Assembly: GCF_000943545.1 (NCBI RefSeq)
Contig: NZ_JTHP01000005.1
Location: 1 to 64,000, forward strand
Length of the DNA stretch: 64,000 nt
Reading direction: 5' to 3'
Source of the DNA: Paenibacillus terrae
GTDB lineage: Bacteria > Bacillota > Bacilli > Paenibacillales > Paenibacillaceae
The notes under the pieces: generated by a model
Databases searched by the model: none
What the model was told of the DNA's origin: nothing
What the model saw: the letters and a program-made list of their open reading frames with translations, nothing else
Translations under genes and position numbers: made by a program
Shown: positions 1 through 64,000 of the stretch, piece by piece
How positions within the stretch are numbered: position 1 is the first letter of the stretch
Layout of the letters: every line of letters starts with the position of its first letter

Positions 1-27
1 AATGGAGAGAAAAGTCCATCATTGATC

Positions 28-320
28 GTCGCACTCCATGTGAGTGCGTGGATTGAAATTGTTTTCCTTGTCTGTAGTGTCCATTTGATCGCGTCGTCGC
101 ACTCCATGTGAGTGCGTGGATTGAAATATTTTATTGTCAAAGTACTGTTGAGCCAATGGGTGCAGTCGCACTCCACATGAGTGCGTGGATTGAAATCAAT
201 TATCTGACCATTTCGCATCATTGTAGTATGTCGTCGCACTCCATGTGAGTGCGTGGATTGAAATCATTTACCGATGCCCCTGCGCTTCGCTCACAAGTCG
301 CACTCTGTATGGAGTGCGTT
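28..320 (+). CRISPR. CRISPR array, type I-C-like, trailer end
   Basis: Four 32-base repeats lie at 28-59, 96-127, 165-196 and 233-264, followed by a degenerate terminal repeat at about 297-320. Spacers are 36, 37, 36 and 32 bases. The repeat has CGCACTC/GAGTGCG arms and ends in GGATTGAAAT, as in subtype I-C arrays. The third repeat differs at two loop positions. The terminal repeat keeps both stem arms but has a changed loop and has lost the GGATTGAAAT tail, which marks the trailer; the leader and any cas genes should lie off the left edge. No cas gene is in the window. Confidence 0.97.
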
Positions 321-417
321 TTTCACCCTCTTACTCTCCGCTTCCATCACTCGTCCTTTCCATTTCCATATGCATTAATATGCCAAAATTCACCTTTATA
401 CATTAGTCAAAAATATA

Positions 418-446
418 TTGACATATGGTTAATTTTGGAGAACAAT
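418..446 (+). promoter_or_regulatory. Predicted sigma-A promoter of the receptor gene
   Basis: TTGACA at 418-423 is followed after 17 bases by AACAAT at 441-446. The first start codon with a good ribosome site (GGAGGG at 483-488) is the ATG at 499. The -10 is only a fair match. Confidence 0.5.
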
Positions 447-498
447 AGAATGCAAGAATATAAAATTATGGAATTTTTATGTGGAGGGTGGTTTATGT

Positions 499-1917
499 AT
501 GGAAATCACACCTACGATTCGGGCGGAATTAGACAAATACCTAAAACAAGAGGGTTTGAGCCTAACGCAATTCGGGAATATTGCAGGCATTAACAGAGGA
601 ATAGTAAGTGGCATTGTAACTGGTAATAGTCCTATATCTGTTAACCAGCTTGATCTAATCACTGAGACTATGGGTTTACCGGAAGGCTTTTTTTACGAAC
701 GGTTCATAGATGACTACATCATCGAACGCTCTCCCAATATGCGTCGAATTGAGCGGTTGCTATATCGTTGTGCAGAGCTGGATAAGCTGGGGGCGATCAG
801 TCGAATCGTTGGACAAATCATGGACAATCTACTCTATTCACCTAAACTATTTGAAATTGCAGAAGCGCTATTAGCACAAGGACGACATGCTGCTGCGCTG
901 CTGCTCTATGAGAATGTAGCAGAAGTGGAGAAGTACCAACATTCTGAACGCTTGGCAGTCTGTCAATATCGTATATTCACTATACAGATTGGAGACGATC
1001 AAAACCAAAATCTCAGGGCAGCAACGATATTTGAAGCTTTTGTTGAGCGCTTGGATGAAATAGATCAGCTTGACGCATTGAAGGACTTGGCGAACGTGTA
1101 CAGGTCTTTGCGTCAATGGGATAGGCTTGATGAAATGGCTCGAAAAATGAAGGTGAAAGCGGAAATTCAATATTCGATGAAACATCAACAGAAGAAACGA
1201 GAGCATAATGAATCCGAAAAAAAGCTAAGTCGTCCTATGTTTGTGTACATCACCTATGCTGACCTGTTGTGTGCAAGTGTCTGTGAAGCCGAAGGCGATT
1301 TTCAGCAAGCTCTAGATTATACATATGCCTACGCTAATTTAGATTGGGTCAAAGAGAAGGACGAGGATACCCGACACTGGATCGGTTTGTTTCAACATTG
1401 GGCGGAAGGTAATACTTACGTATATAAGCTTTTGTCTGGAGATATAAGCGTGCTTCAAGATTATGTTGAATATATTGCAGCGACATCAGGCTCTAATGAA
1501 CAAGAGGAAATCTCCAAATTGTTGAATGTTATAATTGCAGCAAACCGATTTGAATTGGACGTGGATGATATACTTCAACGGTTTGAAACGGAGATTAATT
1601 CTTTTTCTGAACAGCCTCCATTCGATGATATGTATACTCAACAGGTGATACCGGACTATATCGCATGGTTTGGTTACGAATTAGCTTATTATGATTTACA
1701 TCGAGGTTCTTACATTGATGGTTTTAAACATTTGATGTATTCAATGATAAGTTATCATAAGCTAAATAATGAGACTTATTTTATAAATTGTATGGGTCTA
1801 TTTTTACACTTTCAGGATTATGCGGTTCCAGAAACTAAAGCAGCATTTTTAAATCTTATTGAAAAGGTGTGGATGAACAATGTTGAAAAAAATGGTGCTG
1901 CTGATCATCGCAGCTAG
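499..1917 (+). CDS. HTH-TPR peptide-receptor regulator, AloR-like
   Basis: This 472-residue protein is probably the cytoplasmic receptor and DNA-binding regulator of a peptide quorum-sensing pair. The N-terminus (about residues 12-60) is an Xre-type helix-turn-helix, and the rest is helical repeats resembling TPRs (for example ALLAQGRHAAALLLYENVAE). This is the layout of RNPP receptors and of the AloR (AimR-like) family described in Paenibacillus polymyxa. The ATG at 499 is chosen because GGAGGG sits ten bases upstream; a GTG at 481 would precede that site. The gene overlaps the next small gene by 38 bases, the usual arrangement of such receptors and their pro-peptides. Family placement is from recognition, not a search; the regulated genes are unknown. 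Confidence 0.8.
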   Translation: MEITPTIRAELDKYLKQEGLSLTQFGNIAGINRGIVSGIVTGNSPISVNQLDLITETMGLPEGFFYERFIDDYIIERSPNMRRIERLLYRCAELDKLGAISRIVGQIMDNLLYSPKLFEIAEALLAQGRHAAALLLYENVAEVEKYQHSERLAVCQYRIFTIQIGDDQNQNLRAATIFEAFVERLDEIDQLDALKDLANVYRSLRQWDRLDEMARKMKVKAEIQYSMKHQQKKREHNESEKKLSRPMFVYITYADLLCASVCEAEGDFQQALDYTYAYANLDWVKEKDEDTRHWIGLFQHWAEGNTYVYKLLSGDISVLQDYVEYIAATSGSNEQEEISKLLNVIIAANRFELDVDDILQRFETEINSFSEQPPFDDMYTQQVIPDYIAWFGYELAYYDLHRGSYIDGFKHLMYSMISYHKLNNETYFINCMGLFLHFQDYAVPETKAAFLNLIEKVWMNNVEKNGAADHRS

Positions 1918-2002
1918 CTTTTTGTTTATTTTCACTGTGCCGGATCAAGCACTTAACCACCACCATAGTATTCAGCCTTACGTTACCATTGGAGGTGCTT
2001 AA
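1880..2002 (+). CDS. Exported signalling pro-peptide, AloP-like
   Basis: A 40-codon gene starts inside the 3' end of the receptor gene in another frame. It begins MLKKMVLLIIAASFLFIF, a typical Sec signal with Lys-Lys before a hydrophobic stretch, and ends HHHSIQPYVTIGGA. A purine-rich AAAGGTGTGGA stretch at 1864-1874 is its likely ribosome site. Small size, export signal and overlap with an HTH-TPR receptor match Phr, AimP and AloP pro-peptides, in which a short C-terminal piece is the mature signal taken up by Opp. The mature boundaries cannot be read from the sequence. A terminator follows directly. Confidence 0.78.
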   Translation: MLKKMVLLIIAASFLFIFTVPDQALNHHHSIQPYVTIGGA

Positions 2003-2014
2003 ACGGATAGATAG

Positions 2015-2062
2015 CTAAAAAAAGCTCTGCTAACCTTAATTGGTCGGCAGAGCTTTTTTAGC
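2015..2062 (+). terminator. Rho-independent terminator after the signalling pair
   Basis: AAAAAAGCTCTGC and GCAGAGCTTTTTT form a long stem ending in a T-run. It closes the receptor-peptide unit and could also work on the opposite strand. Confidence 0.88.
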
Positions 2063-2109
2063 TATCAGTATAAATAATTGCTTTTTTATCCAAACCCACA
2101 TTCCTCTTG

Positions 2110-2932
2110 CCACCTGGGTGGTGTTAATTGGAGGAACCTGCTGTTTTGACTTCCTCCAGCATTTTATCGTTATAGCCAAACATCCAGGTCAGGACAAAAG
2201 CTACAGCCATAGCAGCCACGTTCGCCAAAATATAAAGCGGAAGCTGATGATTCATGTAGAGCAATGTACCCGGAATGACCGTAATAGCCATACCTGTTGC
2301 CGCCAAATGGAAGATCGAAGCGATAAACCCGCCGACTGCCCCACCGATCAGGCCCATGACAAAAGGCTTCATATATCTCAGGTTGACCCCGAAAATAGTC
2401 GGCTCCGTAATCCCCAGAAAAGCGGACAACGAGGAAGGAAGCGCTAACGCTTTCAGCTTGCTGTTCTTCGTTTTCAGCCCAACCGCCAGACAAGCCGCAC
2501 CTTGGGCAGCCATAGCGCAAGTAATAATCGCGTTGAAGGCGTTTACTCCGTTCTTTTCAAGCAGTTGAATTTCCAGAAAATTAAATATATGATGCACGCC
2601 CGTAACTACGATAATCTGATGCAGAAAACCGATGACAATCCCTGCGATACCGAAAGGCAAATCCAGTACAAACGTCGTTCCTTGCAGTACCCACTCTTCA
2701 AGTGAATGGAAAACCGGACCGATGGCAAACAGCCCCAGTATAATCATGATCAACAGTGTTAAAAACGGTGTAAGAATCAGATCCAGCGCTTCGAGCACCC
2801 GTTTGCGCAGCCCCCGTTCCAGCTTGGCTCCAATTAAACCTACGAAAAAGGCTGGCAATACCGAGCCCTGATAACCGACCACAGGGATGAAGCCGAACAT
2901 CGTCAAGGGCTGAGCTGAGCCGTCCGCAACAG
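2110..2932 (-). repeat. Partial copy of the scrA 3' region (823 bp)
   Basis: These 823 bases match 4584-5406 without any indel and with few substitutions, and begin at CCACCTGGGTGG in both copies. Similarity stops abruptly at 2932, where intron-like sequence begins. It is the displaced half of a direct duplication bounding 2933-4583. Confidence 0.93.
2124..2932 (-). pseudogene. scrA: Sucrose PTS IIBC fragment, C-terminal part
   Basis: An open frame of about 260 codons matches the C-terminal half of the intact sucrose PTS permease at 4598-6016. It lacks the whole IIB domain, including the phosphorylated cysteine, and the first IIC membrane segments. Differences from the intact copy are scattered substitutions (T for A after the ITEP motif region, L for P in the KRVPEAL stretch). 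It has no promoter or ribosome site of its own because its 5' side runs into a group II intron fragment, so it is a remnant. Confidence 0.92.
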
Positions 2933-3152
2933 TCCTCGTGTCTGGACAGTTTATTGGATTTTTCCTTGTTTTGCAGGCTCATCCCACTTTGGATGCCTGA
3001 TGCGGTTCGTGTTCCTCAGGTCGGAATTTTGCCGCCAGCTTCCTTCAGATTCCGCCTCACGGCGGACACCCTTGCTCTTGGCTAATGGTTGGCAACTGTC
3101 AGCCCCCATAGCGGACTTTCACCGCCTAGTTACGCGCCCATGCATGGCGCAC
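2933..3152 (-). mobile_element. Group II intron 5' fragment (class C-like)
   Basis: Read on the minus strand, this stretch begins with GTGCGCC, the GUGYG-type 5' end of group II introns, and continues with domain I-like sequence (GGCGGTGAAAGTCCGC, CAAGAGCAAGGGTGTCCGCC, GAGGAACACGAACCGCATCA). About 220 bases remain; the reverse transcriptase gene and domains V and VI are missing. The 5' end sits directly after a terminator stem and six T residues, the preferred target of bacterial class C introns. Its 3' side is cut by the junction with the scrA fragment. Confidence 0.8.
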
Positions 3153-3182
3153 AAAAAAGAACGCTCATTTTTACAAGCGTTC
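3153..3182 (-). terminator. Terminator of the small protein pair; intron target
   Basis: On the minus strand GAACGCT (3159-3165) and AGCGTTC (3176-3182) pair, followed by TTTTTT at 3158-3153. It ends the unit of the two small genes and is the site after which the intron fragment begins. Confidence 0.85.
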
Positions 3183-3191
3183 CGGAAAAAA

Positions 3192-3548
3192 TTAGTTTTT
3201 TTTCTCTTTTTTTTCGTAAACAAAATTATTATAGATAATTTGCTTTGTCTGTGCTGTTATTTCCTCTTTATTGTCCCAATTTGCGACTTGATCGCTTGGA
3301 TACTTATTCGGAACTTCAACAGGGAAAAAATCTCCATATTTTGAGTGTATAATTTCTGCTTGTGAAGATAACACTTTCTCGTTTATCTCCTTCTTTTTCT
3401 CAGGTGTGAGCCAGTCAGGATCATTGGTAGTTTGGGTTTGAGGCTTACTGCTGTTCGCAAAGGTCTGACTTTTGATAACAGCCACCGCCCCTCCGACAAC
3501 GACAATTAGACTTAAGATAATAACAGCTGGTCTGAGTCGCTTGTTCAC
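3192..3548 (-). CDS. Small membrane-anchored protein, unknown
   Basis: A 118-residue protein with one N-terminal hydrophobic segment (PAVIILSLIVVVGGAVAVI) followed by a polar, Thr/Asn-rich and then charged outer part, ending in a lysine-rich tail. The second GTG (3548) is preferred because GGGAGG lies eight bases before it; the first GTG (3554) is too close. It follows the exported protein at 3590 by about 40 bases on the same strand and shares its terminator, so they are probably one operon. I recognise no domain. It lies in the segment bounded by the scrA duplication and may have arrived with it. Confidence 0.7.
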   Translation of the reverse strand: MNKRLRPAVIILSLIVVVGGAVAVIKSQTFANSSKPQTQTTNDPDWLTPEKKKEINEKVLSSQAEIIHSKYGDFFPVEVPNKYPSDQVANWDNKEEITAQTKQIIYNNFVYEKKEKKN

Positions 3549-3589
3549 ACTCACTTCCTCCCTTCCAAAAATAATCCAATTAACAAAAT

Positions 3590-4174
3590 TTAATAACCCA
3601 TGAATCCGTTCCCTGAAATAGTGTAGTCATTTAAATTATTAACTAACATTTGGTATTGTCCAGCTTCTGGTACCTTGATTTCAAATTTTGTATTCGTGCC
3701 TGTATATCTTCCAGAAACGATGCGAACCTTGCCCAAATAATCTCTACTCACAAGTGTATAACCTACATTGGGTTGAGACCAAGAACTATCATCTCCCCAC
3801 TGCACCACACTTACAGGCACATACCCTGCATAACCAATTGAAAACTTATCTGACCAAAATCCATCGTTACGACTTAGGTGGCTAAATGACCAAGATGGCA
3901 CAGCCATAGGGGAAATTTTTTCAATGGATTGAGTTTTATCGCTTTTTACAATTACTGATTCCAGTGGAACTGCATTGGCTATAGCCTCATTATACTCTTC
4001 AAGCGTCAAACCGCTCAAGAGCGTATCCGAATTAACAATTGAGGAGTAGGGTGGGAATAGGGACTGGTCAGAAGCGTCTTTAGCCGATGAAGATGAATCT
4101 GCATAAGAGCTTGCAGGATTCAATCCAATGGCCACTAACATAATAAATAGCATTGTTACAAGAAGTTTTTTCAC
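3590..4174 (-). CDS. Exported protein of unknown function
   Basis: A 194-residue protein with a clear Sec signal (KKLLVTMLFIMLVAIGL, cleavage near SSYA). The GTG at 4174 is preferred over the upstream ATG at 4207 because GGAGG lies nine bases before it and it starts directly at the lysines of the signal. The mature part has a Ser-rich start and a C-terminal half rich in aromatic residues and Gly, with beta-like patterns. No family is recognised. It is first in a two-gene unit with the membrane protein at 3192. An extracellular or wall-associated role is inferred only from export. Confidence 0.72.
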   Translation of the reverse strand: MKKLLVTMLFIMLVAIGLNPASSYADSSSSAKDASDQSLFPPYSSIVNSDTLLSGLTLEEYNEAIANAVPLESVIVKSDKTQSIEKISPMAVPSWSFSHLSRNDGFWSDKFSIGYAGYVPVSVVQWGDDSSWSQPNVGYTLVSRDYLGKVRIVSGRYTGTNTKFEIKVPEAGQYQMLVNNLNDYTISGNGFMGY

Positions 4175-4583
4175 AGATAATTGCCTCCAAATACTAAATT
4201 TTAACAACGTTTATATGATAACATACAAAATAACCATCGTATATATACTTTTTGAAATTTTTACCTCATTGACATAAAATTTTGTTTTTCGGGATTTGAT
4301 AAAAATCGCTACAGTTTGTCAAGGAATACCGCATTAAAGGAAGGAAACTATTCTACTACCCAAGTCCATGCCATTGTAAATACTCTGGCAACCCGTTGCG
4401 TTCCGAACTGACTGGCGGCCAAAGTCATGATGCGTAACCGGATACGAAATGCTAAAGTTTAAAGAAAAACGGCCGCCCCACTTGGATGCTTTCTCTAGCA
4501 GCCCTTTTTAACAAGGGGTGAGAGCGCTCCAAAGTAGAACGACCGTTACATTTAATTCCTAGGCGTGTGCTTACTTATTCATA
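4175..4583 (-). other. Gap with no confident gene
   Basis: About 410 bases separate the exported protein from the end of scrA. The part next to 4174 is AT-rich and probably holds the promoter of the small-gene pair. The part at about 4320-4560 is more GC-rich and contains a minus-strand reading frame of roughly 35 codons (TLAFRIRLRIMTLAASQFG) with no ribosome site. It may be the remnant of a lost gene; I cannot identify it. Confidence 0.5.
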
Positions 4584-5406
4584 CCACCTGGGTGGTGTTA
4601 ATTGGAGGAACCTGCTGTTTTGACTTCCTCCAGCATTTTATCATTATAGCCGAACATCCAGGTCAGGACAAAAGCTACTGTCATAGCAGCCACGTTCGCC
4701 AAAATATAAAGCGGAAGCTGATGGTTCATGTAGAGCAATGTACCCGGAATGACCGTAATGGCCATACCTGTAGCCGCCAAATGGAAGATCGAAGCGATAA
4801 ACCCGCCGACTGCCCCACCGATCAGGCCCATGACAAAAGGCTTCATATATCTCAGGTTAACCCCGAAAATAGCCGGCTCTGTAATCCCCAGAAAAGCGGA
4901 CAACGAGGAAGGAAGCGCTAACGCTTTCAGCTTGCTGTTCTTCGTTTTCAGTCCAACCGCCAGACAAGCCGCACCTTGGGCAGCCATAGCGCAAGTAATG
5001 ATCGCGTTGAAAGCGTTTACTCCGTTCTTTTCGAGCAGTTGAATTTCCAGAAAATTAAATATATGATGCACACCCGTAACTACGACAATTTGATGCAGAA
5101 AACCGATAACAATCCCTGCGATACCGAAAGGCAAATCCAGTACAAACGTCGTTCCTTGCAGTACCCACTCTTCAAGAGAATGGAAAACCGGACCGATAGC
5201 AAACAGCCCCAGTATAATCATGATCAACAGTGTTAAAAACGGTGTAAGAATCAGATCCAGCGCTTCGGGTACCCGTTTGCGCAGCCCCCGTTCCAGCTTG
5301 GCTCCAATTAAACCTACGAAAAAGGCTGGCAATACCGAGCCCTGATAACCAACCACAGGGATGAAGCCGAACATCGTCAAGGGATGAGCTGAGCCGTCCG
5401 CAACAG
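4584..5406 (-). repeat. Intact-gene copy of the duplicated scrA 3' region
   Basis: This is the partner of 2110-2932, with equal length and collinear without gaps. Both copies include the stop codon and the CCACCTGGGTGG motif just beyond it. Confidence 0.93.
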
Positions 5407-6016
5407 CATAGGCGTTGGGCAAGGCCGGATTCACCAGCATCAAACCGAGAACGATACCGAGCACCGGGCTGCCGCCGAATACTCTAAAGGCTGACCACGC
5501 GACCAGCGCAGGTAGAAAAGCAAAAGCCGTATCCGTCAATACTTGGGTAAACAATAGGAAATTCGGTGAAATATCCTGCGGCGTCATGCCGAACAGGGCC
5601 AGAATTTGCGGCTGGGTAAGCAAGCCGCGCAAGCCCATGAACAGCCCCGTAGCAACCAGCACCGGAATGATCGGTACAAATACGTCGCCAAAGGTACGAA
5701 TGGAGCGTTGGAAGACGTTGCCTTCCTTTTTCCCCTGACTCTTCACTTCTTCTTTAGAGGATCCGGTCACTCCGAGCTTCTCGACCTCTTCAAAAATCCG
5801 ATTGACCGTACCTGTACCAAAAATAATCTGATACTGACCCGAGTTAAAAAAAGCTCCTTTGACCTTGTCGATTTCTTCAACCTTTTTCTGGTCAATCTTC
5901 TCCTTGTCATGCACCATAATCCGCAGGCGTGTCGCGCAGTGAGCAAAGGACGCAATATTATCCTTCCCACCGATTGCTTGGATCACTTCTTTGGCTATTT
6001 CCCGGTTCTCCGTCAT
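4598..6016 (-). CDS. scrA: Sucrose-specific PTS IIBC component
   Basis: This 472-residue permease imports sucrose and phosphorylates it to sucrose-6-phosphate. The N-terminal IIB domain (about residues 1-85) carries the phosphorylated cysteine C27 in FAHCATRLRI; the remainder is a polytopic IIC domain with the conserved HHIFN and GITEP motifs. No IIA domain is present, so a IIA from another system must supply phosphate. The ATG at 6016 is chosen because GAGAGG precedes it by nine bases. It lies 69 bases after scrB on the same strand and downstream of a LacI-type repressor, a classic sucrose regulon. Its 3' 823 bp are duplicated at 2110-2932. Confidence 0.93.
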   Translation of the reverse strand: MTENREIAKEVIQAIGGKDNIASFAHCATRLRIMVHDKEKIDQKKVEEIDKVKGAFFNSGQYQIIFGTGTVNRIFEEVEKLGVTGSSKEEVKSQGKKEGNVFQRSIRTFGDVFVPIIPVLVATGLFMGLRGLLTQPQILALFGMTPQDISPNFLLFTQVLTDTAFAFLPALVAWSAFRVFGGSPVLGIVLGLMLVNPALPNAYAVADGSAHPLTMFGFIPVVGYQGSVLPAFFVGLIGAKLERGLRKRVPEALDLILTPFLTLLIMIILGLFAIGPVFHSLEEWVLQGTTFVLDLPFGIAGIVIGFLHQIVVVTGVHHIFNFLEIQLLEKNGVNAFNAIITCAMAAQGAACLAVGLKTKNSKLKALALPSSLSAFLGITEPAIFGVNLRYMKPFVMGLIGGAVGGFIASIFHLAATGMAITVIPGTLLYMNHQLPLYILANVAAMTVAFVLTWMFGYNDKMLEEVKTAGSSN

Positions 6017-6085
6017 GATGTTCATCCTCTCGTTCATTCCGTTATGTTATTGATGATTAACGATCCACTTGATGATGTTGAATAT

Positions 6086-7561
6086 TCATGTAAAATCCCA
6101 TTTTACCGCTTGGAAGAGAGCCTCTCCCTTGTCGGCAAAAAAGCGTATTTCGTCACTCTCTGGGTGCGGAAAAATACGACTGGTGAACACCTCTTCCCCA
6201 TCATTGACGAAAATTTCAACCGAAGACGTATCCACGAACAGATGAAGCTTGATACGGTCCCCATTCATGGCGCACTGTCTTATCTCACCATACGAAGCAG
6301 CGACAGGCTCACCCGATTGCGAACGGTCCATCACAAGCTTGCGGCTCACGGCATCATATCGGATCACCGTTTTCTCGGTCGCACTTGCGCGGAATTCAAT
6401 ACCGCATGCCTTGGCGCTCAAAAGATCATACTCACAAATCAGCTCATAAGCCGTACCCTTGAAGCCCGTATAGGTTTTGCTCTCCGACGTTAATGCGTCG
6501 GCTACCCGTTCCTCACGCTTTCTACGCAGCGTAGTTAGCTCAGGTATTGGCCTTTGTATGAGTTTGCCCTCATGAAGCGTAAGCTCCCTCGGCAGCGTCA
6601 GGCAATGCGCCCATCCGTTCGGATCTGTCGGACAATCAATATCCGGTAATCCCATCCACGCCACCATAATACGCCGCCCCTGCGGGTCGATCATCGTCTG
6701 CGGTGCATAAAAGTCAAAGCCACGGTCCAGCTCGCGGAATGCCCCATGCTCCAATATTCTGGTGCCGGTATCCAGCGACTTGCCGATCACGTAACCCGAC
6801 TGATAAATATTGTGATTCTCATCCCCGGAAGGCTCCAGGCCCTGAGGAGAAAATACCAATACACCCAAGCCGTCCAGTTCAAAATAATCCGGGCATTCCC
6901 ACATGTAGCCAAACGTCTCCAGCCCTGTCCGCAGTTCCCCCTGAAACTGCCACGTATGGAGGTCGGTTGACCGATAAAGGACGGCGCAGCCTGTTAAATT
7001 CGCTCTCTGGGCACCGATCACACAGTAAAAGCTGTCTCCGTCCTTCCACAGCTTGGGATCACGAAAATGATCCGTATAGCCTTCCGGCACGTTCGGAATA
7101 ACGGGATGCTCCCATTTTGTAATGAGACCGCTCTCATCCATAACGGCCATACATTGATAAGGATGTCTGATCCAGTCCCTGTCACGTGTATTTCCCGTAT
7201 ATAGCATATACAGCTTGCCCTCATGCGCCATCGCGCTACCTGAATAAGCACCATGTGAATCAAAATAATCGCCCGGTGCGATACCGATGCCTGCGTCGGC
7301 CCATGTGACCAAATCTCTGGACTTCAAATGATACCAGTATTTCATTCCATGATCGGTTCCAAACGGGAACCACTGATAGAACAAATGGTATTCACCCTGA
7401 TAATACGAAAAGCCATTGGGATCATTGAGCAAGCCTGTCGATGGCTGAATATGAAACTCCTGCCGCCAGTGACATTGCTCCACCTTTTTCTCCAAGCTGG
7501 CTATTTCACCGGGCTCTGCCTGCTCAATCAGTCGATACTTTTGTTCTTTTGTCATTTTCAT
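6086..7561 (-). CDS. scrB: Sucrose-6-phosphate hydrolase (GH32)
   Basis: A 491-residue cytoplasmic glycoside hydrolase that splits sucrose-6-phosphate into glucose-6-phosphate and fructose. The GH32 signatures are all present: NDPNG with nucleophile D47, RDP at 167-169 and ECPDYF with acid/base E222. A beta-sandwich C-terminal domain follows. Length is normal for the family. The start is preceded by GAGGT. It is the first gene of the scrB-scrA unit, and its upstream region carries three copies of a GGAACCGGTT operator, so control by the adjacent LacI-type repressor is likely. Confidence 0.95.
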   Translation of the reverse strand: MKMTKEQKYRLIEQAEPGEIASLEKKVEQCHWRQEFHIQPSTGLLNDPNGFSYYQGEYHLFYQWFPFGTDHGMKYWYHLKSRDLVTWADAGIGIAPGDYFDSHGAYSGSAMAHEGKLYMLYTGNTRDRDWIRHPYQCMAVMDESGLITKWEHPVIPNVPEGYTDHFRDPKLWKDGDSFYCVIGAQRANLTGCAVLYRSTDLHTWQFQGELRTGLETFGYMWECPDYFELDGLGVLVFSPQGLEPSGDENHNIYQSGYVIGKSLDTGTRILEHGAFRELDRGFDFYAPQTMIDPQGRRIMVAWMGLPDIDCPTDPNGWAHCLTLPRELTLHEGKLIQRPIPELTTLRRKREERVADALTSESKTYTGFKGTAYELICEYDLLSAKACGIEFRASATEKTVIRYDAVSRKLVMDRSQSGEPVAASYGEIRQCAMNGDRIKLHLFVDTSSVEIFVNDGEEVFTSRIFPHPESDEIRFFADKGEALFQAVKWDFT

Positions 7562-7596
7562 AGGTGTACCTCATTCTTATTAAAACTTTCGCCTCA

Positions 7597-7722
7597 GGAA
7601 CCGGTTCCAATTTAATGAAAAAATAATATACAGGAACCGGTTCCTGTATGATTAAAAAAATATACTCATCCATGGATTTGCAACCGATTCCACTTGTGCC
7701 CGAGCGCTATGGAACCGGTTTC
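7597..7722 (-). promoter_or_regulatory. Three ScrR operator copies upstream of scrB
   Basis: GGAACCGGTTCC occurs at 7597-7608 and 7633-7644, and GGAACCGGTTTC at 7711-7722. The middle copy extends to a perfect 22-base palindrome at 7628-7649. CG-centred palindromes of this type are LacI-family operators. Spacing is 36 and 78 bases, compatible with looping. Confidence 0.85.
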
Positions 7723-7744
7723 GTAGAAATTATAATCCACCTGT

Positions 7745-8776
7745 TCAGCGTTTGTCAACGCTTTCTCTCTCTATAAGAGAATAATTCATAACAGTCACTT
7801 TCTCTACTGGTTTGTGTTCTACCAGCCGTACAATATTTTGCGCTGCTACGCGTCCTGCTTCCATGTAAGGATATTGCACGGTTGTTAGCGCAGGATGAAT
7901 CACCTCCGTAATATCGTATCCCCCAAAGCCAGTCACCGACAATTCCGATGGAATGGCAATCCCTCTGGAATACGCCGCGTTGATCACGCCAAGCGCAATA
8001 TTATCCGTAGCACACACCATTAAGGATGGCCTGAATCCATCTAAAATCGCAGACGCAGCCACCCGTGCATCAGACATTTTAAATCCGGTTTCATAGTATC
8101 TGATATCGTACCCAGCGGATCGCTCCAGTTGCTTCACATCTTCCATATGAGCTTGATCGGGCAATGAATCTCGAACAGCCTGCTTAAAGCCCTCCTTGCG
8201 CCGCACACCGACAGCGACATCCTTTTCCGTAACGCCGACGTAGGCAATTTCACGGTGGCCCTGTGACAGAACATATGCGCCGATATCATATCCCGCTCGG
8301 TAGTCATCATGGATAAGGCTGTGAAGCTGCGTGTGCTGCTGCCCCACCAGCAAAACCGGAATGGCAATGTCGCGGATCGCGGTCAGATGCTCATCGGTAA
8401 TTTCAGCAGCCAGTAAAATAATACCGGAAATCTTTTGCCGACCCAGCTCATAAATGGCTTCTATTTCACGCTGTACATCTTGGCTCGTATTAGAGATCAG
8501 CATCTGATAATGCTGAGAACGCAGCTCCTCATCAATACCCATCAGCGTATGGGATGTCGCAAAAGAATCCAGACGTGGCACAACGGTGCCGATAATGTTG
8601 GTCCGCTTCGCCTTAAGACTCTGGGCAAAGGCATTGGGCACATAGCCCGTGGCCTTGACCACCTTTTCAATTTTACGTCTCGTATCCACACTGACAGCCC
8701 CGCCGTTCAAAAAACGGGATACCGTGCTCTTGGCCACGCCAGCCATTTGGGCTATATCTGCAATCGTCTTATTCAT
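7745..8776 (-). CDS. scrR: LacI-family repressor of the sucrose genes
   Basis: A 343-residue regulator with an N-terminal LacI helix-turn-helix (TIADIAQMAGVAKSTVSRFLN, split here as residues 3-23) and a periplasmic-binding-protein-like effector domain. The ATG at 8776 follows a GGGGGA ribosome site; the frame is open further upstream but without a good site. It is encoded upstream of and on the same strand as scrB, with three matching palindromes between them. By analogy it would release the operators when a sucrose-derived sugar or sugar phosphate binds. The exact inducer is not visible. Confidence 0.9.
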   Translation of the reverse strand: MNKTIADIAQMAGVAKSTVSRFLNGGAVSVDTRRKIEKVVKATGYVPNAFAQSLKAKRTNIIGTVVPRLDSFATSHTLMGIDEELRSQHYQMLISNTSQDVQREIEAIYELGRQKISGIILLAAEITDEHLTAIRDIAIPVLLVGQQHTQLHSLIHDDYRAGYDIGAYVLSQGHREIAYVGVTEKDVAVGVRRKEGFKQAVRDSLPDQAHMEDVKQLERSAGYDIRYYETGFKMSDARVAASAILDGFRPSLMVCATDNIALGVINAAYSRGIAIPSELSVTGFGGYDITEVIHPALTTVQYPYMEAGRVAAQNIVRLVEHKPVEKVTVMNYSLIERESVDKR

Positions 8777-8888
8777 GAGGTCCCCCGAATTGTCTTCATT
8801 TTCACAAGCTCCCAAAACGTCTCTTTTATCATACCCTATAATACCATATGGCGGGGTTGGAATGCTGTTGCTCCAGACCCATCACGGA

Positions 8889-8926
8889 CAAAAAACACCG
8901 CTCCCTTCAATGAAGAAAGGAACGGC
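8889..8926 (-). terminator. Terminator after the aldo/keto reductase gene
   Basis: On the minus strand CGTTCC(T)TTC and GAAGGGAGCG pair around TTCATT and are followed by GTGTTTTTTG. Confidence 0.75.
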
Positions 8927-8944
8927 GTATCATGGAAATAGAGT

Positions 8945-9787
8945 TTAAAAATCAAAGTTATCCGGATCAGGACCTACCCGATGATTCGCATTTAACGCCT
9001 GAATTCGGTCCATATCCTCTTGCGTCAATTCAAAATCAAAAATGTCGGCATTTTCGACAATCCGATGCGCCTTGGTAGACTTGGGAATGGTGACAACTCC
9101 CTGCTGCACATCCCAGCGCAAAATCACTTGCGCCACCGATTTGCCATACTTGGTCGCTATGTCTTGCAGTACCGCATGATCAAGCAATTGGCCTTGCATT
9201 AACGGGGACCAGGCTTCCATTTGAATGTTGTTCTTTTGACAGAATTGCAGTAGCTCGGTTTGTGTTAATTGTGGATGAAACTCCACCTGATTCACCATTG
9301 GCGTGATTTCAGCATCCTTCATAAGGTCCTCCAAATGATGAATCTGGAAGTTGCTGACTCCGATTGCCTTGATCCGCCCTTCTTTATACAAGGACTCCAA
9401 AGCTCTCCAGGCTTCTTTATACTTGCCTTGAACCGGCCAATGAATCAGATACAGATCCAGATAGTCCAGACCCAGCTTGTCCAGACTTACTTCATAGGCT
9501 GCCCGTGTCTCTTCATACCCCAAATCGGCATTCCACACTTTGGACGTTACGAAAAGGTCTTCTCTGGACAGGTTATTTTCCTGAAGAGCCTCGCCGATGG
9601 CTTGTCCTACACTGTTTTCGTTGGCATAAGCTGCGGCTGTATCTATACTGCGATAACCATGCTTCACAGCCGTTTTGATGGCATCGACCAGCTCTGAGCC
9701 TTCCTCCACTTTAAATACCCCGATTCCGAACCAAGGCATGTGAACTCCGTTGTGCAATGTTGTTGTGCTTTGTAAGTTTTGAGTCAT
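8945..9787 (-). CDS. Aldo/keto reductase
   Basis: A 280-residue NADPH-dependent reductase of aldehydes and ketones. The catalytic tetrad is visible as D49, Y54 (SIDTAAAY), K83 (VTSKVWN) and H116 (LIHWP); IPKS near the C-terminus is the NADP phosphate-binding motif. It resembles the YvgN glyoxal reductase group. It is encoded 24 bases after the MFS transporter on the same strand and probably shares its transcript, so a joint detoxification role controlled by the divergent HxlR regulator is plausible. The natural substrate is unknown. Confidence 0.92.
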   Translation of the reverse strand: MTQNLQSTTTLHNGVHMPWFGIGVFKVEEGSELVDAIKTAVKHGYRSIDTAAAYANENSVGQAIGEALQENNLSREDLFVTSKVWNADLGYEETRAAYEVSLDKLGLDYLDLYLIHWPVQGKYKEAWRALESLYKEGRIKAIGVSNFQIHHLEDLMKDAEITPMVNQVEFHPQLTQTELLQFCQKNNIQMEAWSPLMQGQLLDHAVLQDIATKYGKSVAQVILRWDVQQGVVTIPKSTKAHRIVENADIFDFELTQEDMDRIQALNANHRVGPDPDNFDF

Positions 9788-9811
9788 TGTTTATCTTCCT
9801 CTCTGCATTTA

Positions 9812-11017
9812 TTAAGATTGTGAACCTATTGCGGGGATTGCATCCCTTTTTTCTAGCGTGCGACTCCAGCCTGTGAGTAGAACCGCAGCGAAAACCATAA
9901 TCGCCCCGATCCAGGTCGTATGAATGAGACCCAAGGAATCAGTCACCCTTCCACCCACGTATGCTCCAATCGCAATTCCCGCGTTGAAAGCAGCGATATT
10001 GACGGCAGAAGCGACATCTACGGCTTTGGGGGCAAAACGTTCAGCCAGCATCACCACATATACCTGTAGGCCAGGCACGTTCATAAACGCAAGCAATCCC
10101 ATAAAAAAAATCGTAATCAGTCCGGCGGTTTTAAAAGGAGCTGTGAACAACAGAACGAGCAGGACAATCGCTTGAATCAGGAACATGTAAAATAAAGCTG
10201 AAAGCGGCTTGCGGTTAGCAGCTTTTCCACCCATAACATTCCCTATGGCAATCGCGATTCCATACAGCAAAAGAATAAACGTTACCGTACTCTGCTTAAA
10301 TCCGGTTATGTCGTGAAGCAATGGAGATAAATAAGTAAACACGACAAACGTGCCTCCATACCCCAAGGCTGTAATGATAAAGGCGAGTAGCAAGCGACCA
10401 TTGGTAACCAGTTTGACCTGCTCCCGGAAGGGGGGTCTGTTCCCTTTTCGCAGAGTGGATGGCAGCAAAATCAGATTCGCAATGAGTGCCACCACACCGA
10501 CGATCACAATCGCCATGAAGGCCGCTCGCCAGCCCCATTGCTGCCCAATAAAGGTCCCCAAGGGTACACCCGTGACCGTGGCTACGGTCAGCCCGGAGAA
10601 CATAATGGAAATGGCACTGGCTCGGCGATCATTGGGTACAAGATCGGCTGCGATGGTGGAGCCGATGGACATGAACACCCCATGGGAGAACGCCGAGACC
10701 ACACGTGCAATCAGCAGCATGACAATTCCACTGGAGAACGCTGCGAGGCTGTTGCCTGCAATAAATACAATCATGATCCACAGCAGCAGCGTTTTACGGG
10801 GAATACTGGATGTTAACGAGGTCAAAACGGGAGCCCCGATGGTAACTCCTAAAGCATACAACGTGACGGTTAAGGCCGACATGGTTACGGATATGTGCAA
10901 GTCCTCAGCGATCAGGGGAAGCAGTCCCACGCTGATGAACTCGGTTGTCCCAATGGCAAAGGCACTTACGGCTAAAGCCAGTAATGGCCAAATACTTCGT
11001 TTTGAGTCTGACGACAT
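9812..11017 (-). CDS. MFS efflux transporter, DHA1-type
   Basis: A 401-residue, twelve-segment membrane transporter. The start region AIGTTEFISVGLLPLIAEDL is typical of the AraJ/YdhP branch of drug and sugar efflux permeases. The ATG at 11017 is chosen because AGGAG stands just upstream; the frame extends to 11062 without a ribosome site. It is divergent from the HxlR regulator with an inverted repeat between them and is followed by the aldo/keto reductase. Export of a toxic or reactive compound is inferred from context; substrate unknown. Confidence 0.88.
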   Translation of the reverse strand: MSSDSKRSIWPLLALAVSAFAIGTTEFISVGLLPLIAEDLHISVTMSALTVTLYALGVTIGAPVLTSLTSSIPRKTLLLWIMIVFIAGNSLAAFSSGIVMLLIARVVSAFSHGVFMSIGSTIAADLVPNDRRASAISIMFSGLTVATVTGVPLGTFIGQQWGWRAAFMAIVIVGVVALIANLILLPSTLRKGNRPPFREQVKLVTNGRLLLAFIITALGYGGTFVVFTYLSPLLHDITGFKQSTVTFILLLYGIAIAIGNVMGGKAANRKPLSALFYMFLIQAIVLLVLLFTAPFKTAGLITIFFMGLLAFMNVPGLQVYVVMLAERFAPKAVDVASAVNIAAFNAGIAIGAYVGGRVTDSLGLIHTTWIGAIMVFAAVLLTGWSRTLEKRDAIPAIGSQS

Positions 11018-11220
11018 GTCTTTCACTCCTATCTCAGCATTTTTCATAATTCGATTCCTCACGCTTAGAGGTACACTACATAGACGAACTAGACCGTTTC
11101 GACCTATATAGTGCTGATTAGAATTGAAATCACTCCTGGGATTTATGCAAAATGCTCATCTATAGAAATCTTCGACCAGCAAATGTTATTATGAGTTATT
11201 CAAGCAATTATGAACAGTAC

Positions 11221-11253
11221 GTACTTTTTAGTGATATAGGTACCAAAAAGTAC
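11221..11253. promoter_or_regulatory. Likely HxlR operator, inverted repeat
   Basis: GTACTTTTT at 11221-11229 and AAAAAGTAC at 11245-11253 are perfect nine-base arms with a 15-base spacer. They lie between the divergent MFS and hxlR-type genes, 37 bases before the regulator start, as for other HxlR-family sites. Confidence 0.7.
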
Positions 11254-11289
11254 CCTAAACAAAAGGTGAAACACACGGAGGGATCGACA

Positions 11290-11655
11290 TTGGGTCAGAA
11301 AAAATACAACATCTCGGTTGAGGCGACTTTAGAGGTTATCGGTGGGAAGTGGAAGTGTGTGATCCTGTGTCATTTGACACATGGGAAAATGCGGACAAGC
11401 GAATTGAAACGCATCATGCCTTCGATTACACAAAAAATGCTGACGCAGCAGCTCCGGGAATTAGAGGAAGACGGCATCGTCAATCGAATTAGCTACAATC
11501 AGGTGCCTCCCAAAGTGGAGTACGAGCTTAGTGAATATGGTTGCAGTCTGACGGGCATTTTGGATTCTCTGTGCGCCTGGGGAGAAAAGCATATTATTAA
11601 AGAGTACGGGGATAAATCCGTTGTACTGGAGGATAACATTCTGAATAAGCTGTAA
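11290..11655 (+). CDS. HxlR-family transcriptional regulator
   Basis: A 121-residue winged-helix regulator (YNISVEATLEVIGGKWKC, then ITQKMLTQQLRELEEDGIV and the wing PPKVEYELSEYG), characteristic of HxlR/YodB proteins that often sense electrophiles or oxidants through a cysteine. C-containing positions are present (GKWKC near residue 19). The TTG at 11290 is chosen because GGAGGG lies seven bases before it and the length then equals the family norm; the frame is open further upstream. It is divergent from the MFS and reductase genes and probably controls them and itself through the inverted repeat at 11221-11253. Confidence 0.9.
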   Translation: MGQKKYNISVEATLEVIGGKWKCVILCHLTHGKMRTSELKRIMPSITQKMLTQQLRELEEDGIVNRISYNQVPPKVEYELSEYGCSLTGILDSLCAWGEKHIIKEYGDKSVVLEDNILNKL

Positions 11656-11773
11656 AAAAAGAGTACACCCATTCCTTCTTCCTAAGTCCTTGTACCCTTG
11701 ATGGAACTTTGTACAATAATTTACAATGTAAAAAGTTTCACATACTCTACTTTGGGAAGAAGGATCATGCACA

Positions 11774-12613
11774 ATGAAAAAAAACTGGAGAGTTTGCTTG
11801 TCCAGCATGTTTGCTATTTTCCTGGTTGTGTCGGCAACCGGATGTAATGCTCAGCCCGCCACTTCCAAATCTACGATTACTTCGTCTTCACCGACTGGTA
11901 GCGCCGCCCATGCGGTTGTTCAGAAAAATCCACACTGGTCCTATGAGGGAGAGGAGGGACCGGAACATTGGGGAGAGCTGGAAAAGGATTTCGCCGCTTG
12001 TGGTAATGGCCACGAACAATCCCCTGTCAACATAGAACATACTCGAATGGAAGCTTCGCAAACGCAGCAGCCGATACAGGTTCACTACACCAATACGAAA
12101 GTATCCATTCTGAATAATGGACACACCATTCAAATCAATGCAGCCAGCCCCGGTAATACTATTGTACTGGATGGTACTAAATTCACTTTAAAGCAGTTTC
12201 ACTTCCATCATCCTAGTGAACACCAAATAGATGGTAAAAATGCCGATATGGAGCTTCATTTTGTTCATCAGGGTGACAACGGCAGCACCGCCGTCTTAGG
12301 CGTACTCATTCAAGGCGGCAAGGAGAATAAGGCTTTCAGCCGTATTTGGTCCAAACTTCCAAAAGATGTTTCCCAGGAAGAGGCTCTGGAGGGAGAACTG
12401 AATCTCGCTACTCTTCTGCCGAAGGACCTGCACTCGATTCGCTATAACGGATCTCTGACCACTCCGCCATGCACAGAGCATGTGAACTGGACAGTGCTGG
12501 AACAACCCATTGAAATGTCGGCCGACCAAATCAGTCAGTTCGCCACCCTTTTTCCCGATAACCATCGTCCTGTACAACAACTGGGAGCCCGTGAACTGAC
12601 TGCCGATAAATAA
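11774..12613 (+). CDS. Alpha-type carbonic anhydrase lipoprotein
   Basis: A 279-residue exported enzyme hydrating CO2 to bicarbonate. A signal ends in the lipobox SATGC, so it is probably lipid-anchored outside the membrane. The mature domain starts HWSYEGEEGPEHWGEL and has the zinc histidines in FHFHHPSEH and ELHFVH, the QSPVNI motif, and SLTTPPCTEHVNW, all hallmarks of alpha carbonic anhydrase. Length is normal. It stands alone, followed by a strong hairpin terminator. Confidence 0.95.
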   Translation: MKKNWRVCLSSMFAIFLVVSATGCNAQPATSKSTITSSSPTGSAAHAVVQKNPHWSYEGEEGPEHWGELEKDFAACGNGHEQSPVNIEHTRMEASQTQQPIQVHYTNTKVSILNNGHTIQINAASPGNTIVLDGTKFTLKQFHFHHPSEHQIDGKNADMELHFVHQGDNGSTAVLGVLIQGGKENKAFSRIWSKLPKDVSQEEALEGELNLATLLPKDLHSIRYNGSLTTPPCTEHVNWTVLEQPIEMSADQISQFATLFPDNHRPVQQLGARELTADK

Positions 12614-12670
12614 TGAAATAAGTACCCTACGACAGCTAACAGAAACTCTGCCGCCGCTGACAGTAAAATA

Positions 12671-12715
12671 CCAAGAAGCCCCTCTGTCCATAAGATAAAC
12701 AGGGGGGCTTCTTGG
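12671..12715. terminator. Bidirectional terminator
   Basis: CCAAGAAGCCCCTCTG pairs with CAGGGGGGCTTCTTGG around a short loop between two converging genes. It can end both the carbonic anhydrase and the Gfo/Idh gene. Confidence 0.85.
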
Positions 12716-12737
12716 TTATTTTAGTGGTTGCCAGTCT

Positions 12738-14024
12738 TTACAAATGAACCAGTTCCTCCACCTTTACTGGCTGACCTGTACGAATAGAACGGTTGGCGGC
12801 AATACCGGTCAAAATGGACCATGCACCGTCGATATGTGAGGCTGCGCGATGAAACCGATCATCTGCCGGCTTATCAAAAATATCCCGCAGCATGACCGGA
12901 TCACCACCGCCATGACCACCCACGCCTTCCTCTACCTCCACCTCATAAGGTGCTGCAAAGTGGGGATAGATCGTAATGGTTTTTTCTTTTAACGCCCCCT
13001 CGTCTGCCTTACTGCCCCCGGAATTAACGTAGGATTGCTCGGATACCCGAACCTCCATCCGTCCCTTGGTGCCGTTGAACACGATGATAAATCCCTCCCA
13101 AGGCATGTAAGCATTCAGCGAGTAGTTCATGACTGTCTTGTTCTTGTACTTCACCATGACACTAAGCGTGTCCTCAATGCTAATATTGTCGCCAAATACG
13201 CTTTGATCCCGCACATAGCCATCCTCATGCTCGGCATCCAGATACATGCTTTTCAGGTGCTCGTTACGGTCAAGATGCAACGCAAAAGGATCATCTTCTG
13301 CCGCCTTGCTGCCGTAAGCCCGTTGATAGAACTCAGTCACACCACGTTGTTCCGCATTTTCCCGTCCATAAAATTTCAGATCGCCCATCGCATACACCGT
13401 TTCCGGCTTTGAGCCGAGCCAAAAGTTCATTAAATCGAAATGATGCGTCGATTTATGCACCAGCAGACCGCCACTATTGCGCTTATCCCGGTGCCAGCGA
13501 CGGAAATAATCCGCACCATGCTGTGTGTTCAGCAGCCATTCGAAATTGACCGACAAGATATCACCAAGCGTCCCGTCCATAATAATCTCGCGGATTTTCG
13601 TATTATGCGGCGCATAGCGGTAGTTAAAGGTGACGCGTAGCTTGCGTCCCGTGCGATCTATGGCGTCCAAAATATCCTGGCATTTATCCTCATCCACCGT
13701 CATCGGCTTCTCGGAAATAACATCACAGCCCAGTTCCATCGCCCGGATAATATACTGATGATGCACACGGTCAATGGTCGTGACGATCACGATATCCGGC
13801 TTCGTTTCTGCGATCATTCGTTCAAATTCATGGGCTTTATAGGTCTGAATCGGCTCGTGCTCATATTTCTCCTGCAACAGCCGATTGGCATAGTCCATTC
13901 TCGTCTGATTGACGTCACAGAACGCGATCAGCTCCGAGGTATCCTTGAAAACGGTAACAACTTCACCGTAAAAAAATTCGGCTCTTCCTCCAGTACCCAC
14001 AAGTGCATATTTGATTTTAGCCAA
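12738..14024 (-). CDS. Gfo/Idh/MocA-family oxidoreductase
   Basis: A 428-residue NAD(P)-dependent dehydrogenase acting on a sugar or sugar derivative. The Rossmann start KYALVGTGGRAEF, the EKPM segment (SEKPMTVDE) and the catalytic-helix HKSTHHFDLMNFW are typical. The TTG at 14024 is chosen from the AAAGGG site just upstream; the frame stays open to 14090. It is divergent from an AraC regulator, with a three-gene sugar ABC importer beyond, so it may process the imported sugar. The substrate cannot be told. Confidence 0.88.
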   Translation of the reverse strand: MAKIKYALVGTGGRAEFFYGEVVTVFKDTSELIAFCDVNQTRMDYANRLLQEKYEHEPIQTYKAHEFERMIAETKPDIVIVTTIDRVHHQYIIRAMELGCDVISEKPMTVDEDKCQDILDAIDRTGRKLRVTFNYRYAPHNTKIREIIMDGTLGDILSVNFEWLLNTQHGADYFRRWHRDKRNSGGLLVHKSTHHFDLMNFWLGSKPETVYAMGDLKFYGRENAEQRGVTEFYQRAYGSKAAEDDPFALHLDRNEHLKSMYLDAEHEDGYVRDQSVFGDNISIEDTLSVMVKYKNKTVMNYSLNAYMPWEGFIIVFNGTKGRMEVRVSEQSYVNSGGSKADEGALKEKTITIYPHFAAPYEVEVEEGVGGHGGGDPVMLRDIFDKPADDRFHRAASHIDGAWSILTGIAANRSIRTGQPVKVEELVHL

Positions 14025-14161
14025 TTGGCACACACCCTTTGCATGAATTACTTTTATTTTATAGTATAAGAAAGAGCGAATTCTTCGCATTTATTGTGAA
14101 TTGGTCCTTAAAGTATACATATATTATCCATTTGAATTTTCTCGTAAAGGAGACCGTTGAT

Positions 14162-15019
14162 GTGATCGTCACACCCCGTTTTGCCATCGAGCAAGCGCTA
14201 CGGACAGAGCCGTTCAGCATGTCCGCTGACCATGTTCACCAAGCACATGAAATCTATTATCTGCTGGCAGGAGAGCGCTACTATTACATTAATCAGCGGG
14301 TATATGCGCTACAGAAGGGCGATCTGATCTGGATCAGCAAACACGATTTTCATCGCACGAGCAACAAGGGCAACGGTAGCCATGAGCGGATTCTGATCAA
14401 TTTTGATGAAGCGTTTGTTGCCACGTCGATGCCTGACGCCCCGTCCAGCGATCAGAAGCAGCCCCTCCTGCCGGAGAAAAGCTTTCTGCTTCGCCCTTCG
14501 ACGGAGGAACAGCGCGAGCTGGAGCATCTGTTCCAGCAAATGCTGGATGAGTACCATCAAGACCATGCATACCGCCATATGTATCTCCAAAGCTTGCTAC
14601 TCCAGCTGCTTATCCGAATCGGCCGCATACAATCCTCCACCCCCGACACCATTGCGCCGGAACGCAGCGAGAAGCAGCAGCGAGTGTATGCAGTCATCGA
14701 ATACCTGCATGCCCACTATGCGGAGAGGCTGACCCTGGATCAACTGGCAAGGCATTTTTATATCAGCAGTACGTATTTGTGCCGGATTTTCAAGCAGACC
14801 ACAGGCTTTACCTTAATAGAGTACCTTCAGGATGTCCGGGTCCAGCAAGCACGAGCGTATCTGAGAGAAACGAGCTGGAAAGTGACCGCCATTGCTGAAA
14901 AAACGGGCTTTGACAGCATCGCTCACTTTGGTCGTGTATTCAAGCAATGCACCGGGTATACCCCGTTACAGTATCGAAAAGAACAGAAAAAGGAGCAGGG
15001 AAACGCTTCTACCCCTTGA
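14162..15019 (+). CDS. AraC-family transcriptional regulator
   Basis: A 285-residue regulator with an N-terminal cupin-like sensing domain (HQAHEIYYLLAGERYYYIN) and a C-terminal double HTH (LDQLARHFYISSTYLCRIFK, VTAIAEKTGFDSIAHFGRVFK). GTG at 14162 follows GGAG by nine bases; the frame is open upstream without a site. Its 3' end overlaps that of the converging permease gene by 11 bases. It probably activates the divergent dehydrogenase and the ABC importer in response to a sugar. Confidence 0.9.
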   Translation: MIVTPRFAIEQALRTEPFSMSADHVHQAHEIYYLLAGERYYYINQRVYALQKGDLIWISKHDFHRTSNKGNGSHERILINFDEAFVATSMPDAPSSDQKQPLLPEKSFLLRPSTEEQRELEHLFQQMLDEYHQDHAYRHMYLQSLLLQLLIRIGRIQSSTPDTIAPERSEKQQRVYAVIEYLHAHYAERLTLDQLARHFYISSTYLCRIFKQTTGFTLIEYLQDVRVQQARAYLRETSWKVTAIAEKTGFDSIAHFGRVFKQCTGYTPLQYRKEQKKEQGNASTP

Positions 15020-15839
15020 TACCCGTCAAGGTAATGCCTTCGATAATTTGTTTTTGAGCAATCATATAGACGATCAGCACCGGAACGACGGAAATGGTAG
15101 TACCCGCCATCATCAACGACCAATCCGCGGTATACAGCCCTTTGAAATTGTTGAGCAGCAGCGGAACCGTGAATTTCTCTGGTGTATTGAGGTAAATCAG
15201 CGGATCGAGAAAGCTGTTCCAGGCGCCCAAAAAGGTGAAAATCCCAATCGCGGCTAACGCTGGACGAACCAACGGCAGAATCACACTCCAGTAAATGCGA
15301 ATGTACCCCGCCCCGTCCATGACCGCTGCTTCCTCCAGATCGCGCGGAATCCCCATCACGAACTGGCGCAGCAGGAACACCGCAAACGCGTTAAACAACG
15401 CTCCGGGTACAATCAGCGACCAATGCGTATCCAGCCACCCGATGCGGTCCATCACCAAATACAGCGGGATCATCGTCACCTGCTTGGGCACCATCATCGT
15501 AGCGAGGAACAGGATAAACAGGACATTCGACCCCGGAAAACGGATTTTAGCAAAAGCATACGCCGCCATGGACGCGCTAATCAGCGTCGCTGTCACGATA
15601 ATGACCGTAATATAAAAGCTGTTCATGTACGCCTGTACGAAGGGCATAGCCTCCAGTGAAGCCGGATAATTGCTCCATACAAACGGATCGGGAATCCATT
15701 GGGGCGGGACGACAAAAATTTGAGAGATATCCTTCAGAGAACTGAGAACCGTCCACAGGAAGGGAAAAAACATCATCAGAGAGCCGACAGCGAGCAGCAC
15801 ATGGCGCAGGAAATCCCTGCTGTTTTGCCTAATCTCCAT
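15009..15839 (-). CDS. Sugar ABC transporter permease, MalG-type
   Basis: A 276-residue membrane permease of the CUT1 class. It has about six membrane segments and the EAA loop (LEEAAVMDGAGYIRIYWSVILPLVRP) that contacts the ATPase. The ATG at 15839 follows an AGGTGGG site. It overlaps the upstream permease gene by 11 bases, indicating coupled translation. It is the third gene of a binding protein-permease-permease unit; no ATPase is encoded here, so a shared MsmX-type ATPase is expected. Confidence 0.93.
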   Translation of the reverse strand: MEIRQNSRDFLRHVLLAVGSLMMFFPFLWTVLSSLKDISQIFVVPPQWIPDPFVWSNYPASLEAMPFVQAYMNSFYITVIIVTATLISASMAAYAFAKIRFPGSNVLFILFLATMMVPKQVTMIPLYLVMDRIGWLDTHWSLIVPGALFNAFAVFLLRQFVMGIPRDLEEAAVMDGAGYIRIYWSVILPLVRPALAAIGIFTFLGAWNSFLDPLIYLNTPEKFTVPLLLNNFKGLYTADWSLMMAGTTISVVPVLIVYMIAQKQIIEGITLTGIKG

Positions 15840-16701
15840 AGTGCACCCACCTCTTTTGCATTTTAAATTGCAGTAGGGTAAAGACAAGAATAATCGCGAA
15901 CAAAATCATTGCTGCCGCAGCACTTTCCCCCATCGTAAAATCAATGAATGCCTGATCGTAAATATGGTACACAAGCGTATAGCTTGCCTTGGCTGGCCCC
16001 CCATTCGTCATGACGAACGCCTGATCGAACACCTGAAAAGAGCTAATAACCATCATGATGGTGACAAAAAAGGTCGTAGGTGACAATAGCGGCAGGGTAA
16101 TATACCTTAGCTGCTGGAACTTGCTGGCCCCGTCAATTTCGGCTGCCTCGTAATAGCTTTTGGAGATGCCCTGAAGTCCTGCCAGGAAAATGACCATATT
16201 GTATCCCAGCCCCAGCCATATGCTCAAAAGCGCAATCGACGGAATTACCCACTGCGTATCCGTAAGCCACATCGGGCCTGTAATCCCAATCGCTCGCAGC
16301 AGATAATTTAAAATGCCAAATTCGCCGTTCAGTATCCACATCCAGATGACCCCGACCGATACCGAGCTGGTCACAACAGGCATGAAAAAGAACAAACGAT
16401 AGATTTCCTTGCCCTTTACTTTATTGAGCATGATGGCTACGAGCAGAGCCAATACAATCCCCGCGGGGATAACCAGCACCATATAGTACACTGTATTCAT
16501 CAGTGCCTTCCAGAAATCAGGATCAGCTAATTGGTCTCTGAAATTATCCAAACCGACAAATACAGGCACGCCAAAGCCATCCCAATTCACAAAGCTTAAA
16601 TAGAACGCATACAGCAGCGGCAGCAGTGAGAAACATAGCAGGCCCAGAAACTGGGGGCTAATGAATAGATAGCCCCACAGCGCTTGATGCTTTTTCTGCA
16701 T
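15829..16701 (-). CDS. Sugar ABC transporter permease, MalF-type
   Basis: A 290-residue CUT1 permease with six membrane segments and the EAA loop YYEAAEIDGASKFQQLRYITLPLLSP. The ATG at 16701 follows GGAAGG. It lies between the binding-protein gene and the MalG-type permease, the standard order. Confidence 0.93.
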   Translation of the reverse strand: MQKKHQALWGYLFISPQFLGLLCFSLLPLLYAFYLSFVNWDGFGVPVFVGLDNFRDQLADPDFWKALMNTVYYMVLVIPAGIVLALLVAIMLNKVKGKEIYRLFFFMPVVTSSVSVGVIWMWILNGEFGILNYLLRAIGITGPMWLTDTQWVIPSIALLSIWLGLGYNMVIFLAGLQGISKSYYEAAEIDGASKFQQLRYITLPLLSPTTFFVTIMMVISSFQVFDQAFVMTNGGPAKASYTLVYHIYDQAFIDFTMGESAAAAMILFAIILVFTLLQFKMQKRWVHYGD

Positions 16702-16740
16702 CTTGTCACCTTCCTCCCCGGTCACGGCCTTATTCCGTGC

Positions 16741-18039
16741 CTACTTGACCGCCTTGGATATGATCTGATTCAGCTTCTCAATCGTTGCCTCAGCATCCTG
16801 CTTGCCGAGGAACATCAGGTCAATCGTCTCCGTGATATCCGAATTTAATCCCGGTACCTGAGCGTCATAAGCCATTGCGGAGCCGTGGGCATGCCCCTTG
16901 TCGCGTCCTTCGGTCAAATAGCTTGAATGTTCAATCATCGCCTTTTTCATAATGCTCTCATCTGCGGCGGCAAGCGTACCCATGGCATTCCCACCTTCAA
17001 CCAGTCGCACCTCCTGCCCCTTCACCGAGACGTAGAATGCCGCCAGCTTCATGGCCTCTTGCAGATGCGGACTGTTTTTGTTCACGGCTACGTAAGCAAG
17101 CGGAATGGCGACAGGTTCATTTTTGCCTGTATTGGAAGGCCAGTAAATATAATCAAAGTCGAGACTTTTATTTTGACTGAACAAGGGCTCCAGCCATCTT
17201 CCGGCCGCCAGCATACCGACCTGGTTGGACATAAACATTGCGTCAGCCCCTTGCCCCTTGGGAAGTGAGCCGAGATATACCGCATTTCCCTTGTTCACCA
17301 TATCGTACATGAAGCCAAAGGCTTCCTTACCCTTTTCATTGTGGTCCAGCACATACTTGCCTTGTTCATCAAAAATCCGTCCGCCATTCGACCACACCCA
17401 TGAATACCAGTGAGCCCACCAGTTTTCTGCGATATAGCCCTGTTTTCCGGCAGCTTTCAGCTTCGATGTGACTTCCTCAAAGGCGTCCCAGTTCCATTTG
17501 CCCTCGTCATAATATTCCTGCGGTGTCTTCACACTGGCATCCTTAAAGACCTTTTTGTTGTAATACATCACCATCGGATTCGAGTCAGGAGTGACCCCGT
17601 AAATTTCCCCATCGCGTTTGGCTGGACCCCACAATCCCTCCGGAAAATCTTCGGCCTTCACATCACTGGCATCACTTTTTAAAAATTCACCCAACGGCTG
17701 CACCTGCTTCGCTCCAATCAAACGCGCAATGGTCGGCTCATACGAATAAAACACGTCCGGCCCGCGGCTTCCCTGAAGCTGTGTCAGCAGCTTTTGCTCA
17801 TATTGGTCTCCCGGTACAGGCACCAGCTTAACCTCAATATTCGGGTTTTCCTTCTCAAATGCATCCAGTGCCCGCTGGTACACCTTCACCTCCGCAGGAT
17901 TCCCCCAGACTTGCATGGTCAGCCGGACTTTTTTCCCTTCCGTGTTTTCCAGCTTGGGAGAGGTACTGCATGCTGCTGCAAGTAAAAACAGAACGCTGAG
18001 AAAAAAACCAATTTTTATCCAGCTCATGTAATTGTCCAT
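16741..18039 (-). CDS. Sugar ABC transporter substrate-binding lipoprotein
   Basis: A 432-residue extracellular solute-binding protein of family 1. The N-terminal signal ends in the lipobox LLAAACS and the mature part has TMQVWGNPAEVKVYQRALDAFEKENPNI, typical of the family. The ATG at 18039 follows GGAGG. It is the first gene of the importer unit, and a cre-like site lies about 50 bases upstream, so catabolite repression by CcpA is likely. The ligand is unknown; the neighbouring dehydrogenase suggests a sugar or polyol. Confidence 0.93.
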   Translation of the reverse strand: MDNYMSWIKIGFFLSVLFLLAAACSTSPKLENTEGKKVRLTMQVWGNPAEVKVYQRALDAFEKENPNIEVKLVPVPGDQYEQKLLTQLQGSRGPDVFYSYEPTIARLIGAKQVQPLGEFLKSDASDVKAEDFPEGLWGPAKRDGEIYGVTPDSNPMVMYYNKKVFKDASVKTPQEYYDEGKWNWDAFEEVTSKLKAAGKQGYIAENWWAHWYSWVWSNGGRIFDEQGKYVLDHNEKGKEAFGFMYDMVNKGNAVYLGSLPKGQGADAMFMSNQVGMLAAGRWLEPLFSQNKSLDFDYIYWPSNTGKNEPVAIPLAYVAVNKNSPHLQEAMKLAAFYVSVKGQEVRLVEGGNAMGTLAAADESIMKKAMIEHSSYLTEGRDKGHAHGSAMAYDAQVPGLNSDITETIDLMFLGKQDAEATIEKLNQIISKAVK

Positions 18040-18085
18040 CTTAACCGCCTCCTGTAGCTTCGCATGGTTGTATGTCATTATTTTA

Positions 18086-18099
18086 TTAAAGCGCTTACA
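18086..18099 (-). promoter_or_regulatory. cre-like site (CcpA)
   Basis: On the minus strand TGTAAGCGCTTTAA matches the catabolite-responsive element core (TGNAANCGNT) and lies upstream of the sugar-binding lipoprotein gene. Confidence 0.6.
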
Positions 18100-18220
18100 A
18101 AAACTTTCCCTATCATCATATGTAGGAGAAGGGAACACGATATCACCATTCTCATTTTTTATATAAATTTTTTTCTTCCCGACGAGATATATGTATGTAA
18201 AATGTGGTGCAAAACGAACA

Positions 18221-18247
18221 AGGCAGCCCTTGGATCAAGGCTGCCTT
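18221..18247 (-). terminator. Hairpin after ppdK, probable terminator
   Basis: AGGCAGCCCTTG pairs imperfectly with CAAGGCTGCCTT about 35 bases past the ppdK stop. The following tract on the minus strand is only moderately T-rich, so termination is likely but not certain. Confidence 0.6.
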
Positions 18248-18282
18248 AAATGTGTTATTGAAATTGTAGAGACTACTTTCAG

Positions 18283-20955
18283 CTACATAACGGACAACGC
18301 TCCCTCAGGCTGCTCCGCTCTGACAAGCAAAGCTGCTTGGGCCGCGGCAATGCGGGCAAATGGCACCCGGTACGGTGAGCAACTGACATAGTCCAGTCCG
18401 CTGCGGTGACAAAAGAGAATAGACTCACTATCCCCGCCATGCTCACCACAGATACCTGTCTCCAGAAAAGGCTTTTTCTCCTTACCCTTGATAACAGCCC
18501 ATTCGATCAATTTGCCTACGCCATCCTGATCCAACACCTGAAAGGGATTCGTTTCCAGAATATTCTTCTCCATATAGGAGCCGAGGAATTTACCTTCGGC
18601 ATCATCCCGACTGTAACCAAAGGTCATTTGTGTCAGATCATTGGTTCCAAAGGAGAAAAAGTCGGCGTACTGTGCCACGCTGTCTGCAAGCAGGGCGGCT
18701 CTTGGAACCTCAATCATGGTGCCCACCCGATACTTGAACCACTTGAATTCCTCGCTAAGCACCTGAGCTGCCACCTCATCGACCAGTTCTCTCATCTGCT
18801 TGAGTTCATTCGAATGACCGACCAGCGGAATCATAATCCCTGGTCTCACATCCACGCCCCTGCGCAGTGCTGCTTCCGCGGCCTTAAAGATCGCTTCAAC
18901 CTGCATATCGTATATCTCCGGAAACAGAATGCCCAGCCGAACACCGCGCAATCCCAGCATAGGGTTAATCTCACGCAGGTCGTGCACCTTGGAGATGGTT
19001 CTTTTAAGACGTTGAAGCTCCTCCACATGGCCGCCGGAAAGCTCAAGCTCCCGCTGTTGCTCCTGAAGCTGCTCAAGGTTCGGCAGGAACTCATGTAATG
19101 GCGGGTCCAGCAGGCGAATCGTCATCGGTAAACCGTCCATCGCACTGAACATAGCCTCAAAGTCGGATTGTTGCATTTGGAGCAGACGATTCAAATGAAG
19201 AACCCGCTCCTCCTGATCCTCGGCCAAAATCATCGCCTGAACGATAGGCAGCCGTTGGCCCGAGAAAAACATATGCTCTGTCCGGCACAGCCCGATGCCC
19301 TCAGCTCCAAATTCCCGAGCTTTGGCGGCGTCGAGTGGCGTATCCGCATTGGTGTAGACCTTCAACGTCCGAATTTCATCCGCAATCTCCAGCAGCTTCA
19401 ACAGCTCCGGTGTAATGACTGGCTCGTTGAGCAACAAACTGCCTTGGTACACCTGCCCGGAGGTCGAATCGATCGAAATATTTTCCCCTTCCTGAAAGGT
19501 AAGGGTACCGATGCTGACGCTTCGACTGTCCAGATCAATCCTCAGCGTGTCACAGCCGCAAATGCAGGGTTTACCCATGCCCCTTGCAACCACAGCAGCA
19601 TGGCTGGTCATCCCACCTCGACTTGTCAGCACGCCTTCGGCGGCAATGATCCCGTGAACATCATCGGGTGAGGTCTCCACACTGACCAGGATGACTTTCT
19701 GCCCGTCCTTCTTCCAGTTCTCTGCCGTATCGGCGTCGAATACAATGCGCCCACTCGCTGCGCCGGGTGAGGCAGGCAGACCTTGGGCAATCGCAACCAG
19801 CGGTGTGGAAACATCAATGGAGCGATGCAGCAGTTGATCCATGTGGGACGGCTCAATCCGTTGGATAGCCTCTTCTTTGCTGATAATCCCTTCCTCCACC
19901 AGATCCACAGCTATTTTCACAGCCGCCTGCGCCGTTCTTTTGCCGCTGCGCGTCTGTAACAGATACAGATTTCCTTTTTCAATCGTGAATTCGATATCCT
20001 GCATATCCCGATAATGACGCTCTAACAAGGAAGCCAGCTCTTCCAGACGACCATAGACTAGCGGCTGCTCTTCCAAAAGTTGAGGAATAGGGTTAGGCGT
20101 TCTTATTCCTGCCACGACGTCCTCTCCCTGAGCATTTACCATGTACTCGCCATACAGTTCATTCATACCTGTGGAGGGATTGCGGGTGAAGAGCACCCCG
20201 GTTCCACTTTCGTTGCCGAGATTGCCAAATACCATGGCCTGAATGTTCACTGCTGTTCCTTGTTCATCTGGAATACCGTAAGCCTTCCTGTAAACCTTGG
20301 CACGCATATTGTTCCAGCTGCGAAATACAGCCTCTACCGCCATTTGCAATTGCTGATACACATCCTGTGGAAACGGCTGTCCGTTCTGCTCTGCGACAAG
20401 ATCTTTATAATGTCCGATCAGTTCCTTCCATTCTTCCGCGCTAACCTCCTGGTCACTGCTACGCCCATGGGTCTGCTTGCTCTGCTCCTGAAGCTGGTCA
20501 AAATGATTGGATTCGATACCCAGCACCACTTCGCCAAACATTTGAATAAATCTACGGTAACAATCATAGGCGAAGGTCTCATTTCCCGTCTGCTCTGCCA
20601 ATCCACGCACGGTTTCATCATTCAGACCCAGGTTCAGTATCGTATCCATCATACCGGGCATCGAGGTTACTGATCCTGAACGAACAGATACCAGCAAAGG
20701 CCGCTCCGTATCTCCGAATATAGCCGACTGGGCTTCCTCAACGTCGTGCAGGGCAATGACGATTTCTCCCAACAAACCCTCCGGGAGCTTGCCGCCGGAA
20801 GTAAAGTAGGCTCGGCACGCCTCAGTGGTCACCGTAAAGCCGGGAGGGATTGGGAGACTCAGTGTCGTCATTTCCGCTAGATTGGCGCCTTTTCCTCCTA
20901 GTAGCGCTTTCATCCCCAACTTACCTTCGTTAAATGAGTACACTCTTTTCAGCAT
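18283..20955 (-). CDS. ppdK: Pyruvate, phosphate dikinase
   Basis: A protein of about 890 residues interconverting pyruvate, ATP and phosphate with phosphoenolpyruvate, AMP and pyrophosphate. The N-terminal ATP-grasp domain begins VYSFNEGKLGMKALLGGKGANL. The swivelling phosphohistidine lies in GGMTSHAAVVARGMGKP with H452, close to the His455 of the Clostridium symbiosum enzyme, and the C-terminal PEP-binding barrel ends with ETGICGEHGGD. The ATG at 20955 is chosen for its distance from GGAGGG; two in-frame ATGs lie just upstream. It stands alone between hairpins; no regulatory kinase gene is nearby. Confidence 0.95.
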   Translation of the reverse strand: MLKRVYSFNEGKLGMKALLGGKGANLAEMTTLSLPIPPGFTVTTEACRAYFTSGGKLPEGLLGEIVIALHDVEEAQSAIFGDTERPLLVSVRSGSVTSMPGMMDTILNLGLNDETVRGLAEQTGNETFAYDCYRRFIQMFGEVVLGIESNHFDQLQEQSKQTHGRSSDQEVSAEEWKELIGHYKDLVAEQNGQPFPQDVYQQLQMAVEAVFRSWNNMRAKVYRKAYGIPDEQGTAVNIQAMVFGNLGNESGTGVLFTRNPSTGMNELYGEYMVNAQGEDVVAGIRTPNPIPQLLEEQPLVYGRLEELASLLERHYRDMQDIEFTIEKGNLYLLQTRSGKRTAQAAVKIAVDLVEEGIISKEEAIQRIEPSHMDQLLHRSIDVSTPLVAIAQGLPASPGAASGRIVFDADTAENWKKDGQKVILVSVETSPDDVHGIIAAEGVLTSRGGMTSHAAVVARGMGKPCICGCDTLRIDLDSRSVSIGTLTFQEGENISIDSTSGQVYQGSLLLNEPVITPELLKLLEIADEIRTLKVYTNADTPLDAAKAREFGAEGIGLCRTEHMFFSGQRLPIVQAMILAEDQEERVLHLNRLLQMQQSDFEAMFSAMDGLPMTIRLLDPPLHEFLPNLEQLQEQQRELELSGGHVEELQRLKRTISKVHDLREINPMLGLRGVRLGILFPEIYDMQVEAIFKAAEAALRRGVDVRPGIMIPLVGHSNELKQMRELVDEVAAQVLSEEFKWFKYRVGTMIEVPRAALLADSVAQYADFFSFGTNDLTQMTFGYSRDDAEGKFLGSYMEKNILETNPFQVLDQDGVGKLIEWAVIKGKEKKPFLETGICGEHGGDSESILFCHRSGLDYVSCSPYRVPFARIAAAQAALLVRAEQPEGALSVM

Positions 20956-21140
20956 TGAATTCATTCCCTCCACTTATCGAGATACATGCCTGAAATGATC
21001 TATAGGTTTACTTAAAGTTGTAACACAAAGTAAGTGGTTATTTCAATATATAATACGTAATATATATTTATTATATTTGTTTATGACGTTTTAAATAGCG
21101 ATAAACCTCATTTATAAAACACTTTAATTCGTGGTTAGCC

Positions 21141-21175
21141 GTATGTTGGGATAGAGTGATTCTATCCCAACATAC
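21141..21175. repeat. Perfect 15-bp inverted repeat upstream of ppdK
   Basis: GTATGTTGGGATAGA and TCTATCCCAACATAC flank the loop GTGAT. Neither strand has a following T-run, so it is not a simple terminator. It lies about 190 bases upstream of ppdK. Confidence 0.9.
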
Positions 21176-21210
21176 CTGTCCATCCTGCAACTCAGGACGG
21201 GTTCCAAAAA

Positions 21211-21240
21211 ACAAAAAAAACGTCTGTTTGTACAGACGTC
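21211..21240 (-). terminator. Terminator of the acetyltransferase gene
   Basis: On the minus strand GACGTCTGT and ACAGACG pair and are followed by a run of eight T residues. Confidence 0.88.
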
Positions 21241-21267
21241 CCTTTGCTCAGCTCAGATTTTATTTTT

Positions 21268-21825
21268 CTACATCTCTGTTAGCATCTTTTCAAAAACATT
21301 ATAGCCGTTCGTTTCGCCTATATACGTATAACCGCATTGTCTGTAAAACTCGCTAAGTTTGTCATTTCCCGCAATACAGTCTAAACGGATTCGATCCTTG
21401 CCTGTGAAGTGGATGCCTTGTTCAATCCATTGCATCAGCTCACGGCCTAGCCCCTTCCCGGTGCTATCGCGATCTACAACCAAACGATGCAGGTATACTG
21501 CCGTTCCCGGCTCGGAATCCGCTTCATTTAATCCCCACAACTTACGATCCCATGCACTGGGCTGCTGTTGTAGAATCATGGAGCCTGCCAAAGAATGCCC
21601 CTCTGACTTTCGGAAAATGATCACTTCTCCGCGCGAAATAGCGCCTCCCAGATTATGATCATCCTTCCCTTTCAATAACTTGCCCCATTGAGTGGAACCC
21701 TTGCTGTGCAGCCATCTGGCAGTCTGTAAAATTAACTCGTGAACTTGAGCCTGATCCTCTGCGCCTGCCTGAAAAGCCATTAATCCTGGTTTGACGGATG
21801 ATTCAACAATAGTCATTGATGTCAT
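21268..21825 (-). CDS. GNAT-family N-acetyltransferase
   Basis: A 185-residue acetyl-CoA-dependent acetyltransferase. The core motif VYLHRLVVDRDSTGKGLGRELMQWIEQ carries the Q/RxxGxG/A-type acetyl-CoA loop, and RLDCIAGNDKLSEFYRQCGY is the usual C-terminal part of the fold. The ATG at 21825 is chosen by the AGGTGC site and family length; the frame extends upstream to 21948 without one. The acceptor is unknown. Confidence 0.87.
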   Translation of the reverse strand: MTSMTIVESSVKPGLMAFQAGAEDQAQVHELILQTARWLHSKGSTQWGKLLKGKDDHNLGGAISRGEVIIFRKSEGHSLAGSMILQQQPSAWDRKLWGLNEADSEPGTAVYLHRLVVDRDSTGKGLGRELMQWIEQGIHFTGKDRIRLDCIAGNDKLSEFYRQCGYTYIGETNGYNVFEKMLTEM

Positions 21826-21944
21826 GCTGCACCTCAACTCTCTGATTTTCCTTATGTATAAAATATAGCATAAAAAAAGAGCGTCTGATGATCTAGCAGA
21901 GCACCTATGATAAAAGTCCAGTGATCTGGAAAAAGTTTTCTCGT

Positions 21945-22979
21945 TCAAAATCTACTGCTTTCAAGCAGAGAGCTTCTTTTCCATTCTATCCACACCATAA
22001 AGATCAAAAAGGGTATGCCGATACAGGCCAGCACCGGGGTTACGGGAAACCCAACCGGCTCGTTAATTTTAGCGGAAATGACTTTGGCCAGCATTAACAG
22101 ACCTCCCCCCCAAAAGACGGAGCCCAAAATGAGAAGCCGTGGACGGTTTCCTATCATACAACGCATGAAATAAGGCACAATAAGTCCTATATATCCGATG
22201 GTACCACATGCCCACACGGTAACGGCGGTCAACACAATCGCGAAGGGAATGTATAAAGGACTAAGCTGCTTGGGGAATGCAAAGACAGAGCCCGCAACGA
22301 GAATTGTAAGCACTGCAAGCCAAAACGTGAATGATCCTTCTCTTATTCCCCACCCTCCCTGAGAGATTGCCCACTCTTGCTGATTTTCTCCAAGTAGCAT
22401 AATAACTCCCGACGCTGAACGAAGGACAACATCAATAATGAAACCAATCATGAATAAATGAATCCCCGCAGACCGTCCTCGAATGAAACGGATTTTATTC
22501 AATGTAAATACAATGAATCCCCCAAACACCGCTCCTGCAATACAAAGAGCCATACTACCAAAAGAGTCCATGTCCATCCCAAGTAAAAGGACAACACATA
22601 GCCCTACCATTGCCCCAGGCATAAGTCCGGTTAAGGTTGGTGATGCAAACCGATTAGCTGTTCGTAATTGTAAAAGAGTTCCTGAAACGGCCAGACATCC
22701 TCCAAGCAACAACATATCCAATGCAAATGGCATACGAATATGGTATACAACTTCCACAAATGTGGGATTGGGATTTGAAGAAAAAAACACTTCCAATATC
22801 TCTGCATAGCTGATAGGAAATATACCTGTGATTAGCGACAGAAACAAACCAAGGATCAATAAAGCAAATCCTGTAACCAAGGTCAAAACAATTCTTAGTG
22901 GACGTGGTGGAGCTGCATTCGGTTCGCCAGCAATCGTCCCACCTCCACATTCACCCACATGTATTTCTTGTTCACTCAT
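21945..22979 (-). CDS. FecCD-type ABC permease, orphan
   Basis: A protein of about 344 residues with many membrane segments and signatures of iron-siderophore or cobalamin permeases (YHIRMPFALDMLLLGGCLAVSGTLLQ, then FASPTLTGLMPGA, and GTIGYIGLIVPYFMR near the C-terminus). No binding protein or ATPase gene adjoins it, so it must use partners encoded elsewhere or be a relic. The start is uncertain: ATG 22979 has an AAAGGGGA site 13 bases away, while ATG 23006 has no clear site. It is divergent from the Lon-like protease gene. Confidence 0.75.
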   Translation of the reverse strand: MSEQEIHVGECGGGTIAGEPNAAPPRPLRIVLTLVTGFALLILGLFLSLITGIFPISYAEILEVFFSSNPNPTFVEVVYHIRMPFALDMLLLGGCLAVSGTLLQLRTANRFASPTLTGLMPGAMVGLCVVLLLGMDMDSFGSMALCIAGAVFGGFIVFTLNKIRFIRGRSAGIHLFMIGFIIDVVLRSASGVIMLLGENQQEWAISQGGWGIREGSFTFWLAVLTILVAGSVFAFPKQLSPLYIPFAIVLTAVTVWACGTIGYIGLIVPYFMRCMIGNRPRLLILGSVFWGGGLLMLAKVISAKINEPVGFPVTPVLACIGIPFLIFMVWIEWKRSSLLESSRF

Positions 22980-23097
22980 CAGATTTAAAAGATCCCCTTT
23001 CCTCATTTACCATAAAATACGAATACTACTATACTCTTATCGGTCATTTATGGTGAAAAATGTAACCTTTCTAATCATATCAACCGATGATATCCGT

Positions 23098-23973
23098 ATG
23101 AGAAATGATAGAAAGGTTGTGAATGAGGTGCCAAGCCGTAATCCATATCTCCTCAAAAGGATATTTGGCATAAACAAAGAACGTATACTCATCTTCGCGC
23201 TGCTGCTGATCCCGGCTATCGCTGCCTTTATTGGAACACGGCCTATGCCTACACAGTATATTTTGCAGGGAGAAATGCATCCGGTCAAAGATCTTGGCGT
23301 TCAGGGAAGCGTGTTTTTTGCGTCTGTTCAAACGGGTATTGCTAACAATCTTCTGGAGCGTTGGAATGTATATTCCAATGAAAATGTATCTGGGGGAGAG
23401 ATTAAATTTGAACCCCTTGCCCCTGATGAAGTGGACTCTTATTTGAAGGACCTCACAGAGACGGACACGCTAAAATATTCTGCCATGCAAGCCGTACATG
23501 CAGCGACGGAATTAAGCGTAGACAGCGACACAGCTGGGGCTACGGCGACTTTCTCGAATCTTAGCAAATTGGAGGATGCTCGCTATGCAGAGCTATTGAC
23601 TCATTTGCAGGATCTTTCGGGAAATTCCTTGGGTCTGATGACAGGTATCGGGCTGTATGAGGAAGCCAAAAACATCGACTTCTCAGATGGCGGACGTCAC
23701 AAAATCGCAGGCTCTGGCACGATGGAAGAATACGGAGATATCGGATCGGTCGGTGGGCTGGAGCAAAAGCTGCTGGGAGCCGAGGCCGCAAAGGTTGATC
23801 TATTTTTCGTACCGGCAGATTATGAATGGTACGGTGAGGAAGGCAACGAAGCAGAAGCTGCCCGAGTTCAAAAGGAGCATGGACTCAAGCTGCGCATTAT
23901 CCCCGTTGAAACACTGGAGGATGCTATCGTGTATTTGAAGCAACTAGACTGGGAGGAAGTACATCTTGAATGA
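23098..23973 (+). CDS. Membrane-anchored Lon-like (S16) protease
   Basis: A 291-residue protein with one N-terminal membrane segment (ERILIFALLLIPAIAAFIG) and an outward or matrix-facing C-terminal domain resembling the Lon proteolytic domain. The Ser-Lys dyad appears intact: S177 in DLSGNSLGLM, where Lon has GPSAG, and K224 in GGLEQKLLGA. The spacing of 47 residues is near that of Lon. Unlike YlbL it has no evident PDZ domain. The start is uncertain between ATG 23098 and GTG 23128, which has a better-spaced GAAAGG. The next gene overlaps it by eight bases, so the two probably act together. The substrate is unknown. Confidence 0.7.
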   Translation: MRNDRKVVNEVPSRNPYLLKRIFGINKERILIFALLLIPAIAAFIGTRPMPTQYILQGEMHPVKDLGVQGSVFFASVQTGIANNLLERWNVYSNENVSGGEIKFEPLAPDEVDSYLKDLTETDTLKYSAMQAVHAATELSVDSDTAGATATFSNLSKLEDARYAELLTHLQDLSGNSLGLMTGIGLYEEAKNIDFSDGGRHKIAGSGTMEEYGDIGSVGGLEQKLLGAEAAKVDLFFVPADYEWYGEEGNEAEAARVQKEHGLKLRIIPVETLEDAIVYLKQLDWEEVHLE

Positions 23974-24580
23974 TTCAGATTCCAAAGCATTCCCATCAAA
24001 GACAGCTGGCAGCGTACATCAAGCCCTGCTAGCGGTGGGCACTATAGGCGAATTTCTCATCCTTATTTTTACGTTAGTGTATATTTACGCAAATGATTTT
24101 TATTACGATCATCTATACGAGCTGGAGCAAAAATTTACAGTTTTTAGCTTTGTTCTGTACTACATGTGTTTTGTAACCTATCTGATCTGGCTAGTTCAAG
24201 TACATAAAGCCATCCGGCAAAAGCATTCCGATTATCCGATTCGTACCGTTGGAGCTATGGCTCGCATGATTCCTTTTATTAACTTGTGGGGATTCTCCAA
24301 TACATTCACCCATATTTATAGGTACTTTGCGCTCCACCCCGAATTGGAGCGCAAAGCTCGTTATATTCAAAAGATGATTGTTCCGCTATATTTTGTCTGG
24401 TTTGGTGAAGGGATTATTAACCGAATTCTTATCCGACATTTTTCCCATATGGAATCGATGTCCATGTTGTTAGGAGCCATTATGCAAACTTCCAGAATGG
24501 CCTTCTTTTACTGCATGACACGGGTCATTCACAATAGTCTGGTCATGCTGTATAAAAAAGATGAAGAAGGATTGCATTAA
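23966..24580 (+). CDS. Polytopic membrane protein, unknown
   Basis: A 204-residue protein with about five membrane segments (ALLAVGTIGEFLILIFTLVYIYA, FVLYYMCFVTYLIWLV and others), reminiscent of DUF4328-type proteins but not firmly assigned. It starts at a TTG that overlaps the stop of the Lon-like protease gene by eight bases, with GGGAGGA upstream inside that gene, so translation is coupled. A terminator follows at once. Confidence 0.75.
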   Translation: MNDSDSKAFPSKTAGSVHQALLAVGTIGEFLILIFTLVYIYANDFYYDHLYELEQKFTVFSFVLYYMCFVTYLIWLVQVHKAIRQKHSDYPIRTVGAMARMIPFINLWGFSNTFTHIYRYFALHPELERKARYIQKMIVPLYFVWFGEGIINRILIRHFSHMESMSMLLGAIMQTSRMAFFYCMTRVIHNSLVMLYKKDEEGLH

Positions 24581-24613
24581 AAAAACGAGCTGGCCTCCCC
24601 GGTCAGCTCGTTT
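24580..24613. terminator. Terminator
   Basis: AAAAAACGAGCTG pairs with CAGCTCGTTT. It ends the protease-membrane protein unit and may also serve the converging gene at 24633. Confidence 0.85.
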
Positions 24614-24632
24614 CAATTTCCATACCCAGGAT

Positions 24633-25088
24633 TTAATTCGCCTGTGAAGCAGGCACAATTCGGTACAATCCCGCAGCATCTCCAGTCGCGGGCCGATCTT
24701 CCTGTATCGACCAGCCGAATGACAGCACCTGCTCCAGCCGAGCATACTCAACCTTCGTCAGCTCGGATGTAACGGCTTCGCTTCCTTCCTCCAGTGACAG
24801 CTCAGGCTCTCGCCCAAACGCAGCGGCAATCCATGAACGGATTCCCCGTATCGTGTTGTACTTGATCTGATATCCGTCCGTTACCGCGCTGACAAACACC
24901 TCCGGCTCTTTGGTCGCCAGCCCGGTGGCAAGCTCCGCATAATCAAAATCGGACTGTCCGTCCGACGGCAGTTCATTGTGCTGCACCCGACGGATTAGCT
25001 CCTCATCAGACCAGCCTAATGCGCGTAAAGATTCCAGCATGAGCGCGTCCCATTGGGAAATACGTACTCTTTTCGTCGATTCAGTCAT
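24633..25088 (-). CDS. Hypothetical cytoplasmic protein
   Basis: A 151-residue acidic soluble protein without signal or membrane segment. The first half has helix-turn-helix-like spacing (LESLRALGWSDEELIRRVQHNE), but I assign no family. The ATG has a strong AGGAGG site. It lies about 50 bases downstream of the OppF gene on the same strand and may be co-transcribed with the peptide importer. Confidence 0.75.
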   Translation of the reverse strand: MTESTKRVRISQWDALMLESLRALGWSDEELIRRVQHNELPSDGQSDFDYAELATGLATKEPEVFVSAVTDGYQIKYNTIRGIRSWIAAAFGREPELSLEEGSEAVTSELTKVEYARLEQVLSFGWSIQEDRPATGDAAGLYRIVPASQAN

Positions 25089-25136
25089 CGTTTTGTGCCT
25101 CCTTATTGATCACGTACATCGTACACCAACCTTAAC

Positions 25137-26099
25137 CTAACGGTTAACCGGGTACGCTACATAATGGCCAGGACTGATTTCACGCAGCTCAGCGGCACTC
25201 TCACCGTCCTTGTCCCATGCCAAAGAACCGTCTGGTTGGGCGAAGCCCGCCCCAAAACCGTCCCGCTCTCCAGCTGCTCTCGGATCAGGCACAGGGATAG
25301 AGGACAGCAGCGCCTGTGTATACGGATGGGCTGGCTGCTCATACAGCTCATCCGCGTCGGCTACCTCCACCAATCTTCCATGATACATCACACCAATCCG
25401 GTCTGAAATATGCCGCACCATCGACAAGTCATGGGCGATGAACAGATACGTCAGCCCGAATTCCTGCTGGAGATCCTCCAGCGTGTTAATGACCTGTGCC
25501 TGAATAGACACGTCCAGCGCCGAAATCGGTTCGTCGCAGACGATAAACTCCGGTTTCACGGATAAAGCACGCGCGATAGAAATCCGCTGGCGTTGTCCGC
25601 CGCTGAATTCATGGGAGTAGCGGTACAAGTGCTCCCGCTTCAGTCCGACCTTTTCAAGTAAAGCCACGACGGCATCCTTACGCTCACTGCCCTGATGCAA
25701 TCTGTGAATATCCATCGGCTCGCCAATCAGGTCGAGCACGTTCATACCCGGGTTAAGCGAGGAATACGGGTCCTGAAAAATGCTCTGAATGCGCCGACGC
25801 AGCGGCTTGAGCTGCTTATCGTTCAGTTTGGAAATATCCTGACCGTCAAAGCGCACCGTCCCTTCCGTATAATCGTATAACCGCGTCAGGCAGCGTCCAA
25901 CCGTCGATTTACCGCTGCCCGACTCGCCGACCAGTCCGAACGTCTCACCACGCTTGATCTGGAAGCTCACGCCGTCAACCGCCTTGAGTACCTCCGAGCT
26001 GCCCCCCAACAGATCCTTGGCTGTTACAAAATGCTTCTTAAGCTGGTGTACCTCCACCAAGGGCTGACTTTCGCCCATTGCATTGCTCACTTCACTCAC
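25137..26099 (-). CDS. Oligopeptide ABC transporter ATPase, OppF/DppF-type
   Basis: A 320-residue ATPase with Walker [10 protein letters not shown], the signature [17 protein letters not shown], Walker [13 protein letters not shown] and the C-terminal oligopeptide-transporter extension ([18 protein letters not shown]). GTG at 26099 follows GGAGGG by six bases. Its start almost abuts the stop of the OppD-type gene. It is the last transport gene of a five-gene importer. Confidence 0.94.
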
Positions 26100-26100
26100 G

Positions 26101-27129
<1,029 letters not shown>

Positions 27130-27194
27130 TGTGTTGTCGCTCCTTTCTGTCGCTCCTGGAGCCATTGGTAATGGTTCTTGTAGCTGGTTGCGAA

Positions 27195-28040
27195 TCATCG
27201 TTTCACCAGCTTGGGTTCAAAGCCTACACGCAGCACGTCCCCCAAGACATTAAAGCTAAGCACGGTCAGTAAAATAAGCAGCCCAGGGAATAAGGCCATA
27301 TATGGAGCCTGTGCAATATACCCTTGAGCATTATTCAGCATACTTCCCCACGTAGCGTTCGGCAGTTGCACACCAAAGCCGAGGAAGCTCAGTGACGATT
27401 CCATCATAATTGCCGAAGCGATATTGTTCGTCGCCCCCACGATAATTACCGGAATCAGGTTCGGGACGATGTGCTTCAGAATGATCCCGAATGTGCTTTG
27501 TCCCGATGCTTTGGCATACAGCACATATTCCCGTTCCCGCAGCGTCATCGTCTCTGCCCGGACCACCCGGGCAATATTCATCCACATCAGCAGGGCGATA
27601 ATGACAATAATATTGCCGACGCCCGGCTTCAAAAACACACTCAACAGCAAAATAACCAAAAAAGACGGAATCGACATGATCAGCTCCAAAATCCGCATGA
27701 GCAAATTATCGATCCATCCGCCGAAATAGCCGCTCACAATGCCTACTATCGCGCCAATACTGGTCGCAATAATCATGGACGCAAAGCCCACCAACAAAGA
27801 TACACGACCACCGTACAGCGCCCTTGTAAAATAGTCTCGGCCGTAGTCATCCGTTCCAAACCAGTGTGACGCTCCCGGCGGTTGGAGTCGTTCCAGCACG
27901 TTCAGCTTGTTCGGGTCCTGCGGTGACAAAAAAGCGAAGATTGCCCCCAGCGAGAATACGATCAATAGTATGAGGGCGGCGGCGCCCATTTTGCTCGTCA
28001 TCAGCTCGATCCCGATGTTGCGCCATTTGCTCCGATTCAT
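27195..28040 (-). CDS. Oligopeptide ABC transporter permease, OppC/DppC-type
   Basis: A 281-residue permease with six membrane segments and the N-terminal FGTDDYGRDYFTRALYGGRVSL signature (given here in part, GTDDYGRDYFTRALYGGR). The permease loop VVRAETMTLREREYVLYAKA contacts the ATPases. The ATG at 28040 follows GAGGTG. It comes directly after the OppB-type gene. Confidence 0.94.
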   Translation of the reverse strand: MNRSKWRNIGIELMTSKMGAAALILLIVFSLGAIFAFLSPQDPNKLNVLERLQPPGASHWFGTDDYGRDYFTRALYGGRVSLLVGFASMIIATSIGAIVGIVSGYFGGWIDNLLMRILELIMSIPSFLVILLLSVFLKPGVGNIIVIIALLMWMNIARVVRAETMTLREREYVLYAKASGQSTFGIILKHIVPNLIPVIIVGATNNIASAIMMESSLSFLGFGVQLPNATWGSMLNNAQGYIAQAPYMALFPGLLILLTVLSFNVLGDVLRVGFEPKLVKR

Positions 28041-28044
28041 GAGT

Positions 28045-28995
28045 TCACCTCGTTGATTTAATTCTCGGGTCCGCGATGCTGTACAAAATATCCGCAAGCA
28101 GATTGCCCAGGATCAGCAGCAGGGCGGAAAACAGTGTAATGCCCATAATAACAGGATAATCCATCCCTTTTACCGCCGTCATGCCCAGCGAGCCAATGCC
28201 CGGCCAGGAAAATACCGTCTCGGTCACGATGGCTCCGGCTACCAGATCTGCAACCGACATACCGAGCAGCGTAATGATGGGCAACAGCACATGCTTGAGC
28301 ACATGCCGAAATAATACCAGTCGTTTTCCAGACCCGAATGCATATTGAATCTGCACGTATTCTTCCTTGAGCTGCGTTATTGTACTGGAGCGGATATACC
28401 TCACATACACAGATAAAAACCCGAAAGCTAATACAAAACACGGTAAAATCCCATGCTTGATCACATCGAGCGCCGAGTCCGTTCCAATGGTCCGCATCCC
28501 CGTACTTGGAAGCCAATGCAGATAAATAGCAAACGAATAAATAAGTAAAATGCCGAGCCAAAACAATGGCACAGAAATCCCGATGTATGACATCAGGTTA
28601 ATCAGCTTGTCGATCCAGCGGTTTCGATTGGCGGCAGCCGTCAAGCCGAGTGGAATCGCAATCAGGACAGCCAGTACAATGGATGCACCCATTAATCCGG
28701 CGGTAGCCGGGAGGCGATCCAGAATCTGATCCAGTACCGGCTGGTGATTAATCAGCGAGTAGCCCAAATCACCTGTGAGACTTTTTTTGAGCCATAACAT
28801 GTACTGCACATAAGCAGGCTGATCCAGCCCCAAGCTGTGCCTCATACGTTCGATATCTTCCAGATGCATATTCGGTGTAACAAAAGAGAGAACCGGATCA
28901 CCTGGAGCCAGCTTGATCAAGCCGAAGCAGACGATGGATACGAAAAATAGCATCGGTATAACTTGCAGCAATCTTCTGGCGATGAGTTGTCTCAT
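28045..28995 (-). CDS. Oligopeptide ABC transporter permease, OppB/DppB-type
   Basis: A 316-residue permease, typical from its start (LLQVIPMLFFVSIVCFGLI, LAPGDPV) to its end (DYPVIMGITLFSALLLILGNL, LADILYSIADPRI). It is separated from the binding-protein gene by a hairpin terminator, then followed tightly by the OppC-type gene. Confidence 0.94.
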   Translation of the reverse strand: MRQLIARRLLQVIPMLFFVSIVCFGLIKLAPGDPVLSFVTPNMHLEDIERMRHSLGLDQPAYVQYMLWLKKSLTGDLGYSLINHQPVLDQILDRLPATAGLMGASIVLAVLIAIPLGLTAAANRNRWIDKLINLMSYIGISVPLFWLGILLIYSFAIYLHWLPSTGMRTIGTDSALDVIKHGILPCFVLAFGFLSVYVRYIRSSTITQLKEEYVQIQYAFGSGKRLVLFRHVLKHVLLPIITLLGMSVADLVAGAIVTETVFSWPGIGSLGMTAVKGMDYPVIMGITLFSALLLILGNLLADILYSIADPRIKSTR

Positions 28996-29022
28996 ACGTT
29001 TCTCTTCCCCTTGCTGTTCTCG

Positions 29023-29056
29023 AAAAAAATAAGCTGGTTCTCCCAGCTTATTTTTT
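29023..29056 (-). terminator. Intercistronic terminator or attenuator
   Basis: AAAAAATAAGCTGG and CCAGCTTATTTTTT pair perfectly around a short loop between the binding-protein gene and the permease genes. Such partial terminators let the binding protein be made in excess over the membrane parts. Confidence 0.85.
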
Positions 29057-29068
29057 GAAAACCCTGTC

Positions 29069-30688
29069 TTATTTGTGATAAATTTTGGACAAATCTTCGA
29101 AAATTACGACCGGTTTCAGCACAGCCTGATCAATACCGCCATACTGCTTGTCGAACGCTACAATCGTTTTGGTATAAGCAATCGGGTAGATAACTGCATC
29201 ATCAGCCAAAATCTCTTGTACCTTTTTGTAGATTTCTCCACGTTTGGTCGTATCCGACTCCGCTGCGCCTTCTTCCATCAACTTATCCACTGCTTTGTTG
29301 GAATAATGCGAATAGTTGGAGGACGATCCGGTGCTATACAAGATACGGTACGCATCCGGGTCATAACCCATGATATAGCCGCTGATCGCCAGATCGAAGT
29401 CCTTGGCATTCGTATCGACGAATTTTTGCGACCAAGCCGAGGAATCCATGCTGTTTACATCCAACTGAACGCCGATATCCTTCAACTTCTGCTGAATGTA
29501 CAGCGCTTGTGCCTCTTGCACCTTATTACCGCCCGGGATAATAATGCGCAGCTTCAGTCCTTCAGCTCCAGCCGATTTCAGCAGTTCTTTCGCCTTGTTC
29601 ACATCATTATTGAAAAATGGAACATCGTTCGTGTGATACAGCACGTCCTGTGTCAGTGCAGACTTCGCAGTATCCGCATAATCCTTGGAGCCATAAGATA
29701 CCTGAATCAACTCATCCTGATTCAGCGCATAAGAGAGCGCCTGACGCACTTCTTTTTTGTTCAACTGCTTCGTGTCGCTGTTCTCATTAAACATCAGATA
29801 AGCCAAACGGCCTTCGCTGTATGGGAAAATGTCAAATTTCCCGGTTGCTTTAATCGTCTCCACATTTTGCGGGTCTACATAGTTAACATTGATTTCGCCA
29901 TTCTGGAGCGCCAAGCTCGCAGCATTCGAATCCTTCACAATTCGGTACGTCACAGAGTCCAGATGCGGCTTGCCACCAAAATAGTTATCGAACCGTTCCA
30001 GTGTCACGTACTCACCAGTTTTGTATTCTTTAAACTTGAACGGGCCGGAACCGACTGGAGTGTTGTTTTTCGTACTTTTCTCAATATCCGCTTCGTTCTC
30101 GAAAATATGCTTCGGAATCGGGGATACCTGTACCAGCGCCGCTTCAAAAGCAGGAGCTGCCTGCGGAAGCTTGAAATCCACCGTTGTATCATCAACCTTG
30201 CTCACCTGAACCGGCTTGCCGTTGATCATAAAATTACTTCTCAAAAAGCTGTGCTGCTTCTCGTCCAAAATTTTATTAATCGTGAAAACCACATCGTCAG
30301 CCGTCAGCTTTTGACCATCATGCCAGGTCAAATTCTTTTTCAGCTTCAGCGTGTACGTCAGCTTGTCTGCCGAAGGAGTCAGGCTATCTGCCAGATAGAA
30401 TGTCTTCTTGCCGTTGTTCACCTGAAACAAAGGTGCGAATATCGCCTGATCTATCGTCAGACTCACCCGATCACCCGCATAGTTCGGGTTCAGCACCACC
30501 GGATCGGCTTGTACACCGATGATCAGGCTGCCGCCTTCCTTTGGTTGCCCGTTATCCGCTGTTGTAGCATTCGTATTCGCTGCACTTTCGTTTGTCGCAG
30601 ACGAAGAACCGGAATTCCCGCCAGAGCAGGCACTTACCACCAACATTAATATGATCAATACAAATACACCAGTCCAATTACGTCGCAT
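29069..30688 (-). CDS. Oligopeptide-binding lipoprotein, OppA/DppA-type
   Basis: A 539-residue extracellular solute-binding protein of family 5. The signal ends in the lipobox VSACSGG and is followed by a Ser/Asn/Thr-rich linker and the family start GGSLIIGVQADPVVLNPNY. Length is standard. GGAGGC precedes the ATG. It is the first gene of the five-gene importer. The ligand (peptides, nickel complex or sugar-peptides) cannot be told from sequence. Opp-type importers are also the usual entry route for RNPP signalling peptides such as that at 1880, but no specific link is shown. Confidence 0.93.
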   Translation of the reverse strand: MRRNWTGVFVLIILMLVVSACSGGNSGSSSATNESAANTNATTADNGQPKEGGSLIIGVQADPVVLNPNYAGDRVSLTIDQAIFAPLFQVNNGKKTFYLADSLTPSADKLTYTLKLKKNLTWHDGQKLTADDVVFTINKILDEKQHSFLRSNFMINGKPVQVSKVDDTTVDFKLPQAAPAFEAALVQVSPIPKHIFENEADIEKSTKNNTPVGSGPFKFKEYKTGEYVTLERFDNYFGGKPHLDSVTYRIVKDSNAASLALQNGEINVNYVDPQNVETIKATGKFDIFPYSEGRLAYLMFNENSDTKQLNKKEVRQALSYALNQDELIQVSYGSKDYADTAKSALTQDVLYHTNDVPFFNNDVNKAKELLKSAGAEGLKLRIIIPGGNKVQEAQALYIQQKLKDIGVQLDVNSMDSSAWSQKFVDTNAKDFDLAISGYIMGYDPDAYRILYSTGSSSNYSHYSNKAVDKLMEEGAAESDTTKRGEIYKKVQEILADDAVIYPIAYTKTIVAFDKQYGGIDQAVLKPVVIFEDLSKIYHK

Positions 30689-30822
30689 GTCTCTAGCCTC
30701 CGAGTTCTCTAAGTGTGTAATAAAAAATATTATAAATCGGAATAATCGGATTTACAATCAATCAAAAACTACCTAATTCCCCTTGTCATTAGAAATTCAG
30801 ACATTATGTGATCGAATTCAGC

Positions 30823-30847
30823 AAAAAAAACACCCGTTTAGGGTGTC
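30823..30847 (-). terminator. Terminator after the DUF1304 gene
   Basis: On the minus strand ACACCC and GGGTGT pair, followed by TTTTTTT. Confidence 0.85.
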
Positions 30848-30849
30848 TT

Positions 30850-31212
30850 TTAGAAGACCAGCAAACTGATTAATGCCAGGATGGCGGGTAATCCTTGTTT
30901 CAATAAAATAGACTTATTGGACGTCAATGCACCATACACCGCAGCCACTACCACGCAAATGACAAAGAACAGCTGAATTTGCCAGCCTATCACAGCGTCC
31001 GGGTAGCACAAGCCCCACACCAATCCAGCTGCCAAAAAGCCGTTATACAATCCCTGATTTGCCGCCATGGACTTGGTTACTTCCGCCAGCTCCTTGGAGG
31101 TGCCGAACGTGCGCATCGCCCGTGGAGTCGTCCACAAAAACATTTCCAATATTAAAATGTACACATGCTCCAGAGCAACAATTCCCACCAATATTGAACT
31201 TATCAAGCTCAA
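30850..31212 (-). CDS. DUF1304-family membrane protein
   Basis: A 120-residue protein with four membrane segments. VALEHVYILILEMFLW followed by TPRAMRTFG is the family signature, as is the segment with NQGLYNGFLAAGLVWG. The TTG at 31212 gives the usual family length and follows AGAGGA; the frame is open further upstream. The function of the family is unknown. Confidence 0.88.
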   Translation of the reverse strand: MSLISSILVGIVALEHVYILILEMFLWTTPRAMRTFGTSKELAEVTKSMAANQGLYNGFLAAGLVWGLCYPDAVIGWQIQLFFVICVVVAAVYGALTSNKSILLKQGLPAILALISLLVF

Positions 31213-31304
31213 GCGTATTCCTCTTTTCCACGCAAAATCGTTGTAAGTTGTAACTTTCGGATTCACTCTTGAGGATTATAATCCATTTCCCAAAATCAGT
31301 AAAT

Positions 31305-31326
31305 AGACCGGGACTAAGCCCGGTCT
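31305..31326 (-). terminator. Hairpin after the PAS chemotaxis gene
   Basis: AGACCGGG and CCCGGTCT pair with a six-base loop about 30 bases past the stop. The following minus-strand tract (ATTTAC) is weakly T-rich. Confidence 0.6.
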
Positions 31327-31357
31327 AATTCTTGCATAGCGCTTAGAAGAATGTTAG

Positions 31358-32869
31358 TTACATGGTTCTCGCAAAATCCAGCAATGCTTTGGACATGCTG
31401 TTAATCTCGTCCGTAGATGCATTCACCTGCTGCGTGAGCGCGGCCTGTGTCTGCGTCAACGTAGACATGTTGCCGATGTTATGCAAAATCCGCTCGATAA
31501 GCGTCTTCATTTCGTCCAGACTGGTCTCAATATTTCCGGTCGCATCGGCGCTGTGAATGGCAAGCTTCCTTACTTCATCCGCAACTACGGCAAAGCCGCG
31601 TCCCTGTTCACCCGCACGGGATGCCTCGATCGCCGCATTCAGCCCAAGCAGATTCGTTTGATTGGCAATCTCTTTAATGAAGTTGGAAATGTTTTGTGTC
31701 TCTTCCGCGCTGACTTTGGCCTGATTAGCCGCCTCAGTCGATTGCTCTTGAGCCGTAGCCAGCTCCTGCGCCTGATTACTAACCGAGTTGACACCATTCA
31801 CCATTTCCGCGATGGAATCCGAAAGATGCTGTATTTTGAGCGTGAGCTCGTCCGCAACGGACTGCTTTTGTTTTTCCAACGTTACATCACGGATAGTACC
31901 TGCCATGCGAATTGGCACTCCCTTACTGTCACGTATGCTTCCACCACTATTATAATACCAGCGGTATTCGCCATTTTTATTCTGCAAGCGGCAAGTTACT
32001 TCATAGGGAGTGCGATCTGAAAAATCATTCAAATGGTCGTTCAACGCTTTAAACGCTATTTCAACGTCATCTGGATGCAAGCGTGAACTCCAACTGCTAA
32101 GCGCACTCGGAAAGTCTTTCTCATCACTAAAACCCAGCGTTTTGCGAAATTGCGGTGACCACCAAAATTCACTATTTGGATTCTCTACATCTCCGTCAAC
32201 CAGAATGATGTCGTATGGAGCTTCGATTAATACACGGTTAACAAGGTCATACCTTGTAACCATTGCTTCCAATTCCTCAGACTTGATTTTCTGGTCATTC
32301 ACATCCAGCAAAGCGCCTGCGATTCGCAGTGGCACTCCTTGCTGATCTCGAATTGTCGTTCCAGTCGCACGGAACCAACGGTATTCGCCATGCTTCAGCT
32401 TTAAGCGATACTGAATGTCATAAGGAGTTTTTCCGGTATGATCCAGCAAATGATCCGCCAACGCTGCCAATACCCAGTCATAATCCTCCGGATGTAACCG
32501 GGATGCCCAGCTATCCAATACATTTGGGAAATCCTTTTCGCTCTGATACCCCAACATGGAGCGGAATTCATCTGTCCATGTGAACGTATTGTTTGGATTC
32601 ACAGGATCACCTGCAATGACCTCCATATCCCATAAGCCGACTTCAATCGCCTTGGTGACGAGCTTCAGACGAATGTCGGTGTGTCGAGCCTCATTTTTGA
32701 TGGATTCAAGCGCTTGGTTGACATTGTTTGCGATTTCTTGAACCTCAGAAGATGCAGAGGATAGTTGTATTGCGGCAGAGTAGTCCTTCTGCTGTATTTT
32801 TTGCGACAATTTGCGGCTTTCTTCCACTAAAGGAGCAAGTGATTGAGCCTCGTTTTTTTTGAGAAACAT
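31358..32869 (-). CDS. Soluble PAS-PAS chemotaxis-like transducer
   Basis: A 503-residue protein with no membrane segment. After an N-terminal helical part, two tandem PAS domains follow (about residues 80-190 and 200-310); each has the PAC pattern [21 protein letters not shown] or [21 protein letters not shown] in part. The C-terminus is a methyl-accepting signalling helix hairpin with the conserved tip [20 protein letters not shown] and [15 protein letters not shown]. This resembles Aer2- or BdlA-like cytoplasmic receptors that may bind heme or FAD and sense redox or oxygen; cofactor binding is inferred. The ATG at 32869 follows GAAGGGA. It stands alone. Confidence 0.88.
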
Positions 32870-33062
32870 GATATGATCTTCCCTTCTGAACCAATGTTTG
32901 AAACGGTATATTTTATATCGGAATATTATCAATAATCATTATAAATAAAAATGAAATTAATTAGGTAAAAAGAACCATTTTTTAAGGCCATATGCCCAAA
33001 TATTCATAGATAAAATATCGAAAAATGTCGAAAAAGGGAGAAACCTCACAGGTCTGGAAACG

Positions 33063-33103
33063 AAAAGAACACCCTCGCACTTACTCTGCAAGAGTGTTCT
33101 TTT
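33063..33103 (-). terminator. Terminator after the symporter gene
   Basis: AAAAGAACAC and GTGTTCTTTT are perfect arms around about 21 bases, placed 26 bases past the stop. Confidence 0.8.
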
Positions 33104-33128
33104 CGGCAAATATTCGGTTTATTCGATT

Positions 33129-34382
33129 TTATTTCAAAGAAGCAGCGTATTCCTCGCCTTTTTCCTTATCATATTCGCCTTCCCATTTGGACATGACCAC
33201 GGCGGCAAGTGAGTTGCCTAATACATTGACTACCGTACGCGCCATATCGAGAATACGATCAATACCAGCGATAAAGGCCAAGCCTTCCAGCGGAAGGTTC
33301 ACTGATCCCAGTGTAGCGAGCAAAACTACAAAGGAAGCGCCCGGCACACCTGCCATACCTTTGGAAGAAATAATCAGCACTAGCATCAGCGTGATCTGTG
33401 TAGTGATCGGCAGATCAATACCATACATCTGGGCGATGAAGATCGCAGCCAGCGCCTGATACAAGGTGGAACCGTCCTGATTAAAGGAATATCCTATCGG
33501 AATGACAAAGGAAGTAATTCCTTTCGGACATCCGAACTTCTCCATTTTCTCCATGATCTTAGGCAGGACACTTTCCGAGCTGGCCGTTGAGTAGGCAAGT
33601 AGCAGCTCACTTTTCAAAATTTTGACCATAGTCCAGAGACGAGTACCGCAGAGCTTGGCGATAATTCCAAAAACAATCACAATGAATAGCAGCATGGAGC
33701 CGTACACCGACAAAACAAGCTTCAATAACGGCCACAATGAGGCCAGCCCAAACTTGGCTACTGTCGTTCCAATCAGTGCAAATACACCGAACGGAGCCAA
33801 GCGCATCACCTGATTGGTTACCCAGAACATAGCGTCGGCTACGCCTTCGAAGAAATTCAGCACAGGCTTGCCCTTGTTACCAATCGCCGCTACCCCTAGT
33901 CCGAACAAGACGGAGAAGAAGATAATAGCCAGCATATCCCCTTCGCCCAGCGCTTGAAAAATATTAGTAGGAACAATATGGACAATCGTATCCATAAAGC
34001 TGTGGCCTGACTTTTCAGCCGTCTCCACGTAGCTATGGATATCACTCTTGGCCAGGTGGGACATGTCTACACCGTCTCCGGGACGAACCAGATTCGCAAC
34101 CAGCAATCCGAAAAGGATTGCAATGGTCGTCACAATTTCAAAGTACACAATAGACTTTCCGCCGAGCTTGCCCAGCTTTTTAATATCTCCGACGCCGGCT
34201 ACGCCGATAATGAGAGTTGAGATCACAATAGGCACGACAATCATCTTAATCAACCGGATAAAAATATCGCCGATCGGCTTTAAGTAGACTTCCACCCCTG
34301 AATTGCCGTAAAATAAGGCACCAATAATAATACCTAAAGCCAGTCCGATAAAGATTTGCATCGTCAAATTAATCTTTTTCAC
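33129..34382 (-). CDS. Dicarboxylate/glutamate:cation symporter (DAACS)
   Basis: A 417-residue secondary transporter importing C4-dicarboxylates or glutamate/aspartate with sodium or protons. The conserved features are the serine-rich hairpin STASSESVLPKIMEKME and GYSFNQDGSTLYQALAAIF (NxDG motif), plus GVPGASFVVLLATLG. GTG at 34382 follows GGGGGGAG. It is divergent from a GlnK/GlnL-like two-component pair, which probably controls it, and an inverted repeat stands between them. Confidence 0.92.
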   Translation of the reverse strand: MKKINLTMQIFIGLALGIIIGALFYGNSGVEVYLKPIGDIFIRLIKMIVVPIVISTLIIGVAGVGDIKKLGKLGGKSIVYFEIVTTIAILFGLLVANLVRPGDGVDMSHLAKSDIHSYVETAEKSGHSFMDTIVHIVPTNIFQALGEGDMLAIIFFSVLFGLGVAAIGNKGKPVLNFFEGVADAMFWVTNQVMRLAPFGVFALIGTTVAKFGLASLWPLLKLVLSVYGSMLLFIVIVFGIIAKLCGTRLWTMVKILKSELLLAYSTASSESVLPKIMEKMEKFGCPKGITSFVIPIGYSFNQDGSTLYQALAAIFIAQMYGIDLPITTQITLMLVLIISSKGMAGVPGASFVVLLATLGSVNLPLEGLAFIAGIDRILDMARTVVNVLGNSLAAVVMSKWEGEYDKEKGEEYAASLK

Positions 34383-34514
34383 TTCGTGTCTCCCCCCTGG
34401 CCGATTTGTATATTTTTTCAGTATGCTGTTCTTAATATTCAAATGGTGTTATTTATACTACAGTCTGATCTATAAAAACCGACAATTATCTACACCTGTA
34501 TTTGTTTTTTTTCA

Positions 34515-34551
34515 ATAAATTCACCACTTTAATGTTGAATTGTGAATTTAT
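34515..34551. promoter_or_regulatory. Inverted repeat, candidate response-regulator site
   Basis: ATAAATTCAC at 34515-34524 and GTGAATTTAT at 34542-34551 are perfect arms with a 17-base spacer, in the divergent region between the symporter and the sensor kinase genes. Confidence 0.6.
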
Positions 34552-34594
34552 CTCACATTGCCTTTTTGATCGAATACACAGGAGGTGAATAAAT

Positions 34595-35896
34595 ATGAAG
34601 CTGAATATCCTCCTTTTCCTGCTTATGCTTGTGGTCGTACCACTGGCGGGCGAGCTGAATATTCACCCTTTCTTTAATACATTTCGTCTCAGCTTCGGCA
34701 CGCCTGTATTTTTTTTCTTTCTGCTATCTATTCGTCATATTCCGCCTGCATTATCAGGACTGCTTACAGGCATAGCCGTGGTGGCCTTTCGTATCTCACT
34801 CAGTTATTTTACCCATTCCGGCCTTTCCTTCGAAGAGCTGGTGACCCTGCACGGGCCTACCCTTTTTTATTACCTAGTCTACGGCCTGCTCTTTCAGGTC
34901 CTTAACATTAATGCCGAGCCTTACCGCGCTCTCCGGGTGGGCATCCTCTCCGTGGGTATTGAGGTTGCGGCAAGCGTGGCGGAACTTAGCGTCCGGCGGA
35001 GCATTGACGGGGAATTCTGGGACATCATCAAGATGGGCAAGGTGGTGCTCATCGCCATGATCCGCAGCTTCTTCGTGCTCGGGTTCTACAATATCATTCG
35101 CCTGAAGCAGTCCGTTCAGCATGAAGAGGCGCAAAGAGAGCAGACCGAACGGATTCTGCTTCTGGTATCGGATCTGTATGAGGAGTCCGTCCAGCTCGGC
35201 AAAACCCTGTCGCACACAGAGCAAATCACCCGTGAAAGCTACGAGCTGTACCGGGAGTTGCAGCAGGCTGAATCCTTGGAAGACAGGGACCGCTACGCCA
35301 GACAGGCGCTTCGTATTTCCGGACAAGTTCATGAGATCAAAAAAGACAGTCAGCGGATTTATGCCGGGCTGTCCAAGCTGATTGATGCGGAAAGCGGAGT
35401 GCATTACATGCCTTCTCGGGAGCTTGGGGAGCTGATCGTCCGAACGAACCACAAATATGCACAAGCGCTGGACAAGTCTATTCATTTCAGCCTGAATGTT
35501 GACCCTTTGCTGCCCAAGTTGCATGTTTATACGGTTTTGACACTCATTAATAACCTGACAGCTAATGCGGTTGAAGCGATGAAGGACAGCGGAAGGATTG
35601 ACGTTTCCATTCGGTTTCTACCAGGAAAAGAGGACACGGTGACCTTTAGTGTCACGGACAACGGCCCGGGGATTCCTCAGCGCAAACGGGAAATGGTCTT
35701 CACACCGGGGTATACAACCAAGTATGATGATGAAGGACAGCCTTCGACTGGCATGGGATTGTTTTATGTGCGCGAGGTCGCGGAGAGCCTCGAAGGAACG
35801 ATTGTGCTGCAACAGGAAGAAGAACACACAGACAGGGTACGGACCACTTTTACAGTCACATTGCCTTTACGGAAACTGACGGAGAAAGGAAGATAG
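34595..35896 (+). CDS. Sensor histidine kinase, GlnK-like
   Basis: A 433-residue kinase with five or six N-terminal membrane segments, no large outside domain, a helical linker with probable phospho-acceptor in GQVHEIKKD, and an ATPase domain with N-box NNLTANAVEAMKDSG, G1 DNGPGIP and G2 TGMGLFYVREV. The architecture is close to Bacillus GlnK (YcbA). AGGAGG precedes the ATG. The response regulator starts five bases after its stop. Divergence from a DAACS symporter suggests sensing of glutamate or glutamine, or a C4-dicarboxylate. Confidence 0.9.
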   Translation: MKLNILLFLLMLVVVPLAGELNIHPFFNTFRLSFGTPVFFFFLLSIRHIPPALSGLLTGIAVVAFRISLSYFTHSGLSFEELVTLHGPTLFYYLVYGLLFQVLNINAEPYRALRVGILSVGIEVAASVAELSVRRSIDGEFWDIIKMGKVVLIAMIRSFFVLGFYNIIRLKQSVQHEEAQREQTERILLLVSDLYEESVQLGKTLSHTEQITRESYELYRELQQAESLEDRDRYARQALRISGQVHEIKKDSQRIYAGLSKLIDAESGVHYMPSRELGELIVRTNHKYAQALDKSIHFSLNVDPLLPKLHVYTVLTLINNLTANAVEAMKDSGRIDVSIRFLPGKEDTVTFSVTDNGPGIPQRKREMVFTPGYTTKYDDEGQPSTGMGLFYVREVAESLEGTIVLQQEEEHTDRVRTTFTVTLPLRKLTEKGR

Positions 35897-35901
35897 CCCG
35901 G

Positions 35902-36831
35902 ATGCGTTTTTATATTGTAGATGACGATCAGGGAATTCGCTCTATGCTGGCAGACATTATTGAAGATGAAGGTCTCGGTGAGGTTATCGGGGAAGCGGAG
36001 GACGGTTCCTATGTGAACAGCGATCTATTGGAGCTTAACCGGATTGATGTATTGCTCATTGATCTGCTGATGCCGATTCGTGATGGCATTCAGACGGTGC
36101 GTGCACTCAGTGATCAATTCAGCGGCAAAATCATTATGATTTCCCGTATTGAATCCAAAAACATGATCGGCGAGGCATACTCGCTCGGTATTGAATACTA
36201 CATTGCCAAGCCCTTGAATCGGCTGGAGATTATTGCGGTGATTCATAAGGTGTCCGAACGTTTGCGTATGCAGCAATCTATCACGGATATCCAGCGCACG
36301 CTACAGGGGCTATCGATGTTCACATCGAGAGGACCATCGACAACAGTAGAACCGACCAAAAGCATCACAACTTCCGGGCAGTTTCTGCTCTCCGAAATGG
36401 GAATGATCGGCGAAGCGGGCAGTATGGATTTGCTGGACATGCTGGAATATCTGGACCAGTATGAGGAAGATACGGGTAACCTATCCCCCTATCTGTTCCC
36501 GCCGTTGAAGGATATCTTCGCGAATGTAGCCTTGAAACGGCTGGGAAGCTCGGCTTCTGCGACAGAGCTGAGTAAGGAAATCAAAGCATCTGAGCAGCGC
36601 GTCCGCCGCGCTATTTTCCAGACACTAAGCCATATCGTGTCGCTCGGATTGACGGATTATACCCACCCTAAATTTGAAAATTATGCGTCCAAATTTTTTG
36701 ATTTTACAGAAATCCGCAAAAAAATGCTGGAACTGCAAAACAATGTGGAGCCCTCGCTGTCTCAAGCCCGTATCAATACAAAAAAATTTGTACAGGTGTT
36801 CTATATGGAGGCCAAAAGGCTGCTACATTAA
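35902..36831 (+). CDS. Response regulator, GlnL (YcbB)-like
   Basis: A 309-residue regulator. The receiver domain (1-120) has D54 in LLIDLLMP as phospho-acceptor and K in YYIAKPL. The C-terminal part (about 180-300: SASATELSKEIKASEQRVRR and onward) matches the YcbB-type helical DNA-binding domain rather than an OmpR or NarL type. It is transcribed with the kinase gene. Expected targets are the divergent symporter gene and possibly glutaminase-type genes elsewhere. Confidence 0.9.
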   Translation: MRFYIVDDDQGIRSMLADIIEDEGLGEVIGEAEDGSYVNSDLLELNRIDVLLIDLLMPIRDGIQTVRALSDQFSGKIIMISRIESKNMIGEAYSLGIEYYIAKPLNRLEIIAVIHKVSERLRMQQSITDIQRTLQGLSMFTSRGPSTTVEPTKSITTSGQFLLSEMGMIGEAGSMDLLDMLEYLDQYEEDTGNLSPYLFPPLKDIFANVALKRLGSSASATELSKEIKASEQRVRRAIFQTLSHIVSLGLTDYTHPKFENYASKFFDFTEIRKKMLELQNNVEPSLSQARINTKKFVQVFYMEAKRLLH

Positions 36832-36915
36832 AAAAGCACCTGCTTACCCCCTAATGTGCCACCACATGAGAAGGGTTACGCAGATGCCATTTGGTTAAAA
36901 AATGCTGATCATCTT

Positions 36916-37309
36916 CTAGTCTTTTGGTTCCACACTCTTGTCCTGCCGTTCCATTGCACCCAAAAAACCGACACCATCGGACAACAAGCGTTTCAAGACA
37001 TTTAATTCCTCCGTACTGTAACGATCTAAAAATTGAAGCAACTGATGCTGTACTTTATTGTGAAGCCACTCATGCACAAGAAAGAGCTTTTTCCCCAACG
37101 GGGTTAGACGAAAATAAATCTCTTTTTTGTTGTCGTTAAGCTGGGTTCTGCGAATCCAGCCTTCCTTGAGCAGTAAAGACATACTCTCTCTCTACTGATA
37201 CTGCTCCAGCTGATGGTTAGTTTTCATAAGCAGGTCATAGACGTGCTGATAAGATACGAAAAGCTCCCCTTTAACATTTTCGCATCTAAATAAAAATCAT
37301 ACTGATTCA
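36916..37309 (-). pseudogene. Broken MarR-family regulator
   Basis: A MarR-like gene is present in pieces. An ATG at 37309 opens MNQYDFYLDAKMLKG. A one-base shift then leads to GELFVSYQHVYDLLMKTNHQ and a TAG. After that, in the same frame, come MSLLLKEGWIRRTQLNDNKK and EIYFRLTPLGKKLF, the wing and C-terminal helices. The middle of the DNA-binding domain is missing. So a frameshift, a stop and an internal deletion all affect it, and it cannot make a working regulator. Confidence 0.75.
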
Positions 37310-37487
37310 TGATTTTTCGTTTCTCATGAAACAATTTTATTGTAGTTCCATTGAGATCAACTACTTTTTTCAGAAAATTCTTCTCTCTCGCAAACCATGC
37401 TATAATTTTCATTTCCAAAAATTTAATTGTATAATCGTAAAATGGGAACAAGCTAGTACATGCTCTCCATAGAAGGGATGATCGTAC

Positions 37488-37985
37488 ATGTCGGATGCAA
37501 ACCAATTATTCGGTCAAGCACTGGTTAAATCGCTGGTCGGTGAACGTGGACATATTCGAGTGGCTCGGGCTTTGCCGGATATCGACGCTGAACTGGCAGG
37601 TAAAAAAAATGTAGAAATGCCCTACAGCATTTATCAACTGTTGAAGCATATGAGCTACTGGCAGCAATTTATGCTGGAGCATTTGGAAGGCCGGAAGCCC
37701 CAGCTTCTGGGCAATGTGATGGAAAGCTGGCCCGAAGAAACTGGACCGCAAAGTGAAGAAGCATGGCAGGCAGTTATTAAGGAATTTTTGCAGGGTGTAG
37801 ATCAGGCTGTAAAGATTGCCGAAACCGCACAGCTGGATGATTCGCTGGCCCATTTCCCCGGTGAAACGAAAGCGGGACTGCTGCGGAATATCGCTTCCCA
37901 CAACTCATATCATTTGGGCGAAATCGTGCTGCTGCGCCGTATTTATGGAGCTTGGCCGCCGCCTGGAGGGGGCTTTCCCGCTTAA
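37488..37985 (+). CDS. DinB-family protein
   Basis: A 165-residue four-helix-bundle protein of the DinB/YfiT superfamily. The three metal-ligand histidine positions are visible in LLKHMSYW, IASHNSYHLGE (two). Members are metal-dependent thiol transferases or hydrolases; the reaction here is unknown. GAAGGG precedes the ATG. It is divergent from the broken marR gene, which may once have regulated it. Confidence 0.88.
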   Translation: MSDANQLFGQALVKSLVGERGHIRVARALPDIDAELAGKKNVEMPYSIYQLLKHMSYWQQFMLEHLEGRKPQLLGNVMESWPEETGPQSEEAWQAVIKEFLQGVDQAVKIAETAQLDDSLAHFPGETKAGLLRNIASHNSYHLGEIVLLRRIYGAWPPPGGGFPA

Positions 37986-38175
37986 AGGGAAAACTGTGCC
38001 CTCGGGAAATCAGGCACAATGAGGAGCACACTTGCGTATCCTAGGGAGAATCACTCCCCTTGTGCCCTGCTTACTTCATATTCATCCTACCTTGATTTGA
38101 AGCCCTTCATGCGTAATCAGGAGCAATCAGAAAAACGGTTCCCATGATGCAAGCTCAAAGAGAGGTTTCGAGGAT

Positions 38176-39375
38176 ATGAAGAGACGTATACATTTAAACC
38201 ATAATCTCGTTTGTATGATTGTCATCAGTCTTATTGCTAATATGAGCGGGAGTATGATCCTCCCGCTCTTTGCTATTTATGTAGAACAGTTCGGCATATC
38301 CGCACTCAATATGAGTATTTTATTTTCTCTATTTTATGTGGGAAGATTTCTGGGTGGAGGCTTGGCAGGACGAATTTATGAAAGGATTGGCGCAAAGCGC
38401 TTGGGGCTGAGCTTACTCTTCGCTGAAATCATTTGTATGCTCTTGTTCCCGGTTGCAGAAAGCTTCTTCATTCTATCCATCCTTAGACTCCTTCAAGGCT
38501 TGGTGGCGATAGGATTAACCGTCTTTGTAAGAGTTACCATTAACCAGATCAGTACCACGGAGAATAGAGGTATCCTCAATGGATATATCAGCAGTAGCGA
38601 AGGTGCAGGTACGATTTTGGGACCTATCATGAGCGGAATCATTGTTTCCTATTTTACTTTAGCTGTTCCGTTCTATTTCGTCGCTATTTTTTCCTGTATA
38701 TCCTTCGTTGCCGTCTCCAGAATGACATTCTCCCGTCTCTCTTCCAAACCTCAGCAGCAGCAAGAACCCCTTCACGAATCGAAAAGAAAAACCATGCTAA
38801 CGAAACAGCTACTGCTCTATTCCACCGTTCATTTCCTTGAAATGAGTGCATTCGCCATATTTTTAACGTACTTCTCGGTGTATGCAACCTACAAGTTCCA
38901 CTGGAGCCCTGTAGAAATCAGTCTGGCTTTCACCATCATCGGGGTATCGACGTTTGTATCGGCACCCTTTATCGGCAAGCTATCGGACCTGCTCAAAGAT
39001 CGCTTAATCCTCAGTATTATTGGCCTGTTGCTGATCATGGTGGAAATAGCCTTGTTTCTTTGGTTCAAGGAACCATGGATTGTATACTTGGGAATGTTCA
39101 TCGGAGGCATTGGCGGAGCCAGTTATCTGGATTCTTTTTACTCCCAACTGGGGGATGTCATTCCTGAGGAAAATAGAAGTCCATTTATCGGCAACGTCGT
39201 ATCATTTTCAGAATTAGGGGCCATTGTTTCTCCAATCATCGCAGGCGTACTCATTGAACGTTTTAACATAAATGCTCCTTTTTATTACAATATGCTTTTG
39301 GTGCTTATGGCTATTGTTATCCAATACTTCATTCGGTTAAAGTCGAAATCCTCAAGAAAAAGGCCACTTGCATAA
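38176..39375 (+). CDS. MFS transporter
   Basis: A 399-residue twelve-segment transporter with the conserved loop 2-3 motif (GRFLGGGLAGRIYERIGAKR) and a matching loop in the second half. It is probably a proton-driven exporter of a small molecule. GAGG precedes the ATG. It stands alone and converges on the EEP gene. Substrate unknown. Confidence 0.88.
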   Translation: MKRRIHLNHNLVCMIVISLIANMSGSMILPLFAIYVEQFGISALNMSILFSLFYVGRFLGGGLAGRIYERIGAKRLGLSLLFAEIICMLLFPVAESFFILSILRLLQGLVAIGLTVFVRVTINQISTTENRGILNGYISSSEGAGTILGPIMSGIIVSYFTLAVPFYFVAIFSCISFVAVSRMTFSRLSSKPQQQQEPLHESKRKTMLTKQLLLYSTVHFLEMSAFAIFLTYFSVYATYKFHWSPVEISLAFTIIGVSTFVSAPFIGKLSDLLKDRLILSIIGLLLIMVEIALFLWFKEPWIVYLGMFIGGIGGASYLDSFYSQLGDVIPEENRSPFIGNVVSFSELGAIVSPIIAGVLIERFNINAPFYYNMLLVLMAIVIQYFIRLKSKSSRKRPLA

Positions 39376-39402
39376 GCAGGCAGCCTGTTCCTTTACCTAT
39401 AA

Positions 39403-40233
39403 TTACAGCTCCAATTCAACTGCAACCCCGAAATGATCGGATACGACTGATCCCGTTTTTCCGTTCAGCACGACGGTTGAAGATTGAACCTGTACGGGTT
39501 TGTTGGAAAAAACATAGTCAATCCGCAGCGGTTCGGCGTTACTTTCCCAGCCTGCAATGGCTTTGATGACCGTGTGGCCTTCATCACGTACCGCCGCGTT
39601 CGGATAGGTGTCCGACCAGCCGGATTGCAGCACATAATCATACCCTTCCCCGCGTACTTCAGCCGCATTGTTGAAATCCCCCATCATAAAAACAGGTGTC
39701 GGTGCAAAAGGGTTCAATACCTCTGTTGTACGGTCCCATAGTCCACGGAAGGATTCCTCATCATTCCACCAGTTGTAGTGCCCGCTCACAAACCATGCCG
39801 ATACTCCATCTATCACTGCTTGCACGCCCACAATTTTACGCGAGCGGTAGTTGTCATAGTCCCGTAGCGAGGAAACATATTCGTTCACCGTGTTTGCAAT
39901 CGGTGTTTTGGACAAAATCGCCAAGCCCTCATCGTATTTGGCAAAGCCAATGTGTGCTGGGGCCCACGTCCAATAATAGGTATCGGACAATAACCCATTC
40001 AGCACATAAGCGTAATTATCGCGCTTAATGACCACCTCAGGATCAGCGCTATAGTAAGCGCCCAAATCGTCCGGCGATAAAGGAGCCTCGTCCATAGACT
40101 GGTTCACTTCCTGCAAAGCAATGATATCGAACTGCTGCTCATGAATAAAAGCGGCCAGTTGTTTTAGCTTTTCGAGCTGATTTTCTTCCATCCAAGCATG
40201 TACATTTAAGGTTAACAATTTCAAAGTAATCAC
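39403..40233 (-). CDS. Endonuclease/exonuclease/phosphatase-family hydrolase
   Basis: A 276-residue metal-dependent phosphohydrolase. The EEP signatures are visible: LTLNVHAW, IIALQEVNQ with the metal-binding Glu, VSGHYNWW, FMMGDFNNAAE, and RIDYVFSNK with SDHFGV at the end. It starts at a GTG whose last bases form the TGA stop of the PTS gene, a four-base overlap, so it is translated with the permease. That suggests a role in disaccharide use, perhaps as a sugar-phosphate or other phosphodiester hydrolase, but the substrate is not known. Confidence 0.85.
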   Translation of the reverse strand: MITLKLLTLNVHAWMEENQLEKLKQLAAFIHEQQFDIIALQEVNQSMDEAPLSPDDLGAYYSADPEVVIKRDNYAYVLNGLLSDTYYWTWAPAHIGFAKYDEGLAILSKTPIANTVNEYVSSLRDYDNYRSRKIVGVQAVIDGVSAWFVSGHYNWWNDEESFRGLWDRTTEVLNPFAPTPVFMMGDFNNAAEVRGEGYDYVLQSGWSDTYPNAAVRDEGHTVIKAIAGWESNAEPLRIDYVFSNKPVQVQSSTVVLNGKTGSVVSDHFGVAVELEL

Positions 40234-41894
40234 CTGTTGAGTATGTCTTGTATATCTGATTTGAGCACATCGGCCTTCGGTCCGTAAACCGCCTGTACCC
40301 CGTTATCTACTTTAATCAAGCCCAGAGCGCCCAGCGCTTTCCATGTCTTTTCGTCCCCGACGGCATCCGTATCTTTGACCGTCACACGCAGACGGGTCAT
40401 GCAGGCATCGACCTCGACAATGTTCTGCTCACCCCCAAGCGTTTTGATGATATCCGTAGCCAGTTGATTTTGCGGGGAAACAGCCGCCACACCATCTGCC
40501 TCCGTACTCCCCACCTCGGAAGTCTCCCGAGGCTCCTCATCCGTATAGTTCCCCAGCCGCCCCGGTGTAGCCATCTGGAATTTGCCGATCATAAAATAAG
40601 CGATAAAGTAAGTCACCACCGCAAATACAACACAAGTCAGCACGAAATTGATAATGTCCTGCACCAAACCCGCGTTTATAGACAACGGCAGTCGGGTCAG
40701 CAGTTCAATCATACCAAACGAATGTAAACGCAAATGTATGATGTCCGCCATTCCGAACGCAATTCCGGTAAGAATAGCATAAACCACGTACAGTACAGGC
40801 GCTACGAACATAAACATAAATTCCAGCGGCTCCGTTACCCCTGTCAAAAAGACAGCAGCAGCGGCTGAAAAAATCATCGACTTGTACTTGCTTCGCTTAT
40901 CCTTGTCTACACGGCGATACATAGCCACCGCCAGTCCCATAAGGATTCCCGCTCCGCCGATCATTTGTCCTACCTTAAAGCGGGCAGGCGTCACGCCTTC
41001 CAACAAGCTATTGTAGGCTGTCGGATCGGTACCACGAAGCGCACTCAGGTCGCTTGCCCAAGCCAGCCACAGCGGGTCCTGTCCAGCAACGACGCTGCCC
41101 GCCCCGGAACCCGTAAGCGTCGTGTAAACGCCACCAAGTTGAGTATAGTTAATAGGAACCGTCAGCATATGGTGAAGCCCGAAGGGAATTAACAGTCTTT
41201 CCAGTGTACCATAGACAAATGGCGCTACAAAAGGAGCCGATTCCCCAGAGGTCGCCAACCAAACACCAAACTGGTTAATCCCTCCCTGGATAAATGGCCA
41301 GATGGCAGACATGATCAAACTAACGATAACAGACCATAAAATCACGACAAAAGGAACAAAACGTTTACCGTTAAAAAAGGCTAAAGCGTCTGGCAGCTTG
41401 CGGTAATTGTAGTATTTGTTAAATACCACTGCCCCGACAAACCCGGAAATGATACCGACAAACACGCCCATATTGAGTGCAGGCGCCCCTAAGACAGAGG
41501 TAAAATAGCCACTGACCGGAATGGTCACACCAAAGAGAGTATGAGTGGTTGCCCCCTCCTGCGTTAGCATCTTCGAGGATACACCCAAAATCGTTCCTGT
41601 TGAAATATTAATAAGGATAAAAGCAATTAAGGCAGCAAAAGCCCCGCCAGCCCGTTCCTTGGCCCAGGAACCGCCGATTGCCACCGCAAACAGAATGTGT
41701 AAATTGTTAATGATGCCCCAACCCAAATTTTCCATGACCCCGCCGACGGTCAACCAGACATGAACATCACCAGCCAGCATCGCCACCACTTTACCGAGCG
41801 AAATCATAATTCCGGCCGCTGGCATGACGGCGACTACCACAAGCAGTGCTTTCCCAAACTTTTGCCAAAAATCAAATGATAGAAGTTTTTTCAT
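40230..41894 (-). CDS. PTS IICB permease for maltose-type glucosides
   Basis: A 554-residue permease of the glucose superfamily. The N-terminal IIC domain has about ten membrane segments and conserved stretches ERLLIPFGLHHM and GVTEPLEFMFMFVAP; the C-terminal IIB domain carries the phosphorylated Cys in VDACMTRLRV. There is no IIA. It resembles MalP/MalT maltose permeases. The ATG at 41894 follows TGGAGA. A promoter with a LacI-type operator is seen at 41955-42002, and the adjacent GH65 phosphorylase and beta-phosphoglucomutase fit a maltose-6'-phosphate (or trehalose-6-phosphate) phosphorolysis route. Confidence 0.88.
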   Translation of the reverse strand: MKKLLSFDFWQKFGKALLVVVAVMPAAGIMISLGKVVAMLAGDVHVWLTVGGVMENLGWGIINNLHILFAVAIGGSWAKERAGGAFAALIAFILINISTGTILGVSSKMLTQEGATTHTLFGVTIPVSGYFTSVLGAPALNMGVFVGIISGFVGAVVFNKYYNYRKLPDALAFFNGKRFVPFVVILWSVIVSLIMSAIWPFIQGGINQFGVWLATSGESAPFVAPFVYGTLERLLIPFGLHHMLTVPINYTQLGGVYTTLTGSGAGSVVAGQDPLWLAWASDLSALRGTDPTAYNSLLEGVTPARFKVGQMIGGAGILMGLAVAMYRRVDKDKRSKYKSMIFSAAAAVFLTGVTEPLEFMFMFVAPVLYVVYAILTGIAFGMADIIHLRLHSFGMIELLTRLPLSINAGLVQDIINFVLTCVVFAVVTYFIAYFMIGKFQMATPGRLGNYTDEEPRETSEVGSTEADGVAAVSPQNQLATDIIKTLGGEQNIVEVDACMTRLRVTVKDTDAVGDEKTWKALGALGLIKVDNGVQAVYGPKADVLKSDIQDILNR

Positions 41895-41954
41895 TTCTCC
41901 ATCAATCTCCATCCATATAGTATGTACAGCGTTGTTTGTTACCTCGTAAATATA

Positions 41955-42002
41955 TGCAATCGGTTGCACAATTATTATAATGATATCGCTTTCTATTAGC
42001 AA
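41955..42002 (-). promoter_or_regulatory. PTS promoter with LacI-type operator
   Basis: On the minus strand TTGCTA (42002-41997) is 17 bases from TATAAT (41979-41974). The operator TGCAATCGGTTGCA at 41955-41968 sits where transcription should start. The same operator occurs at the phosphorylase promoter. Confidence 0.75.
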
Positions 42003-42137
42003 TACCCTGATTGTAAATATCTTGGTTAATGACGATGTAAAAGCTCGAAAAAAGCCGCGAATTTGTTGATTTTAAGCCAATATCGTATGATAGAACATAA
42101 TATTTCCTGCTTGAGATAGCAAAAGGAGAAGAAGACG

Positions 42138-43160
42138 ATGGCAGTAACCATCAAAGATGTCGCAAAGCGTGCCAATGTTGCTACTTCCACCGTGTCCCGT
42201 GTCATTCAAGACAGCCCCAAAATTAGCGAGGCCACCAAGGCACGTGTCCGCAAAGAAATGAAGGCGCTTGGCTATGAGCCCAATTATTCAGCCCAAAGTC
42301 TGGCTAACCGTGTCACACAGTCGATTGGCATTATTATGCCTGAATCGGATGTGGCGATCTTTCAAAACCCGTTCTTTCCGGAAAGCCTTCGCGGGATCAG
42401 CGAATGGGTAAATGAGCATAACTATACACTGTCGATTGTCACAGGAAAAACGAGCGATGAATTGCTATCCCGCGTGAAGCTGATGACGCGAACCGGACGT
42501 GTTGACGGCTATATTGTCTTGTATTCCAAGCAAGAGGATAAAATCGTGGAGTATTTTCATAGAGAAAAAATACCTTACACTGTAATCGGCAAGCCTCAGC
42601 AATTTATCAGTGAAACCACCCATGTGGACAACGATAACTACCAGGCCGCCAAGGACGTGGTCACTTATTTGATCCGTCTGAATCATCAGCGTATTGCTTA
42701 TGTTGGCGGAGATCATGAACGCACTGTGAATACCGAAAGACTCAGGGGCTATCAGGATGCGCTGCGGGAGGCCCATTTGCCTCTACCGGACGAGTACGTT
42801 GTCAGGGAGCCTTTTACCCTGGAGGACATACGGACGCTATTGCAGGTTTCCCCGCCGCCTACCGCTATGATCGTTAATGACGACCTTGTAGCGATGGCTG
42901 TACAGAAATTTCTGTCCCAACTGGGCGTGTCCATGCCAGAACAGCTTTCCATGGTGAGCTTTAACAATCTGATGCTGGCTGAGCTGATGAATCCCCCTCT
43001 TACTTCCGTAGATATTGATATCTTCACCCTGGGTTATCAGGCGGCCAAAAGTCTGATCGAAAAAATCGAAGACCCCAAGGAGCTGACCAAACATATCATC
43101 GTTCCCCACCGGATTGTAGAACGCGAATCCAGTCAGAAGCTACTGTACTCCGAGGAATGA
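42138..43160 (+). CDS. malR: LacI-family regulator, MalR-like
   Basis: A 340-residue regulator with an N-terminal HTH (TIKDVAKRANVATSTVSRVI) and a sugar-binding-protein-like domain. AAAGGAG precedes the ATG. It lies divergent from the PTS gene and upstream of the phosphorylase gene. Both neighbouring promoters carry GCAATCGGTTGCA, so it is the likely repressor of both units. MalR is named by analogy to Gram-positive maltose loci with the same gene set. Confidence 0.87.
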   Translation: MAVTIKDVAKRANVATSTVSRVIQDSPKISEATKARVRKEMKALGYEPNYSAQSLANRVTQSIGIIMPESDVAIFQNPFFPESLRGISEWVNEHNYTLSIVTGKTSDELLSRVKLMTRTGRVDGYIVLYSKQEDKIVEYFHREKIPYTVIGKPQQFISETTHVDNDNYQAAKDVVTYLIRLNHQRIAYVGGDHERTVNTERLRGYQDALREAHLPLPDEYVVREPFTLEDIRTLLQVSPPPTAMIVNDDLVAMAVQKFLSQLGVSMPEQLSMVSFNNLMLAELMNPPLTSVDIDIFTLGYQAAKSLIEKIEDPKELTKHIIVPHRIVERESSQKLLYSEE

Positions 43161-43165
43161 ACAAA

Positions 43166-43204
43166 AAACTGATTTTGTGGACATCCATAAAATCAGTTTT
43201 TTTG
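43166..43204 (+). terminator. Terminator after malR
   Basis: AAAACTGATTTTGTGG pairs with CCATAAAATCAGTTTT and runs into TTTTTTT, directly before the phosphorylase promoter. Confidence 0.88.
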
Positions 43205-43206
43205 CG

Positions 43207-43236
43207 TTGACAGGGCAATCGGTTGCACTATATACT
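43207..43236 (+). promoter_or_regulatory. Phosphorylase promoter with LacI-type operator
   Basis: TTGACA at 43207-43212 and TATACT at 43231-43236 are 18 bases apart. The operator GCAATCGGTTGCAC at 43215-43228 fills the spacer, so bound repressor would block polymerase. Confidence 0.82.
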
Positions 43237-43300
43237 GAACTCGCTCATATACTGATTTCGTTAAAACAACGAATTCATTTTCCGAGAGGGGTACGCAATC

Positions 43301-45583
43301 ATGGTTTATAACCGATTATTTGACGTAGATAACTGGAAACTGACAACCCACACTCTACATACAACACACATGCGATTACAAGAAAGCATAATGTCCATAG
43401 GCAACGGTTATATGGGCATGCGCGGAAATTTTGAAGAAGCCTATTCAGGTGATCATCATCAAGGAACTTATATCTCCGGTGTCTGGTTCCCCGACAAAAC
43501 AAAGGTCGGCTGGTGGAAAAACGGCTATCCCGAGTATTTTGGCAAGGTTATCAACGCCATGAATTTTATCGGCATCGGTCTGATCGTCAACCAGCAGGAA
43601 GTAGATTTATTCACAGCAGACATCAGTGATTTTGTGCAGGAACTGGACATGAAGCAAGGTATTCTGCGGCGTGCCTGTACCGTGAACGGTCAGGTTCGTA
43701 TCACTACGGAACGTTTTCTAAGCATCACCACTCGTGAACTATGCCTGATTGATTACCAAGCAACGAATATAGGCGATCAGCCTCTAACGATTGAGCTTGT
43801 CCCCTATCTGGACGGTAATACGAGAAATGAGGACACCAACTATGATGAGGTGTTCTGGCTAGAGGAAGCGCGCGAGGTTCAGGAACAATTCATCAGCCTG
43901 TCCACCACGACGATAGATAATTCGTTTGGTGTTCCGCGTTTTACCGTAAACGCTACCATGGGTATTGTGACCGAGGGACAGGATCATCAGACGACGGAAG
44001 AAGGCTTTTTGTATGCTGCACGCCACTATCAATATACCGTCGCCCCGGGTGACAGTGCTCATTTGCAAAAAATCGTGGCGGTCACCACCTCACGTGACAT
44101 AGAAAAGGATGCGTTGATTCCACAAGCTGAACGTCTCGCCGTGGAAGCCGTGAACAAAGGATACGCTCTGCTTAAGCAGGAGCATATCGCCGCTTGGGAC
44201 AGACGTTGGGACAAAGCGGATGTTGAAATCGAAGGGGATGCAGAGGCCCAGCAGGGAATACGTTTTAACATTTTCCAGCTATTCTCTACGTACTACGGTG
44301 AAGACGCCCGCCTGAATATCGGACCGAAAGGCTTTACGGGTGAGAAATATGGCGGTGCCACGTATTGGGATACGGAAGCGTACGCTGTACCGATGTATTT
44401 GGCGCTGGCAGAACCTAACGTGACTAAAAACCTGCTACTATACCGCTACCATCAACTGGAGGGTGCCAAGCATAACGCGGCGCAGCAAGGTCTTCGTGGA
44501 GCACTGTATCCTATGGTCACCTTTACGGGTGTGGAGTGCCATAATGAATGGGAAATTACCTTCGAGGAGATTCACCGTAACGGAGCCATCGCGTATGCCA
44601 TTTACAATTACACCAACTATACGGGCGACTTGGCCTATTTACGGGAATATGGAATAGATGTACTGGTCGAAATTAGCCGCTTCTGGGCGGATCGAGTTCA
44701 TTTTTCCCATCGCCATCAGCAGTATATGATCCACGGGGTTACCGGACCGAACGAATATGAGAATAACGTCAATAACAACTGGTATACCAACACGCTGGCT
44801 GCATGGGTTTTAAAATATACGTTATCGGTCTTGCCTCAAATTTCTTCAGAGAAATCGGAGAAGCTGGCTGTTACCGAGGATGAGCTTGCGCATTGGCAGG
44901 ATATCATCAACCGCATGTATTATCCTTACGATGAGGAACGGGGCATATTCGTACAGCATGATACCTTTCTGGATAAGGATTTACAGCCTGTATCCTCCCT
45001 TGATCCAAGTCATCTGCCACTAAATCAGAAATGGTCATGGGATAAAATCCTCCGTTCTTGCTTCATCAAGCAGGCGGATGTGCTGCAAGGTCTGTATTTC
45101 TTCGGAGATCGGTTCACGCTGGAGGAAAAAGCACGCCATTTTGCATTTTATGAGCCCATGACCGTTCATGAATCCAGTCTGTCCCCATCCATTCACGCTG
45201 TGCTGGCTGCCGAGCTCAAAATGGAGGAAAAAGCAGTCGAGATGTATAAACGAACGGCCCGTCTGGATCTGGATAATTATAATAACGATACCGAGGACGG
45301 TCTGCATATTACCTCCATGACGGGAAGCTGGCTGGCGATTGTGCAGGGCTTTGCCGGAATGAGAACGTATAACGAAACGTTGAGTTTTTCCCCCTTCCTG
45401 CCGCAGGGCTGGAGCAAATATACGTTTAAAATCAACTATCGCGGTCGCTTGCTAAGTATTCTCGTACAGGAAAATGAAGTGATCATTACGCTGTTGGACG
45501 GAGAACCCCTGACGCTGGAGCTGTATGGACAGCCAACGCATATAACCAATGGGCAACCGTTAATGACGAACAGTGTTTCATAA
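43301..45583 (+). CDS. mapP: GH65 disaccharide (6'-phosphate) phosphorylase
   Basis: A 760-residue inverting phosphorylase. The N-terminal beta-sandwich begins near [10 protein letters not shown] and the catalytic (alpha/alpha)6 barrel has the acid E485 in [19 protein letters not shown]. The family uses phosphate to split alpha-glucosides into beta-glucose-1-phosphate and glucose or glucose-6-phosphate. Because the locus encodes a PTS permease, whose product is already phosphorylated, the substrate is more likely maltose-6'-phosphate (MapP of Enterococcus) than free maltose; trehalose-6-phosphate is the alternative. The gene is followed by pgmB, which handles the beta-glucose-1-phosphate. Confidence 0.85.
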
Positions 45584-45610
45584 ATACGGGTAGACAAGGG
45601 GGAGAAGCGA

Positions 45611-46264
45611 ATGAAGGCAGTGATTTTTGACTTGGACGGCGTGATTACAGATACGGCCGAATACCATTTTCAGGCATGGGGCAGCTTGGCGGCAACGTTG
45701 GGTATTCCTTTTGATCGAGAATTTAATGAGCAGCTAAAAGGGATCAGCCGTTCAGAGTCACTCGACAAAATATTGGCGCGCGGTGATCGGTCCAGCGCGT
45801 ATTCAGCCGATGACAAGCAGGAACTGGCCGCACAGAAAAATACGGAGTACCAGCGGCTCATCTCGGCTTTGACCCCGGCAGACGTACTACCAGGCATCCG
45901 CCCGCTTCTGACGGAGCTTCGTGAAGCCCGAATCGGCATCGCGCTGGCCTCTGCGAGCAAAAATGCAGCGTTTATACTGGATAGGCTGGAGCTGACGCAC
46001 TATTTTGGCAGTGTGGTGGATGTCACAGCCATTCGGCATGGCAAACCCGACCCGGAAATTTTCCTCACCGGAGCCGTCAATCTGGGCGTTCAGCCTGCCG
46101 ACTGTATTGGTATAGAGGACGCTCAGGCGGGAATTCAGGCGATCAAGGGTGCAGGGATGTTCGCGGTCGGTGTGGGCACGCCCTCGCAAATGCAGGGTGC
46201 CGATATCGTGGTGGCTACTACCGCCGAGCTGTCTTTGAGGATGCTGGAGGCGCATTTTATATAA
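45611..46264 (+). CDS. pgmB: Beta-phosphoglucomutase
   Basis: A 217-residue HAD-family enzyme converting beta-glucose-1-phosphate to glucose-6-phosphate. The nucleophile motif is FDLDGVITDTAEYHFQAW with the paired aspartates of the subfamily; KGISR, ASASKN, and GIEDAQAGIQAIKGAG are the other conserved loops. GGGGGAG precedes the ATG. It is 27 bases after the phosphorylase gene. Its last about 300 bp are repeated with roughly 9% divergence at 50093-50399, so the present 3' end may have been brought in with the islet downstream. Confidence 0.94.
   Translation: MKAVIFDLDGVITDTAEYHFQAWGSLAATLGIPFDREFNEQLKGISRSESLDKILARGDRSSAYSADDKQELAAQKNTEYQRLISALTPADVLPGIRPLLTELREARIGIALASASKNAAFILDRLELTHYFGSVVDVTAIRHGKPDPEIFLTGAVNLGVQPADCIGIEDAQAGIQAIKGAGMFAVGVGTPSQMQGADIVVATTAELSLRMLEAHFI
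45964..46264 (+). repeat. pgmB 3' end, left copy of a direct repeat
   Basis: Collinear with 50093-50393, beginning TGCAGCGTTTATACTGGA in both. I count about 26 differences, mostly at third codon positions. The two copies bound the islet at 46265-50092. Confidence 0.9.
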
Positions 46265-46305
46265 GTTTCAAAAAAGGGAATGTCCTATAGAAGTGAATTT
46301 GATTG

Positions 46306-46336
46306 GCTGGTGGACCCGTTCCACCAGTTTTTTTAT
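46306..46336 (+). terminator. Terminator after pgmB
   Basis: CTGGTGGA and TCCACCAG pair around CCCGT, with TTTTTTTATTTTT after. Confidence 0.9.
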
Positions 46337-46385
46337 TTTTCTTTGATACAGGCCTTATTGAATTTAGAAGTCTTGCAAACAAACT

Positions 46386-46772
46386 CTAATAGGTATCCGT
46401 CTTTACTTCCATTGCTTTAGTATCAATAACAGCTCCAACTAGTTTAAGAAAATTAAAGCCCAGTATCCCATCGATCTGCATACCATAATCCATACTTCCA
46501 ATTTCCACCTGGAAATTTTTGAGTGTCGATTCTTCGAGTGTAATGGATTCTAGAAATTTAGTGTAGACATATTCTACGCCACCCACGCCCCGTATAATAT
46601 CAACATCATCATTTCCTTCCGGAACCATACCTATTTCTCGTACTATATCTGCATTCAAAAGCGTGCTGGCAGAACCAGTATCTAGCAGCATTTTGCTTAA
46701 AGTTAACTCTTCTCCCCTAAATGTTACTTTGACCTTGACAAAGGGAAGCTCATATATTTCTGTAATGTTCAT
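46386..46772 (-). CDS. Retropepsin-like aspartic protease domain protein
   Basis: A 128-residue soluble protein with the aspartic protease motif LLDTGSASTLLN and a second conserved region IDGILGFNFLKLVGAVID, as in single-domain retropepsin-like proteins that act as dimers. Its ATG overlaps the TGA of the preceding small gene (ATGA), so the two are translated together. The partner is likely its regulator or substrate. It sits inside the pgmB-bounded islet. The natural target is unknown. Confidence 0.85.
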   Translation of the reverse strand: MNITEIYELPFVKVKVTFRGEELTLSKMLLDTGSASTLLNADIVREIGMVPEGNDDVDIIRGVGGVEYVYTKFLESITLEESTLKNFQVEIGSMDYGMQIDGILGFNFLKLVGAVIDTKAMEVKTDTY

Positions 46773-47026
46773 CTAGGCCCCCTGATCCCCACATAGCGTT
46801 CTTTTGCCGTAACCGTGGCACGAGAGGTGTGAAAAAAACAATACTCACGCTGAGGATCTACTCTGTGCAGCTCATTATACCGCTTAAAAGCATTAGTCGA
46901 ATCATCGAATGTATCAATTACGGTCATTTCTTCAATGAAACGCTGACCATCCTTTGAATAGGCTTTGATTGCCTCAAGTACGACCCATTCATTGGGAAAA
47001 CGTTCTTTAACTTCTTCCCATCGCAT
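46769..47026 (-). CDS. Small partner of the retropepsin-like protein
   Basis: An 85-residue protein starting MRWEEVKERFPNEWVVLEAI, a sequence type I associate with small Firmicutes proteins found in front of retropepsin-like genes; the function is unknown. The ATG at 47026 is chosen because GGAGGTG lies just before it; an upstream ATG at 47041 precedes that site. The stop overlaps the protease start by four bases. A direct repeat stands in its promoter region. Confidence 0.78.
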   Translation of the reverse strand: MRWEEVKERFPNEWVVLEAIKAYSKDGQRFIEEMTVIDTFDDSTNAFKRYNELHRVDPQREYCFFHTSRATVTAKERYVGIRGPR

Positions 47027-47080
47027 TTCAGACACCTCCATTAAAATATCCTGTATTTGAAGAAGAACATATTGTACATA

Positions 47081-47114
47081 ATTCGATATTTTATAATGAT
47101 ATTCGACATTATTA
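47081..47114 (-). promoter_or_regulatory. Promoter region with direct repeats
   Basis: ATTCGATATT at 47081-47090 and ATTCGACATT at 47101-47110 are 20 bases apart, two helical turns, about 60 bases upstream of the retropepsin pair. TATAAT-like sequence lies at the same place on the minus strand. The repeats could be an operator. Confidence 0.45.
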
Positions 47115-47185
47115 TACCATCTTGAGGTACTTTATATCGTAAAAGTCAATGTAAAGTAGCATCATTTTTTCATAATTGATTTAGC

Positions 47186-47220
47186 GCAAAAAGACCACAA
47201 CTTCCAGTCGGAAGTTGTGG
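47186..47220 (-). terminator. Terminator after the ParB paralogue
   Basis: On the minus strand CCACAACTTCC and GGAAGTTGTGG pair around GACT, followed by TCTTTTTG. Confidence 0.88.
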
Positions 47221-47256
47221 CTAATGTTTATGTTTTATATAGAAAATTAGACATTT

Positions 47257-48198
47257 TTATAGTGGTGTTTCGTTATTCATGTATGTTCGTAAATCTTCTT
47301 TTAGTCTCAATAATTTATGGTTATATTCATCTATCATGTGCTGCATTTTTTTAAGTTCCTTAGCACTTTCAGGAGGACTTAATCTCTTTATAATATCGTT
47401 TGCGTTATCTATCTCATGCAGTTGCGCCTTTATTTTACTTTTTCCTCTGTACTTTATACTGTCTTTACTGACTTCAAGAAAAGCATCCGATAATTTCTTA
47501 TTAGAATTCATTAAGAAGTCACTTATTTGTTTATTACTCGCTTGGTGTATGAATAAATCACTCTTTAGATCAAGGATGCCTACCAGGCCTTTTTCAATTT
47601 TCGATAGCATTGTAGTTCTGATCATATCTGTTGTTAAATGTTCAACAATTTCCGGTTTTAATCTGGATAGACTATCCAACCATTTTATCAGATAAGAAAG
47701 ACCTGAGATTGAGTATTTACCACTTTTGAGTTTATCTTCAATCTCAGAGTGCGGATAATAACTGAATATCTTTACACGAGGAGAGACGAAGGCACAACTT
47801 CTATTCATCTTACGGGCAAGCTCATTAAACGAGCATTTGTCCCAATAAATCCACATTTCATAAGTGTGCTTAGCCCATTCATAGACAGTCCAGTCTGATT
47901 TTCCTCCTTGAACGGAACCAAGACGTTCTTGTTCCTCCTCTATGCTTGCGGGAGCCTCAACCAAATAAACTGGTAATTTTTTTTGCGCTAACCTTTTAGC
48001 GGCATACCACCGGCGGTGACCCGATAAGATAATATATTGACTTCCTTTTTGATAACAAGTAATAGGGACTTCCCATCCCTTTTCTTTAATAACCCGTTGT
48101 ATTTCTTCTGTCTTAATCGCATTATTGGTTCGCGGATTAAAAGGATTAGGGATAACATCTTTAATATCTGCCATTATTAGCTTTGAGGTATTTTTCAA
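47257..48198 (-). CDS. ParB-domain protein, second gene of the sigma-ParB cassette
   Basis: A 313-residue protein. A ParB/Spo0J N-terminal domain runs from about residue 10 to 95 (IKDVIPNPFNPRTNN; LSGHRRWYAAKRL in place of GERRxRA), followed by a helix-turn-helix region (FNELARKMNRSCAFVSPRVK) and helical C-terminal parts. It starts at a TTG whose bases overlap the TGA of the upstream gene (TTGA), with GGGGAGGG before it, so translation is coupled. It is similar along about 200 residues to the ParB half of that upstream sigma-ParB protein. No ParA is near, and the GERR motif has His in place of Glu, so it is unlikely to be a standard partition protein. Confidence 0.82.
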   Translation of the reverse strand: MKNTSKLIMADIKDVIPNPFNPRTNNAIKTEEIQRVIKEKGWEVPITCYQKGSQYIILSGHRRWYAAKRLAQKKLPVYLVEAPASIEEEQERLGSVQGGKSDWTVYEWAKHTYEMWIYWDKCSFNELARKMNRSCAFVSPRVKIFSYYPHSEIEDKLKSGKYSISGLSYLIKWLDSLSRLKPEIVEHLTTDMIRTTMLSKIEKGLVGILDLKSDLFIHQASNKQISDFLMNSNKKLSDAFLEVSKDSIKYRGKSKIKAQLHEIDNANDIIKRLSPPESAKELKKMQHMIDEYNHKLLRLKEDLRTYMNNETPL

Positions 48199-49877
48199 GC
48201 TAATCCCTCCCCCGTTAATTCTTGTCTCTTTACTGCGATATTTTCGATTAACTTGTCCAATTCGGTTATTAATTGCTGTGCCTCTTTTTGATCTTTCCAC
48301 TCCAGATTTCCCAAAGACTCGATAGACTTATCTAGCAATTCATACACTTCTTTATAAGTGGCTTGATTCTCCTTCGACCGATTCATGGTCATTTCAATCT
48401 CAGATTGAGCTAATGTCTTGGTTGGATTCGATAAAAAGGAGAGTATCTCATCAGAAGTAGCATTAGTAACAAAACAGCGGTCGTTGGTTATACGGCTGTT
48501 AAAGCATTTATTTTCGTATTTGGTAAGCATCATTTGTCTGATGAAGTCTTCTCCAATAGATTCAACAAATTGGGGTTGATACTGATCTAATCTTCTAATC
48601 CAAGTGAGGATATAATCAAGCATTGTGATTGAGTACATACCATTTGATAATTTATCCTCTATTTCAGCGCGGGGATAGTATTTATAAACACGGATTTTAG
48701 TCTCTACATTTTTTTTGGATATTCCTAATTTATTAGCTAATTGATTATAGGATATACCGCCTGCATATACCCAGCGATCATAGATATTTTTCGCGATTTC
48801 ATAGGGTGTCCAATCGACTTGAACACTTTGTAAAGAACCTAAACGATCCTTTTCTTCGGCGGGACTTGATGGGGGCTCTACGATAAATACGGGTATTTTT
48901 TTATGACCTAAGGCCTTCGCGGCATTCCATCTACGATGTCCGGCCAGCAAAATATAATACTGTCCTTTTTGATAGCATGTTACTGGTTCCTCCCAACTCT
49001 TTGATGTCAGCACTTCTTGTAGTTGTTCTATATTTACCGAAAGATCTTTCCTCGGGTTTTTGGGATTGGCCCATATAAGTTCAATTTCTACCCACTCAAA
49101 ATTTTTCTTTTCATCAGTTTGTGCGGTTTGTCTAATACCCTCCAAATTTGATATTTGCATAAGCAATTCCTCGCTTCTAGTTTTGATTTTTTGGTTATCA
49201 ACCCCACATTTTGCGAGTATCTCATCAATTATCTCTATTAATTGAGAAGCAGGGATGCCGCAATGCTCGATAATATTTTCCCTGCTATAGCCTCCAATTA
49301 GCATTTGTGCAATCTTTTTTTCAATGATAGAAAACCCATTGAAGACTTCAATCTGAAATAAGTCATCCGAACTTTCCTCAGCAGTTACTACATCAATAAG
49401 AAGTTTACTCTGATGGTTTTTTGGGGTTGTGGACGCAGGTTCATATAGATAAACCATATACCTCATGTTTAGAAAATACATTGCTTCAGTGGCCATATTG
49501 GAGGTACACCCTAGTATATATGATATATATTGAGGGGATTGATTAATAAGATCCAACCTTTTAATTCTCAACATGACACTGTTTATTTTTTTACTTGGGC
49601 GTATAAAATTAAAATGTTGCACGATAAAATCTATCATTCTGCCTCTTACAAATTTGCGAGCGTAACTCCAAAAAAAATTATTGCCTGTATTGAAATCATA
49701 TCTTCTATGAGCTTCTATCAGTCCGACATAGCCTTGTTGGACAAGATCTTCTAACAACCATTTGTCATATTTCATCCTTGAGTTAATAAATTTTTTTGCT
49801 GTTCTGGTTATGTTTTTAGAGTAACTCTCCACTAATTCTTCAATTGTTATTTTTTCTTTTGACTGGGACTTAGCCAA
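48195..49877 (-). CDS. Sigma factor-ParB fusion protein
   Basis: A 560-residue protein with two halves. Residues about 10-90 match sigma-70 region 2 (LLEDLVQQGYVGLIEAHRRY, then GNNFFWSYARKFVRGRMIDF), 92-150 look like region 3, and 175-226 like region 4 (IEKKIAQMLIGGYSRENIIE, CGIPASQLIEIIDEI). Residues about 258-345 are a ParB N-terminal domain (NPKNPRKDL, LLAGHRRWNAAKALGHKKIP), followed by an HTH near 375-395 (SYNQLANKLGISKKNVETKI) and a helical C-terminus. TTG at 49877 follows GGGAGGGAGG. The next gene, a ParB paralogue, overlaps by four bases. I know of no described system with this fusion; a promoter-selecting or phage/plasmid-related regulator is possible. AT-rich compared with flanking sugar genes. 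Confidence 0.85.
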   Translation of the reverse strand: MAKSQSKEKITIEELVESYSKNITRTAKKFINSRMKYDKWLLEDLVQQGYVGLIEAHRRYDFNTGNNFFWSYARKFVRGRMIDFIVQHFNFIRPSKKINSVMLRIKRLDLINQSPQYISYILGCTSNMATEAMYFLNMRYMVYLYEPASTTPKNHQSKLLIDVVTAEESSDDLFQIEVFNGFSIIEKKIAQMLIGGYSRENIIEHCGIPASQLIEIIDEILAKCGVDNQKIKTRSEELLMQISNLEGIRQTAQTDEKKNFEWVEIELIWANPKNPRKDLSVNIEQLQEVLTSKSWEEPVTCYQKGQYYILLAGHRRWNAAKALGHKKIPVFIVEPPSSPAEEKDRLGSLQSVQVDWTPYEIAKNIYDRWVYAGGISYNQLANKLGISKKNVETKIRVYKYYPRAEIEDKLSNGMYSITMLDYILTWIRRLDQYQPQFVESIGEDFIRQMMLTKYENKCFNSRITNDRCFVTNATSDEILSFLSNPTKTLAQSEIEMTMNRSKENQATYKEVYELLDKSIESLGNLEWKDQKEAQQLITELDKLIENIAVKRQELTGEGLA

Positions 49878-50092
49878 ATGCCTCCCTCCCTAAAAAAGAC
49901 TATTTTCACAAGTATATTCTAAACTTCTTTGGAAATCTGTCATTCGTCAAAGGTTCTAATAGTTTGATAATAAAGTGTTTTTTTAGACATATAATTGGAT
50001 AATCAGACAAGTAATCTTAGGTCTCATATTGTTTTTAGTGATCTATCAGATCAATTTTATGAAAAAGATGATAGTAGGTATGTGGGCTTCTG

Positions 50093-50399
50093 TGCAGCGT
50101 TTATACTGGACAGGCTGGAGCTGACGCACTATTTTGACAGTGTGGTGGATGTCACAGCCATTCGGCATGGCAAACCCGACCCGGAAATCTTCCTCACCGG
50201 AGCTTCCAATCTGGGCGTTCAGCCTGCCGACTGTATCGGTATAGAGGACGCACAGGCGGGAATCCAGGCGATCAAGAGTGCAAGAATGTTCGCGGTCGGC
50301 GTAGGAACGCCCTCACAAATGCAAGGTGCGGATATCGTGGTGGCCACTACAGCCGAGCTGTCTTTGAGCATGTTGGAGAATCATTTTTTCAGGGGATGA
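50093..50399 (+). pseudogene. pgmB: Displaced pgmB 3' fragment
   Basis: About 100 codons match pgmB from AAFILDRLELTHYF to the end (AELSLSMLENHF), with about 9% nucleotide differences from 45964-46264. The HAD nucleophile part is missing. An open frame runs on upstream to 49995, but that part is unrelated AT-rich sequence. It marks the right border of the islet. Confidence 0.92.
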
Positions 50400-50414
50400 A
50401 AAAGGGAAAGAATA

Positions 50415-50450
50415 TAAAAAAATGGCCTGTCTCTGTGACAGGTCATTTTA
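50415..50450. terminator. Terminator
   Basis: AAAAAATGGCCTGTC pairs with GACAGGTCATTTTA between the pgmB fragment and the converging esterase fragment. Confidence 0.82.
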
Positions 50451-50477
50451 GCGTGTTTATGACTTGAAGGACTTTCT

Positions 50478-50672
50478 CTATTGAAATCCCCCGCCCATAG
50501 GCAAGTCTCCACGAATACCGATAATAATAAAATCCCCCGACAGCGGCTCGACAACTCTGTACATGTCCTGCTCATTGGACCCTTTACCGTGCAGTGTAAA
50601 AATGGTCGGATACGTGCGGTTGGGATCAAGCTGGCTGGGCAGGTGGATATCGTAGCTATATAAAGATGACAT
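50478..50672 (-). pseudogene. Truncated esterase (alpha/beta hydrolase) fragment
   Basis: A good ribosome site and ATG at 50672 open a frame with the start of a predicted phospholipase/carboxylesterase (YPTIFTLHGKGSNEQDMYRV, then IIIGIRGDLPMGGGFQ) which stops after 64 codons. Full members run over 200 residues, with the nucleophile serine well after this point. In another frame right after the stop a short stretch reads SIEKVLQVINTLK, which could be the true C-terminus, implying an internal deletion. It adjoins the right border of the islet. Confidence 0.75.
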
Positions 50673-51020
50673 CTTCTTTTCCTCCTCATACAATCCTAAA
50701 TAGGATCATCAGCACTAAAATATTAGTAATATTCATTTTATATTCATAATACAAATTCACTCTCTAAAAGAACGCATGTCAACCCGCATGAAAACTTTCC
50801 ATCTGCTCCCTCCACCTCAATTTACGTCCCAGCATTTTGCATTATTCGTTTCCATTCGCCCGCAGGTACAATATATAGACGGACAGAATCATTCCGATCT
50901 ATTATATTGCCGAATAAAAACCGCTCTCTGGATTAATGCAAATACTCGTTCCTAAACTGATATAATGGAAGAGTTAAGCTGTCATCAGATTGACTATTCT
51001 CTCTTAGGAGACTAATGCAT
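50673..51020 (+). other. Gap upstream of the SWIM gene
   Basis: No gene is seen. TATAAT at 50961-50966 about 55 bases upstream of the SWIM gene is the likely -10 of its promoter; a convincing -35 is not visible. The left part should hold the promoter of the truncated esterase. Confidence 0.5.
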
Positions 51021-52697
51021 ATGAAACCAACCTATCTTATGGATGATATACAGTGGCAGCAGCTTATCCAAAATGTAGCTGACCATTTTAATGACGTGAC
51101 GATTAAACGCGGCTTTCAATATTTTAAGCAAGGAAAGGTAAAAGAATTTACAATGCCTGACGCCGACCATATCGCGGCTGTCGTAGATGGAAGCGATCTT
51201 TACGAGGTGGATCTGCACTTGAGCGCTTTTGCTGCCAGCCGATGTACATGTCCGGTTCATAAGAACTGCAAGCACATGATCGCCACACTGCTGAATTATG
51301 CGAATGTGCAGGAGCGTTCCGTACATGCGTTGGTGAACGCCCATTCAGCGAGCTTCACCCGGTTGGCTACAAAATCTGACGTGCGCACCACCGCGCCTGC
51401 TTCCCGGTCCACTCCTTCACCGGATCGCAAGCAGGCTGCCAGGAACACGATCAGTAAAACAGCAAGCCGCATACTGAATTTGCCCATCTTGGAATGGCAT
51501 GACTTGTTCGATCAGTGCATCGCCCTTATCCACATGAATACGCAAAATTCCCAATATGCACAAAGCGCGCTGGCCTCAATATATGCCGTGAAGCCGCCGC
51601 TTTCACCCGGCATGGAACAGTTGTATGAATTGCACGCTCATCTGCGTGTGCTGGAAAAGCTGGTGCCTCAGTCACCTATGCCAGGCTATCCCACCCATTC
51701 CTATATGGGATATTACACGCAAATCGCCGCCGATGAGCTTAAAGAAGCTATCGAGCGTGATTTTGAGAGCCAGCTTGTCCTAACACCTGCCCTAACCAAT
51801 GAACCGATGCAAAAAGCACGCATGGCAGAGACCTTGGCCTATTTACGCCGAAAAATGCTGACAGAATCGCGTAACGGCACTTATTTTTCAGACGCGTACT
51901 ACCGATTTTGGCTAAATTGGATGCGTCCCCAGCAGAAAGATTCCACTTCCAGCATATATGCGGAGGAATTACAGCATTTACGGGCGGCTGAGGATGAGCT
52001 TGGCACAGCTTTGGCCCGGCTTCCCTGGATGCTGGCCCAAAGCTGGATGTATTTTTACCAGTCGCAGGATGATCAAGCCTGGTCACTGCTTGAGGAGGCC
52101 GAAAAGGCTTTTCCGCTAAAAATCTCTTCCAGCCAACTGCTTTTGTTCTTACATGCCTTACGTGAAGCCGAGGAATGGTCGCGCCTCAAGGACGGACTAC
52201 AGCATATCGGCCCCTTACTCCACAGCCATCGGGACGATCATTTGCACGATTATATGAACGATTGGGATACGGTTTTGCAGCATCTTCCAGAAGCAGAGCA
52301 GGAAATGTGGGATACACTGGTCGGAATGCTTCCTTTTGCCGGGGGAATGTATGAAGAAGCACTGCTTGCCCACGACAAATGGCGGCAATGGATCGACTAC
52401 CAGTTAAGTATACGCAGCGAGCCTTTGAGTTTTCGGGTGAGTGTATTGCAGCCCATTGAAAAGAACGCACCGGAGCTACTGCTGCCCTTCTACCATCAGG
52501 CGGTGGAACGATATGTGCTGGAAAAAAACAGATCTAGCTATAAAGCAGCGGTCAAGCTGTTGAAGCGGCTGTTCAAGCTATACAAAAAAATGAAGCAAGA
52601 GCCGCGCTGGGAGCTGTTCTTCACGACCTTCACCAGCCGCCATAGCCGCCTGAGGGCGCTACAGGAGGAATTGCGGAAAGGGAAATTGTTATCATGA
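51021..52697 (+). CDS. SWIM zinc-finger protein, YwqB-like
   Basis: A 558-residue protein with a SWIM motif CTCPVHKNCKHMIATLL near residue 76 (CxC...CxH), preceded by the GFQYFKQGKV segment usual in such proteins; the rest is helical. The ATG at 51021 lies ten bases after TAGGAG; an ATG six bases earlier is closer than usual. Its stop overlaps the start of the SNF2 helicase gene (ATGA). In Bacillus the pair is ywqB-ywqA. A nucleic-acid-binding partner of the helicase in DNA repair or chromatin-like remodelling is the usual inference. Confidence 0.9.
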   Translation: MKPTYLMDDIQWQQLIQNVADHFNDVTIKRGFQYFKQGKVKEFTMPDADHIAAVVDGSDLYEVDLHLSAFAASRCTCPVHKNCKHMIATLLNYANVQERSVHALVNAHSASFTRLATKSDVRTTAPASRSTPSPDRKQAARNTISKTASRILNLPILEWHDLFDQCIALIHMNTQNSQYAQSALASIYAVKPPLSPGMEQLYELHAHLRVLEKLVPQSPMPGYPTHSYMGYYTQIAADELKEAIERDFESQLVLTPALTNEPMQKARMAETLAYLRRKMLTESRNGTYFSDAYYRFWLNWMRPQQKDSTSSIYAEELQHLRAAEDELGTALARLPWMLAQSWMYFYQSQDDQAWSLLEEAEKAFPLKISSSQLLLFLHALREAEEWSRLKDGLQHIGPLLHSHRDDHLHDYMNDWDTVLQHLPEAEQEMWDTLVGMLPFAGGMYEEALLAHDKWRQWIDYQLSIRSEPLSFRVSVLQPIEKNAPELLLPFYHQAVERYVLEKNRSSYKAAVKLLKRLFKLYKKMKQEPRWELFFTTFTSRHSRLRALQEELRKGKLLS

Positions 52698-55600
52698 GCC
52701 AATATACAGAGACGATTACGGTACACATCCAGTTAACCACCTATGGAGACGCGCTTATTTATGGCGATTCGTCTATGAACTACAGCATTTCCGGCCAAAT
52801 CCTGAAGCAGCGTTTATTTGCTTGGCATGAGGCTTCTTTCTATGGCACCGATCTGGAGATTCAACACATTCAGGGCACGGATATTATCCTCCTCCCCTCG
52901 GAGCAGGTGATTCCCTTTCTGACGGAGCGCAAATTGCTGGAGCATATCGAATGGATCTGGGACGAGGACAATGCCCCGTGGCTTCGGCTGATCCCTCTAC
53001 TTGCCCATTGCATTGAAGCGAAAGCCTACGCGCCCAGCCTCACAGCATTTCAGACAGGGAAGCTGCAATGGATTTGGGATGCGGAAGTACTGGAGGCGGC
53101 GGAGACGTTAGAGGCGTTAGAATCGGGGGAAACGCTGGAAAGCACCAAACCGGCAGAGCTTGCTCTGCTTGACAGCCTGGAGAAGGACGAGCGCGAAGGG
53201 CTGGCTGCGGCGTTCTCGTCCGCCGTGTTTCAACGCTGGTACAGCACCGAGGCGGAAGCCGCCGATTTGCGAAGAGAATATCCAATTCTCTTCGCCCAAA
53301 ACCGCCCGGCCGCGGCAGGTCTGGATGCGCGGGCATGGCTTATCGCTATCGGCTGGAAGGCCGATACCGCGCCCTTCCGCCCGCTCCTGCAACTGCTGGA
53401 GCCAGAGCTGGAGGACGACGATCCGTCGTGGCAGCTCAAGCTTGTGTTGCAGGACAAGCAGGACCCGGCACTGCTGGTGCCTGTACGGCTAGCCGACGAT
53501 GGATACGCATCCGGCCCGTGGCCCGATGCGTGGACGGCCCATGTGCGTGAGCGCTCAGCCGGATGGCTGGAGCGCTTGACCGCGATTTTGCCCGCCGAGC
53601 AGCGGACCGGAAGCCGCGATGACGTGCTGGATCGCCCGCTCTCCGACGAGGCGGCGTGGCAATTCCTGACGACCGACAGCCATCGCTTGCTGGAGGGCGG
53701 TTGGCAGGTGCTGCTTCCCGCTTGGTGGGAAGCAGCCACCCGCAAGAAGCCGAAGCTGCGGGCCAAGGTCCGCCCGGGCGAAGGCGGAGGCGAGCGCGCG
53801 AAGGGCAGCTCGCTGTTCGGACTGGACTCGATTGTCCAGTTCGATTGGCGTGTTGCCATTGGCGATGCCGATCTGAGCGAGTCCGAGTTCGCCGAGCTGG
53901 TGGCCCGCAATGAGCGGCTGGTGCGCTTCCGTGGGCAATGGATCGCACTCGATCCCGCGCTGCTGGCGCAAATCCGTCGGGCCATGGCCGGGATCGACAG
54001 CACTCAGGGATTGTCGTTTCAGGACATCCTACAGCTACACCTGCTCGGCAACGCTGATGAGGCGGAGAGCGACGCTACGGGAGAACAGCCGGAGGATGCG
54101 GCACGCTTCCGGCTGGAGGTCGAGCTGAACGGGCATCTGCTGAAGCTGATCAGCCAGCTTGGGCGGCAGTCGGAATGGCCCGCACTGGAGGTGCCGGACG
54201 GACTGCAAGCCGAGCTGCGGACGTATCAGCAGGACGGATACGCGTGGCTTGCCTTTTTACGGCGCTTTGGACTGGGCGCCTGTCTTGCCGATGATATGGG
54301 GCTTGGCAAAACGGTGCAGTTTATTGCCTATTTGCTACATCTACAGGACATCGCCGCAGAGACGGGCGTCCGCTCCAGTTCGCTGCTGATTTGCCCAACT
54401 TCAGTGCTGGGCAACTGGCAAAAGGAACTCAGCCGATTCGCACCTTCATTGAAGGTCATGCTCCACTATGGAAGCAAGCGGGATCAGGGAGACTTATTCC
54501 GTGAGGAAGTCGAGCAAGCCGATGTCATCCTGACCTCCTTTGCAACAGCGACCCTTGATCAAGAGCTGCTGCAAAGCATAACCTGGGACTCGGTTTGCCT
54601 GGATGAAGCGCAGAACATTAAAAATGCGCAAACCAAGCAATCCAGTGCCGTTCGCAGCTTCCCTGCCCGGCATCGTATAGCGCTGACCGGGACGCCTATT
54701 GAAAATCGGCTGTCCGAGCTATGGTCGATTTATGATTTTATCAATCCCGGTTATCTGGGCAGCGCACGCTCCTTCAGCAATCGGTTCATCAATGCTATCG
54801 AGAAGGAACATAACGAACAACGAACGATAGACCTGCAAAAACTGGTTCAGCCCTTCATGCTGCGACGCAAGAAGAAAGACCCGGCTATACAGCTTGATTT
54901 GCCCGAGAAAAATGAGATGAAAACGTATATTCACCTCACCTCCGAGCAGGGAGCGCTCTATGACCAAATTGTTAAAGAGCTCATGGAACGGATGCAGAAG
55001 CTGGAGGGGATTGAGCGAAAAGGTGCTATATTATCTGCCCTTACCCAGTTGAAGCAGCTTTGTGACCATCCTGCGCTCTTAACCAAGGAGGCGGCCCCGG
55101 ATGCCACGGCTTCCGGCTATAGTCAGCCCGATTTCGAAGCAGTTATCAGCCGTTCATCCAAGCTGGAGCGTATTTTGGCCATGGTCAAGGAGCTGCGGGA
55201 GGAAGGCGAGCGCTGCCTTATTTTCACACAGTATATTGGCATGGGACGTATGCTCCAGCAGGTGCTCGCTCAAGAGCTGCAAGAGCCGGTGCTCTACCTC
55301 AACGGTAGCACGTCCAAAACCGCCCGTGACCGGATGATTGACCAGTTCCAATCTCACACATTGCCACCTGACGAGCAGCCATCCGTATTTATTTTGTCAC
55401 TCAAGGCCGGGGGCGTGGGTCTGAATCTGACAGCTGCCAACCACGTCTTTCACTTCGACCGCTGGTGGAATCCGGCTGTTGAAAATCAGGCCACAGACCG
55501 CGCCTACCGAATGGGACAAACGAAGGACGTACAGGTGCACAAGTTCATCTCGCTGGGCACGCTGGAGGAACGCATTGACGAAATGCTGGAGAGCAAGCAG

Positions 55601-55702
55601 CAGCTTAGCGACCAAATCATTTCCAGCACCGAGGGCTGGATCACCGAGCTGTCGACAGACGCGTTAAAAGAACTCTTTACACTACGTCGCGACTGGGCGT
55701 GA
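52694..55702 (+). CDS. SNF2-family helicase, YwqA-like
   Basis: A 1002-residue ATP-dependent DNA translocase. An N-terminal SNF2-associated domain is followed by the two-lobed motor: Walker A LADDMGLGKTVQ, DEAQ box VCLDEAQNIKN, LTGTPIENRLSELWSIYDF, and motifs V and VI in SLKAGGVGLNLTAANHVFHF and ATDRAYRMGQT. It overlaps the SWIM gene by four bases and is translated with it. The stretch at about 53000-54200, the N-terminal domain, is much more GC-rich than the flanks and is poorly conserved in such proteins. Confidence 0.95.
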   Translation: MSQYTETITVHIQLTTYGDALIYGDSSMNYSISGQILKQRLFAWHEASFYGTDLEIQHIQGTDIILLPSEQVIPFLTERKLLEHIEWIWDEDNAPWLRLIPLLAHCIEAKAYAPSLTAFQTGKLQWIWDAEVLEAAETLEALESGETLESTKPAELALLDSLEKDEREGLAAAFSSAVFQRWYSTEAEAADLRREYPILFAQNRPAAAGLDARAWLIAIGWKADTAPFRPLLQLLEPELEDDDPSWQLKLVLQDKQDPALLVPVRLADDGYASGPWPDAWTAHVRERSAGWLERLTAILPAEQRTGSRDDVLDRPLSDEAAWQFLTTDSHRLLEGGWQVLLPAWWEAATRKKPKLRAKVRPGEGGGERAKGSSLFGLDSIVQFDWRVAIGDADLSESEFAELVARNERLVRFRGQWIALDPALLAQIRRAMAGIDSTQGLSFQDILQLHLLGNADEAESDATGEQPEDAARFRLEVELNGHLLKLISQLGRQSEWPALEVPDGLQAELRTYQQDGYAWLAFLRRFGLGACLADDMGLGKTVQFIAYLLHLQDIAAETGVRSSSLLICPTSVLGNWQKELSRFAPSLKVMLHYGSKRDQGDLFREEVEQADVILTSFATATLDQELLQSITWDSVCLDEAQNIKNAQTKQSSAVRSFPARHRIALTGTPIENRLSELWSIYDFINPGYLGSARSFSNRFINAIEKEHNEQRTIDLQKLVQPFMLRRKKKDPAIQLDLPEKNEMKTYIHLTSEQGALYDQIVKELMERMQKLEGIERKGAILSALTQLKQLCDHPALLTKEAAPDATASGYSQPDFEAVISRSSKLERILAMVKELREEGERCLIFTQYIGMGRMLQQVLAQELQEPVLYLNGSTSKTARDRMIDQFQSHTLPPDEQPSVFILSLKAGGVGLNLTAANHVFHFDRWWNPAVENQATDRAYRMGQTKDVQVHKFISLGTLEERIDEMLESKQQLSDQIISSTEGWITELSTDALKELFTLRRDWA

Positions 55703-55751
55703 TGAGGTCTATAAACCTATTTTGGAAGAAGTAGATTATAGCACGGTCCGA

Positions 55752-55795
55752 AACTCCTTTGTGTGCATTTACTATCACATCACAACAAAGGAGTT
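55752..55795 (+). promoter_or_regulatory. Inverted repeat covering the ribosome site of the next gene
   Basis: AACTCCTTTGT at 55752-55762 and ACAAAGGAGTT at 55785-55795 are perfect 11-base arms with a 22-base loop. The right arm contains the AAAGGAG ribosome site of the gene at 55804, so the folded leader would hide it. Confidence 0.75.
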
Positions 55796-55803
55796 GATAG
55801 GTA

Positions 55804-56148
55804 ATGGCCATTCGTCCTCCTCAAACCTTGAAGTCTACGGGCAGGAAGGTTCCTGCTACGAGATATCGTAATGTGAGTCCTACGCAAACCTTTAGCCGGT
55901 TTACGGTCATCTGGGCTCGTAATGATGGAGTACCTTTTATTACAACGGGATTTTTTGCAGTCCTCCGTCGTACAAATGGAAGCTTTGTGCAAGCTGCCAA
56001 TTTCGACAGTTTCGGCACAGTCCGATTCGACAATGTGCGCACACCTACGAACCAGCCTTATATTCTGCGTACCTTTAGAGACGACGGAACGCTGTTCCGG
56101 GTCAGATCGGTACCTGCTGGTGTGTCCTCGTTTGTCGTTATCGGTTAA
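55804..56148 (+). CDS. Small basic protein, unknown
   Basis: A 114-residue protein rich in Arg, Thr, Phe and Val with beta-like alternation (RFTVIWARNDGVPFITTGFF, SSFVVIG at the end) and no cysteine, signal or membrane segment. AAAGGAG stands nine bases before the ATG, but lies inside a stable inverted repeat. A terminator follows. I recognise no family. Confidence 0.75.
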   Translation: MAIRPPQTLKSTGRKVPATRYRNVSPTQTFSRFTVIWARNDGVPFITTGFFAVLRRTNGSFVQAANFDSFGTVRFDNVRTPTNQPYILRTFRDDGTLFRVRSVPAGVSSFVVIG

Positions 56149-56184
56149 GTGCTTGCCGAACGCATCCTGAAAATGTATACGAAA

Positions 56185-56226
56185 AGAAGCAGCCAGGAAC
56201 AGAGTATATCTGTCCTGGCTGCTTCT
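56185..56226. terminator. Bidirectional terminator
   Basis: AAGAAGCAGCCAGGA pairs with TCCTGGCTGCTTCTT between the small basic protein gene and the converging pectate lyase gene. Confidence 0.9.
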
Positions 56227-56252
56227 TATTCCAAAGCTATTTTCAAATATAT

Positions 56253-58346
56253 TTATTCGGAATCTTCCACCGTTTTTACACCCTTTGAAGCGACTGCTTT
56301 GTATACTGTTTTAAGCCAGTTTTCACTCGACCAGTTCAGCTTGCCTGCACCTGCCCCGTCCTTGGCTGTCAATTGTGCAACCAGGTTCGCAGGATCTTCG
56401 GCTGTGTAGCTGTAAGGCAACGTTGTGAATCCATTCCAGGAGAAGCTCTTGCCTTTTACAGGATAAGGGGCTAACGGGCTATTCGCATCTTCGCTGCCCC
56501 CTCTGAACACTTTACCGTTGTCAGAGAAGATGACATCTTCTGCTTTGATTTTACCTGTGTAGTCATCTTTTTTAGGGTCTTTTTGATTATTACGAACTGG
56601 AGAAAATACATCAATTAAATATGATTTTTCAAGCAATACCGCGCCATTTTCAGTTGAAATCGCACCATTACCTACGACGTCAAAATGGTATCCTTTGGCA
56701 GCAATTGCTTTAGCCATGTCGGATGTAATTCTTTTTTTGGCTCTAGCCAATCCGGCATCATCCATAACGATGTTATAGGCATGGGCATTACCAGCACGCA
56801 AACGCGGCATACGGTCTTGAATATCCTTGTAGTAGTTATGGTGCAATGTTACTGCCAGATCTGCATTATCAGCGGCCATCTCAGTAGCACCGATCAGATG
56901 TGCTTTCTTTTGTCCTGCTGCGATATCAATGATATCTTCTTTACTCATGCCAACTGCACTGCTTCTCAAGTAAGCGTACATCGGGTAAGAAGCTTTGTCT
57001 GCTTCCATAGCGTTAATTTGTTGAGTCACCCAGCTGTTGGAGCTGCGGTCATCTCCTTTGAACAAGGACCAGGAAATGGTAACTCCGTTACTGCCTTTTT
57101 TCACATCTACCAAGCCATCATATGCTTTGTTGAATGTACAATGGTCAATCCATACTTTGGAGCTTTGGCCTTCAACCGTGATATAATCCCAGTCATTCTT
57201 GTCATAGTTCCCTTTGGTTGCTTCATCCCACTCCCAAAGCTCGTCAAATTCGAGGTTACGGAAAATCAAATTAGAGCTTCTTTTGATCACAAAGCCGGCA
57301 TGTTTGATTTTAGCGCCATTTGCCGAGAAAATCGTGATTCCATTCAAGTTTTCTATATAGATTTTGCTCACACCTGTTTTCTTCAAAACGGGATTTGTCA
57401 GCACAGGGTTGTTTGCACTAAAAGGCATGACCTTCGCAGCATCAGGCATTTCGTTCCATCCCAAATCAAGATCATTCATGATCTCAATAACTCTGACTTT
57501 AGTACCTTTTTTAAGTGCCTCGTTGAGATCTACAGCATTGTAAACCTTTTTGTAATTGGCATCGGTATCCTTAATTTCCCCGCCGCCTGTATTACCATAG
57601 GAGAAACCGGCCAGATTATAGTTAATATTTGAGGTTGCGTTTTTATCTACCCCAGGAGTTGGTTTATCTGTACCTGGTGTTGGATTCACCGGCGTTGTGC
57701 CTGGATCTGCTTCAGTTGAAGCACCGGATACGGTAACATTATCGAACTGGGCAACCGCCTTGGAGGTTACCAAACCAATAGCTCCGGAAGCAAGGCCGGA
57801 ATCTGTTGCGGTCAGCTCCAGCTTATCATTGACATACATCTTAATTTCCGAACCGGACAGCTCCAGCTTCACTCTGTACCAGGTATTGGTGTCCAGTTTG
57901 TATTTGTTATTGGTAGCCAGTGTCTTCATAGAACCGTTTACCTTTTTGCGAATTTCAAGCGCTCCACCCTTCTTGTTGTACAAAGATGCAGCATAATAGT
58001 TGTTGGAATCCGTGTATCTGCCTGCAACATATACCCGATTGGAGCCATTAAAATCATCTACATATACATCTGCTTGTACGCTATAGTTCGTCCATGATGC
58101 ATTACCCTTAACAGAATGGCTTTCGCTTTGACTAGACTGCTGGTATGTAGAGCCATTCCCGTTCGAGGCAACAGACCAGTTCCCTGAACCTGCTGTCCAG
58201 CCTTGAGCTTCCCCTTGTTCAAAATCATCACTTACCTGTAAATTCCCATCCGCATATGCATGCCCTAGTAACGGTAACGATAAAGACAGAACCATCGTAC
58301 TGCTCAACATTACACTTGCGCATTTTTTCAACAAACTCGGCTTCAT
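56253..58346 (-). CDS. Secreted pectate lyase (PL1) with N-terminal jelly-roll domain
   Basis: A 697-residue exported enzyme that cleaves polygalacturonate by beta-elimination. A signal peptide ends near HAYADG. Residues about 33-215 form a concanavalin-like or laminin-G-like domain (WTAGSGNWSV, TWYRVKLELSGSEIKMYVND), which may bind plant polysaccharide. A Pro/Thr-rich linker (TPVNPTPGTDKPTPG) leads to a PL1 parallel beta-helix with VWIDHCTFN and HHNYYKDIQDRMPRLRAGNAH, which includes the catalytic Arg and calcium region. AAAGGAG precedes the ATG. It points to plant-cell-wall degradation. Confidence 0.94.
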   Translation of the reverse strand: MKPSLLKKCASVMLSSTMVLSLSLPLLGHAYADGNLQVSDDFEQGEAQGWTAGSGNWSVASNGNGSTYQQSSQSESHSVKGNASWTNYSVQADVYVDDFNGSNRVYVAGRYTDSNNYYAASLYNKKGGALEIRKKVNGSMKTLATNNKYKLDTNTWYRVKLELSGSEIKMYVNDKLELTATDSGLASGAIGLVTSKAVAQFDNVTVSGASTEADPGTTPVNPTPGTDKPTPGVDKNATSNINYNLAGFSYGNTGGGEIKDTDANYKKVYNAVDLNEALKKGTKVRVIEIMNDLDLGWNEMPDAAKVMPFSANNPVLTNPVLKKTGVSKIYIENLNGITIFSANGAKIKHAGFVIKRSSNLIFRNLEFDELWEWDEATKGNYDKNDWDYITVEGQSSKVWIDHCTFNKAYDGLVDVKKGSNGVTISWSLFKGDDRSSNSWVTQQINAMEADKASYPMYAYLRSSAVGMSKEDIIDIAAGQKKAHLIGATEMAADNADLAVTLHHNYYKDIQDRMPRLRAGNAHAYNIVMDDAGLARAKKRITSDMAKAIAAKGYHFDVVGNGAISTENGAVLLEKSYLIDVFSPVRNNQKDPKKDDYTGKIKAEDVIFSDNGKVFRGGSEDANSPLAPYPVKGKSFSWNGFTTLPYSYTAEDPANLVAQLTAKDGAGAGKLNWSSENWLKTVYKAVASKGVKTVEDSE

Positions 58347-58670
58347 GTAACAATCTCCTTTTTAGATAAATTGATAAGAACCAACCAACATAGCTGTGCA
58401 GCTATTTGTGCCACACGGCCTTTCCAAACAATATTCGCTAGCGCAATACACTAATAATTATAGACTTATAAAATAATATTAAAATATGTCGAATTACTTA
58501 TCTTTTGGTTTAAATTCTCTATTAATTTTGCATCCTTTTTCGTGAATATACCAAATACCCTTTCATAAAACCACAAAAAATATTTTTTTGAATAAGCCAT
58601 AAGGTTGCATGTTTAAAGTGATACATTTAAAGAGGTCGACATAATGAAAAGAACCTATAGGAGTGATTAG
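58347..58670. other. Divergent upstream region of pectate lyase and ClbS genes
   Basis: No gene is seen. It is AT-rich and holds the pectate lyase leader, including the inverted repeat ATAGCTGTGCAGCTAT at 58390-58405, and further up the short palindrome around CGCTAGCG near 58438. Both could be regulator sites. The ClbS-like gene promoter lies at the right end. Confidence 0.5.
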
Positions 58671-59192
58671 ATGCCCAGCTATCACTATGCTTCCAAAGCC
58701 GAGTTAAAAGAAGCGATTCATGCCTCCTACTTACTGTTAGACAGTGAATACAAGGAGGTTGACGAGAACCAAAAGGATATCCGGATATCCGAAGTAGACA
58801 AAACACCCGCAGAAATCATTGCCTACCAGCTTGGATGGCTTCATCTTGTCATGTCATGGGACAGGGACGAAAAGGAAGGAAAACCCGTCATTATGCCTGC
58901 ACCAAATTATAAATGGAATAGGCTAGGCGAGCTTTACCAATCCTTTTACAAAACCTACACCCACCACTCTTTACGTGAATTACGCCAACTATTCAAGCTG
59001 ACAGAGCAAAAGTGGCTGGATTGGATTGACACGCTAAGTCATGAAGAACTCTTTACGCAGGGCGTTCACAAGTGGACAGGCAGTAATCCGAAGTGGCCCA
59101 TGGCTAGATGGATTCACATCAACTCAGTGGCACCGTTTAAAACATTCAGAGCCAAGATACGAAAATGGAAGAAATACAATGCTCTGCATTGA
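58671..59192 (+). CDS. ClbS/DfsB-family four-helix protein
   Basis: A 173-residue soluble protein of the DUF1706 group. MPSYHYASKAELKEAI at the start and PAEIIAYQLGWLHLVMSWD, KWPMARWIHINSVAPFKTFR later are typical. ClbS is a cyclopropane hydrolase protecting DNA from colibactin, but most family members have no known substrate. AGGAG precedes the ATG. It is upstream of, and not coupled to, the uridine kinase gene. Confidence 0.87.
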   Translation: MPSYHYASKAELKEAIHASYLLLDSEYKEVDENQKDIRISEVDKTPAEIIAYQLGWLHLVMSWDRDEKEGKPVIMPAPNYKWNRLGELYQSFYKTYTHHSLRELRQLFKLTEQKWLDWIDTLSHEELFTQGVHKWTGSNPKWPMARWIHINSVAPFKTFRAKIRKWKKYNALH

Positions 59193-59267
59193 TGAAAAAA
59201 AGTGCATGTTGTGCTACAATACTTGAGTTGTATCGGGATATATTCAGGGAAGGGTAAGTGAAACGCC

Positions 59268-59903
59268 ATGCTTATTATTGGTATTGCCGGCGGTACGGGT
59301 TCCGGTAAATCGACGGTAGCACGCGCTGTCGTTGAACGTCTGGGATCAAACAAAGTGACTTTCATATCTCAGGATAACTACTATAAAGACCATTCACATC
59401 TGAGTTATGATGATCGTGCTTTGGTCAATTATGATCATCCGTTTGCCTTTGACAACGAATTGCTTATTGAGCATCTTCATTGTCTGAAAGAAGGACAAGC
59501 GACCCACGCGCCAGTGTATGACTTCACGGTTCATGCGCGTTCTACAGACGAGACGGTAGAGCTTCTGCCGAATCATATCGTTATGTTGGAGGGTCTGCAC
59601 GTGCTGTCTGACGAAAAGCTCCGTCAACTGCTCGACATCAAGGTATTTGTCGACACGGATCCGGATGTGCGTATTCTTCGCCGGGTACTTCGGGATATTG
59701 AAGAGCGCGGCCGCACCATTCAGTCAATCCACGATCACTATTTGAGTACGGTCAAGCCTATGCACGAAGCATTTATTGAGCCCTCCAAGAAATACGCGGA
59801 CCTGATCCTTCCTGAGGGAGGCCACAATGAGGTTGGCATTCAACTGCTGTCTATTTTGACTGAAAAATATTTGGCAGGAGATCGGACATGGGGTACGGTT
59901 TAG
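59268..59903 (+). CDS. udk: Uridine kinase
   Basis: A 211-residue enzyme phosphorylating uridine and cytidine with ATP or GTP for pyrimidine salvage. The P-loop GIAGGTGSGKST, DNYYKDHSHL, NYDHPFAFD and the HARSTDETV segment are typical. Length is normal. A -10-like TACAAT lies at 59215-59220 and a terminator follows directly. Confidence 0.94.
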   Translation: MLIIGIAGGTGSGKSTVARAVVERLGSNKVTFISQDNYYKDHSHLSYDDRALVNYDHPFAFDNELLIEHLHCLKEGQATHAPVYDFTVHARSTDETVELLPNHIVMLEGLHVLSDEKLRQLLDIKVFVDTDPDVRILRRVLRDIEERGRTIQSIHDHYLSTVKPMHEAFIEPSKKYADLILPEGGHNEVGIQLLSILTEKYLAGDRTWGTV

Positions 59904-59920
59904 GGTAATCCCGGTTTGTT

Positions 59921-59954
59921 CAGGCTGTCGAGATCTTCTCGATGGCCTTTTTTT
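59921..59954 (+). terminator. Terminator after udk
   Basis: AGGCTGTCGAGA pairs with TCTCGATGGCCT and is followed by TTTTTTT. Confidence 0.88.
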
Positions 59955-60142
59955 GTCGTTTTATATGCCATTTGAACTAATTTATTTTTGGATTCCCATC
60001 CGATTTATGTTAGCATGTAAAGATTAAATACTTTATATTCGAGCCGATTTGGAAGCGTTATCAATTATGTGCCTCAAATGATGTGACGTCCGCTTTAATG
60101 GAGGTCTTTTTTTGAATAGGTATAATTACGGAGAGTGCTGCC

Positions 60143-61702
60143 ATGAAAGAGCTATGCAATATTTTGATTGTAGATGATGAGATATTGGTACGGCAAGGGA
60201 TCAAGCATCACTTATCGTGGGAACAGTATGGATTTCGCATTGTAGGCGAGGCTTCTAATGGAAAAGAAGCGTTAGAGCTGATTGAAACTTTGCGCCCGCA
60301 TATTGTCATTACGGATATCGTGATGCCTATCATGGATGGCGAGGAACTGACGCGCATTGTCAGACAGAACTATCCCGATATTGAGGTCATTGTGCTCAGT
60401 AGCTACGGCGAGTTTAATTACGTGCGATCCACCTTCCAGCAAGGTGTTGCTGACTACATTTTGAAGCCCAAGCTGGACACGGATGAGCTGCTGCAAGTGC
60501 TCCAGAGAACGGCCCGCAAAATTCCGTCTATTCAGTATCAAGCAGATGCCGGGGATAATCGAATTACGATGGATCATGTGATAGAAAAGCTCATTTCCGG
60601 CTATAGCATCGACTATGATATGGAACTGCTGAAACAGGAATTTCCGTATGTCCGTTTTGCACTCATAGGCGTGGAACAGGTGGAACCACAGCGGAAAGGC
60701 CAGTCCCACCCTGCCTCGGACCTATTTTCCAAGCTCACTGATCGAGTGACATCTGCCTGTGAACAAATCGTGTTGCGGCGACTGCCGTCTGATGCAAATG
60801 CGGCTGTTTTTTTGGCCAATCTTGATCCGCGTGAATTACACTCCTGGATGGCTGCAGTCAGGGAAGTAGCTCAGGAGACGAAGCAAGTCGAGCCACAGAC
60901 GGGCTGGGCGGTCAGCCGTCTATTTGATGATTTTAATCAAATGAGCGAGGTCTATCAGGATGAACTGCCCAAACTGCTCAGCTATCGCTTTTACTTCCCG
61001 GGAACTGCGCTCCTGATGGAAGACGAGCTTCCCAAGCCTGTTCAGGTAAACAGCTCGTTTAACTTAAAGCAGTTCACAGAAGAGATGAAGCGCGAGCATT
61101 TTGATACGGCCTTTCAGGACTTAAGGTCTTATGTAGCTGCCATGTCCCACAACTATACCTCCACCGCTTTTGAATTCAAATCTCTTCTCGGAAACATCGT
61201 GTTTAACATTACGATTTTGCTCGGGAATCAGGGGTATGATATGAAAGAGCTGGATGCGGCAAAATACTCCTATTTCAAAGCCATAAATGATGCACCTCAT
61301 GTACATGAAGCTGTGCGATTGCTGGAGACCTTTTTAGATGAAGCGAACATGCAGATTTTGGCTAAAACGCAGCAAGGAAGCAGTGCGAGCATGAAGAAGC
61401 TGCTGGAATATATCGAGGAGCATCACGCTGAGACGCTCAATTTGACGACACTCGGTCAATATTTTCATTTTAATCCCTCCTATTTGTCGAGCTATTTTAC
61501 AGCGCATCATACAGAGGGCTTCAGCGAGTATTTGAACAAAATTCGGGTTGAAAAGGCTGCGGAACTGCTGCGGTCGGGTACGATGTCCATTTCGGATATT
61601 AGCAGCACCGTCGGCTATTCGGACCCCAGCTATTTTACCAAAGTGTTCAGAAAGGTAACGGGTTACTCCCCCAGTCAATACCGCCGGGAGTATCTCCATT
61701 AG
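60143..61702 (+). CDS. YesN-type response regulator (AraC DNA-binding)
   Basis: A 519-residue regulator. The receiver has D58 in IVITDIVMPIMDGEEL; a long middle part is typical of YesN proteins; the C-terminus (about 417-519) is an AraC double HTH (TLGQYFHFNPSYLSSYFTAH; SISDISSTVGYSDPSYFTKV). GGAGAG precedes the ATG. It is followed 40 bases later by its sensor kinase, and a gene beginning at 63988 lies where YesMN systems usually have their sugar-importer binding protein. Activation of that importer is inferred. Confidence 0.93.
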   Translation: MKELCNILIVDDEILVRQGIKHHLSWEQYGFRIVGEASNGKEALELIETLRPHIVITDIVMPIMDGEELTRIVRQNYPDIEVIVLSSYGEFNYVRSTFQQGVADYILKPKLDTDELLQVLQRTARKIPSIQYQADAGDNRITMDHVIEKLISGYSIDYDMELLKQEFPYVRFALIGVEQVEPQRKGQSHPASDLFSKLTDRVTSACEQIVLRRLPSDANAAVFLANLDPRELHSWMAAVREVAQETKQVEPQTGWAVSRLFDDFNQMSEVYQDELPKLLSYRFYFPGTALLMEDELPKPVQVNSSFNLKQFTEEMKREHFDTAFQDLRSYVAAMSHNYTSTAFEFKSLLGNIVFNITILLGNQGYDMKELDAAKYSYFKAINDAPHVHEAVRLLETFLDEANMQILAKTQQGSSASMKKLLEYIEEHHAETLNLTTLGQYFHFNPSYLSSYFTAHHTEGFSEYLNKIRVEKAAELLRSGTMSISDISSTVGYSDPSYFTKVFRKVTGYSPSQYRREYLH

Positions 61703-61741
61703 AGAGCAAACGCATATCTGCCAGCAGAAAAGAGATTGAAT

Positions 61742-63553
61742 ATGAAAAGGTATATGCAAAAAATCAAATATCAAGGTCTGTTCTTTAAAATATTTGTCGT
61801 TATGGTGGTCAGCATCACCGCGGTGTCCTTGCTGACCACTTTGGTGACGATTCGAATGTCTGAACGACTCTTTGCCGAGACATTCAGTATTACGAATGCC
61901 AAGGTACTTAGCCAGATTCAGTCCAGCTTTGAGTCCTTCAATGACTCGATTGTGAATGCCGTAACCCATGCCTCGGAAAACGGGACGGTCAAAAACTATC
62001 TGACAGGCGGCCAATTCGATTCCATTAACTCGGCACGCATCTACTTCGGTATGGCACAGCAGATGAAGCAGATTAAATCAAATGTCGACGCCTATGATGT
62101 CAGTGTCGCCATAACGGGCATGAACGGCCGAAGCTTCTATTCCGACTCGTCCTACTGGCCGGTAACTGCGGAGGAGCTCAGGAACAATTTGATTACAGCC
62201 CGAAGCGCGGCACAGCCGACACGACTTATGTATCAGCTGGATACTGATTTACTTCGTCAGCAAATGAATAATACCGGACAGAAACCCACACCCTATATTA
62301 TCGCCTCCAGGGCATTCATGGAGCGAACTAGCGGTACGTTGTATGGCATGATCTACATTGCCATTCGCGAGCCCGAATTCCGCCGCTTCTATAACAACTT
62401 CACAAGCAACGGCAATGATGTACTTATTTTGGATAAATCGGGACTCATTGTGTCGAGCAACCGTCAGGACCTGATCGGACAACACTCCCGTGAGCTGCTG
62501 GGCTATGCGACAAAAATCAATGAGCAAGGGCTAAATTACATGAATGCGAACGTGATGAACAAGGAAAGTATCCTCCTTTCCAACTATATTCCTTCGTATG
62601 ATTTTTACCTGGTTAACATGATTGACAGGCAAACCGCAATCGGACAAATTATTGACGTTAAATCTGTTGTATTGATCTGCATTGGCATCGTGCTGATTGC
62701 TTTGTTGATCGTTTTTCTGATTTCCCGGCGTTTGATTCGTTCTTTGACTCGGCTGGTTAAGCAAATGTCGACTGTCCGCGAGAAAAATTTTGATAACTAT
62801 CTCCCGGTAACGGGCAGCTATGAGGTCAGGCAGTTGAGTCATGCCTACAATTACATGCTGGATGAACTGAATGACTACATTCGTAAGCTGCTGGAGACGC
62901 AAAAAGGACAACGGAATGCAGAGCTCGCTGCACTGCAACGGCAGATCAATCCGCATTTTCTGTACAATACACTGGCTTCGATCAAAATGCTGGTGCTCAA
63001 AGGAAACAAGGAAACCGCCGCTGAGACGATCAATGCGCTCATTTCCCTACTGCAAAATACAATCAGCAATGTGAGCGAAACGATCACCATCGAGCAGGAA
63101 ATGGCCAACATGCAAAATTATGTGTTCATTAACCATGTTCGCTACGGACAGCGGGTACAGGTGAATTATTTTGTATCGCCGGATTGTCTGGAGTACCATG
63201 TGCCCAAGCTGATTATTCAGCCTTTTATCGAAAACTCGTTTTTCCATGCATTTAATGAGAAAACCGCGGGTCACATCTATATACTGGTGTCCAAAACAGA
63301 CGATACATTAATCTGCGAGGTGGCCGATGACGGAGACGGTATGGATTTGGACGGGCATACGGCAAAGGACGGACTGCCCAATCCTAAAAGCAAGCGCCAA
63401 CTGTTCACTGGTATCGGCATCCAGAATGTACACAACCGCATTACCCTTCTTTATGGAGAAGAGTATGGCGTGACCATCTCCAGCAAAAAAGGCGAGGGTA
63501 CCAAAGTGAAAATGACACTGCCATTGATCGTAAAACCCGCCTCTCCTATCTAA
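61742..63553 (+). CDS. YesM-type sensor histidine kinase
   Basis: A 603-residue membrane kinase. A first membrane segment (about 10-35) and a second (about 300-322: VVLICIGIVLIALLIVFLI) flank an external dCache-like domain, followed by HAMP, the His-kinase motif QRQINPHFLYNTLASIKML with acceptor His, and an ATPase domain with IIQPFIENSFFHAF and GIGIQNVHNRITLLYG. The ATG at 61742 is preferred to the TTG at 61736. It pairs with the YesN-type regulator upstream. The signal is probably an extracellular oligosaccharide. Confidence 0.93.
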   Translation: MKRYMQKIKYQGLFFKIFVVMVVSITAVSLLTTLVTIRMSERLFAETFSITNAKVLSQIQSSFESFNDSIVNAVTHASENGTVKNYLTGGQFDSINSARIYFGMAQQMKQIKSNVDAYDVSVAITGMNGRSFYSDSSYWPVTAEELRNNLITARSAAQPTRLMYQLDTDLLRQQMNNTGQKPTPYIIASRAFMERTSGTLYGMIYIAIREPEFRRFYNNFTSNGNDVLILDKSGLIVSSNRQDLIGQHSRELLGYATKINEQGLNYMNANVMNKESILLSNYIPSYDFYLVNMIDRQTAIGQIIDVKSVVLICIGIVLIALLIVFLISRRLIRSLTRLVKQMSTVREKNFDNYLPVTGSYEVRQLSHAYNYMLDELNDYIRKLLETQKGQRNAELAALQRQINPHFLYNTLASIKMLVLKGNKETAAETINALISLLQNTISNVSETITIEQEMANMQNYVFINHVRYGQRVQVNYFVSPDCLEYHVPKLIIQPFIENSFFHAFNEKTAGHIYILVSKTDDTLICEVADDGDGMDLDGHTAKDGLPNPKSKRQLFTGIGIQNVHNRITLLYGEEYGVTISSKKGEGTKVKMTLPLIVKPASPI

Positions 63554-63566
63554 TAAAAATATAGGC

Positions 63567-63787
63567 TGAACTAAAGACAAAGAAGGTGGAACAAGAACGG
63601 AGTGGGCGGAATGGTGCTGTACAAGCGTAGCGGTCGCCTTAAAAGCTTTCTATAGGAAAGCTCACTTCGGAAGCATCGCCTATCCGGATTTTAACCTTAT
63701 ATAATTTGAATAAAGAAATCTGGATACAACAGCGATGGGAAGCACCATCCGACCGCGCAGTGGCGCTTCGTGTACAACTTTAGTTCA
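63567..63787. repeat. Structured intergenic element with terminal inverted repeats
   Basis: TGAACTAAAG at 63567-63576 and CTTTAGTTCA at 63778-63787 are perfect ends of a 221-base unit. Inside, ATGGTGCT/AGCACCAT, GTACA-AGCG/CGCTT-TGTAC, AGCTTTC/GAAAGCT (63644-63662) and ATCCGGATTT/AAATCTGGAT (one mismatch) can pair. It has no open frame. It could be a MITE-like repeat or a structured RNA. Confidence 0.65.
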
Positions 63788-63824
63788 ATCTAAAAAAAAT
63801 ACCTAAATCTAAAAAAAGCACAAA

Positions 63825-63838
63825 TGTAAGCGGTACCT
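63825..63838 (+). promoter_or_regulatory. cre-like site, first
   Basis: TGTAAGCGGTACCT resembles the CcpA catabolite-responsive element and lies upstream of the gene at 63988. Confidence 0.5.
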
Positions 63839-63929
63839 TTTTTGATAAATCATAATAATAAGACAAATCCGTATAAAGATATTCCTAACTGCCAGCAGAG
63901 CAAGGATGATAAACTAGATTCATAAACAA

Positions 63930-63943
63930 GGTAACCGCTTTCA
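63930..63943 (-). promoter_or_regulatory. cre-like site, second
   Basis: On the minus strand TGAAAGCGGTTACC matches the cre consensus at 13 of 14 positions by my reading. It forms an inverted pair with the site at 63825-63838, about 105 bases away, and lies 45 bases before the next start codon. Confidence 0.6.
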
Positions 63944-63987
63944 ATAAGTTTTAAATGATTATAAAAAAAGAGTAGGGGTTGAACGAA

Positions 63988-64000
63988 ATGAAAAAAATGA
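63988..64000 (+). CDS. Start of next gene, cut by the window edge
   Basis: An ATG at 63988 is preceded by AGGGG and opens with Met-Lys-Lys-Met, like an exported protein signal. Position after a YesN/YesM pair suggests a sugar-binding lipoprotein, but only four codons are visible. Confidence 0.5.

Follow-up and report, generated by a model that had tools for sequence, protein, structure and literature searches.

Gene content and features of the locus

The window analyzed here, a stretch of 64,000 nucleotides from the soil bacterium Paenibacillus terrae, encodes a protein in which a sigma factor part is fused to a ParB-type protein (ParB1), together with an unfused ParB paralog (ParB2). The genes and features at this locus are as follows:

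45964..46249, plus strand: left direct repeat, 3' part of an intact pgmB-like gene (45611-46264)
46386..46772, minus strand: neighboring gene, PADLOC PDC-M08B/aspartic protease
46769..47041, minus strand: neighboring gene, PADLOC PDC-M08A, candidate defense family (E 5.7e-36)
47100..47120, minus strand: 3'-boundary element ATGGTATAATAATGTCGAATA, in front of the neighboring gene, extended -10-like TGnTATAAT plus TGTCGAA
47195..47220, minus strand: terminator-like hairpin with 11-bp arms, 3' of ParB2
47257..48198, minus strand: ParB2, unfused ParB paralog, TTG start
48195..49877, minus strand: sigma-ParB1 fusion gene, 560 amino acids, TTG start
48468..49103, minus strand: ParB N-domain and HTH/DNA-binding part of the fusion (residues 259-470), from profile and structure matches
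49200..49877, minus strand: sigma part of the fusion (residues 1-226), from SigB alignment, model helices and per-region conservation
49911..49916, minus strand: -10-like TATACT, from alignment
49931..49958, minus strand: upstream cis-element TAGAACCTTTGACGAATGnnAGATTTCC, identical in genome G227 at 26 of 26 specified bases
50093..50378, plus strand: right direct repeat, duplicated pgmB 3' part, the island lying between both repeats

A ribosome-binding-site-like sequence, GGAGGGAGG, is located directly 5' of the TTG start of the fusion, and the TGA of the fusion overlaps the TTG of ParB2, a start codon chosen in the present analysis, by four bases (TTGA, 48195-48198).

Domain architecture of the sigma-ParB1 fusion

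A preliminary description of this DNA had claimed a single 560-residue protein with sigma regions followed by a ParB N-domain and HTH, which is borne out by Pfam, profile and fold matches. Sigma70_r2 (PF04542; residues 15-85, E 4.7e-9) and ParB_N (residues 259-334) both exceeded the curated Pfam cut-offs. With NCBIfam, the sigma70-ECF superfamily model alone lay above its cut-off among the matches listed (25 of 32), and the ParB partition model reached 57.8 bits, slightly below its cut-off of 58.45. Comparison of both halves by profile and structure upheld the kinship with sigma factors: residues 3-214 align continuously with SigB 24-243, and the family profile also aligns with residues 27-241 of the sigma factor 1l0o_C, indicating that region 3 and the 3.2 linker are present. 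Residues 244-397 align with Noc, the best-scoring solved ParB relative. With bounds set in the present analysis, the sigma part is composed of region 2 (12-92), region 3 (93-138), linker 3.2 (139-177) and region 4 (178-226); judged by these alignments, residues 1-226 resemble a whole sigma factor of the SigB/FliA type (group-3-like).

The AlphaFold2 model of the fusion (pLDDT 70; pTM 0.32, too low to place the halves relative to each other) matched ParB/Noc/KorB as well as sigma factors with Foldseek and VIA-align. Its region 4 helices occur in the correct order, and residues 139-178, modeled with low confidence, presumably form a flexible stretch. ParB2 is predicted to adopt the same kind of fold (model pLDDT 84).

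Both Pfam domains are present in 26 of the 36 homologs listed in a search in which scoring was confined to the 7993 candidates sharing most words; the source names are Paenibacillus, Cohnella and Bacillus. The survey for the identical fusion yielded 25 further aligned sequences with the same layout, which form, with the query, the 26 rows of alignment A1 (40-93% identity to the query; a truncated fusion, P0032, was left out). Because these 25 homologs share the layout, the fusion is not a sequencing join and is confirmed as genuine. That a frameshift or the assembly merged two adjoining genes has a negligible probability and is refuted, as 26 aligned sequences of separate genomic and metagenomic origin show the identical junction.

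Conservation of the sigma part

Ten residues in region 2 of the sigma part, L45, Q47, G49, G52, L53, F69, Y72, A73, V77 and G79, are invariant in the 26 fused rows; we take them to be core-binding and -10/melting contacts. D162 of linker 3.2 is likewise invariant in the family alignment. The most conserved sigma stretch is region 2.2, presumably the core-binding face, with a mean pairwise identity of 0.65, on par with that of ParB boxes II and III (0.64-0.66). The conserved core-binding region and the ParB fold support the earlier proposal that promoter recognition may be linked to a module of the ParB type.

In the window's clade, which makes up 15 of the 26 rows, region 4.2 ranges from acidic to neutral (net charge -3 to +1); its net charge is -3 in P0017 and +3 to +6 in the other 10 of 26 rows. 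The acidic to neutral region 4.2 suggests that contact with the -35 element is probably weak in the clade of the window, and the comparison with the mostly basic charge elsewhere that the two fused clades probably differ in this contact.

The putative nucleotide-binding site of the ParB part

Both arginines of the GxRR motif are invariant in the 26 fused rows. The GERRxR phosphate motif itself reads GHRR in 26/26 of them, and GHRR with retained arginines is also found in 39/39 ParB2 rows. The glutamine of NPxQPR and the EN of box III, residues associated with hydrolysis and clamp closing, are also missing: NPxQPR has become NPxNPR, with N274 invariant in all 26 rows, and box III begins with GSLQ, GSVQ, SSVQ or SSIQ there. 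Unfused ParB1 and ParB2 relatives share these motif changes, which accordingly did not originate with the fusion; GHRR predates it and had to be rejected as its mark.

The assumption that nucleotide use may differ was reasonable (E to H in GERR, Q to N in NPxQPR and loss of the box III EN in 26/26 fused rows). In Myxococcus xanthus ParB the exchanges Q52A and E93A cause defective hydrolysis (PMC9178275), and we propose that these positions correspond to N274 and H314 of the fusion. On the other hand, KorB with GARR remains a CTPase (PMC11790492) and VirB binds CTP though it is devoid of one of the two hydrolysis residues (PMC10770331). According to one clause in Kaljevic et al. (2025; PNAS, PMC12704722), a bacterial fusion of a ParB-CTPase fold to Sigma70 domains bound ATP in DRaCALA assays; the same source reports that P-motif R to A controls abolished nucleotide binding, that 17 of 28 proteins tested bound no nucleotide, and that sequence and AlphaFold3 are unreliable predictors of the nucleotide bound. 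Taken together, the replaced hydrolysis residues, the behavior of KorB and VirB, the ATP-binding Sigma70 fusion and the 17 of 28 non-binders lead to a graded verdict: nucleotide binding by the fusion is likely, if not assured, ATP is as plausible a ligand as CTP, and strong hydrolysis is doubtful.

The fusion is part of a two-gene cassette

In 9/9 complete loci read (the window, L007-L011 and L024-L026), ParB1 is followed by ParB2 on the same strand, with ParB1 being fused in five and unfused in four. A further locus, L028, starts inside the cassette at a contig end, and ParB2 of L009 contains an in-frame stop. The distance matrices of ParB1 and ParB2 correlate with r 0.94 for 29 pairs (0/2000 permutations as high), 22 of the 29 pairs being matched solely by equal size of the source sequence and common descent alone being sufficient to produce a correlation. 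No gene for a ParA partner was noticed by eye in the ORF lists examined. The real unit is thus a two-gene cassette consisting of the fusion and the unfused ParB2. Selection acts on this cassette in L007/L008, the one related pair computed, where dN and dS (NG86) amount to 0.113/0.573 for sigma, 0.122/0.563 for ParB1 and 0.096/0.530 for ParB2, i.e., dN/dS is about 0.2 in both halves of the fusion.

Distribution and origin

The family is patchily distributed. With three candidates scored per genome, matches were found in 7/394 genomes of the bacterial family, the full fusion occurring in three of these (G000, G227 and G277), and 14/392 genomes match order-wide when sigma-only relatives are included. 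A phage origin was rejected, as none of 38 pattern matches in IMG/VR was confirmed as a relative; the phage records contained merely weak ParB matches, in 4 of 50,697. Residence of the cassette on plasmids was also rejected: 13 of 72,556 plasmid records match, none of them reaching 80% query coverage. An unfused relative is carried by the Priestia megaterium plasmid pFDU301A.

Common descent of the family is apparent from a midpoint-rooted tree of 132 ParB domains retained after length and duplicate filters, in which the split between ParB1 and ParB2 comes first. The 35 sigma-bearing rows require two changes on this tree, which fits an older ParB pair that gained the sigma part once and later lost it once. 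A second gain or loss may have occurred, since the root is a midpoint and the node that unites both fused halves with an unfused clade is weakly resolved. Pairs of Bacillaceae and Paenibacillus that have no sigma part fall outside the fused clades. In L025 the sigma part has been lost, with a remnant of the sigma C-terminus still present upstream (E 0.002).

Sigma relatives without ParB (L051-L053 and L056) bear other C-terminal extensions. These cousin sigma factors (L051 7331-8383, L052 5778-6725, L053 5711-6724, minus strand) have extensions that look HTH-like by eye, Pfam naming none in L051 and L053, and the L052 gene directly adjoins a tmRNA 3' remnant. In genome G123, periodic translated repeats resembling CRISPR arrays by eye occur at L025 16927-19330 and L051 3419-4144, on the contig that also carries the cassette with the lost sigma part.

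Insertion at gene 3' ends and neighboring genes

The direct repeats of a target-gene 3' end around the window's insert (pgmB) are 286 bp long and 92.3% identical. In genomes G060 and G063, a single pgmB copy without insert is present and both repeats of the window align with that locus. The insert has a GC content of 36% vs. 47% for the window. In other loci, pieces of the tmRNA 3' end take this position: they occur on both sides in 4/10 cassette loci and on at least one side in 7/10, all within 7 kb, the piece in L010 being weak (E 4e-5) and 6 kb away. Such a piece was found in 1/10 other loci (L052); these control loci span about 9.5-13.5 kb and most cassette loci 11-22.5 kb, a difference in length that favors hits in the cassette loci. 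The decayed cassette L071 also has a piece. L009 contains nothing but the pair between its two tmRNA 3'-end copies (9559-9619 and 11941-12067), and L011 and L025 contain neither gene-3'-end repeats nor tmRNA pieces. By these arrangements the cassette is a resident of gene-3'-end insertions and appears mobile. No integrase was recognized by eye between the pgmB repeats of the window, the other islands having been partly scanned; judged by eye, L024 includes an IS3-like transposase. The ssrA islands of Dehalococcoides (PMC3146451) are likewise inserted at the tmRNA gene; the units described here differ from them in that the window uses pgmB and no integrase was recognized by eye in the cassette units.

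A second partial gene duplication lies elsewhere in the window (2124-2906 and 4598-6037, minus strand), where a 260-residue frame is, by eye, nearly identical to the C-terminal part of a 479-residue PTS-permease-like protein; a gene for 205 residues (3590-4207) is situated between the copies, a layout resembling the pgmB repeat.

Neighboring genes encode Fic/Doc, HipA_C, DUF3800, a TOTE primase-helicase or PDC-M08 in at least one locus, none of them being universal. PDC-M08A and PDC-M08B adjoin the cassette in the window and lie within 4 kb of it in L026. PDC-M08B matches are strikingly common, occurring in 209/394 genomes of the family, so their proximity says little and an association of PDC-M08 with the cassette was rejected; we take PDC-M08A as cargo outside the cassette. 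No mention of PDC-M08 was found in the literature among the matches listed.

DNA elements bracketing the cassette

The cassette is flanked by two DNA elements in the window as well as in G227, a relative with 68% identity in the fusion. The upstream element includes a Spo0A-box-like 7-mer, TGACGAA (49943-49949), and TATACT or TATAAT stands in register in the six aligned loci that have the element. With up to three mismatches it occurs in 8/394 genomes, the reversed-pattern control giving none: two have the cassette, one a decayed cassette (L071), and three carry the element before a small gene, gene X; the matches in G105 and G175 (three mismatches each) look accidental. The upstream block and TATAMT box are thus common to the decayed cassette and to gene-X loci of genomes without detected cassette. 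This weakened the element's candidacy as a private binding site of the fusion: as it also precedes another gene where no cassette was found, it does not belong to the fusion alone. Gene X itself is located directly after the cassette in L026 (11766-12936) and is also present in L073, L075 and L076; a full-length HipA_C-type gene follows it in L026 and L076.

In the window and in G227, the 3' element, ATGRTATAATARTGTYGAATA, is located 3' of ParB2, and in G075 it is located 3' of the decayed copy; in each of the three loci a different gene follows it. The pattern was derived from these loci and therefore necessarily matches them exactly. In a search of 216 genomes (G227 being outside the sample), no further genome contained it within one mismatch, and 25 other places matched, all with two mismatches, vs. 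eight for the reversed pattern, a control in which the common TATAAT is lost as well. By eye, the element is absent after ParB2 in L007, L008, L009, L010, L011, L024, L025 and L028. The element is similar to an extended -10 promoter, and we regard it as the leading candidate target. Palindrome scans upstream of the cassettes revealed no common site.

Paenibacillus is a spore-forming genus, and both cassette elements contain the 7-mer TGNCGAA. This sequence is the Spo0A box (PMC7643835). Within 300 bp upstream of the cassette, no Spo0A box was found in L007, L008, L010, L024 and L025; L009 and L011 have one each, elsewhere in the upstream stretch (0.1 per stretch in shuffles). Control of the cassette by Spo0A is thus a lead only.

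Proposed function and alternative explanations

We favor, tentatively and with a probability that falls a little short of even, an alternative sigma factor that drives island promoters while a nucleotide-gated heteropair of ParB proteins keeps it on the DNA. We infer core binding, nucleotide gating, a heterodimer and target promoters in the following way. The fusion would combine a group-3-like sigma factor, a short linker, a ParB-type nucleotide-binding domain and an HTH, with ParB2 encoded alongside. In the most likely arrangement, the ParB1 and ParB2 halves would assemble into a DNA clamp, heterodimeric (or mixed), which would load at an island site upon binding of ATP or CTP, hydrolysis probably being weak. 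Once loaded, the clamp could hold the sigma half and RNA polymerase near island promoters, where -10/extended -10 contact by regions 2-3 together with the ParB HTH may do the work. TGnTATAAT-nn-TGTCGAATA at the 3' edge of the cassette would exemplify such a promoter. A fuller version, in which the nucleotide-gated clamp loads on the island, sigma starts transcription at nearby -10/extended -10 promoters without normal -35 contact and an older ParB pair, already acting on the same DNA, was the starting point for selection of the fusion, is conceivable and clearly on the doubtful side; if true, the island would bring its own local, switchable promoter recognition.

Several findings speak against a tethered sigma factor. 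Residues linked to CTP hydrolysis are replaced and region 4.2 is degenerate. Unfused pairs persist and L025 has lost sigma leaving a remnant, so that sigma is dispensable for the role of the pair there. These unfused pairs, branching outside the fused clades, would suit a ParB pair serving as a Noc-like or partition-like module for island maintenance or DNA organization, with sigma merely tethering it to RNA polymerase or transcribed DNA; the L009 pair, alone between tmRNA copies, and Noc as best-scoring solved relative point the same way. The -10 recognition/melting positions F69, Y72, A73, V77 and G79, however, are invariant, which is more than a tether needs, and we consider this explanation rather unlikely.

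If, instead, the sigma half no longer bound polymerase and were an extra DNA-binding piece or decaying, this would account for the acidic to neutral character of region 4.2 in the clade of the window and for truncation or loss of sigma in P0025, P0029-P0031, P0118, P0120 and L025 (some possibly due to contig ends or start-site calls). Conservation of region 2.2, the dN/dS of about 0.2 in L007/L008 and the retention of both Pfam domains in most listed homologs make this quite improbable. The sigma half might also compete with SigA for core polymerase, shutting down either the host or an invading phage. Bacillus plasmid sigma factors, which we assume to be SigN-like, are among the matches (27% identity), and toxin or conflict genes (Fic/Doc, HipA_C, TOTE primase, PDC-M08) lie near some loci. 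SigN, encoded by a B. subtilis plasmid, is an intrinsically toxic competitor of SigA (PMC10601692). The cassette shows no link to an infection trigger, its loci have no neighboring gene in common and PDC-M08B is widespread in the family, so that a competitor appears improbable.

The natural before/after series of unfused, fused and fusion-lost pairs makes the contribution of sigma to a ParB clamp directly testable; it could also show whether clamp loading replaces -35 recognition.

Comparison with known systems

ParB-fold switches serve in segregation, nucleoid occlusion, repression (KorB) and anti-silencing (VirB). The chromosomal ParB proteins Noc and Spo0J share the ParB N-domain and HTH over residues 244-397/470 of the fusion; the cassette differs from them in GHRR, NPxNPR, the absence of the box III EN, the fused sigma part and the paralogous partner gene. 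KorB of RK2 and VirB of Shigella are likewise ParB-fold, CTP-dependent clamps that regulate transcription (PMC11790492; PMC10770331), KorB as a repressor and VirB as a counter-silencer, and the portions of these sources considered here describe no sigma part for either. SigB, SigF, FliA and SigN of pBS32 have regions 2-3-4 in one chain as well, to which the fusion adds a C-terminal ParB module.

The same two domain types occur in one bacterial protein in the ParB-Sigma70 fusion of Kaljevic et al. (2025), which may belong to the present family or to one with merely a sigma region-4-like HTH fused. The earlier view that no system of this design had been described therefore has to be narrowed: the domain pairing is in print, and the literature covered on sigma-ParB fusions (mainly open-access, with PMC12704722 as the sole relevant source) gave no account of the pair, the islands or the sites. 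The consulted portion of that source describes no partner gene, context, origin or site for its fusion, and its clause is the sole instance, in the literature covered, of a ParB switch joined to the promoter-recognition subunit of polymerase. The bare combination of domains is not what is new here; new are the coupled pair, its likely single origin, its setting in islands and the sites. For a ParB-Sigma70 fusion, the cassette supplies a concrete family along with a partner gene and candidate sites, and it could represent a new way of tying gene switching to a nucleotide-controlled DNA clamp.
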